From a bacterium (GTDB lineage Bacteria; Cyanobacteriota; Vampirovibrionia; Gastranaerophilales; Gastranaerophilaceae): 64,000 nucleotides of DNA. Every line of letters begins with the position of its first letter. Within the stretch, counting starts at the first letter, position 1. Of this stretch, positions 1 to 64,000 are shown piece after piece. The notes under the pieces were generated by a model. That model was not told the DNA's origin. It ran no database searches and worked only from the letters and a program-made list of their open reading frames with translations. The translations under genes were made by a program, and so were the position numbers. The stretch lies in assembly GCA_017396695.1 (NCBI GenBank), contig JAFQLC010000025.1:1-64000 (forward strand), written 5' to 3'.

Positions 1-1
1 G

Positions 2-61
2 CAACAAAGCATGAAAAATCATGATTTTGAGTTGCTTTTTGAAAGACTGGTTATTTTTTAA
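2..61 (+). CDS. possible 3' end of a gene entering from the left edge
   Basis: One frame is open from the first bases to a TAA at 59-61. It encodes about 19 residues ending FELLFERLVIF, with no visible start. It could be the C-terminus of a gene lying mostly outside the window. A short chance frame is equally possible, because 60 bases cannot discriminate. No product is assigned. Confidence 0.25.
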   Translation, partial: QQSMKNHDFELLFERLVIF

Positions 62-316
62 AATATAGGTTTTTTTAAAGTAGCATGGCGCTGTCAAGTA
101 TTAGTTAAGTTTTTTTGAGAAATATTTATGTAAATCTTTTGTTAAGCAAAATTAAAACCTCAAAATCCTTCAAAAATACGAGGAAATAATGAAACTACAA
201 GTGTAAAATTACATTATATTCAGTTAGATATAAAAATAAATTTGCCCAAGGAAAATTATTCAGATACTATATTATGTAAGGTATCGAATCCAAATAAATC
301 CCGACAAGGAGGATAA
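62..316. other. AT-rich intergenic leader before the corrinoid adenosyltransferase
   Basis: This stretch holds no convincing gene. It is very AT-rich and ends in a strong ribosome binding site, AAGGAGG at 306-312, four bases before the TTG start at 317. I looked for a cobalamin riboswitch because the next gene is a corrinoid enzyme. I did not recognise a B12-box-like motif, so no riboswitch is claimed. Confidence 0.4.
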
Positions 317-850
317 TTGTTAGAAAACGGTTACATACAAATTTACACAGGTGATGGAAAAGGCAAAACCACAGCAGCGTTGGGATTGGCATTAAGAGCA
401 CTGGGACATGGCTGGAAAGTTCTTATCATTCAATTTACAAAGGGTGATAAGGGTACAACATATGGAGAAATTGCATCTTCAGGTCGCTTTGCGGATAACT
501 TAGATGTTGTTCAATGTGGCTTGGACAGAGTTTGCTATTCTCACAACACAAATATTGAAGATTACAAAGAGGCAAAAAGAGGCTGGGGAATCGCTAAGGA
601 TGCAATCTTGAGCGGTAAATATGGCCTTATTATTCTTGATGAAATCAATATTTGTTTAGACCTTGGAATGTTAAAACTTGAAGATGTGAAACAAGTTTTG
701 ATGAACAAGCCGAGAAACTTAGAAATTGTTTTGACAGGAAGACGCGCTCCTCAAGAGCTTGTTGCAATGGCACATTTAGTAACAGAAATGCAACCTGTTA
801 AACACTATTTCGATATCGGCGTGATGGCAAGGAGAGGTATCGAGTACTAG
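317..850 (+). CDS. cobO: cob(I)yrinic acid a,c-diamide adenosyltransferase (CobO/BtuR family)
   Basis: The protein (177 aa) is predicted to transfer the 5'-deoxyadenosyl group of ATP to the cobalt of a corrinoid, the last activation step of coenzyme B12 synthesis or salvage, in the cytosol. It has an N-terminal P-loop typical of the family (GDGKGKTTAALG, residues 13-24), the family sequence QFTKG soon after, and the acidic IILDEINICLDLG segment near residues 105-117. Length is normal for CobO/BtuR. The start is TTG at 317, chosen because a near-perfect AAGGAGG lies four bases upstream. No other cobalamin genes are visible nearby, so salvage is as likely as full synthesis. An imperfect hairpin with a T-run follows at 872-904. 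Confidence 0.88.
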   Translation: MLENGYIQIYTGDGKGKTTAALGLALRALGHGWKVLIIQFTKGDKGTTYGEIASSGRFADNLDVVQCGLDRVCYSHNTNIEDYKEAKRGWGIAKDAILSGKYGLIILDEINICLDLGMLKLEDVKQVLMNKPRNLEIVLTGRRAPQELVAMAHLVTEMQPVKHYFDIGVMARRGIEY

Positions 851-871
851 AGAAAGATTTTAATGGGGAAA

Positions 872-904
872 TGGGGGTTTAGAAATTCTATACTCCCTTT
901 TTTT
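872..904 (+). terminator. likely intrinsic terminator after cobO
   Basis: A G-rich arm (GGGGG, with TAGAA), a short loop, then TTCTA and TCCC form an imperfect hairpin followed directly by seven T residues. It sits about 20 bases after the cobO stop and in the right orientation for it. Confidence 0.55.
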
Positions 905-1185
905 ATGCGAGCGAAGTTAAAATCGTAGTGCGACGCACTAGATTTTAACGAGCGAGCCTTTAGTTTCAATTTTTATTTGTGATTTTTTTGAAATTTTGCC
1001 TTTCTTCACTTTTTCTTTTTGTTCAAACGCCGATGCAAAAAGAAAAAGTGAACCGAAAAAGAAAAACACGGCTTCCGTGGGGTAGCCCTAGAATATTGTA
1101 TGGAAAATAACTGTCTAATAATTATTTTCATTAAAGTATATCTTTCTTATTTTTGTTTTAAAATATAACCAAAGGAGAATTTGTT
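905..1185. repeat. gene-free region made of consecutive inverted repeats
   Basis: No gene is supported here. Three hairpins are visible. At 916-949 GTTAAAATC pairs with GATTTTAAC and TAGTGCG pairs with CGCACTA, with one bulged base. At 1005-1021 and 1036-1052 there is a perfect 17-bp inverted repeat (arm TTCACTTTTTCTTTTTG). At 1067-1079 CACGG and CCGTG flank three bases. The GC-rich base composition of the first repeat differs from its surroundings. The block may be a dispersed palindromic element, but no second copy is present in this window. Confidence 0.5.
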
Positions 1186-1386
1186 ATGTATTATGTTTAT
1201 GTAAAAGAAGAAAATTTGTTTGATTCAAAAAGATTAATTGGCGAATATAGAGATGTGGATAAAGCATACGAAAGAGCTGACAAAGAAGTTGCAAAAAATC
1301 CTAATGTTAAATATTCAATCGAAGAATCAAACGGAAACGTGGATAATTACGGTGAATTAATTACAACTGTTGTTAAGGAAAACTAG
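1186..1386 (+). CDS. small hypothetical protein
   Basis: A 66-aa charged protein beginning MYYVYVKEENLFDSKRL, with an AAGGAG ribosome site at about 1171-1176. It has no signal peptide or membrane segment. The alternating hydrophobic start (YYVYV) suggests a small alpha-beta fold. It lies six bases before the YbaK-like gene on the same strand, so the two are probably co-transcribed. Codon use and the clear ribosome site support a real gene. I do not recognise a family and propose no function. Confidence 0.6.
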   Translation: MYYVYVKEENLFDSKRLIGEYRDVDKAYERADKEVAKNPNVKYSIEESNGNVDNYGELITTVVKEN

Positions 1387-1392
1387 CTTATA

Positions 1393-1917
1393 ATGGCAAT
1401 AGATAAAGCAAGAGAGCATTTGGCGCAATTTGGCGCTCAAGATAGAATTTTAGAATTTGAAACATCTTCTGCAACAGTAGAGCTTGCGGCAGATGCAGCA
1501 GGGGTTGAGCCTGCAAGAATTGCAAAAACTTTATCTTTTGATGTATTAGGCGGTACAGTTCTTGTTGTTTGCGCAGGCGATGTAAAAGTTAAAAGCGGAA
1601 AATTTAAAGCATATTTTGGTGTTAAACCAAAAATGCTTGAGTTTGCGCTTGTAGAGCCTCGTGTGGGGCACGCAGTTGGCGGAGTTTGCCCTTTTGGTGT
1701 GAACCCAGATGTTAAAATTTATCTTGATAGTTCACTTAAAAGGTTTGAAACAGTGTATCCTGCTTGTGGAAGCGATAATAGCGCAATTGAGCTAACCTGT
1801 TCAGAGCTTCAAGAATATTCTCGTGCTCTTGATTGGGTTGATGTTTGCGAAGTGCGCGAAGCGTTAGTTTCTGCTCAATTTTTTCATTTTTACATAGAAT
1901 ACGCAAACAATTGCTAG
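1393..1917 (+). CDS. YbaK/EbsC-type aminoacyl-tRNA deacylase
   Basis: A single-domain YbaK-like protein (174 aa). The family hydrolyses mischarged aminoacyl-tRNAs such as Cys-tRNA(Pro) in trans. Family features include the early SSATVELAADAAGVEPARIAKTL-type segment with the conserved lysine, GGTVLVVCAGDVKV, the central GHAVGGVCPFG motif and a late YPACGSDNSAIEL. Homologues usually end near WVDVC. Here about 22 further residues follow, ending FYIEYANNC, and this tail is read antisense to the end of the convergent CstA gene. The two stops therefore overlap by 54 bp. The AAGGA ribosome site is some distance (about 13 bases) from the ATG. Substrate specificity cannot be settled from sequence. Confidence 0.85.
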   Translation: MAIDKAREHLAQFGAQDRILEFETSSATVELAADAAGVEPARIAKTLSFDVLGGTVLVVCAGDVKVKSGKFKAYFGVKPKMLEFALVEPRVGHAVGGVCPFGVNPDVKIYLDSSLKRFETVYPACGSDNSAIELTCSELQEYSRALDWVDVCEVREALVSAQFFHFYIEYANNC

Positions 1918-3303
1918 GCAAATTATTCCAGCAATTGTGTATGATAAATTTAAGTTTAAATTAAAACCAAATTTAGCGTTTAATATAAAGCTTGCAACCA
2001 TAAAGCTCATAAATACGCTAGGAATAAATGTAATCAAGAAATTTTTCTTTGTTTTATAGAGGTAAATTGAAGCTACAAGTAGTACTGGAATTGAGATTAA
2101 CTGGTTGCAGAATGTGAAATATCTCCACACAAGAAAGAATTTTTCGTTATCTAATTTTGCATAAATTAAAACCGCAACCACAAGTGTTACAAGAACAGAT
2201 GCCGTTAAAACCCTGTTCCTAACGCTTTTTTGGTCAATTTTAAAAGTTTCTGCAATTATAATTCTTGCGCCACGAAGTGCAGTATCGCCAGATGTTATTG
2301 GAAGCACAACAACTGCAAAAGCTATAATCCAAGTAAGCATTGCTGGCACAAAATTGTTTGTAACTATGTTTACAACATTCACTTTTCCAACCATATCGGC
2401 AGGCACAAGCCCGTTGGCATAAACATGCATAGCGCCAGCTGCCCAAACCATTGCAATTAGTGATTCAAGGCACATCATTCCATAAAAAACTTCTTTAGCG
2501 TCTTTTTCTTTATCAACTGCTCTTGAAATTATTGTTGATTGAGTTGAATGAAAACCTGAGAGCAATCCACAACTCACTGTCATAAAAAATATCGGAATAA
2601 GCGCTAAATTTTGTGGGTGTTTGTTTAAATTATGAAAATCAATTTCTTCTAATGTTATGCCGTGCGTTATAAAACCAAGTAAAATAAGCCCTGTGCCCAA
2701 AATTAAAAGTGCACCAAAATATGGGTAAAACTTTCCTATAATTTTATCTATTGGGAATAATGTTGCAACAATAAAATAAAGAAGAACTGCAGAATACAAA
2801 ACAACCATAATCGGGTTGGTTAGTGAAAAATCTCGAACCTTGAAGCATTCTGCGGCAATGATATCTCCTGAACTATATAAAAACACGCTTGATACCATAA
2901 CAAGCATAATAACAACAAGTGCTAAAAAGAATTTGTTTGCGGCTTTACCTAAATATTTTTCAATGAGCCCTGTAATTTGTGCCCCATTTTCTCTAATTGA
3001 TAGCATTCCTGTTGCATAATCGTGCACTGCACCCATTAAAATACAGCCTGTTGGAATTAAAATAAATGCAATTGGCCCAAATAAAATCCCCTGAATTGCC
3101 CCTAAGATTGGCCCAATTCCTGCTATATTTAAGAGTTGAATTAGCATATTTCGCCATTTTGACATCGGCACAAAATCAACTCCGTCATAATTTTTGTGCG
3201 CCGGCGTTTCAGCATTTGTTGGTGCGAAATTTTTTACCACAATTTTTGAATAAAAAATGTAACCTAAAATAAGAATTAAGATTCCAAATAAGAATGTAAA
3301 CAT
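1864..3303 (-). CDS. cstA: CstA-family transporter (carbon starvation/pyruvate uptake)
   Basis: A polytopic inner-membrane protein (479 aa) with about a dozen hydrophobic segments. CstA and its relative BtsT import peptides or pyruvate. Diagnostic family stretches are the N-terminal VDFVPMSKWRNMLIQLLNI followed by AGIGPILGAIQGILFGP, then MGAVHDYATGMLSIRENG and SGFHSTQSTIISRAV. It is shorter than the roughly 700-aa enterobacterial CstA but matches the compact form common in anaerobes. Its last 54 bp overlap the 3' end of the opposing YbaK gene. No two-component regulator of the BtsSR type is next to it. Substrate is inferred from family only. Confidence 0.88.
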   Translation of the reverse strand: MFTFLFGILILILGYIFYSKIVVKNFAPTNAETPAHKNYDGVDFVPMSKWRNMLIQLLNIAGIGPILGAIQGILFGPIAFILIPTGCILMGAVHDYATGMLSIRENGAQITGLIEKYLGKAANKFFLALVVIMLVMVSSVFLYSSGDIIAAECFKVRDFSLTNPIMVVLYSAVLLYFIVATLFPIDKIIGKFYPYFGALLILGTGLILLGFITHGITLEEIDFHNLNKHPQNLALIPIFFMTVSCGLLSGFHSTQSTIISRAVDKEKDAKEVFYGMMCLESLIAMVWAAGAMHVYANGLVPADMVGKVNVVNIVTNNFVPAMLTWIIAFAVVVLPITSGDTALRGARIIIAETFKIDQKSVRNRVLTASVLVTLVVAVLIYAKLDNEKFFLVWRYFTFCNQLISIPVLLVASIYLYKTKKNFLITFIPSVFMSFMVASFILNAKFGFNLNLNLSYTIAGIICLAIVCVFYVKMKKLSRN

Positions 3304-3367
3304 AAAAAGCCTCTTTTAGTTTATAAAAATATTATAAGGCATAATTTTTTTATAATATAATTTTTGT

Positions 3368-3709
3368 ATGTTTAAAAGTTTAACGCCGATAATTTTACTT
3401 ACAATTTCAAATATATTTATGACTTTTGCGTGGTATGGGCACTTGCGTTTTAAAAGCAGTGCGCTTTGGATTGTTATTCTTGTAAGCTGGGGGATTGCTT
3501 TTGTTGAATATTGTTTTCAGGTTCCCGCAAATAGAATTGGACACGAATTTTTTGACGCAGCACAACTCAAAACAATTCAAGAAATAATTACTCTTATTGT
3601 TTTTTGCGTGTTTTCTATTTTTTATCTCAAAGAAAACCTAAAATGGAATTACCTTGTAGGTTTCGCGTTTATTATTCTTGCAGCATTTTTTGTGTTTAAG
3701 AAGTGGTAA
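3368..3709 (+). CDS. DUF486 / DMT-like small membrane protein
   Basis: A 113-aa protein with four hydrophobic segments, matching the DUF486 family of the drug/metabolite transporter superfamily almost throughout. The signature blocks are SNIFMTFAWYGHLRFK, VSWGIAFVEYCFQVPANRIG, the QLKTIQEIITL segment and the final WNYLVGFAFIILAAFFVF. The family is widespread but its substrate is unknown. It is divergent from cstA with about 65 bp between them, so the two may share a promoter region. It could act as a four-helix dimeric exporter like EmrE, but that is inference from fold class. Confidence 0.85.
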   Translation: MFKSLTPIILLTISNIFMTFAWYGHLRFKSSALWIVILVSWGIAFVEYCFQVPANRIGHEFFDAAQLKTIQEIITLIVFCVFSIFYLKENLKWNYLVGFAFIILAAFFVFKKW

Positions 3710-3741
3710 CAATCCATTTATTTACGTGGTTCTTGTGTAAA

Positions 3742-4449
3742 TTAGTTAATTGGTATTCCACATTCAGCAGGTCCAGGTTGCGCGTAGCTTGGCCCAGTTA
3801 AAATTAGTGGCCTTGCGCTATAATCTTCATCTATAAGAAAACCTGGTAAATTGCCAAGCGCAAAAGATTCATTGCCTGCTGTGACATTGCCTGGGATTGG
3901 TTTATTTGGAGAGTAATAGCTTCCTTTTCCATCAATATCAACAAAAGCAACAAATGAAGCAACAGGAATAGATGAGAGTATATTACCTGCATCATCTCTT
4001 TTTACATGAAGTCTGCAAATAGGCTGCCCATTGCCACCCGGACCCCATATGTAAAATACCATACCATTTAATGTTTCAATTTTGCATTGGCTTTTGTTTC
4101 TCGCTGCACCCAAATAAGCGCTTGTGTCGCTTTCGTTTCCTATGGCGTCTGTTGCCCTTGTTGTGTTTAATGTTTCATTTAAGCCTTTGCATAGTTGCAT
4201 AACTGGTCTAACATCGTTAATTGTGCTTTTTGGAAACCTGTGGTGTGTATATTTCGTTCTTAATATTGCTTCACGAACAGAGTCAGACAAAGTTGTTTGT
4301 GCCTGTTGGAATTGATATTTGTACTGAATTTCACGTGGTTTTACTATACTTACGGCGAGTGCCATCATAACCCCAATAATACCTAAAGCAATTAAAATTT
4401 CAGTTAACGTGAAAGCTAATTTTTTCAAGATTTTTCTCCGTTTATACAC
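3742..4449 (-). CDS. pseudopilin-like protein with prepilin N-terminus
   Basis: A 235-aa protein with a type III prepilin signal. A basic leader (MYKRRKILKKLA) is followed by cleavage between A12 and F13, with the conserved glutamate at +5 (FTLTE), then a hydrophobic helix of about 20 residues. The mature domain contains YQFQQAQTTLSDSVREAILRTK and ends with CGIPIN. It is predicted to be processed by a prepilin peptidase and built into a type IV pilus or type II secretion-like pseudopilus. It is divergent from the six-gene pseudopilin cluster at 4693-12242 and likely functions with it. A TGgTATAAT extended -10 box lies just upstream at 4461-4469. Cargo or tip function is unknown. Confidence 0.8.
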   Translation of the reverse strand: MYKRRKILKKLAFTLTEILIALGIIGVMMALAVSIVKPREIQYKYQFQQAQTTLSDSVREAILRTKYTHHRFPKSTINDVRPVMQLCKGLNETLNTTRATDAIGNESDTSAYLGAARNKSQCKIETLNGMVFYIWGPGGNGQPICRLHVKRDDAGNILSSIPVASFVAFVDIDGKGSYYSPNKPIPGNVTAGNESFALGNLPGFLIDEDYSARPLILTGPSYAQPGPAECGIPIN

Positions 4450-4460
4450 CTTTTATACGA

Positions 4461-4469
4461 ATTATACCA
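4461..4469 (-). promoter_or_regulatory. extended -10 promoter element for the divergent pseudopilin
   Basis: On the minus strand the bases read TGGTATAAT, a consensus -10 hexamer with the TGn extension. It is 12 bases upstream of the ATG at 4449, which leaves a very short leader. No good -35 hexamer is seen at the proper distance. Confidence 0.4.
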
Positions 4470-4517
4470 CATTTTTTAGTTTTGTAACTTTTTTTGACAT
4501 TTTTTTATTGATTTGTG

Positions 4518-4547
4518 TTACAAAAATTGATATAGTGGGTATATAAA
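4518..4547 (+). promoter_or_regulatory. possible sigma-70 promoter for the pseudopilin operon
   Basis: TTACAA at 4518-4523 and TATAAA at 4542-4547 are separated by 18 bp and point toward the gene at 4693. This would give a leader of roughly 140 bases. In so AT-rich a sequence, chance matches are common, so this is only a candidate. Confidence 0.3.
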
Positions 4548-4692
4548 ATTTACATGTGTAATTTATTATAGGTGGCTGCTATAGTATGTTTTTAAAGATG
4601 GAAAAAACGAGTGAGAGAGGCTTTAAATTTAAAACTTCGCCTTTTGGCTGCCTTTTGTTTGGATTTTATTAGTATTTCTAAGGGGTAATTAT

Positions 4693-7563
4693 ATGGTAAT
4701 GAATTGCAGAAAATACAAAGCATTTACTTTGATTGAATTGATGACAACGACATTAATTATGGCGATTATCATCTGTGCCGCAATTCCTTTTGCAATGAAA
4801 AAAGACATCCAAAAAAGGGCAGTTGCAGGGCATATTGGTCTTTTTGAATGCTATTACGATTCTAGTGGCAGATTGATGCAGCATATAAGAACAAAAGACG
4901 GCGAAGAAACAAGAACTGCCGCAAGTGGTGGGAAATGCGTCTTTAACCCTAATGCTAACTACGCAAAAGGTGCTAAAAACTTCCAAATTGTTGCAATCGG
5001 CGGTGGCGGTGCAGGTGGAACATATAACACTCATGATACCGATGCCGATTTAACAAGATATTTAAATCAAGGTGTTTCTGCAAATGATACCCTTGAGAGT
5101 AATCATATAAAATATCTCATGGATCATGGCAGATTAAAATTTGGAACTCTATCGAACACAGGTGGTCTAAACGCATGGAACTGGAACGGGCAAAAAGAAG
5201 AAGAAAATAAGATTTGTTACAGATGGTATACGGATAGTTGCGGCAATTGCAGGGGTTACCATGAAGGCAATTGTCCGAACTTCTATTATAAAAATGGGGT
5301 GAGAACAAGGGGATGTCAAAATCACGCTGCCGCAGGTAAACAATTCTGTGAAGTAGTGAGTCGTGAAAACCGCTCTAATGCTGACTACATCTCTGTATAT
5401 AACATAGGTCCAAGGCTATGTTCACTCAATCGCTCCACTAAGCCTTATGACGGCAGAAATAGACTTATGGAAGATGATCTTCCTGAAGAGGATATTTTCC
5501 AAGCTATATATAAATATTATGCTATTGCAGGCAAATATCAAGTTGGAAACAGTGGAGATATAACATATCATATCAAAGCACCATCAGGTATTTCTTCTTG
5601 CGCTTGCTTAAATAACCCTACGCAAACAAGTGGTTGTATGGGTACTAAAAAATATTCTGCTGCTGGTGCTGCAGGCGATGCATATGATTATTCAACACAC
5701 AGCGGTATTCTTCGTGGCGCTTATGCTGGAAATAGCTTCTTAACAACGAATGATTCAGTTGACCAAGCTGGACTAAATAGATATATTACTGGTTTTTGTG
5801 ATAGTAAATTATATTTATCAGGTACAAGCTTTACATGTGGCACTGCTGGAAATAATAATGGATACAATGATAACGCATGTAATGGTTCAACCGAAAAAAC
5901 AGCTTCCCAAAGAGGTTTTCCTAATTTCTATTACAGAGGAAACAACTACGTAAGTAATCGTGTCATTGGATATAATAAATCAAGCATTGATAGCTATTCT
6001 CCTTGGTATGCAAAAATTAGTATGGTTTGGAATACACATAACAACCATAAAGCACAAGGCACAAATAGCTTGAACGATTATGGCGGTGATGTATATTTCA
6101 GACTTGTAACACATAATGGCGTAAGCAATCATGCAATTATTCCTAGAGGTCACCACGGTGATATCAGCACCACAAATGGCGGAAATGCTCAAAAATCAGC
6201 TCAAGAGGCAATAAGCAGTAATTTCCCAGGATATATATCAAGCACATTCTCAAGTGCAAATAACCCTGCAACTGCTTGTCAACCTTTGAGCAATACTTAT
6301 TCACGAACAGATACAAGAATTTATCAAATGGGTGCGCAATGCAGTGGCTATGCATCCACAACTTGTAACTGCGTAACTACTTGTAGCGAAGAGGGCGGTT
6401 GCTCAACCTCTTGCGATAGTGGTAGTGCATCTTGTTCGGATTCCGAACCTCTTAAAAATTATTATACCGGCGGCTCTAAAAATAGTCCTGCTCATATTAC
6501 TCAAACAGCTTCTTGTACAAGTTCAGCCTGTGGTTCTTGTAGCTGCACAGCTTCATGCACCGCAACAAATAATGTTCCGACTTATACAGATTCAGAATAT
6601 ACTTGCGAACACTTAAATTGTTGCAACAATTACAGTCAAGGTAGCAAAAAATATACAATTAGGTATTTGACAGGTGAGCTTGCTTATGAAGGTGAGCAAA
6701 GAATAGAACGCAATTTTGCACATCGTAGCCAACAATTAGACTGTAATTCGCAATTATATATCTATCGTCAAATCAAAGAGGTGCCATACGAAAGAGCATT
6801 CGTTGCATCTGCTGGTCAAAACGGCGCAGTAAGACAAGCGGCATATCCTAAAATTGACGAAGAGCTTACTCTGATTCCTGGGCTTGGCGGTGTTGTAAGT
6901 GGTGGCGAAAATGCTAACGGCAAACCAACAACTATTAAAAACGAAAACGGGAAAGTTATATTGTCTGCCCAAGGTGGCGCCAAAGGCGCAAGCGATAAGC
7001 TAAATGACACTTGGGTTGGTCCTTGTATGGTGTTTAGCCACAGAGGTACCTTTAATCCAAGCCAACCAGGTTGTATGGCCCGCCATGACATTATGAAAAA
7101 ACCAACATATAATTCTCTTCTTATGGCAAATATGCAATATTTAGACAGTGTTTCCGTAAAAACAGGTGAAGATTATAAAGATATGCCGGGGCTTGGCGGA
7201 GATGGTGCATACGCAAATGTATTCCCTGATAGATTCTTATTGAGTAAAGCAATAAGAGACCAAATCAAATTAGAAACTACATATATTGGACCTAACCAAA
7301 AAAATCCTTGGAGTAAAACTGAGGGTAAATATGTTGTTAAAGGTTTTGATAAATTTATTTACGATACTTCAAAAGGTCAAGTAAATGAAGAATTCCTTGG
7401 TAACGGCAGTTTTGCTAGAGCGTTCAAACAAAGATATGATCAGCTTTCACGAGCTTCAGCAACTTTCCTTGACGATTCATCTACAACAAAACGTGACGGC
7501 AGAGTTCCAAACTTCACAAAAGCTACAAATGGCAATAACGGAGCGATAGTAATTATATGGTAA
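4693..7563 (+). CDS. giant pseudopilin with cysteine-rich and glycine-rich regions
   Basis: At 956 aa this is far larger than ordinary pilins (about 150 aa). The prepilin signal is clear: KA|FTLIE with glutamate at +5 (residues 9-15), then a hydrophobic helix to about residue 34. A GGGGAGG motif (103-109) follows a beta-like strand, and later Gly-rich blocks include PGLGGVV and AQGGAKGA. A middle region near residues 550-640 is packed with cysteines (for example SCSCTASC), suggesting disulfide cross-linking outside the cell. The protein ends GAIVIIW, a tail shared by the next two genes. Glycine-rich domains that open with GGGGAGG and close with a GxVxIxW strand occur in phage tail adhesins. 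It is therefore inferred to be a minor tip pilin with adhesive role. The AAGGGG site at 4680 supports the first ATG. Its stop overlaps the next start by 7 bp. Confidence 0.75.
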   Translation: MVMNCRKYKAFTLIELMTTTLIMAIIICAAIPFAMKKDIQKRAVAGHIGLFECYYDSSGRLMQHIRTKDGEETRTAASGGKCVFNPNANYAKGAKNFQIVAIGGGGAGGTYNTHDTDADLTRYLNQGVSANDTLESNHIKYLMDHGRLKFGTLSNTGGLNAWNWNGQKEEENKICYRWYTDSCGNCRGYHEGNCPNFYYKNGVRTRGCQNHAAAGKQFCEVVSRENRSNADYISVYNIGPRLCSLNRSTKPYDGRNRLMEDDLPEEDIFQAIYKYYAIAGKYQVGNSGDITYHIKAPSGISSCACLNNPTQTSGCMGTKKYSAAGAAGDAYDYSTHSGILRGAYAGNSFLTTNDSVDQAGLNRYITGFCDSKLYLSGTSFTCGTAGNNNGYNDNACNGSTEKTASQRGFPNFYYRGNNYVSNRVIGYNKSSIDSYSPWYAKISMVWNTHNNHKAQGTNSLNDYGGDVYFRLVTHNGVSNHAIIPRGHHGDISTTNGGNAQKSAQEAISSNFPGYISSTFSSANNPATACQPLSNTYSRTDTRIYQMGAQCSGYASTTCNCVTTCSEEGGCSTSCDSGSASCSDSEPLKNYYTGGSKNSPAHITQTASCTSSACGSCSCTASCTATNNVPTYTDSEYTCEHLNCCNNYSQGSKKYTIRYLTGELAYEGEQRIERNFAHRSQQLDCNSQLYIYRQIKEVPYERAFVASAGQNGAVRQAAYPKIDEELTLIPGLGGVVSGGENANGKPTTIKNENGKVILSAQGGAKGASDKLNDTWVGPCMVFSHRGTFNPSQPGCMARHDIMKKPTYNSLLMANMQYLDSVSVKTGEDYKDMPGLGGDGAYANVFPDRFLLSKAIRDQIKLETTYIGPNQKNPWSKTEGKYVVKGFDKFIYDTSKGQVNEEFLGNGSFARAFKQRYDQLSRASATFLDDSSTTKRDGRVPNFTKATNGNNGAIVIIW

Positions 7564-8930
7564 TCAAAAAAGAAAAACTAAAAAAAATAGCTTTTTCGCT
7601 TGCAGAAGCAATGATTTCAATGCTCATAATATCTGCAATTGCAACAATGTCAATAAAGCTTTTTGCAGGTCAAAAAACAAAAAAAGCCGCTGATATGGCA
7701 CATCACATCATGGGGTGCTACATCACAAACACTGGTGCTATTGCTGCAATGTCTATGGAAATTGGCAAGCCTGAAACGCTTTATATCGAAAGTTTGGGCC
7801 CAGGTGCAACTCCAACAACCTTAAATGGTGTTCCGGTGTCGGAAGGCATAGGTAATATGAAATTATATTATAACGGGCAAAGAGAAGCGGCTACGGAGCA
7901 CTTTAACTACACTCCTATTCCGATTAGTGGCATTGATGGTCCGTTTTGTGCCATGGACGTAACTGAAACATTAAGCTCTACCGCAAGAACTGTTGCAATG
8001 ATAGGCGGTGGTGGTTTTGGCTTTATGTCAAACGGCCCTACATGGGCAGAATATAACCGTCCAGGAGACTCTGGTTTTTTTGCAACATATACAAATCTTG
8101 ATTTCACACGTCCTGGAATTTATCGTCTATATCCAGGGTTGGGTGCGCAAATTAGGGGTGCAGATATAGAGTCTCAAGCATTAGGTGATTCCACAAATAG
8201 AGAAGGTAGTCCAAGTAGGCTTCTTTATGTTCCAACAAGAGTTGATGCTAACGGTGTTACTACTGAAGTTTTTGGTGTTGGCAACAGTAACGTTGAAACT
8301 TTGGCAGAAGTTCGAGGTGGATATAGTAGAAATCATTATTACCCAATGGGGCCAATTCCTCTTGAAGATATTGGTTGCGATGATAGTCAATCATGTAGAT
8401 TTGAAGGCAGTGAATTCAAATTAGCAACACAAAAATTGAGTGATGCAAAAGCAACAAAATGCGCAGGTAAGACCGAAGCCCAATGTAATGAAATCATGCA
8501 AGATCGCAATACCGACAATTGGACAGAATACAACGAACCAAGACAATTATTTAGCGAACAAAGATTTAAAAATTATGTTACAAAAACCGTTCCAACAGCT
8601 TCAGGTGATGAAGTTCAAAGCACTTTTGCTGGCAATAACGGAGCCGATGCATTTAACGATTACTATAAAGGCGGAACAATGATTGCAACGGAAGCTAGTA
8701 ATAAGATTATGGTTGGCATGAATGACCTTGCACCAAGATGCGCTAATGATATGCATGACTTCTTAAAACTTGCTGCAAATAGTGGTGCACCTACAATATT
8801 CACAGGCACTGTAAATGATGAATATTTATATACATTCGGAACAGGTGGTGCTTGTTCAAATTATCATAATTTTAGCGCGGGCACAAATGCTACACCAGGT
8901 AAAGGTGGTGCAGTGTTTGTTATTTGGTAA
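7557..8930 (+). CDS. large pseudopilin with glycine-rich domain
   Basis: A 457-aa protein with prepilin signal IA|FSLAE (F13, E17) and hydrophobic helix to about residue 36. The family-like glycine motif IGGGGFGF lies at 149-156, and the protein ends GAVFVIW, matching the tails of the proteins before and after. It starts 7 bp inside the previous gene, so translation is probably coupled. The central region is acidic and Asn/Gly-rich with a few paired cysteines (CDDSQSC). Interpretation is as for the preceding gene: an extracellular minor pilin whose globular part resembles a glycine-rich adhesin. No homologue of known function was recognised. Confidence 0.75.
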   Translation: MVIKKEKLKKIAFSLAEAMISMLIISAIATMSIKLFAGQKTKKAADMAHHIMGCYITNTGAIAAMSMEIGKPETLYIESLGPGATPTTLNGVPVSEGIGNMKLYYNGQREAATEHFNYTPIPISGIDGPFCAMDVTETLSSTARTVAMIGGGGFGFMSNGPTWAEYNRPGDSGFFATYTNLDFTRPGIYRLYPGLGAQIRGADIESQALGDSTNREGSPSRLLYVPTRVDANGVTTEVFGVGNSNVETLAEVRGGYSRNHYYPMGPIPLEDIGCDDSQSCRFEGSEFKLATQKLSDAKATKCAGKTEAQCNEIMQDRNTDNWTEYNEPRQLFSEQRFKNYVTKTVPTASGDEVQSTFAGNNGADAFNDYYKGGTMIATEASNKIMVGMNDLAPRCANDMHDFLKLAANSGAPTIFTGTVNDEYLYTFGTGGACSNYHNFSAGTNATPGKGGAVFVIW

Positions 8931-8958
8931 AAATAGATAAATTATAAAAGGATATAAA

Positions 8959-10314
8959 ATGAAAAAACTGAACGCCTTTTCTTTAATGGAAGTCATGACA
9001 TTGCTATTGATTTTATCAATAGTGGCTGCCGCAACTGTTCCTCTTGTCACAAAAAGAACTTTGAGCGAAAGTCACGGTTGGTATGCTTGCTATCACCAAG
9101 TTCACCCAGATGGTACAACAGATAGAAACTTGATGCGTGAAATTCGTGTTGAAAATAAAACGGAAGATAATGCTCAAAACAGAATTGACCATCAAGTAAG
9201 TCAATGTTATTTTAATTTCCCAACAGGCAACCCTAAACCTAAGGTGTTCACAATTACAGCAATTGGAGCTGGTGCTAATTTGACTGGTACACAAAGAACT
9301 GCAAGTCTTGTTGAAGTTGAAGGCGCTGGTACTTATGATTATGAAGATGACGACCCTGAAATAAGAAAACATCATATTTTATCAAACATCTGGGGTTATA
9401 TGATGAATTCTTCAATGCTAAATGCCGTTGCCTCGCACACAGAAGGCGGTGTTCCTACGTATCGTTCTGGCAAGTACGGTTCTTATTTCGGCGTTGTTAG
9501 AGCAATTTGCAAAGGAGAAGATTATACATTCTGCACGCCGACCCCTGGCGAATATGTAAGAACTGTATATAGATTAAACGATTCGGACCCGAACGAATTT
9601 CAAAGGTTGAAAATCGATGTTGGTATGCCGATGACTTTTTCGGATTCCCAGATTTACGACTACAAACTAGCAAACCAACCTAAAACTCCATCTAGTCATT
9701 CCGGAATGAAAACAACAGTTACAACAGCACAAGGAGAAGTGGTTGTTGAAGCTCAGGGTGGTTATGTTTATAAAAAAAGTAATTCGATTTCAAAAATCAT
9801 AGTTCCCGTTTATGATGAACTCGCATGTAAAAAGGATGGACTTCAACTTTGTGCTCAAGTTGATGGTTGCACAATGAATGATTATAGAGTTTGCATGGAT
9901 TCAGGCTTTATTACTGAAGTTAACTATCTTACAAAATTAAACAGCACTTATCCAATGAAAGATAATGATCCTGACACAGTTGATGCTTTTTGGCTTTCAA
10001 ACAGATTGGTTCACACCCCTGGAATATTTGACGGACAGCCAGAATACGAAGCGTTTATGAGCATATACGACACGCCGCTTGATGATTCAGGTTGTGATGC
10101 TTATGGCAGAAACTGTAGATACACAAACAGAAAACTTGCTTTTGGTGACCCAACTTTAGTTTATTTTGAAAAAACAGATTCTCAAAGAAATTCGGGTAAT
10201 GCGTTTCAAACAGTTACCCCGAACCATACTACAACAATTACACATACGTATCTAGGTGGTTCAACCGCCAGAGAACAAAACGCTCGTGCAGGTTTAGTAT
10301 TTATCACTTGGTAA
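8959..10314 (+). CDS. large pseudopilin, third of the glycine-rich set
   Basis: A 451-aa protein with prepilin signal NA|FSLME (F7, E11). The glycine motif is weaker (ITAIGAGANLTG near residues 97-108) but sits at the same distance from the N-terminus, and the C-terminus is GLVFITW. It has several cysteine pairs (CKKDGLQLC, CDAYGRNC), consistent with an exported disulfide-bonded domain. An AAAGGA ribosome site precedes the ATG. Paralogy with the two upstream genes is inferred from the shared architecture rather than from long identity. The gap to the next gene is only 14 bp. Confidence 0.72.
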   Translation: MKKLNAFSLMEVMTLLLILSIVAAATVPLVTKRTLSESHGWYACYHQVHPDGTTDRNLMREIRVENKTEDNAQNRIDHQVSQCYFNFPTGNPKPKVFTITAIGAGANLTGTQRTASLVEVEGAGTYDYEDDDPEIRKHHILSNIWGYMMNSSMLNAVASHTEGGVPTYRSGKYGSYFGVVRAICKGEDYTFCTPTPGEYVRTVYRLNDSDPNEFQRLKIDVGMPMTFSDSQIYDYKLANQPKTPSSHSGMKTTVTTAQGEVVVEAQGGYVYKKSNSISKIIVPVYDELACKKDGLQLCAQVDGCTMNDYRVCMDSGFITEVNYLTKLNSTYPMKDNDPDTVDAFWLSNRLVHTPGIFDGQPEYEAFMSIYDTPLDDSGCDAYGRNCRYTNRKLAFGDPTLVYFEKTDSQRNSGNAFQTVTPNHTTTITHTYLGGSTAREQNARAGLVFITW

Positions 10315-10328
10315 TATAAAGGAAAATA

Positions 10329-10916
10329 ATGAAAAAGGCTTTTACAGTTGCAGAAGGACTTGTTACGCTTGTTATAGTTGGTGTACTGGCAAGTGTTATG
10401 GTAACTTCTGTAGTTAAACAAAAACCAGACAAAAATAAAATTATGATACGAAATGCATACGCTGAACTTACAGGGGTTGTTAATCACCTTGTTGCAGATA
10501 GTATGCTTTATCCTGATTTCGCTGAATTCGGGCTTGCAGACGACACAAGAGTTACTGTTAGATATGGTGGCGAATCGTTCGTGCTTGCAGATAACCGTGG
10601 AAAACTTTGTGTTGGTTTAAGACATTATTTTAATAGCATTACTGAAGGCTATGTGGAAGATAACGTAGAACCTGATATTCCATGTCGAGCTAGTTTTTAT
10701 ACAAAAAATGGCGTGAAGGTTAGATTCGAAGTTAACCACAGAAATGCAAATGATTTTGTCCGCTTTATTTATATGGATGCTAACCCAACAAACGATAGCG
10801 AAATATTAAATGGAGTTGACACAGACACTGTTCAAATACAAATTTCAAGATCTGGCAAATTAACCATCCGAAATGCTGCTGCTAGGTCTATTATAAGCGA
10901 AGGACAAATTAGGTAG
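10329..10916 (+). CDS. pseudopilin (195 aa)
   Basis: The prepilin signal KA|FTVAE starts at residue 4, followed by a hydrophobic helix (GLVTLVIVGVLASVMVTSVV). After it comes an amphipathic NAYAELTGVVNHLV stretch and the segment PDFAEFGLAD, which is the local version of a motif repeated in the next two genes. One cysteine pair (CVGLRHY and IPCRAS) may form a disulfide. It is closely spaced with its neighbours (14 bp before, 7 bp after), which supports a single operon. The size fits a normal minor pilin that could cap or initiate a filament. Confidence 0.75.
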   Translation: MKKAFTVAEGLVTLVIVGVLASVMVTSVVKQKPDKNKIMIRNAYAELTGVVNHLVADSMLYPDFAEFGLADDTRVTVRYGGESFVLADNRGKLCVGLRHYFNSITEGYVEDNVEPDIPCRASFYTKNGVKVRFEVNHRNANDFVRFIYMDANPTNDSEILNGVDTDTVQIQISRSGKLTIRNAAARSIISEGQIR

Positions 10917-10923
10917 GAATAAT

Positions 10924-11625
10924 ATGAAAATAAAAGCGTTTACACTTGCAGAAGCAATGGTGATGATAGCTGTTCTTGGAATCATCACTGCTGTTGCGCT
11001 TCCAACTCTTGTTAAAAAAGATTTTAAAACGGACACAAGTGTTCGCGCAGCGTCAAAAGCGTATGCTGCCCTTGCTCAAATCACCTCAAACGTTATTCAA
11101 GATGGTTATTATTACAGAAGGTTTGATATTGATGGTTTTGGTGATGCTACGCAAGGTGTTGACGTTTTAACAGGTGAAACCTTTGGAGGCGCTGGAGTTA
11201 ATGCTCCTGAAAAATTCAAAGATATTTTGCTTGATGCGCTGTATGTTTCTAACGTTGAAGAAGATAATGACAGTTGCGTGTTCGACACAGCAGATGGCGT
11301 CAGATGGAAGCTTAAATGGGCTAATAATACTTTTTCTAGCTTAGCAAATCCTATGATTGTATTCATTGATGCCAATATAAAAAATGGCGACGATTTCGAA
11401 TGCAATAGTTTAGATGCTTGCAGAGCAGTCGATACAGTTGCTTTCTTGATTTATAGGAATGGCAACGTGGTAATTGATGGAACAGAAACTCGTGCAAGAG
11501 TTGGTGTAAATTCAAGTGGAAATTTGGCCAATGTTTCCACATTTAACGATGAGACATTTGTGAAAAAGATTTTAGGTCAACACGAAGATACTAAAGTTAT
11601 TTCAAACGAAAATTATTACAATTAG
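10924..11625 (+). CDS. pseudopilin (233 aa)
   Basis: The prepilin signal KA|FTLAE (F6, E10) is followed by the hydrophobic helix AMVMIAVLGIITAVALPTLV. It shares with its two neighbours the arrangement of a helical KAYAALAQITSNVI stretch, then RRFDIDGFGDA, then an FGG-type turn and a domain with a disulfide candidate (CVFDTADG and CNSLDAC). The GFGDA sequence corresponds to GFADA in the next gene. A ribosome site (TAGGAATA) precedes the ATG. It is likely a minor subunit of the same filament. Duplication within the cluster is inferred from these matched motifs. Confidence 0.75.
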   Translation: MKIKAFTLAEAMVMIAVLGIITAVALPTLVKKDFKTDTSVRAASKAYAALAQITSNVIQDGYYYRRFDIDGFGDATQGVDVLTGETFGGAGVNAPEKFKDILLDALYVSNVEEDNDSCVFDTADGVRWKLKWANNTFSSLANPMIVFIDANIKNGDDFECNSLDACRAVDTVAFLIYRNGNVVIDGTETRARVGVNSSGNLANVSTFNDETFVKKILGQHEDTKVISNENYYN

Positions 11626-11633
11626 GAGATAAA

Positions 11634-12242
11634 ATGAAAAAAGCTTTTACATTGCCTGAGGCGATTATATGTGTTGGGATTGTTGCAGTTATTGCGGCGA
11701 TTATGATTCCTGGTTTGATTAAAGCAAGGCCAGATGAAGAGAAATTAATGGTCAAAAAAGCTTATAATACAACTTCTGAAATTATTTCGTTTTTCTCAAA
11801 TGAAGTAACTATTTATTCCAGAATGCAAGCTGACGGGTTTGCAGATGCCCAACCTTATGAAGATTTAGATGGTAATACTTTTCAAGGTGGCGGAAAATTT
11901 TGTGATTTGTTTAAATCTAAAATAAATTTGCTCGAAGAAGATAGGACGTCAACACTTGGTATTTTAGGGTGTGAAACGGAATTTACTTCTATTGATGGCA
12001 TCCAATGGTATGTAAGAACAAATCCTTCTACAAACCTTAATCACGATATCAACACAAGAACAGATCAATCTGATTACGTAACAATTGCTTTTAAAGCACC
12101 GAAACCAAGAAATGAAACTAGTTGGTGGGCAGTAAATGTTTCAAGATATGGCAGAATTTCTATTCCGCAAAGATACACATACAATACAAATAATGCTAGA
12201 TTATACGATATAATCTCTGATGTAGATTTAACTAAAAATTAA
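11634..12242 (+). CDS. pseudopilin (202 aa), last gene of the cluster
   Basis: The prepilin signal KA|FTLPE (F5, E9) precedes the helix AIICVGIVAVIAAIMIPGLI. Proline at +4 is a small departure from the usual leucine or isoleucine. The mature domain has KKAYNTTSEIISFF, then MQADGFADAQPYEDL and FQGGGKFCDLF, which align by eye with the two preceding proteins. AGGAGA lies 6 bases before the ATG. The gene ends 17 bases before a strong terminator, so this is the operon's last gene. No pilus assembly ATPase, inner-membrane platform or prepilin peptidase follows, so those must be elsewhere in the genome. Confidence 0.76.
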   Translation: MKKAFTLPEAIICVGIVAVIAAIMIPGLIKARPDEEKLMVKKAYNTTSEIISFFSNEVTIYSRMQADGFADAQPYEDLDGNTFQGGGKFCDLFKSKINLLEEDRTSTLGILGCETEFTSIDGIQWYVRTNPSTNLNHDINTRTDQSDYVTIAFKAPKPRNETSWWAVNVSRYGRISIPQRYTYNTNNARLYDIISDVDLTKN

Positions 12243-12258
12243 TTGACTAAACTAATTA

Positions 12259-12291
12259 AAAAATCACCTCGTAATACGAGGTGATTTTTGG
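12259..12291. terminator. bidirectional intrinsic terminator
   Basis: A perfect 11-bp inverted repeat (AAATCACCTCG, loop TAATA, CGAGGTGATTT) has A-runs on the left and T-runs on the right, so it can stop both the pseudopilin operon and the opposing gene that ends at 12318. Confidence 0.88.
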
Positions 12292-12317
12292 TTTGGATTA
12301 GGAGAAAAAAATGAAAA

Positions 12318-12827
12318 TTAGCAAATGAAGCTGAGCACTGCGCCTTCTGTTTCGTTTGTTTCGTTGTTTTTAGAAGAAGCTTCGCTTTCATATGAGAAAG
12401 GGTTTGAACCTTTTTTGTCTTTATTTGTTTGGAAAACTTCCATCATTGAATCTGGAGTGAACTTTGTTTCAAATTCTTTGTTAACACCTTCAGAAATTGA
12501 AACTGTCATATTTCCGTTCACTGCTTTAGCTGCGTCTGATTTGTATGCACCCATTGCAGCAAGTGAGTTTAAAGTGCCGATTTGGTTTGGAGTTTGAACA
12601 TTAAGACCAAGATTAGAAATTGCGATTTGTCTTTGAGCTTCGATTGAAGTAGCTCTTGAGTAAAAATCAATGCCTTGGATTTCTCTTACTTGAGCAACTC
12701 TTGAAGTGTTGATTGTAGCGTTGTTTTGAGCTCTTTGCAAAATTTGTTCGCTAACTTTTTGAGCTGCAGCTAAATCAACATTTGCCCATTTAGATGAATT
12801 ATTGATATTTACCAAACCCATTGTCAT
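12318..12827 (-). CDS. hypothetical cytosolic protein
   Basis: A 169-aa protein beginning MTMGLVNINNSSKWANV, with AAGGAG 13-18 bases upstream of the first ATG. A second ATG two codons later is equally possible. The first two thirds look helical and Gln/Ala-rich (AAAQKVSEQILQRAQNN, REIQGIDFYSRATSIEAQRQIAISN). The last third is polar and acidic with Ser/Asn/Glu runs, probably disordered, and the protein ends SFIC. There is no signal peptide or membrane helix. I do not recognise a family. The region just upstream contains a divergent promoter for the candidate RNA at 12971. Confidence 0.6.
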   Translation of the reverse strand: MTMGLVNINNSSKWANVDLAAAQKVSEQILQRAQNNATINTSRVAQVREIQGIDFYSRATSIEAQRQIAISNLGLNVQTPNQIGTLNSLAAMGAYKSDAAKAVNGNMTVSISEGVNKEFETKFTPDSMMEVFQTNKDKKGSNPFSYESEASSKNNETNETEGAVLSFIC

Positions 12828-12935
12828 CTTGTTTCTTATCTCCTTACATATTGTTTATCGGAGAGTTTACAGTTAAACTTTAGGTTTTTGTTTTATTTTG
12901 TTACATTACTTAATATATTTATAAAAATATTTCTC

Positions 12936-12964
12936 TTGCAAAAGTTTGAAAAATAATGTAATAT
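12936..12964 (+). promoter_or_regulatory. sigma-70 promoter for the candidate RNA
   Basis: TTGCAA at 12936-12941 and TAATAT at 12959-12964 are separated by exactly 17 bp. Transcription would begin near 12971, shortly before the first hairpin of the structured region. Confidence 0.6.
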
Positions 12965-12970
12965 ACAAAC

Positions 12971-13070
12971 TCGGGAATGTTTAAAAATGATTAATTTAGC
13001 GCAAAAGTTTTATATTAATCGCTGCCGTATGGTCCTGGAAGGGACTTGGTAGTTTTATTTTGCGTTTTTT
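12971..13070 (+). ncRNA. candidate structured RNA or attenuator upstream of a small gene
   Basis: About 100 bases follow a good promoter. Visible helices are GATTAAT/ATTAATC (12989-12995 with 13014-13020) and CTGCC/GGTAG (13022-13026 with 13048-13052), the latter with an inner GTCC/GGAC stem and a GGAA-containing loop. In addition CGCAAAA (13000-13006), inside the first loop, is fully complementary to TTTTGCG (13058-13064), which directly precedes six T residues. The last pairing competes with or threads the first, as in terminator/antiterminator or pseudoknot RNAs. It could be a small RNA or a cis-regulator of the gene at 13173. It does not match an RNA family I can name; SRP RNA was considered and rejected. 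Confidence 0.5.
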
Positions 13071-13084
13071 CATTATTTGTTAAG

Positions 13085-13132
13085 CACTAAATAAAATGAC
13101 CCTTTCAGGATTATTCAGTATTTTATTTAGTG
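13085..13132 (+). promoter_or_regulatory. long hairpin in the leader of the gene at 13173
   Basis: A perfect 13-bp inverted repeat (arm CACTAAATAAAAT, 13085-13097 with 13120-13132) encloses 22 bases. No T-run follows. It lies between the candidate RNA and the ribosome site, about 40 bases before the start codon, where it could affect transcript stability or translation. Confidence 0.5.
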
Positions 13133-13172
13133 TGAATTTTGCTATGCATAACATTTAATGAAAGGAAAAATC

Positions 13173-13520
13173 ATGTTAATATCTAAAATTAATTTCTATA
13201 CACCATATGCAAAAAGTTTACAAACAAAACAAGGGTTCATGTCTTTTAAGGGCAATATTCCAGAGCCTAAAAAATGTTTTGAACTATCAAGCGATGAATT
13301 ATATACAAAACATGGTGCCTATAAAGCTATCCTTACTCAAAACCAAATTAATGCTTTAAAGAAAATGTCGGAGCATTATGAGAAAAAAGGAGTTACTTCA
13401 AACCTTGCAGTTGCATTTTTTCCTGATCCTGTTGCAGATATTTTCGTTGCAACAAGTCAAAACGATTTAATTAAAGGTGATGCAAAGTGGCAGAAGATAA
13501 CTGATTTTGATAGCTTGTAA
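13173..13520 (+). CDS. small hypothetical protein with leader motif
   Basis: The start is placed at the ATG at 13173 because AAAGGA at 13161-13166 is correctly spaced for it, not for the in-frame ATG at 13158. The protein is then 115 aa. The first 27 residues (MLISKINFYTPYAKSL, then GFMSFKGN) resemble the leader of the adenylate kinase in this window, which begins MLISKI and ends VSFTGK. The rest is helix-forming (LTQNQINALKKMSEHYEKKG) followed by a hydrophobic beta-like part (NLAVAFFPDPVADIFVA). It has no cysteine-rich or membrane segment. Family and function are unknown. It is preceded by an unusually structured leader and followed by a convergent terminator. Confidence 0.65.
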   Translation: MLISKINFYTPYAKSLQTKQGFMSFKGNIPEPKKCFELSSDELYTKHGAYKAILTQNQINALKKMSEHYEKKGVTSNLAVAFFPDPVADIFVATSQNDLIKGDAKWQKITDFDSL

Positions 13521-13522
13521 TT

Positions 13523-13566
13523 TTAAAGCCTCAAGATTTGATACTTATCTTTTCTTGAGGCTTTAA
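13523..13566. terminator. bidirectional terminator between convergent genes
   Basis: A perfect 14-bp inverted repeat (TTAAAGCCTCAAGA and TCTTGAGGCTTTAA) with a 16-base loop lies between the stops at 13520 and 13569. T-rich flanks are present on both sides. Confidence 0.8.
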
Positions 13567-13568
13567 TT

Positions 13569-14288
13569 TTATTTACTTAATTTTTCGATGTAACTTTTGA
13601 GCATTTTGATTTGTTTTGGTTTAATGACTTTGCAATCGCCTCGTTTTAAACCTGTGAGTGTTATTGTTGCATGACTTATTCTTTTGAGGGATAAAACTTT
13701 GAAACCAAAGCTCGCAAACATTTTTCTGATTTGCCTGTTTAAGCCTTGGTATAATGTAATTTCAAGAGTTGTTATTCCTTTATTTTTCTCTAAAATTTCA
13801 GAATCGCACCAAGCAAGTTTGCCCTCAATTTTAATTCCTTTTGCAAATTCTTGAAGATGTTCAACTTTAATATCGCCATCTGTTGTCACTCTATATTTTT
13901 TTGGAATTTTAACTGAAGGGTGAGCAAGTTGATTGATTAAATCACCATCGTTGGTGAGAATTATAAGCCCCGTACTTTCTTTGTCCAATCTTCCGATTGC
14001 TTTCAGGTGCTTTACCTCATCAGGTAAAATATCATAAATTGTTTTTCTGCCTTTTTCGTCGGATTTGGTTGTGATATATCCTGCGGGTTTGTAAAATCTC
14101 CAATATTCAAATTCTTTTGGTGGGTGCACAATTTTGCCGTTAATCTTAACGACATCCCTTTTCCTTATTTCCCAGCCAAGTTGCGTGATAATTTCGCCAT
14201 TTACTGTAACGGCGCCACTTATAACTAGCTCATCAGCTTTTCTTCTTGAGTAATCCGATGATAATGCGATATATTTATTAATTCTCAT
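13569..14288 (-). CDS. 16S/23S rRNA pseudouridine synthase, RsuA/RluB family
   Basis: The protein has an N-terminal S4 RNA-binding domain (RINKYIALSSDYSRRKADEL to about residue 60) and a catalytic pseudouridine synthase domain. The active-site aspartate lies in GRLDKESTGLIILTNDG near residue 100. YRVTTDG and GLNRQIRKMFASFG are other family blocks. Length (about 239 aa) fits RsuA/RluB/RluE. Whether the target is 16S or 23S rRNA cannot be decided here. The ATG at 14286-14288 is preferred over an in-frame TTG one codon upstream. The start lies inside the end of apt (overlap 11 bp), indicating translational coupling with the gene that precedes it. Confidence 0.86.
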   Translation of the reverse strand: MRINKYIALSSDYSRRKADELVISGAVTVNGEIITQLGWEIRKRDVVKINGKIVHPPKEFEYWRFYKPAGYITTKSDEKGRKTIYDILPDEVKHLKAIGRLDKESTGLIILTNDGDLINQLAHPSVKIPKKYRVTTDGDIKVEHLQEFAKGIKIEGKLAWCDSEILEKNKGITTLEITLYQGLNRQIRKMFASFGFKVLSLKRISHATITLTGLKRGDCKVIKPKQIKMLKSYIEKLSK

Positions 14289-14802
14289 CAAATTTAACCA
14301 AAGTTTCGATTTGAATATCAGATGGCAGTTTTTCCATTCCGCCTAAACCAACAAGCTCAATCATAAAGCCTGCGCCAACAACTTTACCAACGCTGTTTAT
14401 AAGGTCAACACAAGCTGCAGCAGTTCCGCCTGTTGCAAGAAGGTCATCCATAAGAAGAACTCTTGAGCCCGGCTCAATTGCATCTTTGTGCATTTCGATT
14501 TTATCTGTGCCATATTCTAAATCATATTCAATGCTTATTGTTTCTGCAGGTAGTTTCCCAGGTTTTCTGATTGGAATAAAACCGCAACCAAGTTGATATG
14601 CAACAGGCATACCAAAGATAAAACCGCGGCTTTCAGGGCCTGCAACATAGTCAATTTTTTGGTCTTTAAATTTTTCAACAAAATAATCAATGATTTTTTT
14701 CATTGTTTCTGCATCTTTAATTGCAGTTGTAATATCTCTAAAAACAATTCCTTTTTTTGGAAAGTCTTTAATGTTTCTGATTTTATCTTTAATTTCTTGC
14801 AT
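14278..14802 (-). CDS. apt: adenine phosphoribosyltransferase
   Basis: Converts adenine and PRPP to AMP in purine salvage. The normal N-terminus MQEIKDKIRNIKDFPKKGI begins at 14802, four bases after AGAGGA. A longer frame exists upstream, but it is the antisense-free read-through of the minE tail and is not used. Family motifs are present: FRDITTAIKD, GPESRGFIFG, RKPGKLP, and the PRPP loop VLLMDDLLATGGTAAA near residues 120-135. The resulting 174 aa matches bacterial APT exactly. It sits between minE (2 bp before) and an rRNA pseudouridine synthase (overlapping), so it appears to be part of the same long minus-strand transcription unit. Confidence 0.95.
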   Translation of the reverse strand: MQEIKDKIRNIKDFPKKGIVFRDITTAIKDAETMKKIIDYFVEKFKDQKIDYVAGPESRGFIFGMPVAYQLGCGFIPIRKPGKLPAETISIEYDLEYGTDKIEMHKDAIEPGSRVLLMDDLLATGGTAAACVDLINSVGKVVGAGFMIELVGLGGMEKLPSDIQIETLVKFDEN

Positions 14803-14803
14803 T

Positions 14804-15538
14804 TTATTCCTCTTTGGATTTTGATTTTTTAGATTTTGGCGTTTTTTCTTCAGCCTTTTCTTCTGTTGCCTCAACAGGTTCTTCGACTTCTGCCTCTTCT
14901 TCTATTTCTTCTTCGTCTGCTTCGTCTGCTTCTTCGCTTTCTTCCTCGGAGTCTTCAGTTTCTTCTTCTTCTTCTTCTTCAGACTCTTCTTTTGCAGCTT
15001 CAATTTTTTCTTTTATTTTTTCTTCAACTTTTTCTTCGAGTTCGCTTCTTTCTGTGTTTTCTTCTTCGTTTTCGTTTTCATCCGAAATTTCATCAAGAAT
15101 TTCTTCGCCTTCTTCTGCGATTTTCTTCGCAAGAGATTTTGCTCTGTCTTTAATCATTTCTTCAAGTTCAAGAACAATTTCTTCCGCTTTGATTTGAGTT
15201 CTTTCTTCTTTTTGTTTAACAATAGCGTCAATCTCTTCGTCATCACGAGCACGTAGCACAGGAATGCTCAAATTCAAAATCGTAGCATTTTCGTTCGCAT
15301 CAATTTGAAGATTGAAGCTATCTTCGTCAATTTCCATATATTTTGCAATACATTCAAGCATTTCTTCTTTCATGGATTGAATTGCACGTTCTGAAAAACC
15401 AACTCTATCTTGCATCAAGACAGTTTTAAGTCTGTTTATTGCCAAATTTTTTGTAGGGTCAACTTCTTCTTGTTGAATAAAGAAGCTCATAACTTTATTA
15501 TAAAGTTCCGTAAAAATATCCTTCATTCCATCTTTCAT
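14804..15538 (-). CDS. minE: MinE, cell-division topological factor, with long acidic tail
   Basis: Residues 1-100 match MinE: a membrane-binding start (KDIFTELYNKVMSFF), then AINRLKTVLMQDRVGFSERAI and KEEMLECIAKYMEIDEDSF, the MinD-stimulating and dimerisation parts. MinE stimulates MinD ATPase to drive pole-to-pole oscillation. Ordinary MinE is about 90 aa. Here about 140 more residues follow. They are charged coiled-coil-like (KAEEIVLELEEMIKDRAKSL), then nearly pure Glu/Asp/Ser runs, ending basic (KSKKSKSKEE). It lies 3 bp after minD in a minC-minD-minE operon, which confirms the identity. The tail is probably disordered and its role is unknown. Confidence 0.85.
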   Translation of the reverse strand: MKDGMKDIFTELYNKVMSFFIQQEEVDPTKNLAINRLKTVLMQDRVGFSERAIQSMKEEMLECIAKYMEIDEDSFNLQIDANENATILNLSIPVLRARDDEEIDAIVKQKEERTQIKAEEIVLELEEMIKDRAKSLAKKIAEEGEEILDEISDENENEEENTERSELEEKVEEKIKEKIEAAKEESEEEEEEETEDSEEESEEADEADEEEIEEEAEVEEPVEATEEKAEEKTPKSKKSKSKEE

Positions 15539-15541
15539 ATC

Positions 15542-16729
15542 TTAGCCCTGCACTTTCTTTTGGAAGAATTTTTTGATTTTTCCGACTAATGTTTTTGGTT
15601 GGTCAATATCAAGCCATGGGATATCTTCGCCCAAAATTCTTCTTGCAACATTAAAATAAGCTTGTCCTGCAAGGGATTTTTCGTTGTTTACGATAGGCTC
15701 ACCTTTGTTTGTTGAAGTGATGATACCTGTATCTTCAGGAATTACACCAATAAGCTCTGCTGATAAGATGCTTACAACATCTTCAACGCTCATCATTTCA
15801 TTTGATTTAATCATATTAGGGCGAACTCTGTTTACGAGGAGTTTGTATTTTTTAACATCTTCTTTTGATTCTAATAAACCAATAATTCTGTCTGCATCAC
15901 GCACAGCGCTCATTTCTGGAGTTGTAACAATGATGGCTTCGCTAGCTCCTGCAACTGCGTTTTGGAAACCTTGTTCGATACCTGCTGGGCAGTCAATTAA
16001 AACATAATCGAAATCACGTTTAAGGTCTGCGCAAATTTCAAGCAATTGTTCCGCATTAAGTGCTGATTTGTCTCTAGTTTGTGCAGCTGCAAGTAGGCAC
16101 AAGTTTGGATTTCCTTTATCTTTTACAAGGGCTTGTTTTAGCTTACATCTTTTTTCAACAACATCAACAATTGTGTAAACAATTCTGTTTTCAAGACCAA
16201 GAAGTAAATCTAGGTTACGAAGTCCGATGTCTGTGTCGATAACAACAATTTTATTGCCTAATTTTGCAAGAGCAGTACCAATATTTGCTGATGTTGTGGT
16301 TTTACCTACGCCACCTTTTCCACTTGTAATAACTATAACTTTTCCTTTACCTTCAGGCAAGGTTTCTTTTTTTGATTCTTTTTTTGCTTTTTTGGCAGGT
16401 TTTTTAGGAGCTTCAACCACTGCTTCAGGAGCTTCTTCAGTTTCTTCTGCTACTTCTGCAGTTTCTTCTTCTACTTTTTCTTCGCATTCGCAATGTTCGC
16501 CATCGCATTTACAATGTTCTTCGTCACATTCGCAATCTTCACATTCGCAATCTTCTTCGCTATGACAAGAACATTCGCCGTGGCATGTGCATTCTTCGCC
16601 TTCTTCGTGGCATGTGCATTCTTCGCCTTCTTCATGACAAGAGCATTCACCACCACATTCGCATTCGTGCTTTTCTTCTGTCATTTCTTGAATATCGACA
16701 TTTTTTTGATTTTCAAAATTTTCAGTCAT
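15542..16729 (-). CDS. minD: MinD ATPase with cysteine-rich CxC N-terminal domain
   Basis: Residues 128-395 are a complete MinD: deviant Walker A SGKGGVGKTT (136-145), VIDTDIGLRNLDLLLGLENR, the DCPAGIE switch region, and a C-terminal amphipathic membrane helix (LVGKIKKFFQKKVQG). MinD recruits MinC to the membrane to block off-centre FtsZ rings. The exceptional part is residues 21-82. They contain 18 cysteines in nine CxC pairs, with seven histidines spaced among acidic residues, much like a metallothionein or metal-binding array. An Ala/Glu/Lys linker follows. Two exact 27-bp tandem repeats (16579-16632) show the domain grew by duplication. The extension starts from a natural ATG 10 bp after minC. 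Normal MinD is about 265 aa, so the addition is about 130 aa. Metal binding is inferred, not shown. Confidence 0.93.
   Translation of the reverse strand: MTENFENQKNVDIQEMTEEKHECECGGECSCHEEGEECTCHEEGEECTCHGECSCHSEEDCECEDCECDEEHCKCDGEHCECEEKVEEETAEVAEETEEAPEAVVEAPKKPAKKAKKESKKETLPEGKGKVIVITSGKGGVGKTTTSANIGTALAKLGNKIVVIDTDIGLRNLDLLLGLENRIVYTIVDVVEKRCKLKQALVKDKGNPNLCLLAAAQTRDKSALNAEQLLEICADLKRDFDYVLIDCPAGIEQGFQNAVAGASEAIIVTTPEMSAVRDADRIIGLLESKEDVKKYKLLVNRVRPNMIKSNEMMSVEDVVSILSAELIGVIPEDTGIITSTNKGEPIVNNEKSLAGQAYFNVARRILGEDIPWLDIDQPKTLVGKIKKFFQKKVQG
16579..16632. repeat. two exact 27-bp tandem repeats inside minD
   Basis: The units at 16579-16605 and 16606-16632 are identical. They encode the repeated CHEEGEECT block of the cysteine-rich MinD extension. 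Diverged units of the same kind follow on both sides. Unit length is a multiple of three, so copy-number changes would keep the frame. Confidence 0.9.
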
Positions 16730-16739
16730 AGTTATTCCC

Positions 16740-17852
16740 TTAGTTTAATTTGTATAAAATGATACCGTCTTCTGTTAGCCTTGCTTCTTCTGGTGTGCAA
16801 GTTGTTGATTTTATAATGTATGGAATGTTTGTTCCGTCTGGTCTTCTTGAATAAGTGTCTGCTATTCTTAATTGAACTGCGTTTAATTTTAGCGCCCTAA
16901 TTTTTGCATCTCTATTGCCTTTGATGCCAGCATGAGCAATTGAACCTAGAACACCCCAAACAGTGATATCGCCAGTTGCTTTAATTTCGCTTCCTGGGTG
17001 GCAATCGCCAATAATTACGATGTTTCCATCGTATTCAATAACTTGTCCACTTCTAAGTGTTTGAGTTACGTAAATTGTTTGCGTTGAAGTTGCAACAACT
17101 GGTTCATCTGTTGGTGCTTCGTAAAAATTATAAGCTTCGCCTTCTGTTTCGTCTTCTTGGGCTTTTGTGTATGAAGGCATATCGTCTTCAAAATCATAAG
17201 CTTTTGCTTCAAGCCTTGCTGGTGCTTCTTTTGGAATTTCTGAGAAAATATATTCTATTGCTTCGCTTTGAGCAATTTTTTCTTCTTCTGTTTTTTCTGT
17301 TGCAGCTTCATATGCAACTTGAGCACTTTTCATAATTGCTTCTTCAATGTTTATATCTTCAGCTTCGGCTTCTTCTTTTTGTTCAGAAACGGTAAATATT
17401 TCTTTTAATTCTTCTTTGACCATTTCTTGAACAGGCGGAAGCACTTCTTCTAATTCTTCTTGTGGGAAGTTGTTTGCAATGCTGAATTCTTCTTTTGGTT
17501 CTTCTTCTTCGATTTTTGTTTCTTCAACTTTTGGTGCGCTAAATTCGGAAATTGTATCCGCTTCAACTGGGCGAATTTCTCCCATAAAGATACACCTAAT
17601 GTTTAGGGAATCGCAAATAGATTTCATTTCAGAAGATGTTGTCTCAATTGAGTTTAATTGTGAACCATAGCTTGTAATAAGGCTTTTGATGCTTAATAAT
17701 TGAGATTGGTTTAAAACCATCTCTTTGAATTTTAGGTTAATTCTTTTATCTCTAGCATTTGGCAATTCAAGCGCCAAAGAAACATTTGTGATTATTTCGC
17801 TAGATGTGAAACAACCTGTCAAATCAATCGTGAACATATCGTTTGTGTACAT
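16740..17852 (-). CDS. minC: MinC septum-site inhibitor with long acidic linker
   Basis: The C-terminal part (about residues 258-345) is the MinC beta-helix that binds MinD. It has LRSGQVIEYDGNIVIIGDC, GSEIKATGDITVWGVLGS and AHAGIKGNRDAKIRAL. The N-terminal ~100 residues fit the FtsZ-inhibiting domain (NLKFKEMVLNQSQLLSIKSLI). Between them lies a Glu/Ala-rich linker of about 150 residues, which makes the protein 370 aa against the usual 220-240. MinC prevents FtsZ polymerisation at the poles. It starts the minC-minD-minE operon. A gap of about 90 bp separates it from fliH and may contain a promoter. The ribosome site is weak (GGAAAG very close to the ATG). Confidence 0.9.
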   Translation of the reverse strand: MYTNDMFTIDLTGCFTSSEIITNVSLALELPNARDKRINLKFKEMVLNQSQLLSIKSLITSYGSQLNSIETTSSEMKSICDSLNIRCIFMGEIRPVEADTISEFSAPKVEETKIEEEEPKEEFSIANNFPQEELEEVLPPVQEMVKEELKEIFTVSEQKEEAEAEDINIEEAIMKSAQVAYEAATEKTEEEKIAQSEAIEYIFSEIPKEAPARLEAKAYDFEDDMPSYTKAQEDETEGEAYNFYEAPTDEPVVATSTQTIYVTQTLRSGQVIEYDGNIVIIGDCHPGSEIKATGDITVWGVLGSIAHAGIKGNRDAKIRALKLNAVQLRIADTYSRRPDGTNIPYIIKSTTCTPEEARLTEDGIILYKLN

Positions 17853-17943
17853 AACTTTCCAACCAATTAACTAATGTAAATAATAATTCAAGCATATAAT
17901 AAAAAACTATTAATTACAATTATTTGTATCGAAAAATTTAACA

Positions 17944-18666
17944 TTAGGGATTGATTGTTTTAAACGCTTGCGAAACAAGTTGCAATTGAGTGCTAAAACT
18001 TGCGTCTATAACTCCATTATGAGTTGTAACTTTGCAACTTCCTTCTTCAATATCATCATCAGAAATTAAAGTTATTTTTACATTTTCAGCTTTTGTTTCA
18101 AGGATTTCTGGCATTGTTTCACGGAACAATTTAACATCTTTTGAATTAAGTGCAACCGTGATTTTTGAATCACCTAAATCTATTTCGTCAAAAACACCAA
18201 GAACAATGTTTTTTAGAACATCGTTACCTAACTCCACTTCTTTTTTCATTATTCTTTTGGCGACTTCAATTGAAAGTTCTAGAATATCTTGAGAAATTTT
18301 TTCGTACATTACATTTTTATATTCAAGAAATTCTTTTATTGCTGATTTTAGGTTTATAATATCATCTGCAGCTTCTTGCATACCAGATTTATAGCCTTCT
18401 CTTGAAGCAAGGGCTCTTATGTTTTCTGCTTCTTCTTGCGCACGAGAAACAAGAGTTCTTTCGTCAATTCTTCTGTAGCCTCTTCTTCTGTCTCCTCTTC
18501 TTCTTTCGTCTCTTTCTTTAAAATCAAGAGTCGAGAAATCTTCTTCTGGTATTTCTTGAGCCTGTGCTTCTTTTAGGCTAAGAATTTTCTCTTCCTTCGG
18601 GCTTGGCGCTTGTGAAGCAGAGTTTTCGTTTGATTTTATTTGATTGTTTTTTTTCTTGATTATCAT
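17944..18666 (-). CDS. fliH: FliH-like flagellar export regulator
   Basis: In the flagellar type III system FliH binds the FliI ATPase and restrains it. This 240-aa protein has the expected charged N-terminal half (RDERRRGDRRRGYRR, then a Glu/Ala/Arg coiled-coil) and a C-terminal domain with ISQDILELSIEVAKRIMKKE, followed by VALNSKDVKLF and the late EEGSCKVTTHNGVIDASF. The last block matches the GGCxIET.G.IDAS motif of FliH and V-type ATPase E subunits. The start overlaps the preceding gene by 4 bp (ATGA type). FliI and FliJ, which normally follow, are absent; the min operon comes next instead. Confidence 0.8.
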   Translation of the reverse strand: MIIKKKNNQIKSNENSASQAPSPKEEKILSLKEAQAQEIPEEDFSTLDFKERDERRRGDRRRGYRRIDERTLVSRAQEEAENIRALASREGYKSGMQEAADDIINLKSAIKEFLEYKNVMYEKISQDILELSIEVAKRIMKKEVELGNDVLKNIVLGVFDEIDLGDSKITVALNSKDVKLFRETMPEILETKAENVKITLISDDDIEEGSCKVTTHNGVIDASFSTQLQLVSQAFKTINP

Positions 18667-19613
18667 ATTGCTCTTTGTTGAATATAGTTATATAGTGCAC
18701 CTGCAATCCCTGATGAAATTTCTACTTCTTCATTTTTTGAGGCGCTTTTAATTAATTGTTTAACAAGCGGTCTTTCTGTTTCTAGCATTGATTTTACAAA
18801 TGCTATATTTGCACTCGGCATTAGTTTGTGCAATTTGCGAATGTATCTTGCGCCTGTAATTACTTTTGGTTCAGGCAAAATTGCTTTAACTTCGCTTATA
18901 CATTTTGATGTAATATTTACATCAACTTTACCTTCTAAATCTTCCATTTTTAAATAATCATTTAAAACTTGAGCATCAGCATCATTAAATTTTGAAAGGA
19001 TAATTTCTTTTTTATTTTCATTTACTTTTTTTAGAAGTAGCGCAACGGAAGCGAGTTTTAAAAGTTTTGTGTCGCTCATTTGTGAAATAACAGGGTGTTC
19101 TTCAGCTGCCACCATATTATCCACATTAGATTGCGCTTCTGCGTTTTGCATCGCTTCTTCAGAAATTACATTGCGTTTTTTTAAATCTTCAAGAGCAGCT
19201 TTGAAACTTTTATCCACATGGTGCTCTACAAGAGGGATGAGTTGGTCTTGTGGAAGATTTTTCATAATTGCTTGTTTTGCAATTTCAAAAATCGTAAAAG
19301 CAATTTTTTGTAAAATACCTTCTCTTAAGTTTATGTCAATTCCAGCACGAGCTAAGTCAATTGATTTGTGGAACGTCCACTCGCCAATGAATTGTGCAAC
19401 AAGAGAGGCTTGAGCGGCATTAAAGTTGATGTTTTCATCTTTGATTATGGCATCGCCAGCAAGAAAACAGAATTTATGAATAACCATTCTTATAAATTCT
19501 TTGTCTTCTTCGTTTATTTCAGGAGGAATTATTTCTGCAGCTTGGTTTGATAAATTTCCCGCAAACGCCTGCGGGTTAAATTCCTCTACATTCTCCATTG
19601 CATTTTCTGACAT
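18663..19613 (-). CDS. divergent protein in the fliG position
   Basis: A 316-aa soluble protein between fliF and fliH, exactly where the rotor protein FliG is normally encoded. It lacks the textbook FliG signatures that I would expect. The stretch KLASVALLLKKVNENKKEIILSKFNDADAQVLNDYLKM has the helix pattern of FliG middle domains (stacked armadillo-like helices), and a late segment AFVKSMLETERPLVKQLIKS is also compatible. The N-terminal 150 residues are helical and unfamiliar. It starts one base after the end of fliF and overlaps fliH, so it belongs to the operon. A strongly diverged FliG is the best guess; a lineage-specific replacement is the alternative. Confidence 0.55.
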   Translation of the reverse strand: MSENAMENVEEFNPQAFAGNLSNQAAEIIPPEINEEDKEFIRMVIHKFCFLAGDAIIKDENINFNAAQASLVAQFIGEWTFHKSIDLARAGIDINLREGILQKIAFTIFEIAKQAIMKNLPQDQLIPLVEHHVDKSFKAALEDLKKRNVISEEAMQNAEAQSNVDNMVAAEEHPVISQMSDTKLLKLASVALLLKKVNENKKEIILSKFNDADAQVLNDYLKMEDLEGKVDVNITSKCISEVKAILPEPKVITGARYIRKLHKLMPSANIAFVKSMLETERPLVKQLIKSASKNEEVEISSGIAGALYNYIQQRAI

Positions 19614-19614
19614 A

Positions 19615-21336
19615 TTAGTTATCTATCCAACTTTGTAATTTTTGCACTGCTTCATCTTCGTCTATGTCTTCAAAATCAAGACTTAATTCGTCTAAATTTT
19701 CAAACAAGCTTTCAGCTGAATTTTTAGTTTCTATTGGGTTTTGAGCTGCATATTGTTGCTGTTGCAAAACAGTATTTTGTTGTTGAATTTGTTGAATTTG
19801 AAGATTTTGAACTCTTTGTTGTTCGATTAAATTTTGTGCCATTTGCGCTTGTCTTTGAATAAGCTCAGTTGCTTTTGAACTTACATCTTGTAATTGTTTG
19901 TCCTGAGCTTCTGCCTTTTCTCTGAGAAGATACATTTCTTCTTCTTGTTTACGGGTTTCAACTCTTACTTTTTTAGCTATATGATTGAGACCAAATCCAA
20001 GCCCTGCAAGAAGTAACAAGCCCACAACCCACCAAGGGTTTCCGCTTTCTTCAGGTTTTGGCAATTTATTGATTTCGTCTGGTGCTAAAATATCAGGATC
20101 TGGGTCGATAAATGCGATAGACACATTTTCAGGGTTAACTTTAGGGCTTGCGGCGTGCGCTATAAGTTCTTTTAAGTCTTCATATGAAACAGATGATGGA
20201 ATTTTTGCGTGTTCAATTGAAACTGCAATTGAAATTTCTTCAATAACACCAGCTTTTTGATATTCATTTATGTGAGTTTTGCTCACACCATATTGAGTTT
20301 CGCTTGCGCTTCTTGTGTAGCTTTTGTCTTGATGTGAAGCACCGCCACCAGGAGTTCCAACTGTGCCGTATGGAAGATATGTGCTAACAGGGCTTCCGTT
20401 TCTGCTATCAGATGCGGTATCGCCCATTTTTTCGCTAAAATCTTGTTCTGAAACAGATGTTTTAGAATTCGGGTCGTAAATTATGCTAGATTTTTCAATT
20501 GGCGCTTGAGTTAAAAATGTTGAAACAGTTACAACATAATTTCCTTTGCCAACAAGCCTGTCAAGTTGAGCCGCAACTTTTGCTTGCATATATCTGTCAT
20601 TTTCTTGCAATTTTGCAAGAGCATCATTTGAAGCATCAATAATGCTGTTATATGTATTTCCGTTTGTGTCTGTAATTGCAATATTTTCTGATTTTAAATT
20701 GTGCACAGCACCTAAAAGCAAGTTTGTGATTGCTTTAATTTTCATATTATCGAGGCTTTCGCCCGCAGGAACAACAAGTTGAACTGTTGCAGTGATTGGT
20801 TTTTGTTGAGTTGCAAACATTGATTGTTCAGGAATTGAAATGAAAACTTGGGCATTTTCAACAGGTGGAATTTTTCTGATTAATCTTGCAAGTTCACCAT
20901 TTATAGCTCGAGCAAGTCTGATTTTTTTATCTTCTTTTGTTGATGTAAAATCACCTTTGTCAAAAATTTCAAGCCCTGTGTGCTCATCAATTAAACCGCT
21001 TTTAACGATTGCAAGAAGTGCTCTGTCACGTTCTGACATAGTATAGTTTTCAAGATATAATTCTGATTTCATACCGTCAGGTCTTCTTTTAACTTTTATG
21101 CCTTCACGAGCAAGTAATGCTTGAACTTCTAGTGCTTGCCCTATTTTTTCTGTTGTGAAAAGTGGTAGAGTTTCTTTTATTACAACTTCATCAACAGGTT
21201 TTGATTTACCTTTGGATTTTCCGCCACCTGCAGCAGATGAGACAATAAGCACAAGTGCAAGCACCACAACTATAATAGCTGCGGCTATTGCACCATATAA
21301 AACCTTTTTATCTTTTAATAACGCTTGAAAATCCAT
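19615..21336 (-). CDS. fliF: FliF, flagellar MS-ring protein
   Basis: FliF forms the MS ring in the inner membrane, on which the rotor and export gate are built. The 573-aa protein has an N-terminal membrane helix (residues 12-34), a periplasmic YscJ-like region (LFTTEKIGQALEVQALLAREGIKVK and LARLIRKIPPVENAQVFISIPE), then the long FliF-specific part. A second membrane helix follows (WWVVGLLLLAGLGFGLNHI, about 436-454), then a Gln-rich coiled-coil and an acidic C-terminal tail (LDELSLDFEDIDEDEAVQ) that in other species binds FliG. The Gln-rich tail is longer than usual. It is encoded just downstream of fliE and one base before the FliG-position gene. Confidence 0.93.
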   Translation of the reverse strand: MDFQALLKDKKVLYGAIAAAIIVVVLALVLIVSSAAGGGKSKGKSKPVDEVVIKETLPLFTTEKIGQALEVQALLAREGIKVKRRPDGMKSELYLENYTMSERDRALLAIVKSGLIDEHTGLEIFDKGDFTSTKEDKKIRLARAINGELARLIRKIPPVENAQVFISIPEQSMFATQQKPITATVQLVVPAGESLDNMKIKAITNLLLGAVHNLKSENIAITDTNGNTYNSIIDASNDALAKLQENDRYMQAKVAAQLDRLVGKGNYVVTVSTFLTQAPIEKSSIIYDPNSKTSVSEQDFSEKMGDTASDSRNGSPVSTYLPYGTVGTPGGGASHQDKSYTRSASETQYGVSKTHINEYQKAGVIEEISIAVSIEHAKIPSSVSYEDLKELIAHAASPKVNPENVSIAFIDPDPDILAPDEINKLPKPEESGNPWWVVGLLLLAGLGFGLNHIAKKVRVETRKQEEEMYLLREKAEAQDKQLQDVSSKATELIQRQAQMAQNLIEQQRVQNLQIQQIQQQNTVLQQQQYAAQNPIETKNSAESLFENLDELSLDFEDIDEDEAVQKLQSWIDN

Positions 21337-21379
21337 TTTTCTTATTTAAAATCCCCATATTTATTATACTATATAACGG

Positions 21380-21691
21380 CTAAATTTGCATATTCATTAC
21401 TTTTTCATACGCTTGGAGTATTTTTGATGTCGCAGTTGTTGCCATTGAAACTTGGATATCTGATTTTGCAATGGCCGCCATAACGTCGTGAACATCGGCA
21501 CTGCCTGAAATTACCTCTTTCATAACAGCGTCTGGTGCTTCGATTTCTTTATTTAAACCTTGAACAAGTCCGCCAAGCACATCTTTAAATTCACCTTTTT
21601 TAACACCTGTTGTGCCGTCAATTTGCATTTCAGACATAAAGTTTGAGGTTTTACCTACGATATCTAAATTTATTCTTGGTGTGAAGCTCAT
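21380..21691 (-). CDS. fliE: FliE, flagellar hook-basal body protein
   Basis: FliE joins the MS ring to the proximal rod and is exported by the flagellar type III apparatus. The 103-aa protein has the short family length. Its characteristic C-terminal half includes SADVHDVMAAIAKSDIQVSM and the closing LQAYEKVMNMQI. The order fliE-fliF-fliG(like)-fliH agrees with the classical flagellar operon. flgB and flgC, which usually come before it, are absent here. A lytic transglycosylase takes that place, 12 bp upstream. Confidence 0.92.
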   Translation of the reverse strand: MSFTPRINLDIVGKTSNFMSEMQIDGTTGVKKGEFKDVLGGLVQGLNKEIEAPDAVMKEVISGSADVHDVMAAIAKSDIQVSMATTATSKILQAYEKVMNMQI

Positions 21692-21703
21692 ATTTTACCT
21701 TTC

Positions 21704-22450
21704 TTACAAATAATTTTTCAAAATTGATTTTACGTAGTTTTGAGTTTCTTTATATGGCGGAACTGTGCCATATTTTTTAACTGCATTTGGGCCTGCATTA
21801 TAGGCAGCAAGTGCCAAAATTGTGTTTCCATTAAACTCTTCTAGCATATTTTTTAGATATTTAACCCCGCCTTCAATGTTTTGCGCTGGGTTCATAGGGT
21901 CTTTAACGCCTAGAGATTTAGCTGTTGCAGGCATTAGTTGCATAAGCCCAAGTGCGCCTGCGTGAGATTTTGCTTTTGGGTTATATCCGCTTTCTTGTTT
22001 AATAACTGCTTGAACAAGTTTTTCATCAACGCCATATTTATTTGATATTTTTTCTACAAGCCCTAAAATTTGCGCTTTTGTGTAGTTTCCGTTTGTGCTT
22101 GAAATGTTTGCTGTGTTTCCAATTGAGTTTGCTTTTTCAACCGTTGCAGGTTTTCTTATTGCCTCAATTTGGTCTAGTGTTGCACCAGATGTTATCATCT
22201 GTCCAAATTTTGTGTTTTCTAGAACCGGTGGGAGGTCAAGTGCGAAAGGATTTTTACCGCTTGGAGTTTTGATTTCTTCAAGCATTGTTTTGTTTAAAAC
22301 GTCTGCAAAATTGCTTTGCGCCCCATTTGTTTTATTGTCTGCTTCGGCTTGTTCTGTGTAGCTTATGCGGGCTGAAAGTTGTTTAACTCTCGCAAGAGCA
22401 TTTGCTCTTCCGCTTGTGTCTATATAATTTTGAATATTTGGACTAAACAT
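21704..22450 (-). CDS. lytic transglycosylase (SLT domain), probably flagellum-associated
   Basis: The C-terminal 130 residues are a Slt-type murein lyase domain. The catalytic glutamate lies in VQAVIKQESGYNPKAKS, followed by AGALGLMQLMPATAKSLGV, GGVKYLKNMLEEF and LALAAYNAGPNAV. The enzyme cleaves the MurNAc-GlcNAc bond and makes gaps in peptidoglycan. The N-terminal ~115 residues are polar and unrecognised. No signal peptide is visible, which is typical of rod-associated muralytic proteins exported through the flagellar gate. The position directly before fliE supports a role in letting the rod through the cell wall (inference). It is 248 aa with 12 bp between it and fliE. Confidence 0.88.
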   Translation of the reverse strand: MFSPNIQNYIDTSGRANALARVKQLSARISYTEQAEADNKTNGAQSNFADVLNKTMLEEIKTPSGKNPFALDLPPVLENTKFGQMITSGATLDQIEAIRKPATVEKANSIGNTANISSTNGNYTKAQILGLVEKISNKYGVDEKLVQAVIKQESGYNPKAKSHAGALGLMQLMPATAKSLGVKDPMNPAQNIEGGVKYLKNMLEEFNGNTILALAAYNAGPNAVKKYGTVPPYKETQNYVKSILKNYL

Positions 22451-22574
22451 ACTTTCTCCCTTATCGGCATTAACGATAAAATGATGGAAAAATTTAATAA
22501 AATCGCAAATTATCCTCTAATTTAAGGATAAAAACGGAAAAGTCTAATAAAAAATATATAAAATGAATATCAAA

Positions 22575-24092
22575 TTAAGTTAAACTTCTAAATTGCAAAG
22601 CTTGTGCAATATGGGTGGCATTTATAACTTTTGAGCCTTCAAGGTCTGCAATTGTTCTTGATATTTTTAAAATTCTATCATATGCCCTTCCGGATAAATT
22701 AAATTTTGAAATTGCACCTTTAAGCATTTGTTTTGAAGCTTCATCAATGTTGCAGAATTTGTTTATATATTTTGCGCTGAGCTCAGAATTTGTGCGGATT
22801 GAAGCGTCTTGATATCTTTTTTCTTGTATTTTTCTTGCAGATATAACACGAGCTCGAATTGTATCTGATGTTTCTCTTTCTTCTTTAATATTTGTAAGTT
22901 CTTCTTCGGTTAACCTTGCAACTTCAATTTGAAGGTCAATTCTGTCGAGTAGTGGACCAGAGAGTTTTCCTTTGTATCTTTTGATTTGAAATTCAGAGCA
23001 GGTACATCTTTTTTTGGAATCTCCAAAATATCCACAAGGGCAAGGGTTCATCGCGCCAAGTAATATAAAGTTTGCGGGATATTTAACGCTTCCTTGTGCA
23101 CGAGATATTGTAACGTCACCATCTTCTAGCGGTTGCCTTAGAACTTCAAGTACAGCTCGAGGAAACTCAACCATTTCATCTAAAAATAATACCCCACGGT
23201 GGGCCAAGGTAATTTCTCCAGGTTTTGGAGTGGAACCACCGCCAATTATTCCAACTCCACTTGCGCTATGGTGTGGCGAGCGGAATGGACGAGACGGAAT
23301 TAAAGGCTTAGAGTAATCTAAAAGCCCTGCGATTGAATAAATTTTTGTAAGTTCAACTGCTTCTTCTTTGGTTAGTGGTGGAAGAATTGAAGGAAATGCT
23401 TTTGCAAGAAGTGTTTTCCCGCTTCCTGGGCTTCCGCACATTAGAATATTATGCCCGCCAGCCGCTGCAATTTCTAAAGCTTTTTTTGCAAGCGCTTGTC
23501 CTTTAATATTTGAAAAATCAAATTCAAATTCTTCTTTTGTATTTAAAAAATCTTCAATGTTGTTTTTCTTTGTGGCAAGGGGCTTCCCTTCTTTTAGGTA
23601 ATTCACAATTTCTTTTAAATTTTTTGCGCCCAAAACTTCAATATTATCAACAAAGCTTGCTTCTGTGAGATTTTCATATGGCAAAATTACTTTTTTAATT
23701 CCAAAATTGTGCAAAGAAGAAACAATTGCAAGAGTGCCATTTATTGGGCGAAGATTGCCGTCAAGCGAGAGTTCGCCTAAAAATGCAATATCTTTACAAT
23801 CTGCCTCAAAAACTTCTTCCCTTAAAAGAATGCCAATTGCCATTGCAAGGTCAAGCCCAGTGCCCTCCTTTTTGAGGTCGGCAGGCGCTAGGTTTATCAC
23901 AACTTTTGTTTGCGGAAAATGATAACCAGAGTTTTTAATTGCAAGCTTGATGCGCTCTTTTGCTTCACTTACTGCAGCATCAGGCAAGCCCACAATTGAT
24001 ATTTGCGGAATTGAATTAACGGTATCAATTTCAGCTTCAATTTTATATGATTCCAGCCCAACAACTGTTGCAGATGTGATTTTTACTACCAT
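22575..24092 (-). CDS. comM: YifB/ComM family Mg-chelatase-like AAA+ ATPase
   Basis: The 505-aa protein has the three YifB parts. The N-terminal domain is Lon-protease-like (SYKIEAEIDTVNSIPQISIVGL, with VINLAPADLKKEGTGLDLAM). The central AAA+ module has Walker A CGSPGSGKTLLAKAF and Walker B HRGVLFLDEMVEFP. The C-terminal lid has a zinc-like CPCGYFGDSKKRCTCS and DRIDLQIEV. ComM is a helicase that promotes branch migration during integration of transformed DNA; many carriers are not known to be competent. It is followed on the same strand by the lytic transglycosylase gene after a 124-bp gap. Start ATG has only a weak ribosome site. Confidence 0.9.
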   Translation of the reverse strand: MVVKITSATVVGLESYKIEAEIDTVNSIPQISIVGLPDAAVSEAKERIKLAIKNSGYHFPQTKVVINLAPADLKKEGTGLDLAMAIGILLREEVFEADCKDIAFLGELSLDGNLRPINGTLAIVSSLHNFGIKKVILPYENLTEASFVDNIEVLGAKNLKEIVNYLKEGKPLATKKNNIEDFLNTKEEFEFDFSNIKGQALAKKALEIAAAGGHNILMCGSPGSGKTLLAKAFPSILPPLTKEEAVELTKIYSIAGLLDYSKPLIPSRPFRSPHHSASGVGIIGGGSTPKPGEITLAHRGVLFLDEMVEFPRAVLEVLRQPLEDGDVTISRAQGSVKYPANFILLGAMNPCPCGYFGDSKKRCTCSEFQIKRYKGKLSGPLLDRIDLQIEVARLTEEELTNIKEERETSDTIRARVISARKIQEKRYQDASIRTNSELSAKYINKFCNIDEASKQMLKGAISKFNLSGRAYDRILKISRTIADLEGSKVINATHIAQALQFRSLT

Positions 24093-24163
24093 AGGAAGAT
24101 TATAACATTAAATTTGGTTTAGTGATAAAAATTTATAAACAAAGTCTGCTTATTTGTTAATAA

Positions 24164-24234
24164 CTCCCGAAGATGGATTCGAACCACCGTTAGAAGAGCC
24201 AGAATCTTCTGTCCTGCCACTAGACGATTCGGGA
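24164..24234 (-). tRNA. tRNA-Gln (anticodon CTG)
   Basis: Reading the minus strand, a 7-bp acceptor stem (TCCCGAA with TTCGGGA), a D arm with TCGTCTAGTGGCAGGAC, an anticodon stem GAAGA/TCTTC with loop TTCTGGC, and a GGTTCGAATCC T arm form a full cloverleaf of 71 bases. The anticodon is CTG and the discriminator base is G. The D arm resembles tRNA-Glu, as expected where Gln-tRNA is made by transamidation. CCA is not encoded. Confidence 0.88.
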
Positions 24235-24295
24235 ATGTACTACAATTATAAAACAAAATTTGCTTTTTGGCACGTGTCTATTGATTTTGCAAATA

Positions 24296-24323
24296 AAAAG
24301 CCCGATTTTATTTTCGGGCTTTT
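24296..24323 (-). terminator. intrinsic terminator of the adk gene
   Basis: A 10-bp perfect inverted repeat (AAAAGCCCGA and TCGGGCTTTT) with an 8-base AT loop begins 16 bases after the adk stop on the minus strand and ends in a T-rich stretch. Confidence 0.8.
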
Positions 24324-24338
24324 GCTTATTTTTTTAAA

Positions 24339-25058
24339 TTATTTTAAATCTTCTTGAACGGTTTTTGTAATTTGACTTTCAACCCCTTCAATATCTTGGT
24401 TTCCGTCAATATCCACAACTTTATCGCCATAGTAATTAATCAAAATATCTCTTACCGCATTATAGTTTGCAATTCTTGTTTTTAGCTTTTCAGGTGTGTC
24501 ATCGGTTCTATTTTCAATAAGTGCTCTTGAGCGCATTCTATCAACAAGTTTATCTTCATCAACTGAAAGTTTAATAACTTTAATTTTTGCATTTTCTTTT
24601 TTGTTTAGCTCATCAACCATAACTGCTTGTTCTTCGCTTCTTGGAAAACCGTCTAAAATAAAACCATTTTTGCAGTCATCTTGCGCTATTCTTTTAACCA
24701 AAATTGCTTTGAATACATTCGTTGGAACAAGTTCTCCTGCATCCATATATTTTTGCGCTTCAAGCCCTACTTCTGTTTGGTTTTTAACTTCTTCTCTGAG
24801 TAAGTCGCCTGTTGAAATGTGTGCAATTCCTAATTCTTTAGCTAATTTTTTTGCTTGTGTGCCTTTTCCGCTTGCAGGCGCACCAAGGAAAATATAAATT
24901 GTTTTTTCTTTTAATTCAGGCTTTTTATCTTCTTGAACCTTGCCTGTGAAAGAAACTGTATCATATGGCATTAGAAAAGAAACTCTTTGATTTTGCCTTT
25001 GTGCACCAAAATTAAAATTATTTACTCTAAAACTTGGGCTAATTTTTGAAATCAACAT
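24339..25058 (-). CDS. adk: adenylate kinase with N-terminal leader
   Basis: Catalyses ATP + AMP = 2 ADP. The kinase begins at about residue 52. It has P-loop FLGAPASGKGTQAKKLA, ISTGDLLREEV, GELVPTNVF, GFILDGFPRSEEQA and RTDDTPEKLKTRI. The lid is short (RMRSRALIENRTDD), without a zinc finger, as in eukaryotic AK1-type enzymes. The odd part is the first ~50 residues. They start MLISKISPSFRVNNFNFG and end DTVSFTGK, and are not found in normal Adk. The same opening (MLISKI) and closing (SFKG) appear in the protein at 13173. The ribosome site AGGAGAG precedes this long start, which supports translation of the leader. Confidence 0.9.
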   Translation of the reverse strand: MLISKISPSFRVNNFNFGAQRQNQRVSFLMPYDTVSFTGKVQEDKKPELKEKTIYIFLGAPASGKGTQAKKLAKELGIAHISTGDLLREEVKNQTEVGLEAQKYMDAGELVPTNVFKAILVKRIAQDDCKNGFILDGFPRSEEQAVMVDELNKKENAKIKVIKLSVDEDKLVDRMRSRALIENRTDDTPEKLKTRIANYNAVRDILINYYGDKVVDIDGNQDIEGVESQITKTVQEDLK

Positions 25059-25209
25059 AAAAACACTCTCCTAAAATATCTTCACTCATTATAAAACACA
25101 AACAAAAATATTTTTGCGCTTTTGGATTAGAGAATTAGAAAAATAAGTATTTCTACTTAAGTAATTTTGCTTAGAGAAATAAGATGAAAGCTTTAATAAT
25201 ATTTATTAA

Positions 25210-25347
25210 AAATTAACGTTAAATAGGGGGAGCGAAAATTCAGATAAAACTTGTAATGAATGTGCATCTCTTGATGGCAAAGTTTATAATTTTCAAGACG
25301 AAGTTCCTGAACCTCTTCATCCTAACTGCAGATGTTGGGTTGAGGTT
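25210..25347 (+). pseudogene. fragment of phage Mu gpF-like head morphogenesis protein, in frame with the next gene
   Basis: The frame of the M23 peptidase is open upstream to 25210, with no ATG, GTG or TTG before 25348. The translation includes CNECASLDGKVYNF and PLHPNCRCWVEVV. This two-part cysteine motif is the C-terminal hallmark of phage Mu protein F-like minor head proteins, including fused forms. The N-terminal domain is missing: all frames upstream have stops. It is therefore read as the surviving end of a larger prophage gene. Confidence 0.6.
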
Positions 25348-25833
25348 GTGGAAAACAGAACAAACATGTATGAAAACATAAAAAATACGAAAGCTGATTC
25401 TAGGCCAATATCAAAGAATGAAATAAGAGAATGGGTTATGCCTTGCAAGGGCGTTATATCAAGTGCTTATGGGCAGCGAAAAACTCCAAAAGAAGGTGCT
25501 AGCACAAATCATAATGGTTGGGATATTGCTTGCCCAGTGGGCACTTCTGTTGTTGCGATTAATGACGGGAAAGTGATTGCAGCAGGTGCTGCTCGAGGTT
25601 ATGGTAATTATGTTGTAATCGACCATGGTGTAATTGACGGGGTTAATGTCACAAGTGAGTACGGGCATATTTCATCTTGGAGTGTCGAGGTGGGTCAAAA
25701 GGTCTCAAAAGGCGAGGAGATAGCGAAATCAGGTAATTCAGGTGTTTCAACAGGCCCACATTTGCATATCACAATTAGACATGGTAATTATCGTGGTAAA
25801 GCTGTAGATCCGTCCGATTACTTGGATTATTAA
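25348..25833 (+). CDS. M23 family metallopeptidase domain, probably 5'-truncated
   Basis: The LytM/M23 zinc endopeptidase domain is complete. It has GVISSAYGQRK, the HxxxD ligand pair in NHNGWDIACPVGT, GNYVVIDHG, YGHISSWSVEVGQKV and the final GPHLHITIRHG carrying HxH. M23 enzymes cut peptide cross-links in peptidoglycan. The GTG at 25348 is only a nominal start, because the same frame continues upstream into a phage head-protein motif, and no good ribosome site is seen. Fusion of a head morphogenesis protein to a cell-wall hydrolase suggests a prophage-derived injection or lysis factor. It has no signal peptide. Expression in the present state is uncertain. Confidence 0.75.
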   Translation: MENRTNMYENIKNTKADSRPISKNEIREWVMPCKGVISSAYGQRKTPKEGASTNHNGWDIACPVGTSVVAINDGKVIAAGAARGYGNYVVIDHGVIDGVNVTSEYGHISSWSVEVGQKVSKGEEIAKSGNSGVSTGPHLHITIRHGNYRGKAVDPSDYLDY

Positions 25834-26372
25834 TATCCTTGCATTTTTCCAATTTCCGTGCAGTATTTTTCAATCACAGATATTTTTTTATTTGCATATT
25901 TGCTAATACTTTCCAGTTTATTCTGGTTGACATTGTTGTTAATAAAATATGGGTGCAAATAATCTTTAAAAGCGGAAGGGTTGTCTGTTGCAAAAGGTTT
26001 ATATTCAATATTTAAATATTTTTCTTGAGTTATTTGCATAATTTTTGCGTACAAATCCAAATCTGTTGCAGGAATGCATATTTCGGCAATTAGGCATAAA
26101 TTGGTATATTCTTGTTGAAAGTTATTGTTTTTGACAGCTTTATTGTTCGGCAGCTTATTTTTTAATTCTTCCGCATCTTTTGCAAGATTATCAATTTTTT
26201 TAATAACGAGCGGATATTCCATGTCTATTATTTTTTCTATTTCGGTTTTATATTGTGTACTTAAATGCTTTGGAATGGGATTATTCTGTTCAATATATTT
26301 ATTTGGTTTTAACAAAATAAATAAGAGACAAAAAGAAAGTATTAAACACGAAGCGATTAGTAATTTTTTCAT
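25830..26372 (-). CDS. hypothetical protein with N-terminal membrane anchor
   Basis: A 180-aa protein starting MKKLLIASCLILSFCLLFILL, a signal anchor or uncleaved signal peptide. A cysteine at position 9 is not in a good lipobox. The remainder is Lys/Asn-rich and predominantly helical, probably facing the periplasm (EIEKIIDMEYPLVIKKIDNL, KNKLPNNKAVKNNNFQQEY). It is convergent with the M23 gene and overlaps it by 4 bp at the stops. No family is recognised. Base composition is even more AT-rich than the neighbouring housekeeping genes, in keeping with accessory DNA. Confidence 0.6.
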   Translation of the reverse strand: MKKLLIASCLILSFCLLFILLKPNKYIEQNNPIPKHLSTQYKTEIEKIIDMEYPLVIKKIDNLAKDAEELKNKLPNNKAVKNNNFQQEYTNLCLIAEICIPATDLDLYAKIMQITQEKYLNIEYKPFATDNPSAFKDYLHPYFINNNVNQNKLESISKYANKKISVIEKYCTEIGKMQGY

Positions 26373-26435
26373 AACCCAATTTTAACATAGAATAAAGTTA
26401 TTACTTCACTTCTTTGTTTAGTTTGTGTGCGTTAA

Positions 26436-26645
26436 TATATTTGCGAAGATAATTATCGGCGGAAACTGCGACCAAAAGGTAGAAGAGATACTTGTTTAAA
26501 TAAAGGTGGCTGTTGGGATTATCACAGGAATAAGTGTGAAGCAAAAAATCAAAGTTATTGCATAAGAAACAGGACTGAATGCGAAAATAAATTTAATGGT
26601 GTGTGGTTTGAAGAAGATAAATATTGTAAAATAATTTCGAATTAA
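26436..26645 (+). pseudogene. cysteine-rich reading frame without a start codon
   Basis: The frame is open from just after a TAA at 26433 to the TAA at 26643-26645 and has no usable start. The last 50 codons look coding: DTCLNKGGCWDYHRNKC, SYCIRN, TECENKFNGVW, KYCKIISN, with seven regularly spaced cysteines. This may be the 3' remnant of an accessory gene, or a gene whose 5' part was lost. The rest of 26373-26777 shows nothing else except AT-rich sequence. Confidence 0.35.
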
Positions 26646-26777
26646 TCTTTTGATAAATTCTCAAAAACACTTTATTTTTTGCAAAATGTAACAAAAATAT
26701 AAATTCAAATTAATTCTCTAGCAAAATATTTTAATTTCATGATTTGTAATTTCAACACATTATGAGGAATATGTTAG

Positions 26778-29700
26778 ATGAAAATTAACCCAATTGGTAT
26801 GAGTGTAATTCCCCAAACAAAAACTAGCGGGAAAATTGTTGAAAATAAAGTTGAAAATCCAATCTCATCAAATAGTTTAGTTTTACCGAATGATTACACA
26901 AAACTTGCATTCACGGCAAATAAAATGGATCATGCTGGTCTAAAACAAATTAGAGATATGAAAGATAATTTTACACCAGAGGCAGAAGACATCTACACTG
27001 CGACCCAAGATTTTGCAAAAAGCATCGGCGCAAAAGAAATGGAAACTTGGCATTTTTACTATAATTCACTTCTATTTTTAAAAGAGTATATCCAAGAACT
27101 TGACGAAGGAAGAGCAAACCACGATGAAGAAACTCGTCTTAAAATGCCATTTGAATTAGAAAACATGATTGCAGTTAATTGCACTGCCCTATCAAATGAA
27201 AAATCAAGAGCAAAAATTGCCGAAGTTCTTGATGAGCACATTGAAATAGTTCAAAGAGATTTTATTGCAGAAGAAATTAATAAACCTCAATCAAAAATCA
27301 AAATGCCATCATTATCAAAACCACAACTTTCAATGGATTGTGCAAATGATTTGGTTGAAACTTATGACTTAGTTGCAAACGAAATGGATTCAAATAACTA
27401 TTTTGATGCATATTTCCTTACAACTGCTTACCACACAAAAGATAAAAAATTAACAAAAGAAGCAAGAAATTTGGTTTATGACCTTCAACATGCTTTGATG
27501 GTTGATGATATCGATAAGAAAAAGAAAAACCACTTGCGTTTTTATGATGAAAAAGCAGATGTTATTTGGAAAAATTTAAGTCTCAGAAACGATGCAATTT
27601 GTTTGTATCCAACAGATGACATTGAATCTTCTCAATATTTGATTTCAAGCTTTATAAATTTAGTTAATAAACCAAATCAAACATATAAAGGAATCGACCC
27701 AGAAAATACAAACATTGAGCTTTTAAACAAACATGCAACTTTTGAATATTTGAATAAAGCTGTAAAAAAAGCAAAATACGACCCTGAATATAAAGGCAAA
27801 ACAACAGTTTTCATTGTAAATACACTTGATTTATTCAGAAAAACTGGAGGTCAATTAACTGAAGCTGACCTTGTAACGCTCAAAAATGAACTAACAAATA
27901 AAGAAGGCGACGATAGAAATGTTAGACTTGTGCTTACAATGACGCCTGAGTCTTATTATGCAAACACTCAAAAAGGCGCAAGCCTCACAAACATTTTCTC
28001 TAAATATGCGGTTCAAACTCTGCCTTCTTTGAATGCTTCAGATGCCATTGCGTTTTTAACAGATGAAAACGGTATCAAATTTGTTCAAAATGAAACGAAA
28101 GGTGATTTTTCAAAAGAAGCAATAACAAAGGCAATCGAGCTTACAGCGCAAGATGAAGGAAATTATCCAGATAAAGCTTTGAATTTACTCTCTGGCGTTA
28201 AAAAATATTACGTTGATAAAGATGAAATAACAACAAAAGATATTGAGACATTTGCAGCTGAAACTAAAAAATTAAGCGAAACTTCAAATGCAAACAATGG
28301 CATAAATGTTGTTTATGACACAGGGAAAAGATTAAATGACATTGTTGGAAGCCCAATGACAAGAGCGGATGCCGAAGCAATTGTTAATCAAATTAAAACA
28401 AGAACAATTGGCACAAAAGGTATTAGTGCTTACTTAGATAATGGCACATCATATGGCGGCGGAAGAAAACACACTGCTGAGGCTATTGCTGGTGAAGCTG
28501 GTATTCCAATGATTACAATTAACGCTCAAGATTTTGCGCTCAAAGATATCGATATGTTATCTCAAAATGCTGATTTATCTGAGATGAAAATTAGAAAAAT
28601 TGTCTCTCTTGCAAAAGCACAAGCGGAAGCAAACCCTAATAAAACGGCAATGATATTTATTGAAAACTTTGATAATTTTGCAGCAAACCCACTTTATGGC
28701 GTTTCTTCAATTTATGAACAAAAAGCATTCTCGCAATTACTTGCTGAGATGGAAAACGCAAGAAAAAATGATGATGTGAATTTAGTTGTGGTGGGCTCTG
28801 TTAATATGCCTGAAGTAATTGATATGAACATAATGAAGCCATACAAATTCCTTGATTCAATTATTGTGTTCCCACCTCAAGACACAAATGAAAGACAAGA
28901 AGTTCTTAATTATTACGTAAATAAGTTGAATCTTGATATTGCAGGCGAAACAGTTGAAGAAAAACAAAAAGTTATAAGAGATTTGGCTGAAACAACAAAG
29001 GGCTTTACAGTTGTTGATTTGATTTACTTGCTTGAAACTTCAAAAAGCGTTGTGGCTGAAAGAGGAAAAGATAAAATTGGCTCGGCTGATTTTGTTGAAG
29101 CATATTTAAGAACAACATCTGGAAGACCAAACAAAGCTCATATTCCTGAAGCAAGAAAGAAAATTGTAACATCGCATGAGGCAGGACACGCACTCACTTT
29201 GCAATTAATGTATGAAATTGCTGAAAAACAAGGCATTGCTTGGCACTTGCCGGACATGGTGAACTTTATAACACTTGACCCAAGAGCAAATTATGGCGGT
29301 GCGATGTATTATAAAGATTCAGATAACCAAGAACTTTGTTTTGAAAGTATGATTGCGGATATGATTTGCTCATACGGCGGTCATTCATCTGAAAAAGTGC
29401 TCTATAATATGTCTGGTTCATACGGCATCACAGGCGATATGCAACAAGCTGAATCCATTGCAAGACTTGCTGTTTTAGATATGGGTATGGGGCCAAAAAC
29501 TGGGGTTAGACACGTAAGACGCAACGCACTTGGTGCACCTGATGTTTCAAATGAAAAAATGGCTGATATAGAAAAAGATATGGATGCTTTCCACAAAGGC
29601 GCAAAAGGTATTTCAGATTCAATTATCGAAGAATACAAAGGCTTTATTGAAGAATTTACTGAAAAACACTTTGCAAAAGTGGGCACAGGTGAATGCCTTG

Positions 29701-29843
29701 TTTCATCAAAAGAATTTATTGATGAATTAAATGCTTGGAGACAGGCTCAACCTGAAGAAAAACAAAAATCAATGAAAGAACTCGAAAAACAAATTTTAGA
29801 TGACATTGATAAATTAAAAACAGGTGATTATATTAAAAATTAA
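26778..29843 (+). CDS. FtsH-like soluble metalloprotease (peptidase M41) with degenerate AAA modules
   Basis: A 1021-aa protein with no membrane helix. The C-terminal third is a peptidase M41 domain: zinc motif HEAGH (residues 800-804), then YGGHSSEKVLYNMSGSYGITGDMQQAESIARL, equivalent to the FtsH GGRAAEE..G..TTGASNDL region with the third zinc ligand Asp. Before it lies an AAA-like module in which Walker A is ruined: GISAYLDNGTSYGGGRKHTA (548-567) replaces GxxGTGKT, and IFIENFDNF stands for Walker B. An earlier region (about 330-470) looks like another decayed AAA-type unit. The FtsH membrane anchor is absent, and the N-terminus has a leader ending KLAFTANK. Proteolysis is predicted; ATP hydrolysis is not. 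It is monocistronic, with a terminator at 29869. Confidence 0.78.
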   Translation: MKINPIGMSVIPQTKTSGKIVENKVENPISSNSLVLPNDYTKLAFTANKMDHAGLKQIRDMKDNFTPEAEDIYTATQDFAKSIGAKEMETWHFYYNSLLFLKEYIQELDEGRANHDEETRLKMPFELENMIAVNCTALSNEKSRAKIAEVLDEHIEIVQRDFIAEEINKPQSKIKMPSLSKPQLSMDCANDLVETYDLVANEMDSNNYFDAYFLTTAYHTKDKKLTKEARNLVYDLQHALMVDDIDKKKKNHLRFYDEKADVIWKNLSLRNDAICLYPTDDIESSQYLISSFINLVNKPNQTYKGIDPENTNIELLNKHATFEYLNKAVKKAKYDPEYKGKTTVFIVNTLDLFRKTGGQLTEADLVTLKNELTNKEGDDRNVRLVLTMTPESYYANTQKGASLTNIFSKYAVQTLPSLNASDAIAFLTDENGIKFVQNETKGDFSKEAITKAIELTAQDEGNYPDKALNLLSGVKKYYVDKDEITTKDIETFAAETKKLSETSNANNGINVVYDTGKRLNDIVGSPMTRADAEAIVNQIKTRTIGTKGISAYLDNGTSYGGGRKHTAEAIAGEAGIPMITINAQDFALKDIDMLSQNADLSEMKIRKIVSLAKAQAEANPNKTAMIFIENFDNFAANPLYGVSSIYEQKAFSQLLAEMENARKNDDVNLVVVGSVNMPEVIDMNIMKPYKFLDSIIVFPPQDTNERQEVLNYYVNKLNLDIAGETVEEKQKVIRDLAETTKGFTVVDLIYLLETSKSVVAERGKDKIGSADFVEAYLRTTSGRPNKAHIPEARKKIVTSHEAGHALTLQLMYEIAEKQGIAWHLPDMVNFITLDPRANYGGAMYYKDSDNQELCFESMIADMICSYGGHSSEKVLYNMSGSYGITGDMQQAESIARLAVLDMGMGPKTGVRHVRRNALGAPDVSNEKMADIEKDMDAFHKGAKGISDSIIEEYKGFIEEFTEKHFAKVGTGECLVSSKEFIDELNAWRQAQPEEKQKSMKELEKQILDDIDKLKTGDYIKN

Positions 29844-29868
29844 TAAATAAGTGAATGGTTACATTGAA

Positions 29869-29900
29869 GCAAAAAAGCGGGGTTAACCCCGCTTTTTTGC
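29869..29900. terminator. strong intrinsic terminator
   Basis: A perfect 14-bp inverted repeat (GCAAAAAAGCGGGG, TTAA loop, CCCCGCTTTTTTGC) follows the M41-like gene by 26 bases. It is symmetrical enough to act in both directions. Confidence 0.92.
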
Positions 29901-29984
29901 TGAAATCTAATTTTAAAATGTGCAAAATTTATATTTAGGTGTTTTAAATGTATAGAACCCTTTTAAAGCGAGGACAAAATGAAA

Positions 29985-30818
29985 TTAGCCCCAAATTTCA
30001 AAATTTGGTTCTTCTGCACTCATGCAATGCACTCCGCCCGCGCCTTCAATCAAATTATCCATTACTTCGTTACTTTCTCCGTAATTTTCGCCCTCTATAA
30101 AATACACGTCTTTTAAAATAGGTGCATTTTCATCTATTTTCCTTAACTCTTCAAGCTTACTTCTTAAATCTTTTTCAAACATTCTTTGATATTTTGAAAC
30201 ATTTGGCAAATTGCATTTTGAAGAATTGGTGATGTATGAAATAGAGCCGTCTTCATGCTTGTTTACAATGGCGTTCATAAAATTAACACTTGCATTTTTT
30301 GTATCATATACAGCCCCAATTGGTATTGGAATAAAGCCATTTTCTTTTAATTGTTCAATACTTTTTCTATATGCAAGCATTTTGAAATTATTTTTATCCA
30401 ACGTTGGTTTGGATTTTGTTTTTACACCTTTTGCCTTAAATTCATTTTTTAGTGACATTTCAGGGTTATTCACCAAAACATAAGGATAGCCGATTGGTCT
30501 TATTGATAAATCTAAGTGATAATCTTGTTGACTTATGTAATGTATGTTTTCGGGCCTAACTTCGTAGCGTTTTGAAATTCCATCTTTGCTTGTTGATATT
30601 TGTTCATTTGCGCCAACGAGCATAAATTTTTCGCCGTCCGGTTTTTTGCCTATGAAAAAATTCCCGCCGGAGATATAACTTGACGATTTATCAAACAAAG
30701 GCACAAGTTCTACTGGCATTTTATAATGTTCTTCCATCTCACCAAGATATGGTTTTAAAAGCTCCACATTTTCTTGAATTAAAACGTATGGCTTTTTCTC
30801 TTTTTCAAGGACAAGCAT
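29985..30818 (-). CDS. probable pentein-fold (guanidino-group modifying) hydrolase
   Basis: The 277-aa frame contains a set of motifs in the order found in agmatine deiminase, arginine deiminase and relatives: GGNFF (51-53 for GGN), HLD (101-103, the HxD pair), and a C-terminal GAGGVHCMS with the nucleophile candidate C265. These enzymes attack guanidinium carbons through a covalent Cys adduct. An expected first aspartate lies just upstream of the nominal ATG (NQD). The family assignment is inference from motifs; overall similarity is low. Substrate could be free or protein-bound arginine. The nominal start is internal: coding sequence clearly continues 5' to 31007 (separate entry). There is no signal peptide. 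Confidence 0.6.
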   Translation of the reverse strand: MLVLEKEKKPYVLIQENVELLKPYLGEMEEHYKMPVELVPLFDKSSSYISGGNFFIGKKPDGEKFMLVGANEQISTSKDGISKRYEVRPENIHYISQQDYHLDLSIRPIGYPYVLVNNPEMSLKNEFKAKGVKTKSKPTLDKNNFKMLAYRKSIEQLKENGFIPIPIGAVYDTKNASVNFMNAIVNKHEDGSISYITNSSKCNLPNVSKYQRMFEKDLRSKLEELRKIDENAPILKDVYFIEGENYGESNEVMDNLIEGAGGVHCMSAEEPNFEIWG

Positions 30819-31007
30819 TAAATCTTGGTTGTATGAGCCATTGAATTTATATGGTTTGCATTCTATATTTTCATTTTTGCAAATTTCTTGAAATTCGTCT
30901 CCGATTTTATCCCAGCCTGCTGAAATGTGTAAAGCCTTAAGCGGAGCTGCGTCATAGCCTTTGAAGCTTATTAGGGGTTTAGTGACTGATGAGATTTTCG
31001 TAGTCTT
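30819..31007 (-). pseudogene. in-frame 5' extension of the pentein-like gene lacking a start codon
   Basis: The frame stays open for 63 codons above the ATG at 30818 and reads like real protein, including PLISFKGYDAAPLKALHISA and GSYNQDL. It contains the SFKG leader motif seen in other proteins here. A TAA immediately precedes AAG at 31005-31007, and no ATG, GTG or TTG occurs. Either the start was mutated, or a non-standard start such as ATC or ATA is used. Confidence 0.55.
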
Positions 31008-31093
31008 TTAAAAACTATGAAATAATTTTTTTGCTATTTTTAATTTTGTAAAAGTTTTATTGGGTTCTTTAATAAAAATTTCGGCAAATTATC

Positions 31094-31978
31094 TTAAAAA
31101 CTCAAGTCTTGCTTTAATAAATTGGTCAGTATTTCCGTGTTTTGCGTATATTGTGCGTAATTGTTAAGACGTTCAAATATAAATAAAACGTCCTTGATTG
31201 GAAAACCGCTATGTATTAGGTTAGAAAGAATAATTGTTAAATCGATTGCTGATATAAAATGCGGAACTAAATCGTTCACCAATGTTGGGTCTTGCGATTT
31301 TACAAGCTCCATTAATTTTAATGTGTCAGTTTTTGAAAAAACTTGTTTTGAATATTTAATACATACTTCTCCAAGGTTTTCGATAATTTTATCTGAATTA
31401 TTGTTTTTTAATTCTTCTTTCGTTAATTTGCCCGTGAAAACCTTCTTGTTTCTCACATGTATTTGATACTCGTATTCGGGCAGTTTTTCGTAATCAAGGA
31501 TTCTTACATTTGGGATTATATAGCCCAGCTCATCGGTCAAATATTCTCTTAAGGAAGCTACATTTGGGATTAGCGAACCATTTGATGTTGGGTCTGCTAT
31601 GCTTATGATGTTTTCGCTTATAAATATTGCCAATACATCCACACCTAAGCGCTCGTACATATTTGATGGATTTTGTAAATTACTTAATTCTTTTTCTTTG
31701 TTTGATTTTCTCTTTTGATTAATTTCATTTTTTTCATTAGAAATATCGTTAATTTCGCTTTGCAGAGATTTTATTTTATCTACAACAGACATTCTGGGCT
31801 CGTAATTTGAGATAATTTTGCGGGCTATATTATTGTTTTTGATTTTGTAATAATTGCCGAAAAATGCACTTAAAAAAAACATTTTGATGTTATTGATTGT
31901 AGAATGTTTGTGGTTTTTTGCAGATTTAATTTTAGCATATTTTTCTCTTACTTTTCTGTCGATCTCATTGTTGTGCAT
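31094..31978 (-). CDS. stand-alone FlhA-type C-terminal domain protein
   Basis: Residues 110-294 match the cytoplasmic domain of the flagellar export gate protein FlhA: RLGVDVLAIFISENIISIAD, then LREYLTDELGYIIPNVRILD, VRNKKVFTGKLTKEE, and the late TLKLMELVKSQDPTLVNDLVP and LSNLIHSGFPIKDVLFIFERL. In FlhA this domain forms a nine-subunit ring that docks FliI, FliJ and chaperone-substrate complexes. Here the eight membrane helices are missing, the adaptor subdomain is shortened, and the first 110 residues are a charged coiled-coil-like region. It is isolated from other flagellar genes. A diverged soluble paralogue acting on export or as an unrelated adaptor is likely. Type III secretion SctV is an alternative source. 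Confidence 0.72.
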   Translation of the reverse strand: MHNNEIDRKVREKYAKIKSAKNHKHSTINNIKMFFLSAFFGNYYKIKNNNIARKIISNYEPRMSVVDKIKSLQSEINDISNEKNEINQKRKSNKEKELSNLQNPSNMYERLGVDVLAIFISENIISIADPTSNGSLIPNVASLREYLTDELGYIIPNVRILDYEKLPEYEYQIHVRNKKVFTGKLTKEELKNNNSDKIIENLGEVCIKYSKQVFSKTDTLKLMELVKSQDPTLVNDLVPHFISAIDLTIILSNLIHSGFPIKDVLFIFERLNNYAQYTQNTEILTNLLKQDLSF

Positions 31979-32089
31979 AAATCGTGCTCCAAAAATTAAT
32001 AACTTATTTTCTAATATAATGATATTTTTCTAATATGCAAGTATTTGCCGTGTTTATAAAAATTAATTTTGGCATTAAAAAATAGTGCA

Positions 32090-32375
32090 CGTTGCTTCAG
32101 TTGTTGGCGAACCAGTGAGCCTTACAAATGAAGTATGCGCAGATTGCGTATGAAAATCGGAGCGTTTGTGACTGATTTTCAAGCAAACCAGCTGTGATGT
32201 AATCTCTGTAGAGCAAGTAGCAACCCCTTTTGCTATGAAACTGTTTGAAACTATTTATCAAACTGCAAGCGTAGTTGTAAGATGTTATAACCTGACGGAT
32301 AAATTTAAAATAGGGAATGTCGGTATAATTTAGGTGGTGTTTGAATTTAAGGCAATTCCCTCGTTTCAAGAAAAA
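32090..32375. other. gene-free, hairpin-rich region, possible structured RNA or mobile-element remnant
   Basis: No convincing gene: the one 90-codon frame here has no ribosome site or protein-like composition. Several helices are visible: TGAAAATC/GATTTTCA (32151-32158 with 32174-32181), TAGCAA/TTGCTA (32218-32235), GTTTGA/TCAAAC nearby, and AGGGAAT/ATTCCCT (32312-32318 with 32355-32361) enclosing the end. GC content is higher than the flanks. A large non-coding RNA or the non-coding end of a decayed IS200/IS605-type element are both possible. Neither is demonstrated. Confidence 0.35.
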
Positions 32376-32551
32376 TTATCCTTTTTATCCTTGATTGGTT
32401 GTCGGCGTTAAACGAGCACGCTATCGCTTCAGCCCTCTGCCGACAATCCGCTTTCTTATCCTTAAAATTATCCTTTTTTCCAGTTGGTTTGTGAAAATTT
32501 GCCTCAAACTTAGACAGGGTTTGACTTTTAGCAAGTATATAAAAAGGATAA
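32376..32551. repeat. 176-bp element bounded by 13-bp inverted repeats
   Basis: TTATCCTTTTTAT at 32376-32388 is the exact complement of ATAAAAAGGATAA at 32539-32551. Inside lies a second palindrome, TTGTCGGC (32399-32406) with GCCGACAA (32439-32446), around GC-richer sequence. No reading frame of note is present. It resembles a small non-autonomous element, but target-site duplications were not found. Confidence 0.4.
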
Positions 32552-32613
32552 AAACTTCCGAGTGGTGGGAAAATATTGTCTGATTGGTCAAGTAACGTTA
32601 TATGATTATTTTC

Positions 32614-32631
32614 GGTGCAAAAAATTGCACC
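32614..32631 (-). terminator. short hairpin after the gene at 32647
   Basis: GGTGCAA, four A residues, then TTGCACC form a perfect 7-bp hairpin just beyond the stop of the minus-strand gene. On the minus strand it is not followed by a long T-run, so it may be a dispersed palindrome rather than a terminator. Confidence 0.35.
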
Positions 32632-32646
32632 CTACAGACTATAAAT

Positions 32647-33198
32647 TCATAAATTAAAAGTTCTTTCAATATAATCAATCGTAAAGTCTAACTTTCCAAT
32701 CATATCGTAATAACCTAATCGCCTATCAATCGAATTATAAACATCTGTTGCATATTCTTTAATTCGAAGAATTTCTCCTTCTTTGTATAATTCTTCATAA
32801 AAAATTTTATAATTTTCATATTTAGAAAATTTATATAAATACGTAGCATATAACCACTGCTCATCTAATGGTAATTTATAATGTACATTGTTATATTCGG
32901 AGTATATTAATTTCATTTCACCCGAACTAGAAAGAATACTCCTAAGATATTTTAATCTATCAAGAGTTTCCTCTATATACTCTATAAAATTACTATATGT
33001 CTTTTTATTATTTGTTGTACAAATTATTTTAGAACTATTTTTATAATCAATAATATATCCTACAATTATTGGTAATAAAAATGCAATTACTACAGTTAAC
33101 CAACTTCCTGAAACATATCCTGGATCGTTTAAATTTGTAGAATATACGGGCTTACTAGATACTAAAAGAATAAGTAATATTGTAATAAATCTATTCAT
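32647..33198 (-). CDS. hypothetical membrane-anchored protein
   Basis: From the ATG at 33198 the protein (183 aa) starts MNRFITILLILLVSSKPVYS, a convincing signal peptide. A start eight codons further upstream would bury it, so it is not preferred; neither start has a clear ribosome site. A second hydrophobic segment (WLTVVIAFLLPIIVGYII) gives one membrane span. The remainder is Tyr/Lys/Glu-rich and helical (FIEYIEETLDRLKYLRSIL). It is extremely AT-rich and lies in the accessory region. I recognise no family. Confidence 0.55.
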   Translation of the reverse strand: MNRFITILLILLVSSKPVYSTNLNDPGYVSGSWLTVVIAFLLPIIVGYIIDYKNSSKIICTTNNKKTYSNFIEYIEETLDRLKYLRSILSSSGEMKLIYSEYNNVHYKLPLDEQWLYATYLYKFSKYENYKIFYEELYKEGEILRIKEYATDVYNSIDRRLGYYDMIGKLDFTIDYIERTFNL

Positions 33199-33222
33199 AA
33201 AATTATTATATATAAAAAACAT

Positions 33223-33487
33223 TTCTTACAATAAAATTCGCTCAATATATAAATTATTTTATCAAATTGCTACACAAAAATCCTCAAAATGTTGTAGCTG
33301 GTAGGTTGGGGTTACCCCAACAATTATATTTTTCATTTCATCTGACACTTTTTCTCAAACTGCATGTCAAATTACAAAGGAAAAGCACAAAATTTCTCAT
33401 TCTAACTGATAGTTTTTCTTAAACTGTCAGTCAAATTACAGAGATGTAATCTCACTTATTTGAGTAATGTGTTCAAGCATTAAAAAA
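33223..33487. repeat. intergenic region with two diverged 37-bp direct repeats and a palindrome
   Basis: Copies at 33343-33379 and 33407-33443 agree at most positions (TTTTTCT, AAACTG, GTCAAATTACA are shared in the same spacing). Each contains a hairpin of TGACA/AGTTT type partners. A palindrome GTTGGGGTTACCCCAAC lies at 33305-33321. No gene is visible. The region borders tRNA-Met. Confidence 0.5.
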
Positions 33488-33561
33488 TAGCAAGGGTGAG
33501 ATTCGAACTCACGACCTCGCGGGTATGAGCCGCGCGCTCTCACCAACTGAGCTACCTTGCC
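33488..33561 (-). tRNA. tRNA-Met (anticodon CAT, elongator type)
   Basis: On the minus strand the acceptor stem GGCAAGG pairs with CCTTGCT (one G-U pair at the end). A D arm TAGCTCAGTTGGTGAGAGC, an anticodon stem CGCGG/CCGCG with loop CTCATAC, and GTTCGAATC in the T arm complete a 74-base tRNA with discriminator A. The paired first base pair and lack of three G-C anticodon-stem pairs ending in the initiator pattern favour elongator Met. A lysidine-modified Ile tRNA cannot be fully excluded. CCA is not encoded; T-residues follow. Confidence 0.87.
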
Positions 33562-33889
33562 ATGTTAAAATAAATATTAAATTGTGAATGTTCTTTGGCG
33601 GGTACGGTTTCGGCTCTGCGACAAAGCTCCTCGCTTTCTCGCTCTCGCCTCACACACCTTGGCTCGCTTGTTTTCATTAAGTGCAAGCACTAAATTCAAA
33701 CTTCGCTTCGTGAGCTACCTTGCCATGTTTTAAAAAGATATTAAACTGTAAATTTTGCGCCGTGCGCTTAAAATTTTGAGCAATCTCAAAACCTTACTTA
33801 ACTAGTATCCATCAAAAATAAAAAAATACAAGAATAATTTAAAAATTTTGTTATATAATGTTTTTAAAGGCATTTAAAGGAATTTTTTT
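33562..33889. repeat. region upstream of tRNA-Met with a partial tRNA duplicate
   Basis: Nineteen bases covering the tRNA 5' end and its flank (33548-33566) recur exactly at 33711-33729, and similarity continues into the upstream AT-rich flank (ATATTAAA...TGTAAAT). The 145 bp between the copies is distinctly GC-richer and CTCGC-rich. It looks like a remnant of a second tRNA copy or an insertion into the tRNA 5' end. No gene is visible before prfA. Confidence 0.55.
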
Positions 33890-34972
33890 ATGAACGACAT
33901 GCTAGAAAAAATTGAGCAAATTGAAAAAAATTATATAGAATTGGGTATTAAACTTTCTGACCCTGCAACTGCGCAAGATTATGAAACTTTCAGAGATTTA
34001 TCAAAACAAAGAAAATCTATGGAAGAAACAGTGAAAACTTATCATGAATATAAAGAAGCAAAAGACGCTATTGCAGAGGCTCGTGAGCTTATGCATTCTG
34101 AAAAAGACCCTTCAATGAAAGAATTTTTGCAAAATGAAATTGAAACAAACGAAGCAAAAATTCCTGAGTTAGAAGAAAGAATGAAAGTTTTGCTTTTGCC
34201 ACGTGACCCAATGGATGATAAAGATATCATGCTTGAAATTAGAGGTTCTGCAGGTGGAGATGAAGCGAACATTTTCGCAGGCGACTTGATGCGTATGTAC
34301 CTCAGATTTGCACAAAACCAAGGCTGGCAAACTCAAATTTTATCAATTAGCGATTGCGAAGCAGGCGGTGTTTCAGAAGTCGTTATTTCAATTAAAGGTG
34401 AAAACATTTATTCAAAATTAAAATACGAATCAGGTGTTCACAGAGTTCAAAGAGTTCCGCAAACAGAATCTCAAGGAAGGGTTCACACATCAACTGCAAC
34501 AGTTGCCGTTATGCCTGAAGTTGATGATGTTGAAGTTGAATTGAAACAAGAAGATCTTGAAATTTCAACTGCTCGCTCTGGCGGTGCTGGCGGTCAAAAC
34601 GTAAACAAAGTTGAAACTGCGGTTCGTGTTTTCCATAAGCCAACAGGAATTATGATTTTCTGCACAGAGGAACGTTCGCAACTTCAAAACAAAGAAAGAG
34701 CACTTCAAATTCTGAAAGCAAACCTTTATGATATGGAAGTGCAAAAACAAATGCAAGAAGTGACTGACCTTCGCCGTTCTCAAGTTGGAACTGGAGACCG
34801 TTCTGAGCGTATTAGAACATATAATTTCCCTCAAGGAAGACTTACTGACCACAGAATTAACCACAACTTGAATGTTTGGACAGTAATTGATGGCGAACTT
34901 GATGAGCTTATCAATCTTCTTGTTGAATATGACCAAAAATTGAAACTCGAAAAACTTGCGCAATTAAAATAG
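33890..34972 (+). CDS. prfA: peptide chain release factor 1
   Basis: RF1 recognises UAA and UAG and triggers release of the finished peptide at the ribosome. The 360-aa protein has the normal length, a helical N-terminal domain, the codon-recognition block [18 protein letters not shown] (the RF1-type P-x-T position) and the catalytic GGQ in [17 protein letters not shown]. The RF1-like TESQGR, rather than the RF2 SPFD-type sequence, distinguishes it. AAAGGA precedes the ATG. No prmC methyltransferase gene follows it here, although the two are often adjacent. Confidence 0.96.
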
Positions 34973-35026
34973 ACATTTTGTTTTATATAATTATATAGAA
35001 CGATAATGAACATTTAAGGATTGCGT

Positions 35027-36883
35027 ATGGAAATTTCTTTTAAGGCTAGTTTGTTGAATAAGTTAAAATCTAGCAATAGTACCACATCTAAAGAAAACTT
35101 GGGGCAAAAACAAACCCCCGCAAAAGATGAATTCCTTGGTTCGTATAAAGTTTCGAATAAAGCAAAAGGCAACATTATTTTAGCTGGCGCAGGTTCGCTT
35201 TTGCTTGCAACAGCTGCTCTTTTTGGTAAACGTCTTCCAAAAATTGCAAAAGCCATAATGATACCAGTAGGCGCTCTTGCAAGCTTCGGTGGAATTGCAC
35301 TCACCCTTAAAGGAGATAAAGACACGAATGCAAATGTCCTTGAAGAAACCCTGCCTGATGGCACAAAGAAAACTTGTAATGTAGCTCTAAATCCCGATGG
35401 TTCAGTTATTGAAAAAGGAAGATTGATTAAACCTGACGGCATTGTTGAAGAATACACAGAGCATAAAAATAAAGATGAAGTCCCTCTTTTTGTTGAAAAA
35501 AATATAATGCACCCAGATGGTAAAAACTACCATTTAAAAATAGACGTCATCCCAAAAGGTGATAAAATACACAAAACAATAAAAGAAATCACAGAAACCG
35601 ATGGCACAAAAATCACAGAAGAAAAAGAATACATTTCCGGCTCTATTTTGGCAAAAGACTATGATTACATATTGGATTCTGATAGTGTATCTGATGCGTA
35701 TGCTTGCACAAGAAAAGAAATTAAGCCCAATGGTGAAGAAATAATTGTTGAAAAATCAACAGTGCGAAATGAAAACGGTAAAGATGAAATAACTTACAAA
35801 AAAATAACCAAATATCCAAACGGTGCACAAGATGTGGAACAAGTTTCTACAATTGATGGAAAAGATGGTGAAAGCACTGAAGAGACGACAATTTCTTATG
35901 CTGACGGTAAAAAGGTTAAAACAAAATACACAAGCGCAGGCTGGGGTGCCAATAAGCAAGAAAGTGAAATTATTTACCCTAATGGTGATATAGAAAAAAC
36001 TTTGACTGAATATGAAGAAGCCACAGGTAAAAAAGAAACAAAAGAAACAAAATATACAGATGGCAAAATAAGAAAAGAAGTTATAGAAACAAAATATAAG
36101 CCAAGCCATTTGGAAAAACAAGAAATAAAAATCATATATCCAGATAAAAAAGAAGAAACAATAATTAAAGAATCTGAATATGATGAAAATGATAATTTAA
36201 TTAAAGTGACCAGTGAAAAAACTTTACCTGATGGCACTCAAACAAAAGAAGCTATTGAAAACAAGCATGAATACGATAGTGAAGGAAATATAATTAAAAC
36301 AATTACAACAAAAACAAAACCAGATGGCACAAAAGAAATAATAGAAACAAATTCTAATTATATATATGAAAAAACAAATAGCGGTGTAAAATATCCAATT
36401 AGCAAAGAGACTAGAGAAACCCGCGCAGACGGAACTGTTGATACGGAAAAAATTACATATGAATATCCTCAAGATGTAAAAGAAGCTTCGTTTGAATATT
36501 CCCGCCCAAAACCAACAAAAGCCACAGGTGAAAAATATTGTGCAGATGGAAAACTCCATAAGTTTGAAGAGTCTTATCTTGAACAAGATGGCGATTATTC
36601 TTGGACGCCGCAAGTCGAAACCGGTATTACAACTTTTGCTGACGGTGGCAAAAATGAATACAGGGTTGAATTTAACAAAGGCAATTACGACAAAATAGAG
36701 AGCGGAATTTCTCATTTTGCAAATGGTGACGTAAAAGAATACAAAGAATTTTATAAGCAAGATAATTACTACGTTGACCCAGAAAAAGTTAAGGAAGAAT
36801 ACAGCATAACCCACGCAGATGGCACTGTTGAAAGTTCCAAAAAAGAACTTGGTGCTGATGGCGTGTGGATTGATGTTAAATAA
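35027..36883 (+). CDS. repeat protein with PDG/YPNG-type repeats and two membrane helices
   Basis: The ATG at 35027 is chosen because AAGGA at 35016-35020 fits it; a TTG two codons earlier is less likely. The 618-aa protein begins MEISFKASLLNKLK, a short version of the leader seen elsewhere. Two hydrophobic helices follow at about 45-65 and 72-93. The remaining 500 residues are tandem units of roughly 20-30 aa built around a P/A-D/N-G turn (for example LPDGTKKT, YPNGDIEK, YTDGKIRK, KPDGTKEI, RADGTVDT, FADGGKNE, FANGDVKE, HADGTVES). These resemble MORN or YD-like beta-hairpin repeats. No toxin or enzyme domain is seen. A membrane-anchored surface or scaffold role is possible. Confidence 0.7.
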   Translation: MEISFKASLLNKLKSSNSTTSKENLGQKQTPAKDEFLGSYKVSNKAKGNIILAGAGSLLLATAALFGKRLPKIAKAIMIPVGALASFGGIALTLKGDKDTNANVLEETLPDGTKKTCNVALNPDGSVIEKGRLIKPDGIVEEYTEHKNKDEVPLFVEKNIMHPDGKNYHLKIDVIPKGDKIHKTIKEITETDGTKITEEKEYISGSILAKDYDYILDSDSVSDAYACTRKEIKPNGEEIIVEKSTVRNENGKDEITYKKITKYPNGAQDVEQVSTIDGKDGESTEETTISYADGKKVKTKYTSAGWGANKQESEIIYPNGDIEKTLTEYEEATGKKETKETKYTDGKIRKEVIETKYKPSHLEKQEIKIIYPDKKEETIIKESEYDENDNLIKVTSEKTLPDGTQTKEAIENKHEYDSEGNIIKTITTKTKPDGTKEIIETNSNYIYEKTNSGVKYPISKETRETRADGTVDTEKITYEYPQDVKEASFEYSRPKPTKATGEKYCADGKLHKFEESYLEQDGDYSWTPQVETGITTFADGGKNEYRVEFNKGNYDKIESGISHFANGDVKEYKEFYKQDNYYVDPEKVKEEYSITHADGTVESSKKELGADGVWIDVK

Positions 36884-36886
36884 AAA

Positions 36887-37729
36887 TTATCTCGTTAAAA
36901 GATATTCATTTAAAGAATTTTTCCAGTCTGGAAGTTCGTTGTTGTTGTCTAAAACACTATAGCTTGGGCGCTTTGCAGGGCGAGGAAAATCACTTTTATC
37001 GATTGAAATTACTTTTGTGTTTCTGTTTTTTAGAATTTCTTTTGTGAAACCGCTCCAGCTTGTGTGTCCAGAAGAGCAAATGTGGTAAGTTCCAAATTCT
37101 CTTTCTTCTTTTATGATTGAAACAATTTTTTGCGCAAGGTCACGAGTCCAAGTTGGGCAACCAATTTGGTCGTCAACAACGGATATTTCATCTCTTAAGC
37201 TAGAGAAAGTTAGCATTGTGTTAACATAATCTCTTTCGCCTTTGCCGTAAAGCCAGCTTGTTCTTATGATATAGTGTTTTTTTGTTGTTTTTCTAATTTC
37301 TTCTTCGCCCAAGAATTTAGATTTCCCATAAACCGAAATTGGGTTTGTTGCATCATGTGTTTTATATGGTTCGCTTTTTGTTCCGTCAAACACCATATCT
37401 GTTGAAACATACAAAATCGGTACATCTAATTTTTTTGCAATTTTTGCTATGTTTCTTGTGCCCATTTGATTAACAAGATAAGCTTGTTCTGGGTTGGTTT
37501 CCGCAAGGTCAATGTTTGTGTATGCTGCAAGGTGAATAATAAACTCAAGCGAAACTTTGCTCATAATTTCGTTCGTGAGTTTAGTGTTGGTAACATCAAA
37601 AATCTTAGAATTAGTTGCCCAATATTGCCACCCCTCGGCTTCAAGCATAGGACATAATTCTCTGCCCAACATACCAGTTGCGCCTGTAACCAAAATTCTC
37701 ATATTCTTTTTTTCGAAGGGGTTAGCCAT
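36887..37729 (-). CDS. rfbD: dTDP-4-dehydrorhamnose reductase (RmlD/RfbD-like)
   Basis: An extended short-chain dehydrogenase that reduces dTDP-4-dehydro-L-rhamnose to dTDP-L-rhamnose for surface glycans. The NAD(P) motif VTGATGMLGREL is near the N-terminus. The family sequence INLAAYTNID is seen as IHLAAYTNIDLAETNPEQAY. The catalytic serine/threonine precedes a YxxxK motif (VYGKSKFLGEEE), and RTSWLYGKGERDYV is also typical. Length about 280 aa is normal. The first nine codons (MANPFEKKN) are unusual, and translation could begin at the ATG at 37702; neither has a good ribosome site. No other rhamnose genes are adjacent, so a closely related sugar reductase role is possible. Confidence 0.82.
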   Translation of the reverse strand: MANPFEKKNMRILVTGATGMLGRELCPMLEAEGWQYWATNSKIFDVTNTKLTNEIMSKVSLEFIIHLAAYTNIDLAETNPEQAYLVNQMGTRNIAKIAKKLDVPILYVSTDMVFDGTKSEPYKTHDATNPISVYGKSKFLGEEEIRKTTKKHYIIRTSWLYGKGERDYVNTMLTFSSLRDEISVVDDQIGCPTWTRDLAQKIVSIIKEEREFGTYHICSSGHTSWSGFTKEILKNRNTKVISIDKSDFPRPAKRPSYSVLDNNNELPDWKNSLNEYLLTR

Positions 37730-37773
37730 AATTATTACTGAACGATAACAAAAATATATGGTAAAATCAATTT

Positions 37774-39618
37774 ATGAAAAGAAAAATTTACATTTTGATA
37801 TTAGTTTTGTTTGCGGGGGTTTTGCTTTCTTCTTGCCTTAAGCGAGATATGCCGAATGTAGAACTTGAAGAGCCACAATTAAAACCGCTTAACATAATAA
37901 AATATGAACCAGTTATGGTTAAAATAAAAACGATAGGTGGGGTGGATTATATTCTATCATCTGCACCTGTTGGCAAATTTGGGGGTGAGCTTGTGACTTC
38001 AACCATTGGCGAAGGGCCTAAAACTTTTAACCCATTCGGCGCAAATGATGCAACAAGTTCAACTTTTGCTAACCTTATGCTTGAAGGTTTATTTTCAACA
38101 AACCCATATACAGGCGAAATTGAACCTCGCCTTGCAAAAAGTTTTGAAGTTTTGCCTGATAAAATGACCTATATTATAAAATTAAGACGAGGGCTTAGGT
38201 GGTCAGACGGTAGAGAAATTACGGCAGATGATGTGACCTACACTTATGACACAATAATTTTTGGTGGTTTTGGTAACACTAGCACCCGAGATATGTTGAT
38301 GATTGAGGGAAAACTTCCGACTGTGTCTAAAATAGATAAATACACAGTGAAATTTAAAACTCCAAAACCACATGCGCCGTTTCTTAGGAGTATCTCAGGC
38401 TCAATTGCGCCAAAACATATATTTAAACCTATAACTGATAAAGGTTATGAGGCTTTTAATTCTTTTTATTCGACAACAACAAAACCAGAAGATTTTGTTG
38501 TTTCTGGTCCATTTATGCTTGAAAGATACACTCCCGCTCAAAGAGTTGAATTAAAAAGAAATCCAAATTATTTTATAATAAATTCAGAAGATAAAAAGTT
38601 GCCTTATATAGATAAATACACAGTTCAAATCGTGGGTGATTTAAATAATGAAACTTTAAAATTTCAAGCAGGCGAAATTGATGTTTTAAATCTTCAGGGT
38701 TCTCTTGTTTCGAGATATCGAACACTTGAAGAAAATTCTGATTACACGCTTTTTAACCTTGGCCCAACAACATCAACCACATATATCTCCTTTAATTTAA
38801 ACAACAGAAAAAGCCCGAAAGGAAAATATTATGTTGATGAAATAAAACAATCTTGGTTTCAAGATGTGAACTTTAGGCGCGCAATTGATTATGCGATAGA
38901 CAGAGAAAGCCTTGTTTTGAATGTTTTATCTGGTGTTGGCGAGCCATTGTTTTTGCCAGAATCTCCAACAAGTATTTTCTTAAATAAAAAATTAGCAAAA
39001 GGACACAAAAGAAATTTAGCTAAATCACGCGAGCTTCTTGAAGCGAGCGGTTTCACTTGGGATAAAAATGGAATTTTGCATGATAAAAAAGGAAATATTG
39101 TTGAATTTGAAATGCTAACGAATGCTGGAAATACCCAGCGAGAGGCAACTGGCGTCAGCATAAAAGAAGATTTAGCTGAGCTTGGAATTAAAGTCAATTT
39201 TAAGCCAATTGATTTTAATACACTTGTAAACAAAATTACAAATTCTCTTGAGTGGGAAGCTATTCTTATGGGGTTAACAGGCTCTTCGCTTGAACCGCAT
39301 GGTGGAAACAATGTTTTTTGCAGTTTTGGTGCTTTGCATTTATTCAATCAGCGCACAGAATTTGATAAGAAAAACCCAAAAATTTTGCCTTTTGAAAGGG
39401 AGCTTGATGAAATTTTTGCATCAGGTGCTCTTGAGCTAGATTTCAATAAAAGAAAATCAATTTACGACAAGTACCAAGAAATTATTTACCAAGAAAAACC
39501 ATTCATTTATCTTTATTCTCCAATAAATATTGTTGCGGTAAGAAGAAAAATAGGCAACATTAAACCAACTGAACTTGGCGGCACACTCTATAATATCGAA
39601 GAGCTATACATAAAATAA
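37774..39618 (+). CDS. extracellular solute-binding lipoprotein, SBP family 5 (OppA/DppA-like)
   Basis: A 614-aa binding protein for a peptide or nickel-type ABC importer. The lipoprotein signal is MKRKIYILILVLFAGVLLSSC with the lipobox LSSC at residues 18-21. Family blocks include GPKTFNPFGANDATS, EPRLAKSFEVLPDKMTYIIKLR, GLRWSDGREITADDVTYTYD, VVSGPFMLERY and the late FRRAIDYAIDRESLV. The periplasmic face of the inner membrane is the expected location. No permease or ATPase genes flank it, so it works with components encoded elsewhere. A bidirectional terminator follows. Confidence 0.9.
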   Translation: MKRKIYILILVLFAGVLLSSCLKRDMPNVELEEPQLKPLNIIKYEPVMVKIKTIGGVDYILSSAPVGKFGGELVTSTIGEGPKTFNPFGANDATSSTFANLMLEGLFSTNPYTGEIEPRLAKSFEVLPDKMTYIIKLRRGLRWSDGREITADDVTYTYDTIIFGGFGNTSTRDMLMIEGKLPTVSKIDKYTVKFKTPKPHAPFLRSISGSIAPKHIFKPITDKGYEAFNSFYSTTTKPEDFVVSGPFMLERYTPAQRVELKRNPNYFIINSEDKKLPYIDKYTVQIVGDLNNETLKFQAGEIDVLNLQGSLVSRYRTLEENSDYTLFNLGPTTSTTYISFNLNNRKSPKGKYYVDEIKQSWFQDVNFRRAIDYAIDRESLVLNVLSGVGEPLFLPESPTSIFLNKKLAKGHKRNLAKSRELLEASGFTWDKNGILHDKKGNIVEFEMLTNAGNTQREATGVSIKEDLAELGIKVNFKPIDFNTLVNKITNSLEWEAILMGLTGSSLEPHGGNNVFCSFGALHLFNQRTEFDKKNPKILPFERELDEIFASGALELDFNKRKSIYDKYQEIIYQEKPFIYLYSPINIVAVRRKIGNIKPTELGGTLYNIEELYIK

Positions 39619-39640
39619 ATATTAAAAAAAATAAGTATTA

Positions 39641-39669
39641 AAAAACGCACCTCTATGAAGTGCGTTTTT
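39641..39669. terminator. bidirectional terminator between solute-binding protein and gyrB
   Basis: AAAAACGCAC at 39641-39650 and GTGCGTTTTT at 39660-39669 form a 10-bp perfect stem with a nine-base loop. It lies between two converging genes. Confidence 0.85.
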
Positions 39670-39686
39670 GTTATTGTTTTGTGTTT

Positions 39687-42179
<2,493 letters not shown>

Positions 42180-42269
42180 TTACAAACACATTTTCTTGCA
42201 AATTTGTAAACAATTTAAAACCGCCCGAAAGCAAGGATTTCCAAGGGGAAAAATTATATTTTTTAAAAC

Positions 42270-42467
42270 TTATTTAAAAACATATTTTTTGGCACAATCG
42301 AACATGCTATCAAGCAAGCCTTCATTGATTTTTGAATCAAAACCGCCTTTGTTTAAATAATTCACCATAACATTTATCCAGATTTTAAAAATGTCATCTT
42401 TTTCAATGTTTGCGTGTGCGCACATTTTTTCAAGTTCAAGATAATTGATTGTAAATCTGCGTGACCC
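42270..42467 (-). pseudogene. frameshifted C-terminal part of the XRE-type regulator
   Basis: Downstream of about 42470 a different frame carries well-formed protein: NYLELEKMCAHANIEKDDIF, then KIWINVMVNYLNKGGFDSK and DCAKKYVFK before TAA at 42270. The frame of the preceding gene passes from real protein into low-quality residues at the same place, near a run of four C (AGGGG on the coding strand). One base has been lost or gained. Confidence 0.6.
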
Positions 42468-42829
42468 CTTAGAATATCAACAATTTTAAGCCTTTGCTTT
42501 TTCTCAAATTTTCTCAAATATTCTAAAGTTGTTGAGTTTGTTTCTTTAATTTTGCTTTTGATAAAATCAAGGTTTTCATCAAATTTTTTTGAGTCGTCTT
42601 CAATAATATATTCTTCAAATTCTTCAGGTAAAATATCCATAACTGTTGCAATGCGCTCAAGCGTTGTGGCACGGCCTGAAAATGGTATAGTTTCGTCGAT
42701 GAGGTTGTAAATATAAGACAAAGTTACGCCTATCATTTGCGCAAAATCTTTTTTGTGTAAATTATTTTCATTTAAAAAATTTCCTAGTTTTATAGAGCTT
42801 TTTTCTTGAGCCATAGATTTTCTAGACAT
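42374..42829 (-). CDS. XRE-family helix-turn-helix protein, apparently frameshifted
   Basis: An N-terminal helix-turn-helix is visible: IKLGNFLNENNLHKKDFAQMIGVTLSYIYNLI, followed by TTLERIATVMDILPEEFEEYI, which is the Cro/C1 (XRE) pattern. The next part is an acidic helix (DDSKKFDENLDFIKSKIKETNS). As annotated the protein is 151 aa. The last ~30 residues (from ADLQSIILNLKK on) appear out of frame, and the true C-terminus continues in another frame to 42270, giving about 186 aa. GAGAGGA precedes the ATG. It may regulate the divergent pth gene or an accessory locus; no operator was identified. Confidence 0.65.
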   Translation of the reverse strand: MSRKSMAQEKSSIKLGNFLNENNLHKKDFAQMIGVTLSYIYNLIDETIPFSGRATTLERIATVMDILPEEFEEYIIEDDSKKFDENLDFIKSKIKETNSTTLEYLRKFEKKQRLKIVDILRGHADLQSIILNLKKCAHTQTLKKMTFLKSG

Positions 42830-42948
42830 TTCCTCTCCCTATTTAATTTTTACTGCTATAATGATAATTAAATGAAATTTCTTTTTAATGAGTTAACAAG
42901 CTAATTAAGATAGATGAGATAAATTTCAGTTAAAATTAAAAGGTAAAA

Positions 42949-43494
42949 ATGAAAGCAATAATTGGTCTTGGAAATCCAGAAGTAAAATATGCGCACACTC
43001 GTCACAACACTGGTTTTATGGTGTTAGATGAACTTTTGCGCAGAAAAAACTTAACACTTACTGAAAAATTTAAAGGTTTTTTTGCAAAATCGGGCGATGT
43101 TTTATTTTTGATGCCTTCAACTTATATGAATTTATCAGGCGAAGCGGTGATTGCGCTTACTAATTTTTACAAACTTTCAAATAAAGATATTTTAATTGTG
43201 TTTGATGATGTGAGTATGGACTTAGGAAGAATGCGTTTTCGCTCCGAAGGCTCTGATGGTGGACACAATGGCATAAAATCAATTATAAATAATTTGGGCA
43301 CCAATGTTTTTGATAGATTAAAAGTTGGAATTGGCCCAAAAGACCCAAGAATTCCATTAAATGACCATGTCTTGGGAAATTTTCGCGCAGATGAAGATGA
43401 GCTTTTGTCTCAAACCATAAAAAAAGCAGCGGATGCAGTTGAAATGTATATATCAAGCGGTATCAAAGAAGCGCAAAATAAGTTTAATTCTTAA
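42949..43494 (+). CDS. pth: peptidyl-tRNA hydrolase
   Basis: Frees tRNA from peptidyl-tRNA that has dropped off the ribosome. The 181-aa protein has the standard length. Its motifs are GLGNPEVKYAHTRHNTGFMVLD with the catalytic histidine, then LLMPSTYMNLSGEAV (here FLMPSTYMNLSG), IVFDDVSMDLGRMRFR, GGHNGIKSI and RLKVGIGPKDP. AAAAGGT lies 6 bases before the ATG. It faces the XRE gene across a 119-bp divergent intergenic region and converges on tsaD. Confidence 0.96.
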   Translation: MKAIIGLGNPEVKYAHTRHNTGFMVLDELLRRKNLTLTEKFKGFFAKSGDVLFLMPSTYMNLSGEAVIALTNFYKLSNKDILIVFDDVSMDLGRMRFRSEGSDGGHNGIKSIINNLGTNVFDRLKVGIGPKDPRIPLNDHVLGNFRADEDELLSQTIKKAADAVEMYISSGIKEAQNKFNS

Positions 43495-43505
43495 TTATTT
43501 TGCAA

Positions 43506-44480
43506 TTAATCTCTTGAGAAAACTTCAAGCTCAAGCGGGTTATCTGATTTAATTGGGTTGAAATAAGCGCAAGATGCTATCATTGCAGCATTATCTGTGC
43601 AGAATTTCATTTTTGGCGCTTGAGTAATATAACCTTTATTGTTTAATTCGGCAACTTTTCTTCGAAGTTCGCTATTTGCTGCAACGCCGCCTGCAAGCAC
43701 AATCTTTTTGCAATTATATTTATCTGCTTGCAGAAGCAGTTTTTGAATTAATGTTTCAGTTACGCATTCTTGAAAGCTAGCCGCAATATCGTGTTTTGGA
43801 AGTTCTTTGTCGCCAAACGATTGAACAAGTCTTAAAACTGCAGTTTTGAGCCCTGAAAAACTAAATTCATCTTCGCCAACTTTAGCTTTAGGTAATTTGA
43901 ATGCGTTCTTGTTGCCTTCTTGTGCCATTTTATCAAGCATAATGCCACCCGGATAAGGCAAACCCATAAGACGAGCAACTTTATCATAAACTTCGCCAAC
44001 GGCGTCGTCTATTGTTTGTGCCACAATTTTTTGCTTGTCGTAGTCTTCAACGTAGATAATTTGTGTGTGTCCTCCTGAAACTAAAAGCCCCATAAAAGGT
44101 GGTTTAAGCTCTGTTTCAAGAAAATTTGCGCTAATGTGTGCTTGAAGGTGATTAACCCCAATGTATGGTTTATTGTGCACAATGGATAAAGTTTTGGCTG
44201 AATTTAGCCCAACAAGTAAGCATCCAACAAGTCCAGGGCCAACGGTTGATGCAAAAGCGTCAATTTCATCAGGTGAAACCCCTGCTTCTTTGTATGCTTC
44301 TTTTATGCAAACATTGATTGCGTCCAAATGTTCACGAGCTGCAATTTCAGGAATAACTCCGCCAAATTCAGCGTGCGTTTTAATTTGACTTGCAACAACA
44401 TTTGATAAAACCTCTCTGCCATCTCTAACAATGGCACAGGCTGTTTCATCGCAACTTGTTTCAATTCCTAAAATTAGCAT
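43506..44480 (-). CDS. tsaD: tRNA N6-adenosine threonylcarbamoyltransferase
   Basis: Transfers the threonylcarbamoyl group to A37 of ANN-decoding tRNAs, with TsaB and TsaE. The 324-aa protein shows the ASKHA-fold start LGIETSCDETACAIV, the metal-binding HLQAH motif (in NHLQAHISANF), VSGGHTQI, DDAVGEVYDKVARLMGLPYPGG and the late LAGGVAANSELRRKV. Length is on the short side of normal. It is the only Tsa gene in the window. It converges on pth with 11 bp between the stops, so termination must be within the genes. Confidence 0.96.
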   Translation of the reverse strand: MLILGIETSCDETACAIVRDGREVLSNVVASQIKTHAEFGGVIPEIAAREHLDAINVCIKEAYKEAGVSPDEIDAFASTVGPGLVGCLLVGLNSAKTLSIVHNKPYIGVNHLQAHISANFLETELKPPFMGLLVSGGHTQIIYVEDYDKQKIVAQTIDDAVGEVYDKVARLMGLPYPGGIMLDKMAQEGNKNAFKLPKAKVGEDEFSFSGLKTAVLRLVQSFGDKELPKHDIAASFQECVTETLIQKLLLQADKYNCKKIVLAGGVAANSELRRKVAELNNKGYITQAPKMKFCTDNAAMIASCAYFNPIKSDNPLELEVFSRD

Positions 44481-44548
44481 TTTTCCACCATATTTTTTGT
44501 CAAAATTTTTGTTTGTATTTTATTTTTCTTTGATTATATAATGATAGC

Positions 44549-45475
44549 ATGAAAAAAATATTCTTAACATTGATGGCTTTATTTTTCCCGCTTTGCGTTC
44601 ATTCAGCAGAACTTCCTCGTGCTGCTGTTGAATACTATAACGCAGGTATCGACTATTACCAAACAGGAAACATTGAAAAATCAATTCATTCGTTTAAATC
44701 AGCAATTCATCTTGCACCTGATTTTTATGAAGCATACTATAATCTTGGTCAAATCCAATTTGCAACAAATAAATTAGATGAAGCGATTGCAACTTATTTA
44801 AAAATTAACACTTTAAGGCCAAACGATGAGGAAAATATTTATTACCTTGCGCAGGCTTATTATAAAAGAGGTTTTCTTTCAAAATCTGTTCAATATTACA
44901 AACAAATAACTCCTCAAAGTTCTTATTATCTTAAAGCTCAAGATGATTTGGTTAAAGTTATAGCTCGCCAAGAAGAACTTAAAGCGCAGGCTTTGGCAAA
45001 AAAAACTGCTGAGCAAGAAAAAGCAAGCTATGCAAACCCTCAAGCTCAAGCGCCAAACGAAACACCTGTTTCTGAGATAAAACCAGCAGAAACAACTGTT
45101 CAGAATACCTTACTTACTAAAGTGCAAACTTATGCTGACATCAAAGCACCATCAGGTGTTTCGGTTGATAGCAAAGGAAATATTTATGTTGCAAGTTTTG
45201 CTGAAAACACAATTTATAAAATTGATGAGACTGGTCTAAAAACTGTTTTCGCAAAAGAAAATATTTCAGGACCTGTGGGGCTTGCAATTGATGAATTTGA
45301 TAACATTTATATTGCAAACTATACTTCAGGCAACATTATAAAAATTAACCAAGCAGGGGTTAGTGCCGTTGTTTTAACAGTAAAAAATCCTTATATAATC
45401 TCGATTAATGGTAAATTTTTATATATCACAGAACAAGTTTCAAACACTGTTTTGAAATATAAATTATACGAATAA
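44549..45475 (+). CDS. secreted TPR and NHL-repeat protein
   Basis: A 308-aa protein with signal peptide MKKIFLTLMALFFPLCVHS, cut before AELPR. Three tetratricopeptide repeats follow (EYYNAGIDYYQTGNIEKSIHSF, EAYYNLGQIQFATNKLDEAI, NIYYLAQAYYKRGFLSKSV), then a Lys/Gln/Ala linker. The C-terminal half has beta-propeller NHL-like repeats (APSGVSVDSKGNIYVAS and GPVGLAIDEFDNIYIANYTSG). Only about three blades are present, fewer than a closed propeller, so it may dimerise. A periplasmic protein-protein interaction role is probable. It is followed by a strong terminator. Confidence 0.78.
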   Translation: MKKIFLTLMALFFPLCVHSAELPRAAVEYYNAGIDYYQTGNIEKSIHSFKSAIHLAPDFYEAYYNLGQIQFATNKLDEAIATYLKINTLRPNDEENIYYLAQAYYKRGFLSKSVQYYKQITPQSSYYLKAQDDLVKVIARQEELKAQALAKKTAEQEKASYANPQAQAPNETPVSEIKPAETTVQNTLLTKVQTYADIKAPSGVSVDSKGNIYVASFAENTIYKIDETGLKTVFAKENISGPVGLAIDEFDNIYIANYTSGNIIKINQAGVSAVVLTVKNPYIISINGKFLYITEQVSNTVLKYKLYE

Positions 45476-45492
45476 TTTTTGAATGAATATTT

Positions 45493-45522
45493 AAAAACCC
45501 TCTCGGATTTGGGAGGGTTTTT
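45493..45522. terminator. bidirectional terminator before gyrA
   Basis: AAAAACCCTC at 45493-45502 and GAGGGTTTTT at 45513-45522 form a 10-bp stem with a ten-base loop between two converging genes. Confidence 0.88.
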
Positions 45523-45542
45523 AAATATGTTATTTCCTTTGA

Positions 45543-48077
45543 TTATTCGCCAAAGTTCAAGGTTGTTTGCCCATTGTCTTCAGGTGCTTTTTGAATTTCT
45601 ATTTTTGCTTCGTCATCTTCTTTTGGTTCGACAATTTTTGTAATTGAAACAACAGAATCGCCTTCGCCTAAGTTTTGAACTTTAACACCAGTTGCAGGGC
45701 GACCTTGTCTTGAAATTGATGAAGCAGCAACACGAGTTACAACGCCATTTGCTGAAACAACCATAATTTCGCCATCTTCTTCAACAATTGTAAGGGCTAC
45801 AAGCCTTGAAGCTGAAGATTTGAATTTAGTTGCGATTAGGCCGAGTCCACCTCTGTTTTGTGCTCTAAATTCAGAAAGTTTAGAGCGTTTTCCAAAACCA
45901 TCTGAAGTTACAACAAGAAGGTCGGCATCATAGTCTTGAGGAACTACGTCGCAGCCTATAATGAAGTCATCTGAGCGAAGTTTCATACTTGTTACACCAC
46001 GAGCTGAGCGGCCGAGTGGTCTCAAGTCTTCAATTGCAAATCTAATTGCCATACCGCAAGATGTACCAATAATAACTTCATCATTATCTTCGGCAAGTTT
46101 TACCCAGTTTAGGGTGTCGCCTTCATCAAGCCCAATTGCAATAATACCTGTTCTTCTGATGTTTTTGAAGTTGTCCAAACCAATTCGTTTAATATAACCT
46201 TTTTTAGTTAACATTATAAGATTTGTGTTTTCGCTAAATTCAGAAACAGGAACAATTGCTGTAATTTTTTCATCTTGGTCGATTGGTAAAACGTTGATGA
46301 TTGGTAAGCCTTTAGCTTGTCTTCCGCCTTCTGGGAAGTCGTAAACGTTCAAGCTATAAACTGTTCCTTTTGATGAGAAGAATAGAACTTTATCGTGCAT
46401 CATTGCAGTAAAGAAGTGTTCAACATCATCATCCTCTTTTGTTTTCATTCCGCCTTTGCCACGAGTCGCGCGGTTTTGACGTTCGAATGTGTCGAGTGAA
46501 ATTCTCTTGATGTAACCTTGTTGAGTTACAAACACTGCCATTGCCGTGTTTGGAGTTAAGTCTTCAATTGAAACTTCACCCATGTCTTGAACGATTTTTG
46601 TTTTTCTTTCATCGCCATATTTTTCTTTATCTTCGTTTAATTCAGTCTTGATAATCGCAAGAACTTTTGCTCTATCTGCAAGAATTGCTTCGTATTCTTT
46701 GATTTTTTCAAGCAAGTCGTTGTATTCAGCTTTAATTTTATCTTGCTCAAGACCTGTTAAACGACGAAGTTGCATTTCAAGAATTGCGTTTGCTTGGTCA
46801 ACATCAAGTCCAAAACGAGACATTAAGCCTTGACGAGCAATTTCTGTTGTTGCAGATTTTTTAATAAGTTCAATTACTTCATCAAGTGCACCGAGTGCTA
46901 TCATCAAGCCTTCTAAAATGTGCGCTCTGATGCGAGCTTTTTTCAAGAAGAAAATCGTTCTTCTTGTGATAACTTCAACTCTGTGTTCAACAAATTCACT
47001 TAAAATTTCATATAAGTTGAGAAGTCTTGGTTGTTTGCCAACAAGGGCTACCATATTCACGCCAAATGTTGTTGAAAGCGAAGTGTGTTTGTATAAGTTA
47101 TTTTTAACAACGTCTGGTTTTGCATCACGTTTAAGTTCGATAACAATTCTCATACCGTCACGGTCAGATTCATCACGAAGGTCTGAAATGCCGTTAATTC
47201 TACCGTCTTTAACAAGTTCTGCAATTTTTTCAATAAGTTGAGCTTTGTTAACTTGGTATGGAATTTCATCAATGATAATGGCAGTTCTTGCTTGTCTTCC
47301 GCCACCACCTGCAAGTTCTTCAAAGTGGCTAACTGCAGACATTTTAATTGAACCACGACCTGTTTCGTATGCTTGTTTAATATCTTCTGTGCCAACAATT
47401 GTTGCAGCAGTTGGGAAATCTGGACCTTTTACGTATTGTAAAAGCTCTGTGTTTGTAATTGAAGGATTATCAATTATAGCAATAAGCCCGTCAACAATTT
47501 CGCATACGTTATGTGGTGGAATGTTTGTTGCCATACCAACTGCGATACCTGAAACACCATTCAAAAGAAGCATTGGTAATCTTGTTGGAAGAACGGTTGG
47601 TTCAGCGAGTGAACCATCGAAGTTTGGTTGAAAATCAACCGTTTCGCAGTCAATATCTGCAAGCATTGCAGTTGTAATTTTGTGCATTCTAGCTTCAGTG
47701 TAACGCATTGCAGCTGCGCCATCGCCATCAATTGAACCAAAGTTTCCATGCCCATCAACTGTTAAGTATCTAGTTGAGAAATCTTGCGCCATACGAACAA
47801 GTGCTTCATAAACAGCGCTATCGCCGTGTGGGTGATATTTACCGAGAACTTCACCGACGATTCTGGCACATTTCTTAAATGGTTTATCTGGCGTCATGCC
47901 AAGTTCGTTCATGGCGAATAATATTCTTCTATGAACTGGTTTGAGACCGTCCCTAACATCAGGTAATGCACGACCCACAATAACGCTCATAGCGTAGTCT
48001 ATATAACACTTTTTCATCTCTTCACGGATGTTAACCGGAATGATTTTTCCATGGTCAAATAAATTAGTTTGGCTCAC
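45543..48077 (-). CDS. gyrA: DNA gyrase subunit A
   Basis: The DNA breakage-reunion subunit of gyrase. It has [21 protein letters not shown], the quinolone region [21 protein letters not shown] (serine at the Ser83 position, glutamate at Asp87), and catalytic tyrosine in [10 protein letters not shown]. The C-terminal beta-pinwheel contains [10 protein letters not shown], a diverged GyrA box, and an acidic tail. The start is GTG at 48077, supported by AGGAGGAG eight bases upstream. It is 844 aa and lies 60 bp downstream of holB, so holA-holB-gyrA probably form one operon. No resistance-type substitution is seen at the Ser position. Confidence 0.97.
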
Positions 48078-48137
48078 TTATATATCTCCTCCTATTACCT
48101 ATATCATACTATAAATAGATTAAATAGGTAAGTATGC

Positions 48138-49091
48138 TCAAAAATTCTTAACAAACTCAGTTAATAACCAATTAAAAGCCATTTTGGGTTGAACTTTGGA
48201 AGATAGCATTTTTTCTGCGATTTGCGCATGGTTTAGGTCAATCATTGCAGATTGCACAAAAGCTGGGTTTGCTAAATTATTTTTTATAAGCGTTGTTAAA
48301 TATTCTTCAATCATCAAAATCAAATCAAGTGCGCTATATTTTTCATTTTTAATTTCCGCAAGTAGTTTTTCTGAAATATCAAAAGCATCGTCAAGCGTGA
48401 AGTTTGGATAATTTGCAAACAAATCTGCAACAAATGAATAATCTTGGTTTTTAGCGCCTGATGGAAGTGAAAAGATTTGAGAACGAGAAACAATTGTTTG
48501 AATAATGTCTTCCCTGTTTTTTGTAAGGAAAAAGAAAGTTGTGTTTTTTGGCGGTTCTTCAACTGATTTTAAAATCACGTTTGAGGCTTGGTCTTGAAAA
48601 ATTTTATGATTTATGTGTGATGGTTTCCATTCTTCAGGAAGTTCGTATCCAAGGTTTTTAAATTCTGCTGCTTGTCTTTCCTCGTTTTCTGTAAGCGGTT
48701 CTTTATCTGCATTTAAAAATATAAAAACCCTGTGATAATCCGATGTTTCGAGAAGTTTTTCCCCGATTGCTTGACATTGCTTGGTTGAAATTACAGTTTT
48801 TGAACCCGAATCCATATCTTTAAAATCAATTGGGGTAACAATAGTAATTGCAGGGTGGGTAAATGTTTTTATCCAATTACAGTTTGTGCAATTGCAGAAC
48901 TCACTTCCGTCTTTTTCGCAATTTAAAATCCTAGCTAGCTCTAGTGCAAAAAACAATTCGCCATAAATATCCGAACCCTCAAAAATAACGGATTGTGGAA
49001 ATTTTGCCTTACCTTCTTTAATTGCTTCTAGTTTTTCGTTGAAGTATCTTGTTGTGAATTGAAAATTTTTACTGAAAATATTGTTTAGCAT
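48138..49091 (-). CDS. holB: DNA polymerase III delta' subunit
   Basis: Part of the clamp loader that places the beta clamp on DNA. The 317-aa protein has the delta'/gamma zinc-finger-like cysteines (CEKDGSEFCNCTNC), no P-loop of its own (normal for delta'), the ITIVTPID segment, KIFQDQASNVILKSVEEPP near the middle, which is the LKxLEEPP signature, and TFFFLTKNREDIIQTIVSRSQ. The AAA-type fold and signatures place it with HolB rather than DnaX. It overlaps holA by 7 bp, which supports the pairing. Confidence 0.87.
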   Translation of the reverse strand: MLNNIFSKNFQFTTRYFNEKLEAIKEGKAKFPQSVIFEGSDIYGELFFALELARILNCEKDGSEFCNCTNCNWIKTFTHPAITIVTPIDFKDMDSGSKTVISTKQCQAIGEKLLETSDYHRVFIFLNADKEPLTENEERQAAEFKNLGYELPEEWKPSHINHKIFQDQASNVILKSVEEPPKNTTFFFLTKNREDIIQTIVSRSQIFSLPSGAKNQDYSFVADLFANYPNFTLDDAFDISEKLLAEIKNEKYSALDLILMIEEYLTTLIKNNLANPAFVQSAMIDLNHAQIAEKMLSSKVQPKMAFNWLLTEFVKNF

Positions 49092-50071
49092 AATTTTCCT
49101 CCAAGCATTACTTGCTCAAAGGCAAGAAGTGGGTCAGAAATTTCGCCAGATTTTAATTTAAATTCAGCAATCGTTAAATTTTGCTTAATTTGCACAAGTT
49201 TTTTGAGTGAAAGATTTGAAATTTTAGCCAAATCAATTTCTATTCTTTTTGGTTTTTGCCCAAGTTTTGAGGCAAGCTCATAAGTGGTCATATTTTGTGA
49301 GTAATATTTTAGCTGAACAAATCTATGAATCATTGTTTGAATTGTGCCAATAATTTCAAGGTAATGCGATTTTTCAAGTAAATTGGTAAGTTTATCTATA
49401 AAAGATTCGCAATTGCCTTCCACTAATAAATCGACTAGTTCAAAAACATCTTCGTTCACAATTGAAATTTTATTTATCATATCCTGTGTAATTTTTTTAT
49501 TTGGATATGCGTAAAGTTTTAGTTTTTCAAGTTGTGAATCAATATCTAATAAATATGTTCCGCAAGTTTCGACCAAGTTTTTAATCAAATTATCAGAAAT
49601 TTCAATTTCTTTTTCTTTTGCAATTTGTTTTATAACAGGCAGATATTGCCAGTCTTCATAATCTTTAAAGGGACTAAATTGGGTTATTGTTCCAAGTTTA
49701 GCAAGCGTTTTGTATATTTTTTTTCTTGCGTCTGGTTTTTTATTTTCACCTCTTGGAATTTGGCATGTGAACACAATGTGAACTCTATCTGACACAAGCT
49801 CTAAATCTTTGGTCACTTCTGCAAATTCTTCTTCTGTTAAATGTTGTTTTTTTTGATTTAGAAAATACTTTTCAGCTTTTATTATGTGCAAGCTATCACC
49901 AAAAAGCATCGGTGTTGTTCTTAAAATGCTTTCTAATTCGTGAAATTTTGGGTTGTCATATCTTTTATAATTGAGTGCATTAATATCTCCTTTCAAAACA
50001 TTTTTTTTAAGTTTTGAAATTTCTTTGTCTATAAGATAATCTTCATCACCCCAAAATAAATATAAAGGCAT
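49085..50071 (-). CDS. holA: DNA polymerase III delta subunit
   Basis: HolA opens the sliding clamp within the clamp-loader complex. The 328-aa protein has the N-terminal WGDEDYLIDKEISKLKK, a central VETCGTYLLDIDSQLEKLKLY region and the C-terminal helical collar (LKLVQ-like KLVQIKQNLTIAEFKLKSG, ending DPLLAFEQVML). The order of segments agrees with HolA. Its last codons overlap holB, and gyrA follows, giving a replication-related operon. The ATG has no strong ribosome site. Confidence 0.88.
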   Translation of the reverse strand: MPLYLFWGDEDYLIDKEISKLKKNVLKGDINALNYKRYDNPKFHELESILRTTPMLFGDSLHIIKAEKYFLNQKKQHLTEEEFAEVTKDLELVSDRVHIVFTCQIPRGENKKPDARKKIYKTLAKLGTITQFSPFKDYEDWQYLPVIKQIAKEKEIEISDNLIKNLVETCGTYLLDIDSQLEKLKLYAYPNKKITQDMINKISIVNEDVFELVDLLVEGNCESFIDKLTNLLEKSHYLEIIGTIQTMIHRFVQLKYYSQNMTTYELASKLGQKPKRIEIDLAKISNLSLKKLVQIKQNLTIAEFKLKSGEISDPLLAFEQVMLGGKLC

Positions 50072-50110
50072 TTTTTAGTCCCATTTATTCTTGAGATTAT
50101 TTTAGCACAA

Positions 50111-50140
50111 AAAAAGACGACTTTATAAAGTCGTCTTTTT
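50111..50140. terminator. intrinsic terminator of the ycf23-like gene
   Basis: AAAAAGACGACTTT and AAAGTCGTCTTTTT form a perfect 14-bp stem with a two-base centre, 16 bases beyond the stop at 50157, with T-runs on both strands. Confidence 0.9.
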
Positions 50141-50156
50141 GAAATATTTAATCAGC

Positions 50157-50933
50157 TTAGAAAACAAAAGTGTTTTCTTTAACTGCTTGCATAATTGTGT
50201 TTCTGTATGCGATTGAACCAACAATTGAGCGAACCGCTGCAACCATTGCAATTTGAGAGTCAAGTTTGTTGATTGCAGAACCCACACCAACTGCGCTTGC
50301 GCCAGCTGCAAATGCCATAGGCACAGTGTTTGTTGTAAGCCCGCTTGCGCTCATAATTGGTGTGTCAACATTTCTTGCAAGCTCCATTGTGTTTGCAATT
50401 GTGTTTTTTGCAACTTCAATTAAACCCATTGCTCCTCTTGCTTTTTGTGCGAGGCTTGCAACGCTTTCTGTTTGAATTAAATCAACTCCTAAAAGTTCTA
50501 ATTTTTTTGCAAGTTCAATTTGTTCTTCAACTGGGATTACTCCTGGAATTGTTACACAAATAAAAGTATTAAATTTTGAAACTAAATTCATAGTTTCAAG
50601 AGTAATATCATAAACTTCGTCTGCGGTGAGGCTTCTGCCTTGTTTGTAATATGCTTCGTAGTTGCCGATTTCAACAGCGTCTGCGCCGCTTTTAACTGCG
50701 CTTAAAAGTGCGAATGGATTAATTGAAGAAGCAAAAATTGGTAAATTTGTGTTTGCTTTTGCAACTTTTATAACTTCAGGTGTTGCCGCCACATCAACTG
50801 CGCTTGCAAGTCCTGCTTGAGCTGCTGTTGCAACTTTTTTAACAAGAGTTAAGTTATAGTTGTTAATGCCCGAAATAACCTTGATTGCTCTTTTTTCTCT
50901 CAAATGCCTTTTGAAAACTTCAATTTTTCTCAT
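50157..50933 (-). CDS. Ycf23/DUF561 family protein
   Basis: A 258-aa TIM-barrel-like protein. The match to the Ycf23 family, found in cyanobacteria and in plastids of red algae, is clear: REKRAIKVISGINNYNLTLVKKVATAAQ, DVAATPEVIKVAK, SSINPFALLSAVKSGADAVEIGNYE, and AFAAGASAVGVGSAINKL. The biochemical function is not known; the barrel and the phosphate-like loop (GVGSAINK) suggest a phosphate-containing ligand. It is the most informative lineage marker in the window, pointing to the cyanobacterial superphylum. Confidence 0.88.
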   Translation of the reverse strand: MRKIEVFKRHLREKRAIKVISGINNYNLTLVKKVATAAQAGLASAVDVAATPEVIKVAKANTNLPIFASSINPFALLSAVKSGADAVEIGNYEAYYKQGRSLTADEVYDITLETMNLVSKFNTFICVTIPGVIPVEEQIELAKKLELLGVDLIQTESVASLAQKARGAMGLIEVAKNTIANTMELARNVDTPIMSASGLTTNTVPMAFAAGASAVGVGSAINKLDSQIAMVAAVRSIVGSIAYRNTIMQAVKENTFVF

Positions 50934-51029
50934 TTATTTAATTCCTTATTTTAAGAATTTTTCAAATGCTATCACAATATATTGAATTAGGCAATTTAAA
51001 AAACTCCTCGATAACTTAAACATGTTATT

Positions 51030-51752
51030 ATGTTAAGTATCTTTTATCTTCCCACGTTAATAAAAACTTTCTTTAGTAAAAAATTGACTTTTTTGCTTAT
51101 TTTGTTAATTTTTGTAAACTTTGCTTTACCTTGCCAGATGGCATATTCCAAGTATTCTGATGATGAAATACAAACAATTTCAATATATGAAAAAACAAAT
51201 CCCTCAATTGTTTCAATTGAAGCTGATTTAAAAGAAGGCGTCTCAACAGGCACTGGTTGTGTTGTAACATCTGATGGGATAATTTTAACAAGTATGCATG
51301 TAATAAATGGTGCAAAAAATATTGAAATTACAATTTATAATGGGCAAAATTATAAAGCGGAAGTGGTTGCACTTCTTAAAAATAATAATGATTTAGCGCT
51401 TCTCAAAATCAACCCGAAAATTCCCTTAACTCCTGCAAAATTCGGCAATTCTGAAGAAGTGAAGGTTGGGCAAAGAGTGCTTACAATTGGAAATCCTTTT
51501 GGTTTTAATGGCACACTCACAACAGGAATAGTTTCAAGGATTGATTACGAAAGAAATAAAATTCAAACAGATGCAGCAATTAACCCAGGGTGCTCGGGTG
51601 GGCCTTTAATTACAATGGATGGAGAAATAATTGGTATAAATCAATCAATTTATAACCCAGATAACAATCGCTCGAACATAGGTATAGGTTTTGCTGTTCC
51701 AATTAATAATGCTCTTGAATTTTTAAAAACAAAACATGTAATTCAAAAATAA
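51030..51752 (+). CDS. HtrA/DegP-like trypsin-type serine protease without PDZ
   Basis: A 240-aa protein with signal anchor (LTFLLILLIFVNFALPC) and a complete chymotrypsin-like domain: TGTGCVVTSDGIILTSMHVI with the catalytic His, NDLALLKI with Asp, and DAAINPGCSGGPLITMDGEIIG with Ser. The usual Asn before the serine is Cys. No PDZ domain follows: the protein stops after the last beta-strands. Likely activity is periplasmic cleavage of damaged or specific proteins. The regulatory loop arrangement resembles DegS/DegP but without PDZ gating. It is transcribed opposite to the Ycf23 gene. Confidence 0.85.
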   Translation: MLSIFYLPTLIKTFFSKKLTFLLILLIFVNFALPCQMAYSKYSDDEIQTISIYEKTNPSIVSIEADLKEGVSTGTGCVVTSDGIILTSMHVINGAKNIEITIYNGQNYKAEVVALLKNNNDLALLKINPKIPLTPAKFGNSEEVKVGQRVLTIGNPFGFNGTLTTGIVSRIDYERNKIQTDAAINPGCSGGPLITMDGEIIGINQSIYNPDNNRSNIGIGFAVPINNALEFLKTKHVIQK

Positions 51753-51753
51753 A

Positions 51754-51912
51754 TTAATTTTTATCAACCCATGTATAAGTATTCCTTTGCTTTGTTTCTC
51801 TGAATGGATTGTTTGCAAATTTTGTCGGGTTTTTCCTTGGAATGCTTTTATCTATGTTGCTTGCTTTTCTGTTTAAATCTTTTATTGTGTTTATAAATTC
51901 TTTTATTGTCAT
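51754..51912 (-). CDS. small basic protein, 52 aa
   Basis: This small gene is easy to miss. ATG at 51912, with AGGA about seven bases upstream, opens a 52-codon frame beginning MTIKEFINTIKDLNRKASN and ending YTWVDKN. It is rich in Lys and Arg (PRKNPTKFANNPFRETK). The stop falls one base after the HtrA-like gene ends, so the two are convergent. Composition and ribosome site favour a real gene. Family unknown; a nucleic-acid-binding or ribosome-associated role would be speculation. Confidence 0.5.
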   Translation of the reverse strand: MTIKEFINTIKDLNRKASNIDKSIPRKNPTKFANNPFRETKQRNTYTWVDKN

Positions 51913-52077
51913 TTAATTTTCCTATACTTCTTATTAATTATCAGGTTATTTTTTAAAATTTTTAACCCCGAAAATATTTATTTAATCTACTTCATAAGTA
52001 CAATTTATTTGTTAAAAACTTGTCTTAGTGTATTTTTTTGGTATAAAATACATAATTATAATGATTTTGGGGATATT

Positions 52078-53379
52078 ATGGTTAAAAAAGACGAGCTCGA
52101 AAGCGCTAAACAACAATGTTTTTGTATTAAAAAACCTTCGACCAAAGGTTGGCTTATAATCATCGCTTCAGTTATTGTTGCACTCCTTTTGTTAAGGGCA
52201 GGGCTTTCTATTATGCAAAGTCAGCTTTCAAAAATTATGATGGCAAAAGCTGCTGTTGCAAAAGTTGCAGTGTCTGATGTGGTCACTCGTGAAATTCGCC
52301 CAACTTTAGATGCTCCTGGTAGAGTTGTTTCAAAAGAAGTAATCAAAGTTGTTCCAAAAGTTTCAGGAACACTTATTAAAAGGCACTTTAAAGATGGTGA
52401 TTTTGTAAAAAAAGGTCAACTTCTTTTAACAATTGACCCAAATAAATTTGTGATTGATGTCAACAAATGCAAAGCAAATCTTCAAAGTTCGATTGCTCAA
52501 GCAAAAAAAGCAGACTTAGACTACGAACGTGCTAAAGAACTTTTAGCCCGTGATTACATTTCTCGTGCAACATATGATGACACTGTTGCAAAAAGAGATA
52601 TGGCACATGCTCAAGTTGCGGCAAATAAAGCACTTTTGGATGATTCTTTAAGGTTATACGGGTATTCTAAAATCAAAGCAAACACAACAGGTAAAACTGG
52701 TATTTTGAGACTTGTTCCAGGCAACCACGTAACAACTGAAGGCGGTTCTTTAGTTGAAATTATGAGTACCGACCCGATTTATGTTTTATATTCGCTTGAT
52801 TCAAAGCAATTTACAGATTTGCGTGATCTTTCAATTATGCCATCAGCTAATGGCGAAAATCCAATTGAAATTCAAGTAACTTTGCCTAATGGTAAAGTAT
52901 ATGAACACAAAGGTATAGTTGATTTTTATGATAATAGAATCTCTGAATCAACTGGCACAATTGAATTTCGTGCAACAATTAAAAACCCTGACAATTTGCT
53001 TGTTCCTGGGGATTTTGTAAAAGTTAAAGTTTTCTCAAATAAAACAAAAGAATGCATCGTAGTTCCACAAGCTGCAGTTCTTCAAGACCAAACAGGTCGC
53101 TATTTATACACAATTGACGAAAACAATAAAGCAAAAATGGTTAGAATTAAAACTTCAGGTCAAGATGGTAATGATTGGATAGTTGCATCTGGGCTTAAAG
53201 CTGGTGATAAAATTATTTCTTTGGGCGTTGTAACAGTTAGAGATGGTTCTCCTGTTCAAGTTTTAACTGAAGAAGATATCAAAGTTTATAAAGAAATGGG
53301 TGTGAGCTTGGATGATGTGAATGCTAACCCTGAAAAATATAAAGATGTAAAAATTTCATCAGAAGCTGAAAAGAAATAA
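52078..53379 (+). CDS. RND efflux periplasmic adaptor (AcrA/MexA type)
   Basis: The membrane-fusion protein of a tripartite exporter. The ATG at 52078 with GGGG eight bases upstream is preferred over an upstream TTG at 52009, since the added 23 residues are not conserved-looking. The protein has an N-terminal membrane helix (GWLIIIASVIVALLLLRAG), a lipoyl-like half (EVIKVVPKVSGTLIKRHFKDGDFVKKGQLLLTID), an alpha-helical hairpin (LQSSIAQAKKADLDYERAKELL), then the beta-barrel and membrane-proximal parts. A cysteine-containing start (KQQCFCIKK) precedes the helix. It is the first gene of a three-gene operon with the pump and channel. Confidence 0.9.
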   Translation: MVKKDELESAKQQCFCIKKPSTKGWLIIIASVIVALLLLRAGLSIMQSQLSKIMMAKAAVAKVAVSDVVTREIRPTLDAPGRVVSKEVIKVVPKVSGTLIKRHFKDGDFVKKGQLLLTIDPNKFVIDVNKCKANLQSSIAQAKKADLDYERAKELLARDYISRATYDDTVAKRDMAHAQVAANKALLDDSLRLYGYSKIKANTTGKTGILRLVPGNHVTTEGGSLVEIMSTDPIYVLYSLDSKQFTDLRDLSIMPSANGENPIEIQVTLPNGKVYEHKGIVDFYDNRISESTGTIEFRATIKNPDNLLVPGDFVKVKVFSNKTKECIVVPQAAVLQDQTGRYLYTIDENNKAKMVRIKTSGQDGNDWIVASGLKAGDKIISLGVVTVRDGSPVQVLTEEDIKVYKEMGVSLDDVNANPEKYKDVKISSEAEKK

Positions 53380-53409
53380 TAAAAATACTTAATAAATGCA
53401 GGAAAAACA

Positions 53410-56400
53410 ATGTTTTCAAAAATTTTCATAGAAAGACCAAGGTTTGCAATAGTCATATCTTTAGTAATAATTCTAGCGGGGCTTATTTGTCTTAAGACAA
53501 TCCCGCTTGAAAAATATCCAGTCATTACACCTCCGCAAGTTCAAGTTACTGCAACTTACCCTGGAGCATCAGCTGACGTTATCGAAAGTACGATTGCAAC
53601 AGTTATTGAAGCGCAAGTAAACGGCGTTGAAGATATGTTATATATGACATCTTCAAGTCAAAACGGAAGTTATACACTTCGTGTGTTCTTCAAAGTTGGA
53701 ACAGACCCTGACATGGCGGTGGTTAACGTTCAAAACAGGGCCTCGCTTGCAACGCCAAGGCTTCCTGAAGAAGTTAAAAAATATGGTCTTACAATAAAAA
53801 AATCAACCGCAGGTAACGCTATTGTAATTTATGGTGTTTATTCTCCTGATGATTCTGTTGACCTTTTAACTGCTTCAAACTATGCTTCAATCTTTATTAA
53901 AGATGAACTTGCTCGTGTTCCAGGCGCTGCAGATGTTCAAGTTTTCGGTTCTCGAGACTATTCAATTCGTGTTTGGTTAGATTCTCAAAAAATGACAAGC
54001 CTTGGAGTTTCACCTTCTGAAGTATCTGCTGCCATTCAAGCGCAAAACGCACAAGTTCCAGCAGGCGAAATTGGTATTGAACCAATGGCAGTAAAACAAG
54101 ATTTAAAAATCACTCTTAAAACCCGAGGCAGACTCCAAGAAGCAAGCGAGTTTGCAAACATAATTGTAAAATCTACTCCATCTGGCGAAGCAATTAGACT
54201 TAAAGACATTGCAAAAGTTGAACTTGCAGCTGAAGATTATTCATTCAACGGCAGATTAAATATGAAACCAATGGCAGTTATTCAGGTTATGCCACTATCT
54301 GATGCAAACGCAATTAACCTCGCGGAGCAATCAAATAAAAAAATGGAAGAATTATCAAAAAGTTTTCCAAAAGGTTTAACATATCAAGTAATTCGTGATG
54401 AGGCGGAATTTATTGAAGAAAGTTTGGCTGAAGTAGTCCATGCTATTGTTCTTGCAATTATTCTTGTTGTGCTTACGGTTTACCTTTTCCTTGGGGACTG
54501 GAGAGCGTCTCTTGTTCCATTTGCTGCAATTCCCGTATCTTTGATTGGTACAATTGCCGTGTTCCAAGCATTCGGTTTTACACTGAACACGCTTACGTTA
54601 TTTGGTTTTGTTCTTGCGGTAGGGACTGTTGTAGATGACGCTATTGTTGTTGTCGAGAACGTGCAAAGGCACATTGAGGCTGGGTTAAAGCCTAAAGAAG
54701 CAACAATTATTTCTATGGAAGAAGTATCAGGCGCTGTTATTGCAACATCTCTTGTTCTTATGGCGGTGTTTGTTCCTGTTGCGTTTATGTCAGGCATCCA
54801 AGGCAAAATGTTCCAACAATTTGCAGTTACAATTGCGGTTTCAATTGCTTTTTCAACAATTATGGCACTTACTTTAGCGCCAGCACTTTGTGCCACAATT
54901 CTTAAATCCAAAGAAGAATTAATAAATAGAACCGTGTTTGATAGATATAGAGATTTTCATAAACACTATTGGGAAACTCATAAATCGCAAACATTTATTG
55001 ATAAATTAAAAAATTCAGGTGAATATTTAGCCTATATTTGGGATGTAACTCTTAAAAAATTCAATATTTGGTTTGATGAAGTGCGTGATAAATATCTAGT
55101 TTGGTCTAAATATTTTGTAAATAACGCAAAAGCAACTTGGATTTCATTTGTTGGTTTGCTTGTTGCACTTGTTCTTTTGTTTAACCTTTTACCTAAAGGC
55201 TTTTTACCTGAAGAAGACCAAGGTGCTGTGCTTATCGACATGCAATTTACTGATGGTTCAACTTTATCTAAAACAAGCAAAATTTCAGAAAAATTAGAAA
55301 AAGAAATTTTAAAATTAAAAGGGGTAACAAAAGTTCTCGGTTTGATTGGTTATAAAGGCGAAAACTCAGGTCTTTTGATTGTAAACTTTGATTCTTGGAA
55401 AGAAAGATTGCCAAAAAGTCCTTTGCTTAATATCTTTAAATCAAAAGAGCAAAAAATGGCAGATGATTGTACATTGGCAGGAATGAAAAGAAAAATCAAT
55501 GCTTTGATTGCACAAATTCCTGAAGCAAAAATGATGGTATTTTCACCACCTCCAATTCCTGGTGTTAGTATGTTTAGTGGTGCTGAATATCAACTTTTAG
55601 ATAAAGGTAACAGAACTCCTCAAGAACTTGGGATTGAGTCTCTTAACTTTATTGCTGCAGTTGGTAAAAATCCAACAATTTCTCGTGCATTCACCCAATA
55701 CAACTTTAATAACCCCCAAATGATTGTCGATATTGATTACCAAAAAGCGCTAGCTCAAGGTATTCCTGTAAGCGAAATATATGCTGCACTATCTTCTCAA
55801 TTTGGTAAATCATATATTAATGACTTTAACAGATATGGCCGTGTGTTCAGGGTTATGGTTCAAGCACATGACACTTTCAGGAGCAAGCCAGAAGACATTT
55901 TAAAAGTTTATGTTAAATCAAGTAATGGTATGGCGCCACTCAGCTCTGTTGTAAATTTAGTTGAAACAACAGGACCTTATGCAATTCAAAGATTCAACAT
56001 GTATAAATCTGTTCAAATTACTGGTATGCCTGCAGCAGGTAAAAGCTCAGGTGAGGCAATTGAAGCTATGGCGAAAGTTTCAAATGAAGTTTTGCCTGAT
56101 GATATGTCATTTGCTTGGAGTGGTACAACATTGCAAGAAATTGAGGCTTCAGGGCAATTGGTTGCAATTATGGCAATTATTATTGTCTTTGTATATTTGT
56201 TCCTTGTGGCATTATATGAAAGCTGGATGTTGCCTGTGGGTGTTATGCTTATTGCTCCAATTGCAATGGTTGGGGCTCTGCTCTTCCAATATTTAGGCGG
56301 GTTGTTTATATCTGCACTATCGCTTGATTTATATGCGCAAATCGGGCTTATTATGTTGATTGGTCTTGCTGCAAAACAATCAATTCTTATTGTTGAGTTT

Positions 56401-56706
56401 GCAAAAACTGCATATGAGGAAGGGGCAACAATTAAAGAAGCTGCAATGCAAGCTGCGAAAATAAGATTTAGGGCGGTTATGATGACAGTTATTGCGTTTG
56501 TGCTCGGTATTTTGCCACTTGTATTTGCGGTTGGTCCAGGGTCTGAATCAAGACACTCACTTGGAATCACTGTGTTTGGCGGAATGATGGCAGCTGCGAT
56601 TATAGGTACAATACTAGTTCCTGCATTCTATGTGCTTGTTCAAGAGATGGTGGAAGGTTTTTATAAAAGAAAAGGAAAGAAAATAAGTGTTCAAAAAGAT
56701 AAATAA
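53410..56706 (+). CDS. RND multidrug efflux pump, HAE-1 family (AcrB-like)
   Basis: A proton-driven inner-membrane transporter, 1098 aa with the usual 12 helices and two large periplasmic loops. The signature [20 protein letters not shown] carries the DD of the proton relay, and [15 protein letters not shown] carries the matching Lys. The opening ([16 protein letters not shown]) and [18 protein letters not shown] are also characteristic. It is slightly longer than AcrB because of an extra stretch of about 50 residues ([14 protein letters not shown]...) in the cytosolic loop between helices 6 and 7. Its 3' end overlaps the TolC-like gene by 20 bp. Substrates are unknown. Confidence 0.96.
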
Positions 56707-58285
56707 AATAGCTTTGTTATCAAGTTGTATATTATTTCTGCAAGCAGGCGCAATGGCTCTTGATGCTGGTCAAGATGCGGTACAAACTGAAGCAAAAGTT
56801 GAAAAATTGCCTATTAAAATTATGGGCGAGATGAACGTAAACCAAACGCAAAAAGAACCTGAAAAAACAAAAATCAAACTTTTTGGAAAGAAAAAAGTCG
56901 ATTATAGTGAATATTTAATTCCAACCGAAGGTTATATTCCAATTGGAAATGCTCATCAAAAACCTGAAATTGTGGAAGGTTCTGTTTCAAAAGGTGCAGA
57001 ATTTAATCTTGCAGACTGTTTGGAACTTGCAATAGCTAACAACCCAAAAATCAAAGCGGCTTATGCAAATGCTGCTGCGGTTAAAACCAAAAGAGGTCAA
57101 ACAATTTCAAGATACACTCCAAATCTTACTTGGACTTCGTCAATTGCAAGAAACAAAAACGACGTAACATCTTCTGCCTCAGCTGTTAATGCCTCTGCTT
57201 ATACAAAATATTTATATGGTTCAATTGGCGTTTCTCAGCTTGTATATGACTTTGGAAATGTTCAAAACCAATACACTATTGATAAATTAAACTATCAAGA
57301 TAGCACAGATAACATCGATGAAGTTGTAAATGAGGTTATCTATCAAGTTAAAGATGCTTACTACTATGTGATTTTGGCGCTTGAAAATAAACGTGTTATT
57401 CAAGAAACAGTTGAACAATTTGAGCAAACATATAACCAAGCTCTTGCTTTTTATCAAGTTGGTGCAAAAGAAAAAATCGGCGTTACAATGGCGGAAGTTG
57501 ACTTAGAAGATGCTAGAGCTCAGTTAATTCAAGCAAATTACGCAGTTGATGTTGCAATTTCAAGATTGAACAATATTATGGGTTTACCTTTTATATCACC
57601 ATACACAATTGATTCTAAACTTCCTTTTGAAGATATCAAACTTTCAATTCAAGAAGCAGTGGAAATTGCAAACAAAGAACGTCCTAGATTGAAAATGGCG
57701 CTCACTAAAGTAAAAATTGCGGATGAATACGTAAAACTTGCAAAGAAAACTTTCTTGCCAAGAATTGAAGTTCAAGGTAATTTTTCTGCAGGTCAAAGAG
57801 ATGATATGGATAGCAAAAACTGGTATAACGTAGGAGGATTTTTATCTTTTCCAACTGTGAACCCAGTGCTTATTAAAAATCAAATTGATGAAGCAAGATT
57901 TGCATACGAACAACAGCAACATTCAACAAGAGCAGAAATTAACGATATTTATTATGAAATTCAACAAACATACGCTAAACTTTTAGAAAAGAAAGAAAGA
58001 GTGCCTGTTGCAAAAAAAGGTGTTCAAAAAGCGTATGAAAACTATCAAATTGCAAGAGGTAGATATAGAGTTGGTTTATCTGACCCAATTGAGTTAAAAA
58101 GTGCTCAGCTTGATTTATTAAATGCTCGTCTTGCATATTTGGAAACATTATATCAATACAACAATGCAAAATCAGTTCTTGAAAAATCCATAGGGCAAAC
58201 GCTTCGAGGTGAAGATATGGGCGCGGAGCTTGTTATTCCAAAAGAAGAAACGCCTGCTGATTTTATGGAAAACAGTAAAATTTAA
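56687..58285 (+). CDS. TolC-family outer membrane channel
   Basis: The outer-membrane exit duct for the pump. The 532-aa protein has a signal peptide ([17 protein letters not shown]), an extra proline- and lysine-rich segment, then two repeats of the outer-membrane efflux domain. The first has [23 protein letters not shown] and the second [24 protein letters not shown]. The helical [21 protein letters not shown] near the end is typical. A start 20 bp inside the pump gene shows coupled translation. It completes an adaptor-pump-channel operon, proving an outer membrane for this organism. Confidence 0.92.
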
Positions 58286-58322
58286 TTTTGCAACTTTTGC
58301 GCTAAACTGCTAAAATTTTACT

Positions 58323-59984
58323 ATGGCAAATGATATCAAAGCTCAAGTAAAATTAATGCCAAAGCTCCCTGGGTGCTATCAATTTTTTGATAATACTGGC
58401 GAGATAATTTATATCGGCAAAGCGAAGAATTTATATAACAGGGTGAATAGTTATTTTGTTGGGCGAAAAGATTCAGCAAAATTGCAAGTTATGGTGCCTC
58501 AAATTGTGCGAGTTGAGTGCATTGTCGTGGATTCTGAAATTGAGGCTTTGATTTTAGAAAACGAATTAATTAAAAAATATAAACCAAAATACAATGTTCT
58601 TTTAAAGGACGACAAAAAATTTCCTTATTTTGTGATTACAAAAGAGGATTATCCGAGGATTATTATTGCAAGAAAAGCAAATCTAAACCCAGAAAAAGGC
58701 ACATATTTTGGCCCATACACAGATTCTCGTGCAATGCATGTTACGCTTGATATTTTAGGAAAAATTTTTCCATTAAAAAAATGCAAAACGCCAAAATTTA
58801 ATTCAAGACCTTGCTTGTATTATGACATTGGGAAGTGCTTAGCGCCTTGTCAAAGGCTTGTAACTCCTGAAGAATATCAGGCTATGCTTAAAAATGTTGA
58901 GTTATTTTTATCGGGCAAACAGATGGAGCTTGTAAAAATTATGCAAGCCGAGATGGAGGCTGCTTCAAAAAAAGCTGAATTTGAGCGAGCCATGGCACTT
59001 CGAGATTGTATTCGAGATATTTTAAAAACAATTGAAAAACAAAAAGTGGTTTCAGAGAATACTCGCTTTGATTATGATTATATTGCAACTGCAAACTCTG
59101 GAAATCTCTATACAGCTTCTATTTTAGAAGTTCGGGAAGGTAGGCTTATTGGCAAAAAAGATTTTGAATTTACTCGCTTTGAAAATGCTAAAGTCCAAGA
59201 AGTAATTGAGGCCGTGCTTGGTGAGTATTATAGTGCGGTTCAAGATAGGGATTTGGTTAAAAATATAATAATTGAAGAAGAAATTGAAGATATTGAAATT
59301 TATAAAAATTGGTTATCAACTAGACGAGGAAAACAAGTAAACATTAAAACGCCAAAGAAAAAAGCAGAACAAGAAATTTTAAATATGGCGAAAACTAATG
59401 CCAAATATCATCTCGAACAATTGCAAATCAAAGAATTAACCGCAATTCAAAATGATTTCAATGAAGTTGGAATTTGGATTCAAGAAAAACTAGGTTTGAG
59501 AAATTTTCCACATACTATTGAATGTTACGATATTTCACACACTCAAGGCACAAACACGGTTGCAAGCAAAGTTGTTTTTGTTGATGGTGCGCCTAAAAAA
59601 TCTTTATATAGAAAATATAAACTTCGCACATTGGAAAATGGTGAAGTCGATGACTTTAAAAGTATGCGAGAGATTTTAACTCGAAGACTTACCAAGATAA
59701 AATCAGGTACTGATAAAAAGCCAGATTTGATTATTATTGATGGCGGCATAGGGCAATTATCAAGTGTTATGCAGGTGGTTGATGAGCTCGGACTTAAAGG
59801 TGAATTAGATATTGTATCGCTTGCAAAACGAGAAGAGGAAATTTTTCTTCCAGAAAGCTCTACTCCTGTGATTTTCCCAATTAATTCGCCAGCACTTCAT
59901 CTCTTCCAAAGAATTAGAGACGAGGCGCACAGGTTTGCGATAACATTCCATAAATCACTTCGTGCTAAACAATTTAAAAAATAG
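58323..59984 (+). CDS. uvrC: excinuclease ABC subunit C, lacking the C-terminal HhH domain
   Basis: UvrC makes the dual incision around DNA damage in the UvrABC system. The GIY-YIG nuclease domain is at the N-terminus (IIYIGKAKNLYNRVNSYF), the UVR motif is near residue 200, and the RNase H-like 5' nuclease domain includes IECYDISHTQGTNTVAS and IIIDGGIGQLSSV. The protein ends LRAKQFKK at 553 aa. Normal UvrC is about 600 aa and carries a helix-hairpin-helix tail after this point; here that tail is missing and no remnant is seen downstream. Incision might depend on other DNA-binding contacts. The ATG has no strong ribosome site. Confidence 0.93.
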   Translation: MANDIKAQVKLMPKLPGCYQFFDNTGEIIYIGKAKNLYNRVNSYFVGRKDSAKLQVMVPQIVRVECIVVDSEIEALILENELIKKYKPKYNVLLKDDKKFPYFVITKEDYPRIIIARKANLNPEKGTYFGPYTDSRAMHVTLDILGKIFPLKKCKTPKFNSRPCLYYDIGKCLAPCQRLVTPEEYQAMLKNVELFLSGKQMELVKIMQAEMEAASKKAEFERAMALRDCIRDILKTIEKQKVVSENTRFDYDYIATANSGNLYTASILEVREGRLIGKKDFEFTRFENAKVQEVIEAVLGEYYSAVQDRDLVKNIIIEEEIEDIEIYKNWLSTRRGKQVNIKTPKKKAEQEILNMAKTNAKYHLEQLQIKELTAIQNDFNEVGIWIQEKLGLRNFPHTIECYDISHTQGTNTVASKVVFVDGAPKKSLYRKYKLRTLENGEVDDFKSMREILTRRLTKIKSGTDKKPDLIIIDGGIGQLSSVMQVVDELGLKGELDIVSLAKREEEIFLPESSTPVIFPINSPALHLFQRIRDEAHRFAITFHKSLRAKQFKK

Positions 59985-60078
59985 CTTTGTTAAGAAATTT
60001 TAACAAAAGTTTTTTGATGCGCAATTTTTCTTTCAAAAAATTCTTTATAACAGTAAGGAAGTTTACAGGAAGTTATAC

Positions 60079-60573
60079 ATGGGGTGGATTACATTAGCTT
60101 TTAGGGGCAAGACTCTACTTGCTGAGCAACATAGAATTGAAAATGAGTTGCTAAAAATTAATTCAGATTTGCGCTCATTGCAGTCAGAAATGGCATATTT
60201 TGCAAGTACAAATCCAAGGCATCATTGTTGTCATCATCATGGGGTTACTAATCCTTATATGAGTGCCAAAATGCAAACCGATTTGTTTATTAGGCAAAAT
60301 GCTTTTTATGATTCAAAAACAAATCAATACTATACATTTCATAATAAAAAGCCTGTGAAGTTTAATCCGCAGGAATACTTTACAAATATCTTGAAAAAGG
60401 AAACAAAAAAATATATGCACCAGATGTTGCGCTTTATGCAAGATAAAGAAGCCGCCATTATGCAAAAAAAGCAACAACTTGAAATGAAATTAGAAATAGT
60501 GAAAGCTGAAAAACGACAGGTTGATAATGCAAAAAAAGCGGCAATTCAAGAAAGTGCCCCGCAATATGCTTAA
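60079..60573 (+). CDS. hypothetical coiled-coil protein with His/Cys cluster
   Basis: A 164-aa soluble protein. Residues 20-40 and 110-150 are coiled-coil-like (EQHRIENELLKINSDLRSLQ, then KQQLEMKLEIVKAEKRQV). Between them is a compact HHCCHHHG cluster near residues 48-55, a possible metal site, and an aromatic-rich part (NAFYDSKTNQYYTFHNKK). No membrane segment or signal. Family unknown. The gene follows uvrC by about 95 bp and ends at a perfect terminator. The coiled-coils suggest a scaffold or filament-binding role, but that is inference. Confidence 0.65.
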   Translation: MGWITLAFRGKTLLAEQHRIENELLKINSDLRSLQSEMAYFASTNPRHHCCHHHGVTNPYMSAKMQTDLFIRQNAFYDSKTNQYYTFHNKKPVKFNPQEYFTNILKKETKKYMHQMLRFMQDKEAAIMQKKQQLEMKLEIVKAEKRQVDNAKKAAIQESAPQYA

Positions 60574-60576
60574 AAC

Positions 60577-60606
60577 AAAACCCTAGAAGATATCTTCTAG
60601 GGTTTT
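60577..60606. terminator. perfect palindromic terminator
   Basis: A 30-base perfect palindrome (AAAACCCTAGAAGAT and its complement) begins four bases after the stop at 60573 and ends in a T-run. It separates two converging genes. Confidence 0.88.
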
Positions 60607-60630
60607 TGGTTATTATTAGGTTTTTCAGTA

Positions 60631-61422
60631 TTATCTTTGGTCAAGTATTCCGTTTTCGTTTTTGTCGTAAGTTGTCCTTTTGACTGTGCCATCTGGGTTT
60701 AATTGTTCTCGTTTTGTGTATTTATTGCTTTTTTCGCTATATTCGCTGTATTTTTCAGTGGCAACTCCTTTTGTGTCATATTCATACATTTCTTCAAAGT
60801 GGTTATTTGAATCGTCTGTATCAACATATTTTGTGCTTAGCTTGCCGTTTGTGTCATAAATTTCTATTTCATCAACTGTTCTTGCATCGACTGCTTCTGT
60901 ATCGTAGTCTGTGTTTTTGCTGATGCTTTCTAATTTTCCGTTGTCATCATAAGAATAATATGCTTTGCTTGCAATGCTTGCGTCTTTATTGTATCCAATT
61001 TGTTGGTCAATTTTTGCGTCATCGCCTTCAAGCATAACATTTTCTGTGCCAGATGCTACGTATTCAAATCTTTGCAACACTTCTTTCATTTGGTCAAATG
61101 AGAAGTTTTCATGTGCCTTGTTACCTTTATCAATATTTTCTTGTTTCCAAACATTGAACTCTTCTTCGGTAATTGTTCCGTTACCATCTTTATCTACGTG
61201 TTGACTCACGAAATGTGCAATTTCGGCACCATCCAACACACCGTCTTCAGGTTGGAATTCAACCATGCCGTTTTCAGCTTTTTGTTCGCTAAGCCATTTT
61301 TCATTTTTTAATAAATGTTGAAAAATCTTGTTATTTGCTAGTTTGTTATGTGCGCTATCGTGTGTAATTGACACCTCGCTCAATCCTTGCATGTTTACGT
61401 TGAAATTAATTGAATCACTCAT
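60631..61422 (-). CDS. EF-hand calcium-binding protein with DG repeats
   Basis: The ATG at 61422 is chosen because AAAGGG lies seven bases before it; a longer frame starts nine codons upstream. The 263-aa protein has a canonical EF-hand loop (DKDGNGTITEEEF, about residues 77-89) and a second weaker loop (DKNENGILDQR) at the C-terminus. Between are repeats such as YDDNGKLESI, YDTNGKLSTK, YDTKGVATEK and NPDGTVKRT, like those of the repeat protein at 35027. No signal peptide is visible. Calcium binding is predicted from the loop; the function is unknown. Confidence 0.72.
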   Translation of the reverse strand: MSDSINFNVNMQGLSEVSITHDSAHNKLANNKIFQHLLKNEKWLSEQKAENGMVEFQPEDGVLDGAEIAHFVSQHVDKDGNGTITEEEFNVWKQENIDKGNKAHENFSFDQMKEVLQRFEYVASGTENVMLEGDDAKIDQQIGYNKDASIASKAYYSYDDNGKLESISKNTDYDTEAVDARTVDEIEIYDTNGKLSTKYVDTDDSNNHFEEMYEYDTKGVATEKYSEYSEKSNKYTKREQLNPDGTVKRTTYDKNENGILDQR

Positions 61423-61526
61423 GTTTTTCCCTTTCATAAAAATACACACATCGTATGCAAGGGTTATCGTTCATTTAAAAATAAAACTTTAGAATTTTGA
61501 GGGTAACTTTTACAATTATTTACAAA

Positions 61527-62060
61527 TTATAAAAATATCATTTTGCATATGCAAACTGCCGCAATGATGCCAATTAAATCTGCCAAGATGCCTGTGAGCA
61601 CTGCGTGACGCATTTTTTTAATTCCAATTGCGCCAAAATAAACTGCAAGTACATAGAATGTTGTTTCCGAGCTTCCGACAATTACCGCACTTAATTTTGC
61701 GGCATAACTTTCAACACCATTGGTGTTTACAATATCTGAAAATATGCCAAGCGTGGCAGAGCCTGAAAGTGACCTTGTAACCATTAGGATTAGAGAATCT
61801 GCAGGAATTTTGAGTGCTTCAAGCGGTGTTTGCAAAAGCCCTGCAAGCCACTCAATTGCGCCAGATGCTCTAAGCATTGCAACCGCAGTCATAATTGCAA
61901 CAAGATAAGGGATAATTCTTACTGCAACATTAAAACCTTCTTTTGCGCCATCTGTAAAGCTTGCGTAGCAATCAACTTTTTTTATCATTCCAAAAACAAG
62001 AATAATGCTGATTAGCGCTGGGATAATTAATATTGAAATTGTGCTTAAAATTTCTGTCAT
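61527..62060 (-). CDS. spmB: SpmB-like nucleoside-recognition membrane protein
   Basis: A 177-aa protein with about five membrane helices, matching spore maturation protein B: DCYASFTDGAKEGFNVAVRIIPYLVAIM, then LTIMVTRSLSGSATLGIFSD-like LILMVTRSLSGSATLG, and the VGSSETTFYVLAVYFGAIGI segment. In sporulating Firmicutes SpmA and SpmB affect spore-core dehydration, but homologues occur in many non-spore formers, where their role is unresolved. It overlaps spmA by 4 bp. The presence in a Gram-negative-type genome without visible sporulation genes implies another function. Confidence 0.87.
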   Translation of the reverse strand: MTEILSTISILIIPALISIILVFGMIKKVDCYASFTDGAKEGFNVAVRIIPYLVAIMTAVAMLRASGAIEWLAGLLQTPLEALKIPADSLILMVTRSLSGSATLGIFSDIVNTNGVESYAAKLSAVIVGSSETTFYVLAVYFGAIGIKKMRHAVLTGILADLIGIIAAVCICKMIFL

Positions 62061-62632
62061 CTAAACACCCTTTCAAAAATTTTAGAAATAATAATTGCAG
62101 AAATAAAAGCAATCGATGTTACCATAATTGCAGGAAGTATTATCTCTGTTGGGTTCTTGGCGCCAGAGGCTGTTAAAATTGCAAGCACACTTGTTGGAAC
62201 AAGCTGAAAGCCTGCAGTGTTCATTGCAAGAAATGTACACATGCCATTTGTTGCTCGTTCTTTGTTTTCATTATTTTTTTGCATATCTTCCATTGCTTTT
62301 ATACCAAAAGGTGTTGCGGCATTTGCAAGCCCTAGCGCATTTGCGGTGAAATTAAGAGCAATAGCTGATATTGCTGGGTCATCTTTTTTTAAATCCTTGA
62401 AAATTAAACGAACAATTGGAGAGATAAATTTTGCAAGTGTTTCAATTAATCCTGAATTTTTTGCAATGTTCATTATTCCAAGCCAAAAGGCCATAATTCC
62501 AATCAGAGAAAAAGCAATGGTTACAGCTTGCTTCATAGAAGTAAGCAGGGCTCCCACAACTTCTTGCATCGTGCTATTAATAAGCCCAAATACAAAGGAA
62601 ATTAAAATTAAAAAAATCCAAATGTAATTCAA
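62057..62632 (-). CDS. spmA: SpmA-like nucleoside-recognition membrane protein
   Basis: A 191-aa polytopic protein, partner of the spmB-like gene. Family stretches are MNYIWIFLILISFVFGLINSTM, the MKQAVTIAFSLIGIMAFWLGIM part, SPIVRLIFKDLKKDDPAISAIALNFTANALGLANAATPFGI, and FLAMNTAGFQLVPTSVLAI. The two proteins probably act together in the inner membrane. Its stop overlaps the spmB start (ATGA-type). It lies 8 bp after a glutamine-rich protein gene, so that gene may belong to the same operon. Confidence 0.88.
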   Translation of the reverse strand: MNYIWIFLILISFVFGLINSTMQEVVGALLTSMKQAVTIAFSLIGIMAFWLGIMNIAKNSGLIETLAKFISPIVRLIFKDLKKDDPAISAIALNFTANALGLANAATPFGIKAMEDMQKNNENKERATNGMCTFLAMNTAGFQLVPTSVLAILTASGAKNPTEIILPAIMVTSIAFISAIIISKIFERVFR

Positions 62633-62640
62633 GGCGACCT

Positions 62641-63573
62641 CTAGCCGTTATCGAGTGATAAATAATAACTTTCGCCGGCTTCAGTAATTGCATATTCTTT
62701 TGTGCCTGCTTCTTGAGAACCTTCAATATATTTCACGTAATTTCTTGAAATTGCTTCGTTCAAGATTGCATAGTCCACAAGTTTTTCTTTAGCAGCATAA
62801 AGTTTTGAATTTAAAAACTTGATAGAGAAATTTTTGATGTTTAAAACGTTTTTGATGAAATAAGCGGTGATAATAAAATCATCAAAAATTCCACTTGAGA
62901 GTTTATTGTGCATAAATTCAGGTAAATCTGGTTCACGTTTTGGTTGGTATAAGTCTAATCCTTGGTTTTGGTATGGATTTTCTTGTGGTTTTTGTGTTTG
63001 TTCAGAATTGTAATTTTGAATTGCTTGGTTTTGCACATTGTCATAAGCAAAATTGTTTTGGTTTATGTTTTGTGCGTAGCGAAATTCGCTTGTCTGAGCA
63101 TTGCTCGATGCTTGTTGTTCTGAATAAATTTCATTAAAAGATTTTTGTTGAGGCTCTTCTTTTGCTTCAAAGTTAAACGAAATTTTCTCTCTGATTTTTT
63201 CTTCGTTTACTTGAGGCTTAGCTTCTTCTTGTGCTTGATATTGAGTTTGAGCTTGGTATTGAGCATATTGTGTTTGCGCATTGTATTGTTGTTGCACTTG
63301 AGGTTGAGCCCTATATACATTTTCGCTCTGTGGCACATATTGTTGGTTTTCAACTTTTGGAGTGATTGCTTGCGCTCTTTGCTCCATAAATTTTTGTTCG
63401 TAGTTTACAGGTTCAACTTGTCTTTTTTGAGGCTCGTATTGTCTTGGCATAGGCTTGTTGCCTGTAAAAATTGCCAAATAATCATTCATTTGAGCTTCCA
63501 CAAGATGTCTTTCTTTGGTGTTGAATTCAATTTCAAAACCGTCTAAATTAGCTTTTAATTTATAATATGCCAC
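62641..63573 (-). CDS. hypothetical protein with conserved N-module and Gln-rich linker
   Basis: A 310-aa protein in three parts. The first 35 residues (MAYYKLKANLDGFEIEFNTK, then VEAQMNDYLAIF) resemble the complete 41-aa protein encoded just upstream at 63592. A Gln/Tyr/Asn-rich low-complexity linker (about 45-215) is probably disordered. The last 95 residues look folded and winged-helix-like (DFIITAYFIKNVLNIKNFSIKFLN, then AILNEAISRNYVKYIEGSQ and YAITEAGESYYLSL). It could bind DNA or a partner through the C-terminal part. Family unknown. The adjacent spmA and 63592 genes are on the same strand and closely spaced. Confidence 0.66.
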   Translation of the reverse strand: MAYYKLKANLDGFEIEFNTKERHLVEAQMNDYLAIFTGNKPMPRQYEPQKRQVEPVNYEQKFMEQRAQAITPKVENQQYVPQSENVYRAQPQVQQQYNAQTQYAQYQAQTQYQAQEEAKPQVNEEKIREKISFNFEAKEEPQQKSFNEIYSEQQASSNAQTSEFRYAQNINQNNFAYDNVQNQAIQNYNSEQTQKPQENPYQNQGLDLYQPKREPDLPEFMHNKLSSGIFDDFIITAYFIKNVLNIKNFSIKFLNSKLYAAKEKLVDYAILNEAISRNYVKYIEGSQEAGTKEYAITEAGESYYLSLDNG

Positions 63574-63591
63574 AATATTTTCCTATTTTAA

Positions 63592-63717
63592 TTAGTTTCT
63601 ATTTTTTAAAATTTCTTCACGCCATTTTGCAAGTTGTTGTTCAACAAATTCAGCGTCATCGCTTGAAAGTTCGATTTCAATTTCGCCTTTCTTCATTTTG
63701 AAAACATATTCTGCCAT
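63592..63717 (-). CDS. 41-aa protein paralogous to the N-terminus of the next gene
   Basis: This is a very small gene. GGGGAG lies six bases before the ATG at 63717 and the frame closes with TAA at 63592-63594. The sequence MAEYVFKMKKGEIEIELSS, then EFVEQQLAKWREEI follows the same pattern as MAYYKLKANLDGFEIEFNT, then VEAQMNDYLAIF at the start of the next gene, which lies only 18 bp downstream. The shared layout (short strand pair, then helix) supports a real small domain. Function unknown. Confidence 0.6.
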   Translation of the reverse strand: MAEYVFKMKKGEIEIELSSDDAEFVEQQLAKWREEILKNRN

Positions 63718-63800
63718 GTTATCTCCCCTTTATTATTTCTATTATTATCTAATCATAAAATTAAACTATTTAAAAATATTTTAAGTAAATTTAACATTAT

Positions 63801-64000
63801 TTAACACAAAACAACCGCCATTGCATATTCCTCTGTATGAGAAATTGAAACATCGCCCTCTATCTTAACCCCCCTAACATATAAAGCGGGCTTTTTAGAA
63901 TCTTTTGCAATAATTTCGATTTCGTTAAATGGTGTGTCTTGTGCGCCTTTTGCTTTAATGTATGCTTCTTTTGCGCAAAACCTTGCGCATAAACTTTCTT
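63801..64000 (-). CDS. acpS: holo-[acyl-carrier-protein] synthase, C-terminal part (cut by window edge)
   Basis: AcpS transfers 4'-phosphopantetheine from CoA to a serine of acyl carrier protein. Only about 66 codons are inside the window. They begin with ESLCARFCAKEAYIKAKGA, the family motif with the catalytic glutamate and lysine. IEIIAKDSKKPALYV and the closing GDVSISHTEEYAMAVVLC then give the SISH motif and the C-terminal strand. The TAA is at 63801-63803. The N-terminal GxDxxxI part lies beyond the right edge. Confidence 0.88.
   Translation of the reverse strand, partial: ESLCARFCAKEAYIKAKGAQDTPFNEIEIIAKDSKKPALYVRGVKIEGDVSISHTEEYAMAVVLC

Follow-up and report, generated by a model that had tools for sequence, protein, structure and literature searches.

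Descriptions of FtsH-type proteases present them as membrane-bound enzymes driven by ATP. The stretch of DNA analysed here (64,000 nucleotides; hereafter the window) contains a gene for a 1021-residue protein that ends in an FtsH-like zinc protease, and that an initial annotation had read as soluble and bearing dead ATPase modules. The locus thus raises the question of what such a protein is made of, and how it could act as a protease with neither anchor nor motor.

Domain architecture

Pfam detected an AAA domain at residues 561-691 (49 bits) and a Peptidase_M41 domain at residues 789-962 (54 bits), both exceeding their cut-offs, and no Lon domain was present among the Pfam and NCBIfam matches. 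The NCBI FtsH model (TIGR01241) covered residues 560-962 at 120.6 bits, below its cut-off of 600 bits. In the AlphaFold model of the whole protein (mean pLDDT 74), the predicted back half resembled the AAA+M41 fold of FtsH, the best chains reaching a TM-score of about 0.8 when normalised by target length. No membrane segment was found in the protein, in which the best 19-residue Kyte-Doolittle mean is 1.14, versus 2.6 in the FtsH of the same genome. Features and coordinates are collected in Table 1.

The zinc site is intact: the H, E, G and H of HEAGH and the third ligand, Asp887, are invariant in the 74 distinct relatives on which all our conservation counts are based. This bears on whether the protein is mainly a protease at all, or a scaffold or holdase that merely retains the M41 fold. 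FtsHi proteins set a precedent for FtsH relatives being kept after losing one activity (PMC8197885, PMC9020784), yet a scaffold would not need the zinc-site residues that are conserved here without exception, and we regard this reading as very improbable.

The front half escaped single-protein Pfam searches, and its recognition needed profile and fold comparisons. Residues 246-510 are predicted by AlphaFold, with moderate confidence, to be AAA-like, with strands alternating with helices and followed by a helical lid. When a second model, restricted to residues 50-514 (pLDDT 65, built from three sequences), was used as a fold query, 50 out of the 50 PDB matches listed were ClpC, ClpA, ClpB or Hsp104 (best E 2e-8), and several of the alignments among them spanned the N-domain and D1 together. 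With the family profile as query, hhalign matched the N-domain to ClpC/ClpB of the same order at 92% (score 53; controls ≤19) and D1 to Clp proteins of the same order with scores of 38-53 (controls at most 19-25), the controls being 40 scrambled or reversed ones. Additionally, AAA_lid_9, a Clp lid family, exceeds its cut-off in one active relative, and a ClpA match covers residues 194-418 of relative L013. In the Clp_N-like part, where model confidence is low in places, the predicted likeness is clear only for the first repeat. Since the first AAA region and the domain preceding it are of Clp type, the protein is a Clp-FtsH hybrid with the order Clp_N - pseudo-Clp D1 - pseudo-FtsH AAA - M41. 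The anatomy given in the initial annotation (an intact M41 domain behind an AAA module with ruined Walker A and B, a second decayed AAA-like region earlier, and no membrane anchor) was therefore correct, and the predicted fold, which resembles AAA plus M41, does not contradict it, although it had missed the Clp (ClpC/ClpA/ClpB) type of the first AAA region and of the domain before it.

Table 1. Features of the hybrid protease gene and its product (window coordinates; residues numbered along the 1021-aa protein).
Feature	Coordinates	Strand	Basis
Shine-Dalgarno-like GAGGAA, 8 nt 5' of ATG	26764..26769	+	Read from sequence
Hybrid protease gene, 1021 aa	26778..29843	+	ORF list; homologues in about 118/383 genomes of the order
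N-terminal leader, residues 1-52 (MKINPI ... LAFTAN), predicted disordered	26778..26933	+	AlphaFold pLDDT < 50 at residues 1-53
Clp_N-like helical domain, residues 53-245	26934..27512	+	hhalign to ClpC/ClpB of the order; ClpC in fold search
Pseudo-AAA 1, Clp D1 type, residues 246-510	27513..28307	+	hhalign, fold search, predicted structure
Pseudo-AAA 2, FtsH type, residues 511-780	28308..29117	+	Pfam AAA 49 bits; FtsH matched in the PDB by sequence and by fold
Walker A remnant GGGRK, residues 560-564	28455..28469	+	Lys to Arg in 74/74 relatives
Walker B remnant E629-N630	28662..28667	+	Glu to Asn and Asp replaced, each in 70/74
Second region of homology (SRH) remnant, residues 673-693	28794..28856	+	Arginine-finger positions are K687, K690
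M41 zinc-protease domain, residues 781-1021	29118..29840	+	Pfam M41 54 bits; FtsH fold match
Zinc-binding HEAGH, residues 800-804	29175..29189	+	Both His, the Glu and the Gly invariant (74/74)
Third zinc ligand Asp887 (GITGDM)	29436..29438	+	Asp in 74/74; aligns with Asp of FtsH GASQDL
Perfect 12-bp hairpin, TTAA loop and T-run, likely intrinsic terminator	29871..29898	+	Read from sequence

Loss of the ATPase residues

Neither AAA domain carries the residues needed for ATP hydrolysis. In the alignment of the FtsH-type AAA with the FtsH of the same genome, Walker A (GPPGTGKTL) has become GTSYGGGRKH, Walker B (VFIDEIDAV) has become IFIENFDNF and the second region of homology (LRPGRFDRQ) has become MKPYKFLDS, while the FVG of the FtsH pore loop has been lost. 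Across the 74 relatives the arginine-finger positions are mostly Lys, with Arg in 4/74 and 3/74. D1 reads LYPTDDIESS at the P-loop position and FIVNTLDL at the Walker B position, and no pore loop is recognisable in it. A hidden P-loop elsewhere in the protein, which would have contradicted the claim of dead modules, could be ruled out: none of the 74 relatives has a GxGK[ST] or G-x4-GK[ST] pattern at any position, and the only GKT in the window protein, at residue 340, is not embedded in a P-loop.

We consider it rather likely that the protein is an ATP-independent, soluble, ring-forming protease of the M41 type, derived from AAA+ ancestors. It would still assemble into a ring of six subunits, as such AAA-M41 modules do, and the two dead rings would serve as a fixed entrance and a substrate-selecting lid with no motor. 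The Clp_N-like domain may capture unfolded proteins, loose chain ends or one specific partner, and captured substrates would diffuse into the M41 chamber to be cleaved without ATP, by analogy with LonC in the Lon family.

Counting against this reading, nucleotide binding can survive Walker replacements of Lys by Arg and of Asp/Glu by Glu/Asn. The pseudo-AAA rings might bind a nucleotide or small ligand without hydrolysing it, the binding opening or closing the protease. GxGR, S674 and F691 are invariant among the 74 relatives and N630 is nearly so, suggesting a kept pocket, and the LonC hexamer binds six nucleotides without hydrolysis (PMC3391209). However, the Lys and the Thr/Ser that hold phosphates and Mg have been lost, and R563 may just pair with E629. 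We judge such ligand control to be unlikely.

Conservation and selection

The dead-ATPase state is fixed under purifying selection, with no sign of decay. When the window was compared with the nearest genome, dN/dS, estimated by simple Nei-Gojobori counting, was 0.04-0.07 in the leader, Clp_N, D1, D2 and M41 alike; values in other close pairs were mostly low too, with looser leader and Clp_N parts. The replacement residues are themselves conserved (R563 in 74/74 relatives, N630 in 70/74), which drift would not give, and this argues for a kept structural role. Chance is excluded because the conservation spans 74 distinct sequences, and the agreement of these sequences, from many genomes, likewise rules out a sequencing or assembly artefact. 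A recent pseudogene is incompatible with the dN/dS of the nearest pair and with the conserved replacement residues. Separately, a few relatives carry stops or are split (in G319, at G319:C2:46337-49364, and in G185, G201 and G359), and the gene is therefore sometimes lost.

Distribution and history

A profile search gave matches in 126/383 genomes of the Gastranaerophilales, an order of cyanobacterial relatives that live in the gut; by score, about 118 matching genomes have the dead type, and named relatives belong to Candidatus Gastranaerophilales / Melainabacteria. At the same threshold, a search of 386 genomes of the phylum gave no family member outside this order, and the absence rests on that set (a wider contig scan was swamped by ordinary FtsH). 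Hence, all dead forms seen so far come from the order of the window itself. Phage and plasmid sequences were considered as a source: no relative of the protease was present on the viral contigs searched, and a mobile origin was rejected, as phage/plasmid matches never extend over more than about half of the protein (chiefly its FtsH-like back half) and are FtsH where annotated.

In a quick, unrooted tree of the AAA+M41 region, from which the Walker and SRH columns were excluded, dead members formed one clade (support 100) and canonical FtsH another (support 100), with hybrids that have an intact second P-loop placed between them. These active hybrids (L013, L018, L019, L020 and L193-L199) share with the dead form the leader style, a front half devoid of P-loops, the AAA and the M41 domain; they differ in that their second AAA keeps GxPGTGKT and DE, and they are likely ATP-driven. 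Because each of the 14 in-between hybrids has exactly one P-loop, located in the FtsH-type AAA, ATPase loss probably took place in two steps, with Clp D1 disabled first and the FtsH AAA second. L015-L017 have kept Walker A and show altered Walker B and SRH. L193-L199 are soluble, of about 750 aa, with GPPGTGKT and HExGH, and are found together with the dead form chiefly in genus g6.

Such co-occurrence allows for mixed rings, in which dead subunits would join ATP-competent FtsH or active hybrid subunits that supply the ATPase, as in plastid FtsH heteromers. Plants have FtsH heterocomplexes as well as FtsHi members without the protease motif (PMC9020784), Ycf2-FtsHi structures were among our fold-search matches, and some genomes, mostly of genus g6, hold both the dead hybrid and an active soluble one. 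Most genomes with the dead form, however, show no active hybrid. In genomes such as G000, G003 and G027, a canonical membrane FtsH was the sole further M41 protein identified, leaving no soluble active partner to hand; several genomes of this kind are 98-99% complete (G003, G027). The host genome (28 contigs totalling 1.36 Mb, completeness about 80%) also has one M41 protein besides the hybrid, a canonical FtsH. Canonical FtsH is moreover membrane-anchored and has no Clp front ring, and the arginine-finger positions needed by a neighbouring subunit are gone in nearly all relatives. We hence find mixed rings improbable.

Gene surroundings and N-terminal leader

The hybrid protease gene stands alone. 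The hairpin that follows it is absent from the list produced by our pattern scan, which requires a T-run after the stem. Neighbourhood comparison revealed no operon partner, i.e. no neighbour recurring across genera; recurrent neighbours were rejected as partners, since they look like shared synteny inside one subgroup. Other genes of the window deserve a brief mention. The 294-aa protein at 31094-31978 (-) has its best match only to positions 301-408 of the 657-position FHIPEP (FlhA) model, and from sequence would be either a fragment or a spun-off domain of this flagellar export model. At 15542-16729 (-), a MinD/ParA-type ATPase has an N-terminal tail that is very rich in Cys/His/Glu/Gly over about residues 20-85 and resembles a metal-binding tail. 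The region 3742-12242 appears to be a large pilin cluster, with a series of prepilin-like proteins whose N-termini are of the FTLAE type.

The leader motif reported earlier turned out to be real. Its pattern is loose (M-x-I-x-x-I, a disordered stretch, then F-x-G/A), and in its simple form it occurs in 55/88 family members and about ten unrelated proteins, the count in the host genome covering part of that genome. Position enrichment measured by regular expression was weak. An adenylate kinase at 24339-25058 (-) has a 50-residue leader (MLISKI ... VSFTGK) in the style of the protease, and a leader of the form M-x-I-x-x-I ... (S/T/A)F-x-G is also found at 13158-13520 (+) and in L175, L185, L188, L238, L248, L265 and L269; no common domain is apparent among the other leader-bearing proteins. 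The leader is possibly a sorting signal. A more far-reaching proposal, which we put forward tentatively, is that a Clp-FtsH fusion gave rise to a separate family of ATP-independent compartmental metalloproteases, both ATPases being lost in two steps, and that the two dead rings might form a substrate-selecting gate opened by a specific partner or by the leader-bearing proteins of the order.

Comparison with known systems

The hybrid shares with FtsH the succession of AAA and M41, the fold and the zinc ligands, including the third Asp. It lacks the anchor, has lost the arginine fingers along with both Walker motifs and falls short of the FtsH model cut-off, all of which places it outside FtsH; it also adds Clp_N and Clp D1 in front. 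From ClpC/ClpA/ClpB (Hsp100) it has the N-domain followed by the D1 AAA, in the same order and fold; its D1, though, has no Walker A/B, and an FtsH AAA plus M41 replaces the Clp D2 and the separate ClpP. Having neither an ATP-competent AAA nor a Clp-type D2, the hybrid is also outside Clp. With Clp D1 ahead of FtsH, the two large bacterial types of AAA+ protease are joined in nature.

Plant FtsHi/Ycf2 are likewise catalytically degenerate FtsH relatives retained by selection, yet their state is the opposite one: FtsHi has lost the protease HEXXH, and these proteins act in membrane complexes. No Clp-fused or ATPase-dead M41 protease was described in the open literature that we searched.

The closest functional parallel is LonC (MtaLonC), in which a conserved protease is fused to an AAA-like part without canonical AAA+ motifs; it forms hexamers, shows no ATPase activity and breaks down unfolded substrates only (PMC3391209). 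The hybrid resembles LonC in combining dead AAA and intact protease in one chain and differs in lying outside the Lon family: LonC is a Lon-family serine protease with no Clp ring, and the two do not share a protease domain. The suggestion of a new protease class is better narrowed to a lineage-specific new form of AAA+ protease, for which LonC is a functional precedent (PMC3391209). Control through binding in place of ATP, also suggested in the initial annotation, is a possibility. The active hybrids would represent intermediate steps and open the order in which the ATPase motors were lost to study. If our reading is true, a widespread, strictly conserved, anchorless and ATPase-dead form would show the M41 chamber running without a motor, as LonC does for Lon.

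Follow-up and report, generated by a model that had tools for sequence, protein, structure and literature searches.

The gene at positions 31094-31978 (minus strand) of the window, the 64,000-nt stretch of contig JAFQLC010000025.1 analyzed here, encodes a free-standing protein of 294 aa that retains the linker and subdomains D1 and D3 of the cytoplasmic ring of FlhA, and has neither the transmembrane helices nor subdomains D2 and D4. The protein is a FHIPEP/FlhA homologue and not a full export-gate FlhA equivalog. The gene and its parts are as follows.

31094-31978, minus strand: free-standing FlhA ring-core protein, 294 aa, start codon ATG
31987-31990, minus strand: GGAG Shine-Dalgarno-like motif, 8 nt upstream of the ATG, read directly in the sequence
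31697-31978, minus strand: residues 1-94, replaced N-terminus with a conserved start motif followed by a coiled-coil-like helix
31424-31696, minus strand: residues 95-185, end of the linker and first part of D1 (phmmer, alignment, and VIA-align)
31394-31423, minus strand: residues 186-195, site of the absent D2, which has ~46 residues in FlhA-2 (alignment)
31355-31393, minus strand: residues 196-208, second part of D1, a helix (alignment)
31097-31354, minus strand: residues 209-294, D3 (phmmer and alignment), with the stop at the D3/D4 boundary

The protein matched PF00771 (FHIPEP) above the curated cut-off (E = 2.8e-28, 99.2 bits, cut-off 29.1), and TIGR01398 (FlhA; E = 8e-26) fitted it clearly better than TIGR01399 (SctV; E = 1.6e-10), with a TIGR01398 score of 90.5 that lies below the FlhA equivalog level (cut-off 772). 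In phmmer it aligned with the cytoplasmic domain of Bacillus subtilis FlhA (3mix; 4.6e-18) in two blocks corresponding to D1 (query 81-188, paired with 3mix 16-121) and D3 (query 204-292, paired with 3mix 180-268; domain i-Evalue 5.5e-6). Both AlphaFold2 models, full-length (pLDDT 60) and core (pLDDT 69.5), are reliable only in D1; D3 is modeled as helical and weakly (pLDDT about 55-65), and its homology is established by sequence. With the AlphaFold model, every Foldseek hit below E 1e-3 was a cytoplasmic domain of FlhA or SctV, and VIA-align gave only FlhA/SctV matches above Z 7, the D1 of 3mix being superposed at Z = 16.4 (98 residues, rmsd 1.4 Å) with the target's D2 residues skipped.

A preliminary description, made from the sequence alone, had recognized a detached FlhA cytoplasmic domain without membrane helices and had called for a search with FlhA and SctV profiles; the profile values above and the good PDB fold matches, all to FlhA/SctV, bear it out, and no membrane helix was found in the protein, whose sole hydropathy peak sits within D3. 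It had also confined the FlhA-like part to the C-terminal 185 residues, which is right as to homology and too short as to extent, the similarity starting near residue 95 and covering ~200 residues up to residue 294. Its "shortened adaptor subdomain" has to be corrected: in the alignment with full-length relatives D1 is intact, the ~46 residues of D2 that are normally inserted in D1 are gone altogether, and D4 is missing too, the C-terminus coinciding with the point where D4 would begin. Judged from this alignment, the chaperone sites (the D1/D2 dimple and the D2-D4 cleft) and the FliJ site (the D4-D4 cleft) are missing from the protein.

The first ~94 residues have no Pfam match. They open with an EID-K--EKY-like motif common to homologues in two other genera, which the first 20 residues resemble as a whole (EIDRKVREKYAKI / DEIDKKLVNKYKDI / YLDKLLVEKYQDM). 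The coiled-coil character previously ascribed to the new N-terminus fits a stretch at about residues 65-102 that is helical in the AlphaFold model and has a heptad pattern read by eye.

A frameshifted or decayed flhA was rejected. The earlier suggestion that a frameshift might restore upstream transmembrane helices fails because tblastn, covering all frames, detected neither FlhA transmembrane helices nor D4 in the flanks; the eight transmembrane helices and the TM4-TM5 loop of full FlhA are absent from the ORF and its flanks. Within the window no exact consensus of a flagellar sigma-28-type promoter was found, and sigma-70-like sites were not above chance. Three other origins were rejected: a defense system (PADLOC recognized neither the protein nor its neighbors in the window), a phage (viral contigs carry no homologue, and two unannotated phage-collection records match the protein in the way ordinary FlhA does), and a plasmid (the plasmid matches are ordinary flhA or unannotated).

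The host is a Candidatus Gastranaerophilales (gut "Melainabacteria") MAG of ~1.36 Mb, 80% complete and in 28 contigs. The separate full-length flhA for which the preliminary description had advised a search is present twice, together with two flhB and two fliP. FlhA-1 is canonical, in the order fliR-flhB-flhA on contig C15; FlhA-2 is cut by the end of contig C1 and has ~700 aa in relatives. By sequence inspection, the second flhB adjoins motAB-like genes and the second fliP precedes fliQ. This small gut genome thus has two full flagellar-type gate sets (G000 contigs C15, C1, C13, and C17; loci L036, L037, L082, and L083). A related melainabacterium, ACD20, has already been listed with two flhA genes, one beside fliH and fliI (PMC3787301), and in genome G045 (L012) the FlhA-2 and FlhA-1 genes lie tail to tail. 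Next to flhA-2 in the host is a gene for a 1641-aa flagellin (L036:7909-12831, plus strand, on G000:C1) with flagellin N- and C-terminal ends and a long middle with weak RTX-like repeat matches.

A third FlhA-type protein of the host is likewise free-standing and contains D1-D4:

L038:9898-11352 (G000:C25), minus strand: 484-aa FlhA_C paralogue, between accA and mur genes

Its homologues (e.g., L042:8936-10402 and L043:8755-10212) have 484-505 aa and all four subdomains, and at least 31 of the 59 relatives carry similar frames of 473-545 aa. Its N-terminus (~60 aa, EGWEL) is weakly DUF4177-like (E about 0.1, below the cut-off). This order-wide paralogue is arguably no less unusual than the window protein.

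Proteins of the window kind belong to a patchily distributed D2-less family. A profile of D2-less cores detected at least 41 loci, spread over 40 of the 383 genomes surveyed from this order, a lower bound that counts only rows scoring above all full-length FlhAs. They range from 210 to 612 aa and have varied N-termini:

Window type, ~265-300 aa: seven genomes (the host, G025, G073, G099, G157, G172, and G327), with a soluble N-terminus of 80-100 aa
~335-aa type, with two membrane helices: G048
~240-255-aa type: G026, whose N-termini, like those of G048, have one or two membrane helices
~210-220-aa type: D1-D3 only, with almost no N-terminus in the ~212-aa form
~575-612-aa type: 11 genomes; D4 is still present, the N-domain has ~200 aa, and most members have two membrane helices

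G026 has three D2-less ring-core copies (L044:7537-8184, L044:9304-10020, and G026:C34:3004-3606); two of them lie within 3 kb of each other, and one, of 215 aa, was recognized by Pfam. The window-type proteins from the four genera g1, g8, g25, and g55 have a common C-terminal end at the D3/D4 boundary and carry YTQ[ND] in place of the FSKEP of FlhA-2. A different order of the class, represented by 53 genomes, yielded no homologue except a marginal partial match (E = 9e-4).

In the maximum-likelihood tree all D2-less proteins form one clade beside FlhA-2 (SH-aLRT 95.8 / UFBoot 88); because the tree has long branches, this monophyly rests partly on the shared loss of D2, and the long-branched 484-aa paralogue falls, weakly placed, in the same clade. 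Sister to the window protein are the homologues of genus g8 (78.5/88). The window protein descends from FlhA-2, its closest full-length relative, with which it has the motifs YERLGVD, DELGYIIPN, and LKLMELVKSQDPTLVNDLVP in common. The D2-less relatives are under purifying selection (dN/dS 0.08-0.09 at dS 0.14-0.16 among the g8 homologues; 0.07-0.21 for members of the ~590-aa type).

The gene occupies a variable locus bounded on one side by a tRNA gene:

30972-33478: segment that the sister species G001, of the same genus, lacks; it contains the ring-core gene and an orphan 191-aa ORF
33487-33562, minus strand: tRNA-Met, the 3' end of which borders the segment

In G001 the flanking 277-aa gene and tRNA-Met are the same, with ~1.96 kb of unrelated sequence taking the place of the segment, and in G025 the orthologous tRNA-Met (L039:11297-11372) is 1.9 kb from an FlhA-core homologue. 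Given the absence at the syntenic spot in G001 and the selection in relatives, the ring-core gene is accessory, selected where present and dispensable in most species. The orphan ORF (32647-33222, minus strand) encodes N-terminal hydrophobic stretches and has no homologue in 58 relatives. The 277-aa protein (29985-30818, minus strand) has no Pfam match above cut-off and belongs to a lineage-specific multicopy family with several copies in G001. An FtsH-like protein of 1021 aa is encoded at 26778-29843 (plus strand); its AAA and M41 peptidase domains match weakly, and its N-terminal half (~500 aa) has no Pfam match.

What the protein may do can be approached through the contacts of the nonameric FlhA/SctV ring, which is held by SD1-SD3 and SD3-SD3 contacts and by a linker lying on the neighbor's D1/D3 (PMC7584215, PMC8223533, PMC9629515, PMC8166844). 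Chaperone-cargo docks at the D1-D2 cleft (PMC5932034), and FliJ/SctO binds the cleft between neighboring SD4s (PMC7584215). Because only linker, D1, and D3 remain, the window protein has kept the ring-building parts and dropped the docking parts. It retains 30 of 50 conserved FlhA-2-specific positions in D1 and 25 of 35 in the first half of D3, whereas retention at the linker and GxxLL positions of FlhA-2 is only partial. Of the 13 conserved FlhA-2 charges in the second half of D3, which served as the gauge of interface retention, 4 survive; the R of LIRE and the R/K of DLRK are among those lost. The SctV ring is held by SD3 salt bridges, so with so few D3 charges kept the SD3 interface may be remodeled and coassembly with FlhA-2 weakened.

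In view of the FlhA-2-specific residues retained in D1 and in the first half of D3, we favor, with somewhat less than even confidence, the reading that the protein is an FlhA-2 paralogue cut down to its ring core that modulates FlhA-2 ring assembly or export through gate 2. It would stay in the cytoplasm and, through its D1, D3, and linker faces, attach to the cytoplasmic domains of FlhA-2 or to copies of itself; in this way it would join the FlhA-2 ring, cap it, or act as its template. Fewer subunits, or subunits timed in their action, would then be able to dock chaperone-cargo and FliJ, giving an accessory, dose-dependent modulation of export via gate 2. Point mutants of full-length FlhA show negative dominance, and defective subunits can therefore enter the apparatus (PMC3139655). 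Counting against this reading are the charges lost from D3, the lack of any conserved neighbor tying the gene to flagellar genes, its dispensability in most species, and the weak model of D3. A role as regulator of flagellar export, one of the options in the preliminary description, is possible. Extending the idea to the whole D2/D4-less family, as dedicated poison or timer subunits that make hetero-rings with fewer docking sites, seems to us rather unlikely.

A serious competitor, though we put it well short of even, is that the D1-D3 core is a reused scaffold, forming a ring or oligomer of its own that presents varied N-terminal modules for a job outside flagellar export. Across the D2-less family the modules do look exchangeable (a soluble coiled coil, a two-helix membrane anchor, or the ~200-aa N-domain), no conserved gene neighborhood (the tRNA-Met near the G025 homologue excepted) and no flagellar neighbors were found across the window-type members, these proteins share new residues absent from FlhA-2 (YTQ[ND] and the common C-terminal end), and the host's longer FlhA_C paralogue sits among accA and mur genes. 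Against this, the D2-less family occurs only in genomes that also retain FlhA-type gates, and the resemblance to FlhA-2 is still strong in D1 and early D3.

That the gene is a functionless, truncated flhA-2 duplicate drifting to loss is improbable. Its branch is long (about 0.5 substitutions per site), its presence patchy with the gene missing in the sister species, and its ORF AT-richer than the window (30.3 vs. 34.8% GC), but the frame is open and the core motifs are retained despite large divergence, dN/dS is 0.08-0.21 in relatives, the four genera share identical domain boundaries, and the flanks hold no remnant of the lost domains. Still less probable, and the least likely of the functional readings because the docking parts are dropped and the ring-building parts kept, is a decoy or carrier that captures FliJ or complexes of chaperone and substrate at a distance from the gate, as had been proposed for an "export-gate docking domain." The protein is indeed a soluble FlhA_C homologue, the ~590-aa relatives keep D4, and the order-wide 484-aa paralogue keeps D1-D4, but D2 and D4, which make the chaperone and FliJ clefts (PMC5932034, PMC7584215), are absent here. 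A misassembled or misbinned fragment of a full-length gene is scarcely credible: the MAG is incomplete and fragmented and flhA-2 itself is cut by a contig end, but the ring-core gene lies mid-contig (81 kb), adjoins a prfA 98% identical to that of the same-genus genome G001, and has intact D2-less homologues in dozens of other assemblies.

Compared with known FlhA_C (PDB 3A5I, 3MIX, 7AMY; PF00771), the ring-core protein shares the D1 and D3 folds and the linker (E 1e-18 to 1e-28), and differs in being encoded by a separate short gene with a new N-terminus and in lacking the membrane domain, D2, and D4. SctV/HrcV (e.g., CdsV 6WA6, SsaV 7AWA) goes back to the same four-subdomain ancestor, and the window D3 matches TIGR01399; the protein is nonetheless clearly nearer FlhA, and injectisome genes were neither found nor expected. 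FlhA-2 of the Gastranaerophilales differs from it as a ~700-aa membrane protein with D1-D4. The 484-505-aa paralogue is likewise a detached cytoplasmic domain of FlhA, encoded in the same genome, but it keeps D2 and D4, is order-wide and vertically kept, and is 26% identical to the window protein. The closest conceptual precedent is FlhX (FlhB2) of the Campylobacterota, a free-standing paralogue of the FlhB cytoplasmic domain and thus an export-gate cytoplasmic domain encoded separately beside the full-length gene. FlhX derives from FlhB and not FlhA and is not known to form a ring. It is counted among secretion-system proteins (PMC9321776). The FlhB cytoplasmic domain (PF01312) has no match in the window protein and in its genome matches only on C15 and C17.

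The open-access literature searched yielded no description of such free-standing FlhA core proteins. To our knowledge, FlhA/SctV has been treated as one inseparable membrane-plus-ring protein. Ring-only FlhA proteins that lack both docking subdomains would make natural separation-of-function tools: should they assemble into rings or join existing ones, they would provide a direct test of whether D1 and D3 suffice for assembly and of how many docking-competent subunits a gate needs. In this major gut lineage, with two gates per genome, the cytoplasmic half of the export gate appears to have been dismantled and reused repeatedly.
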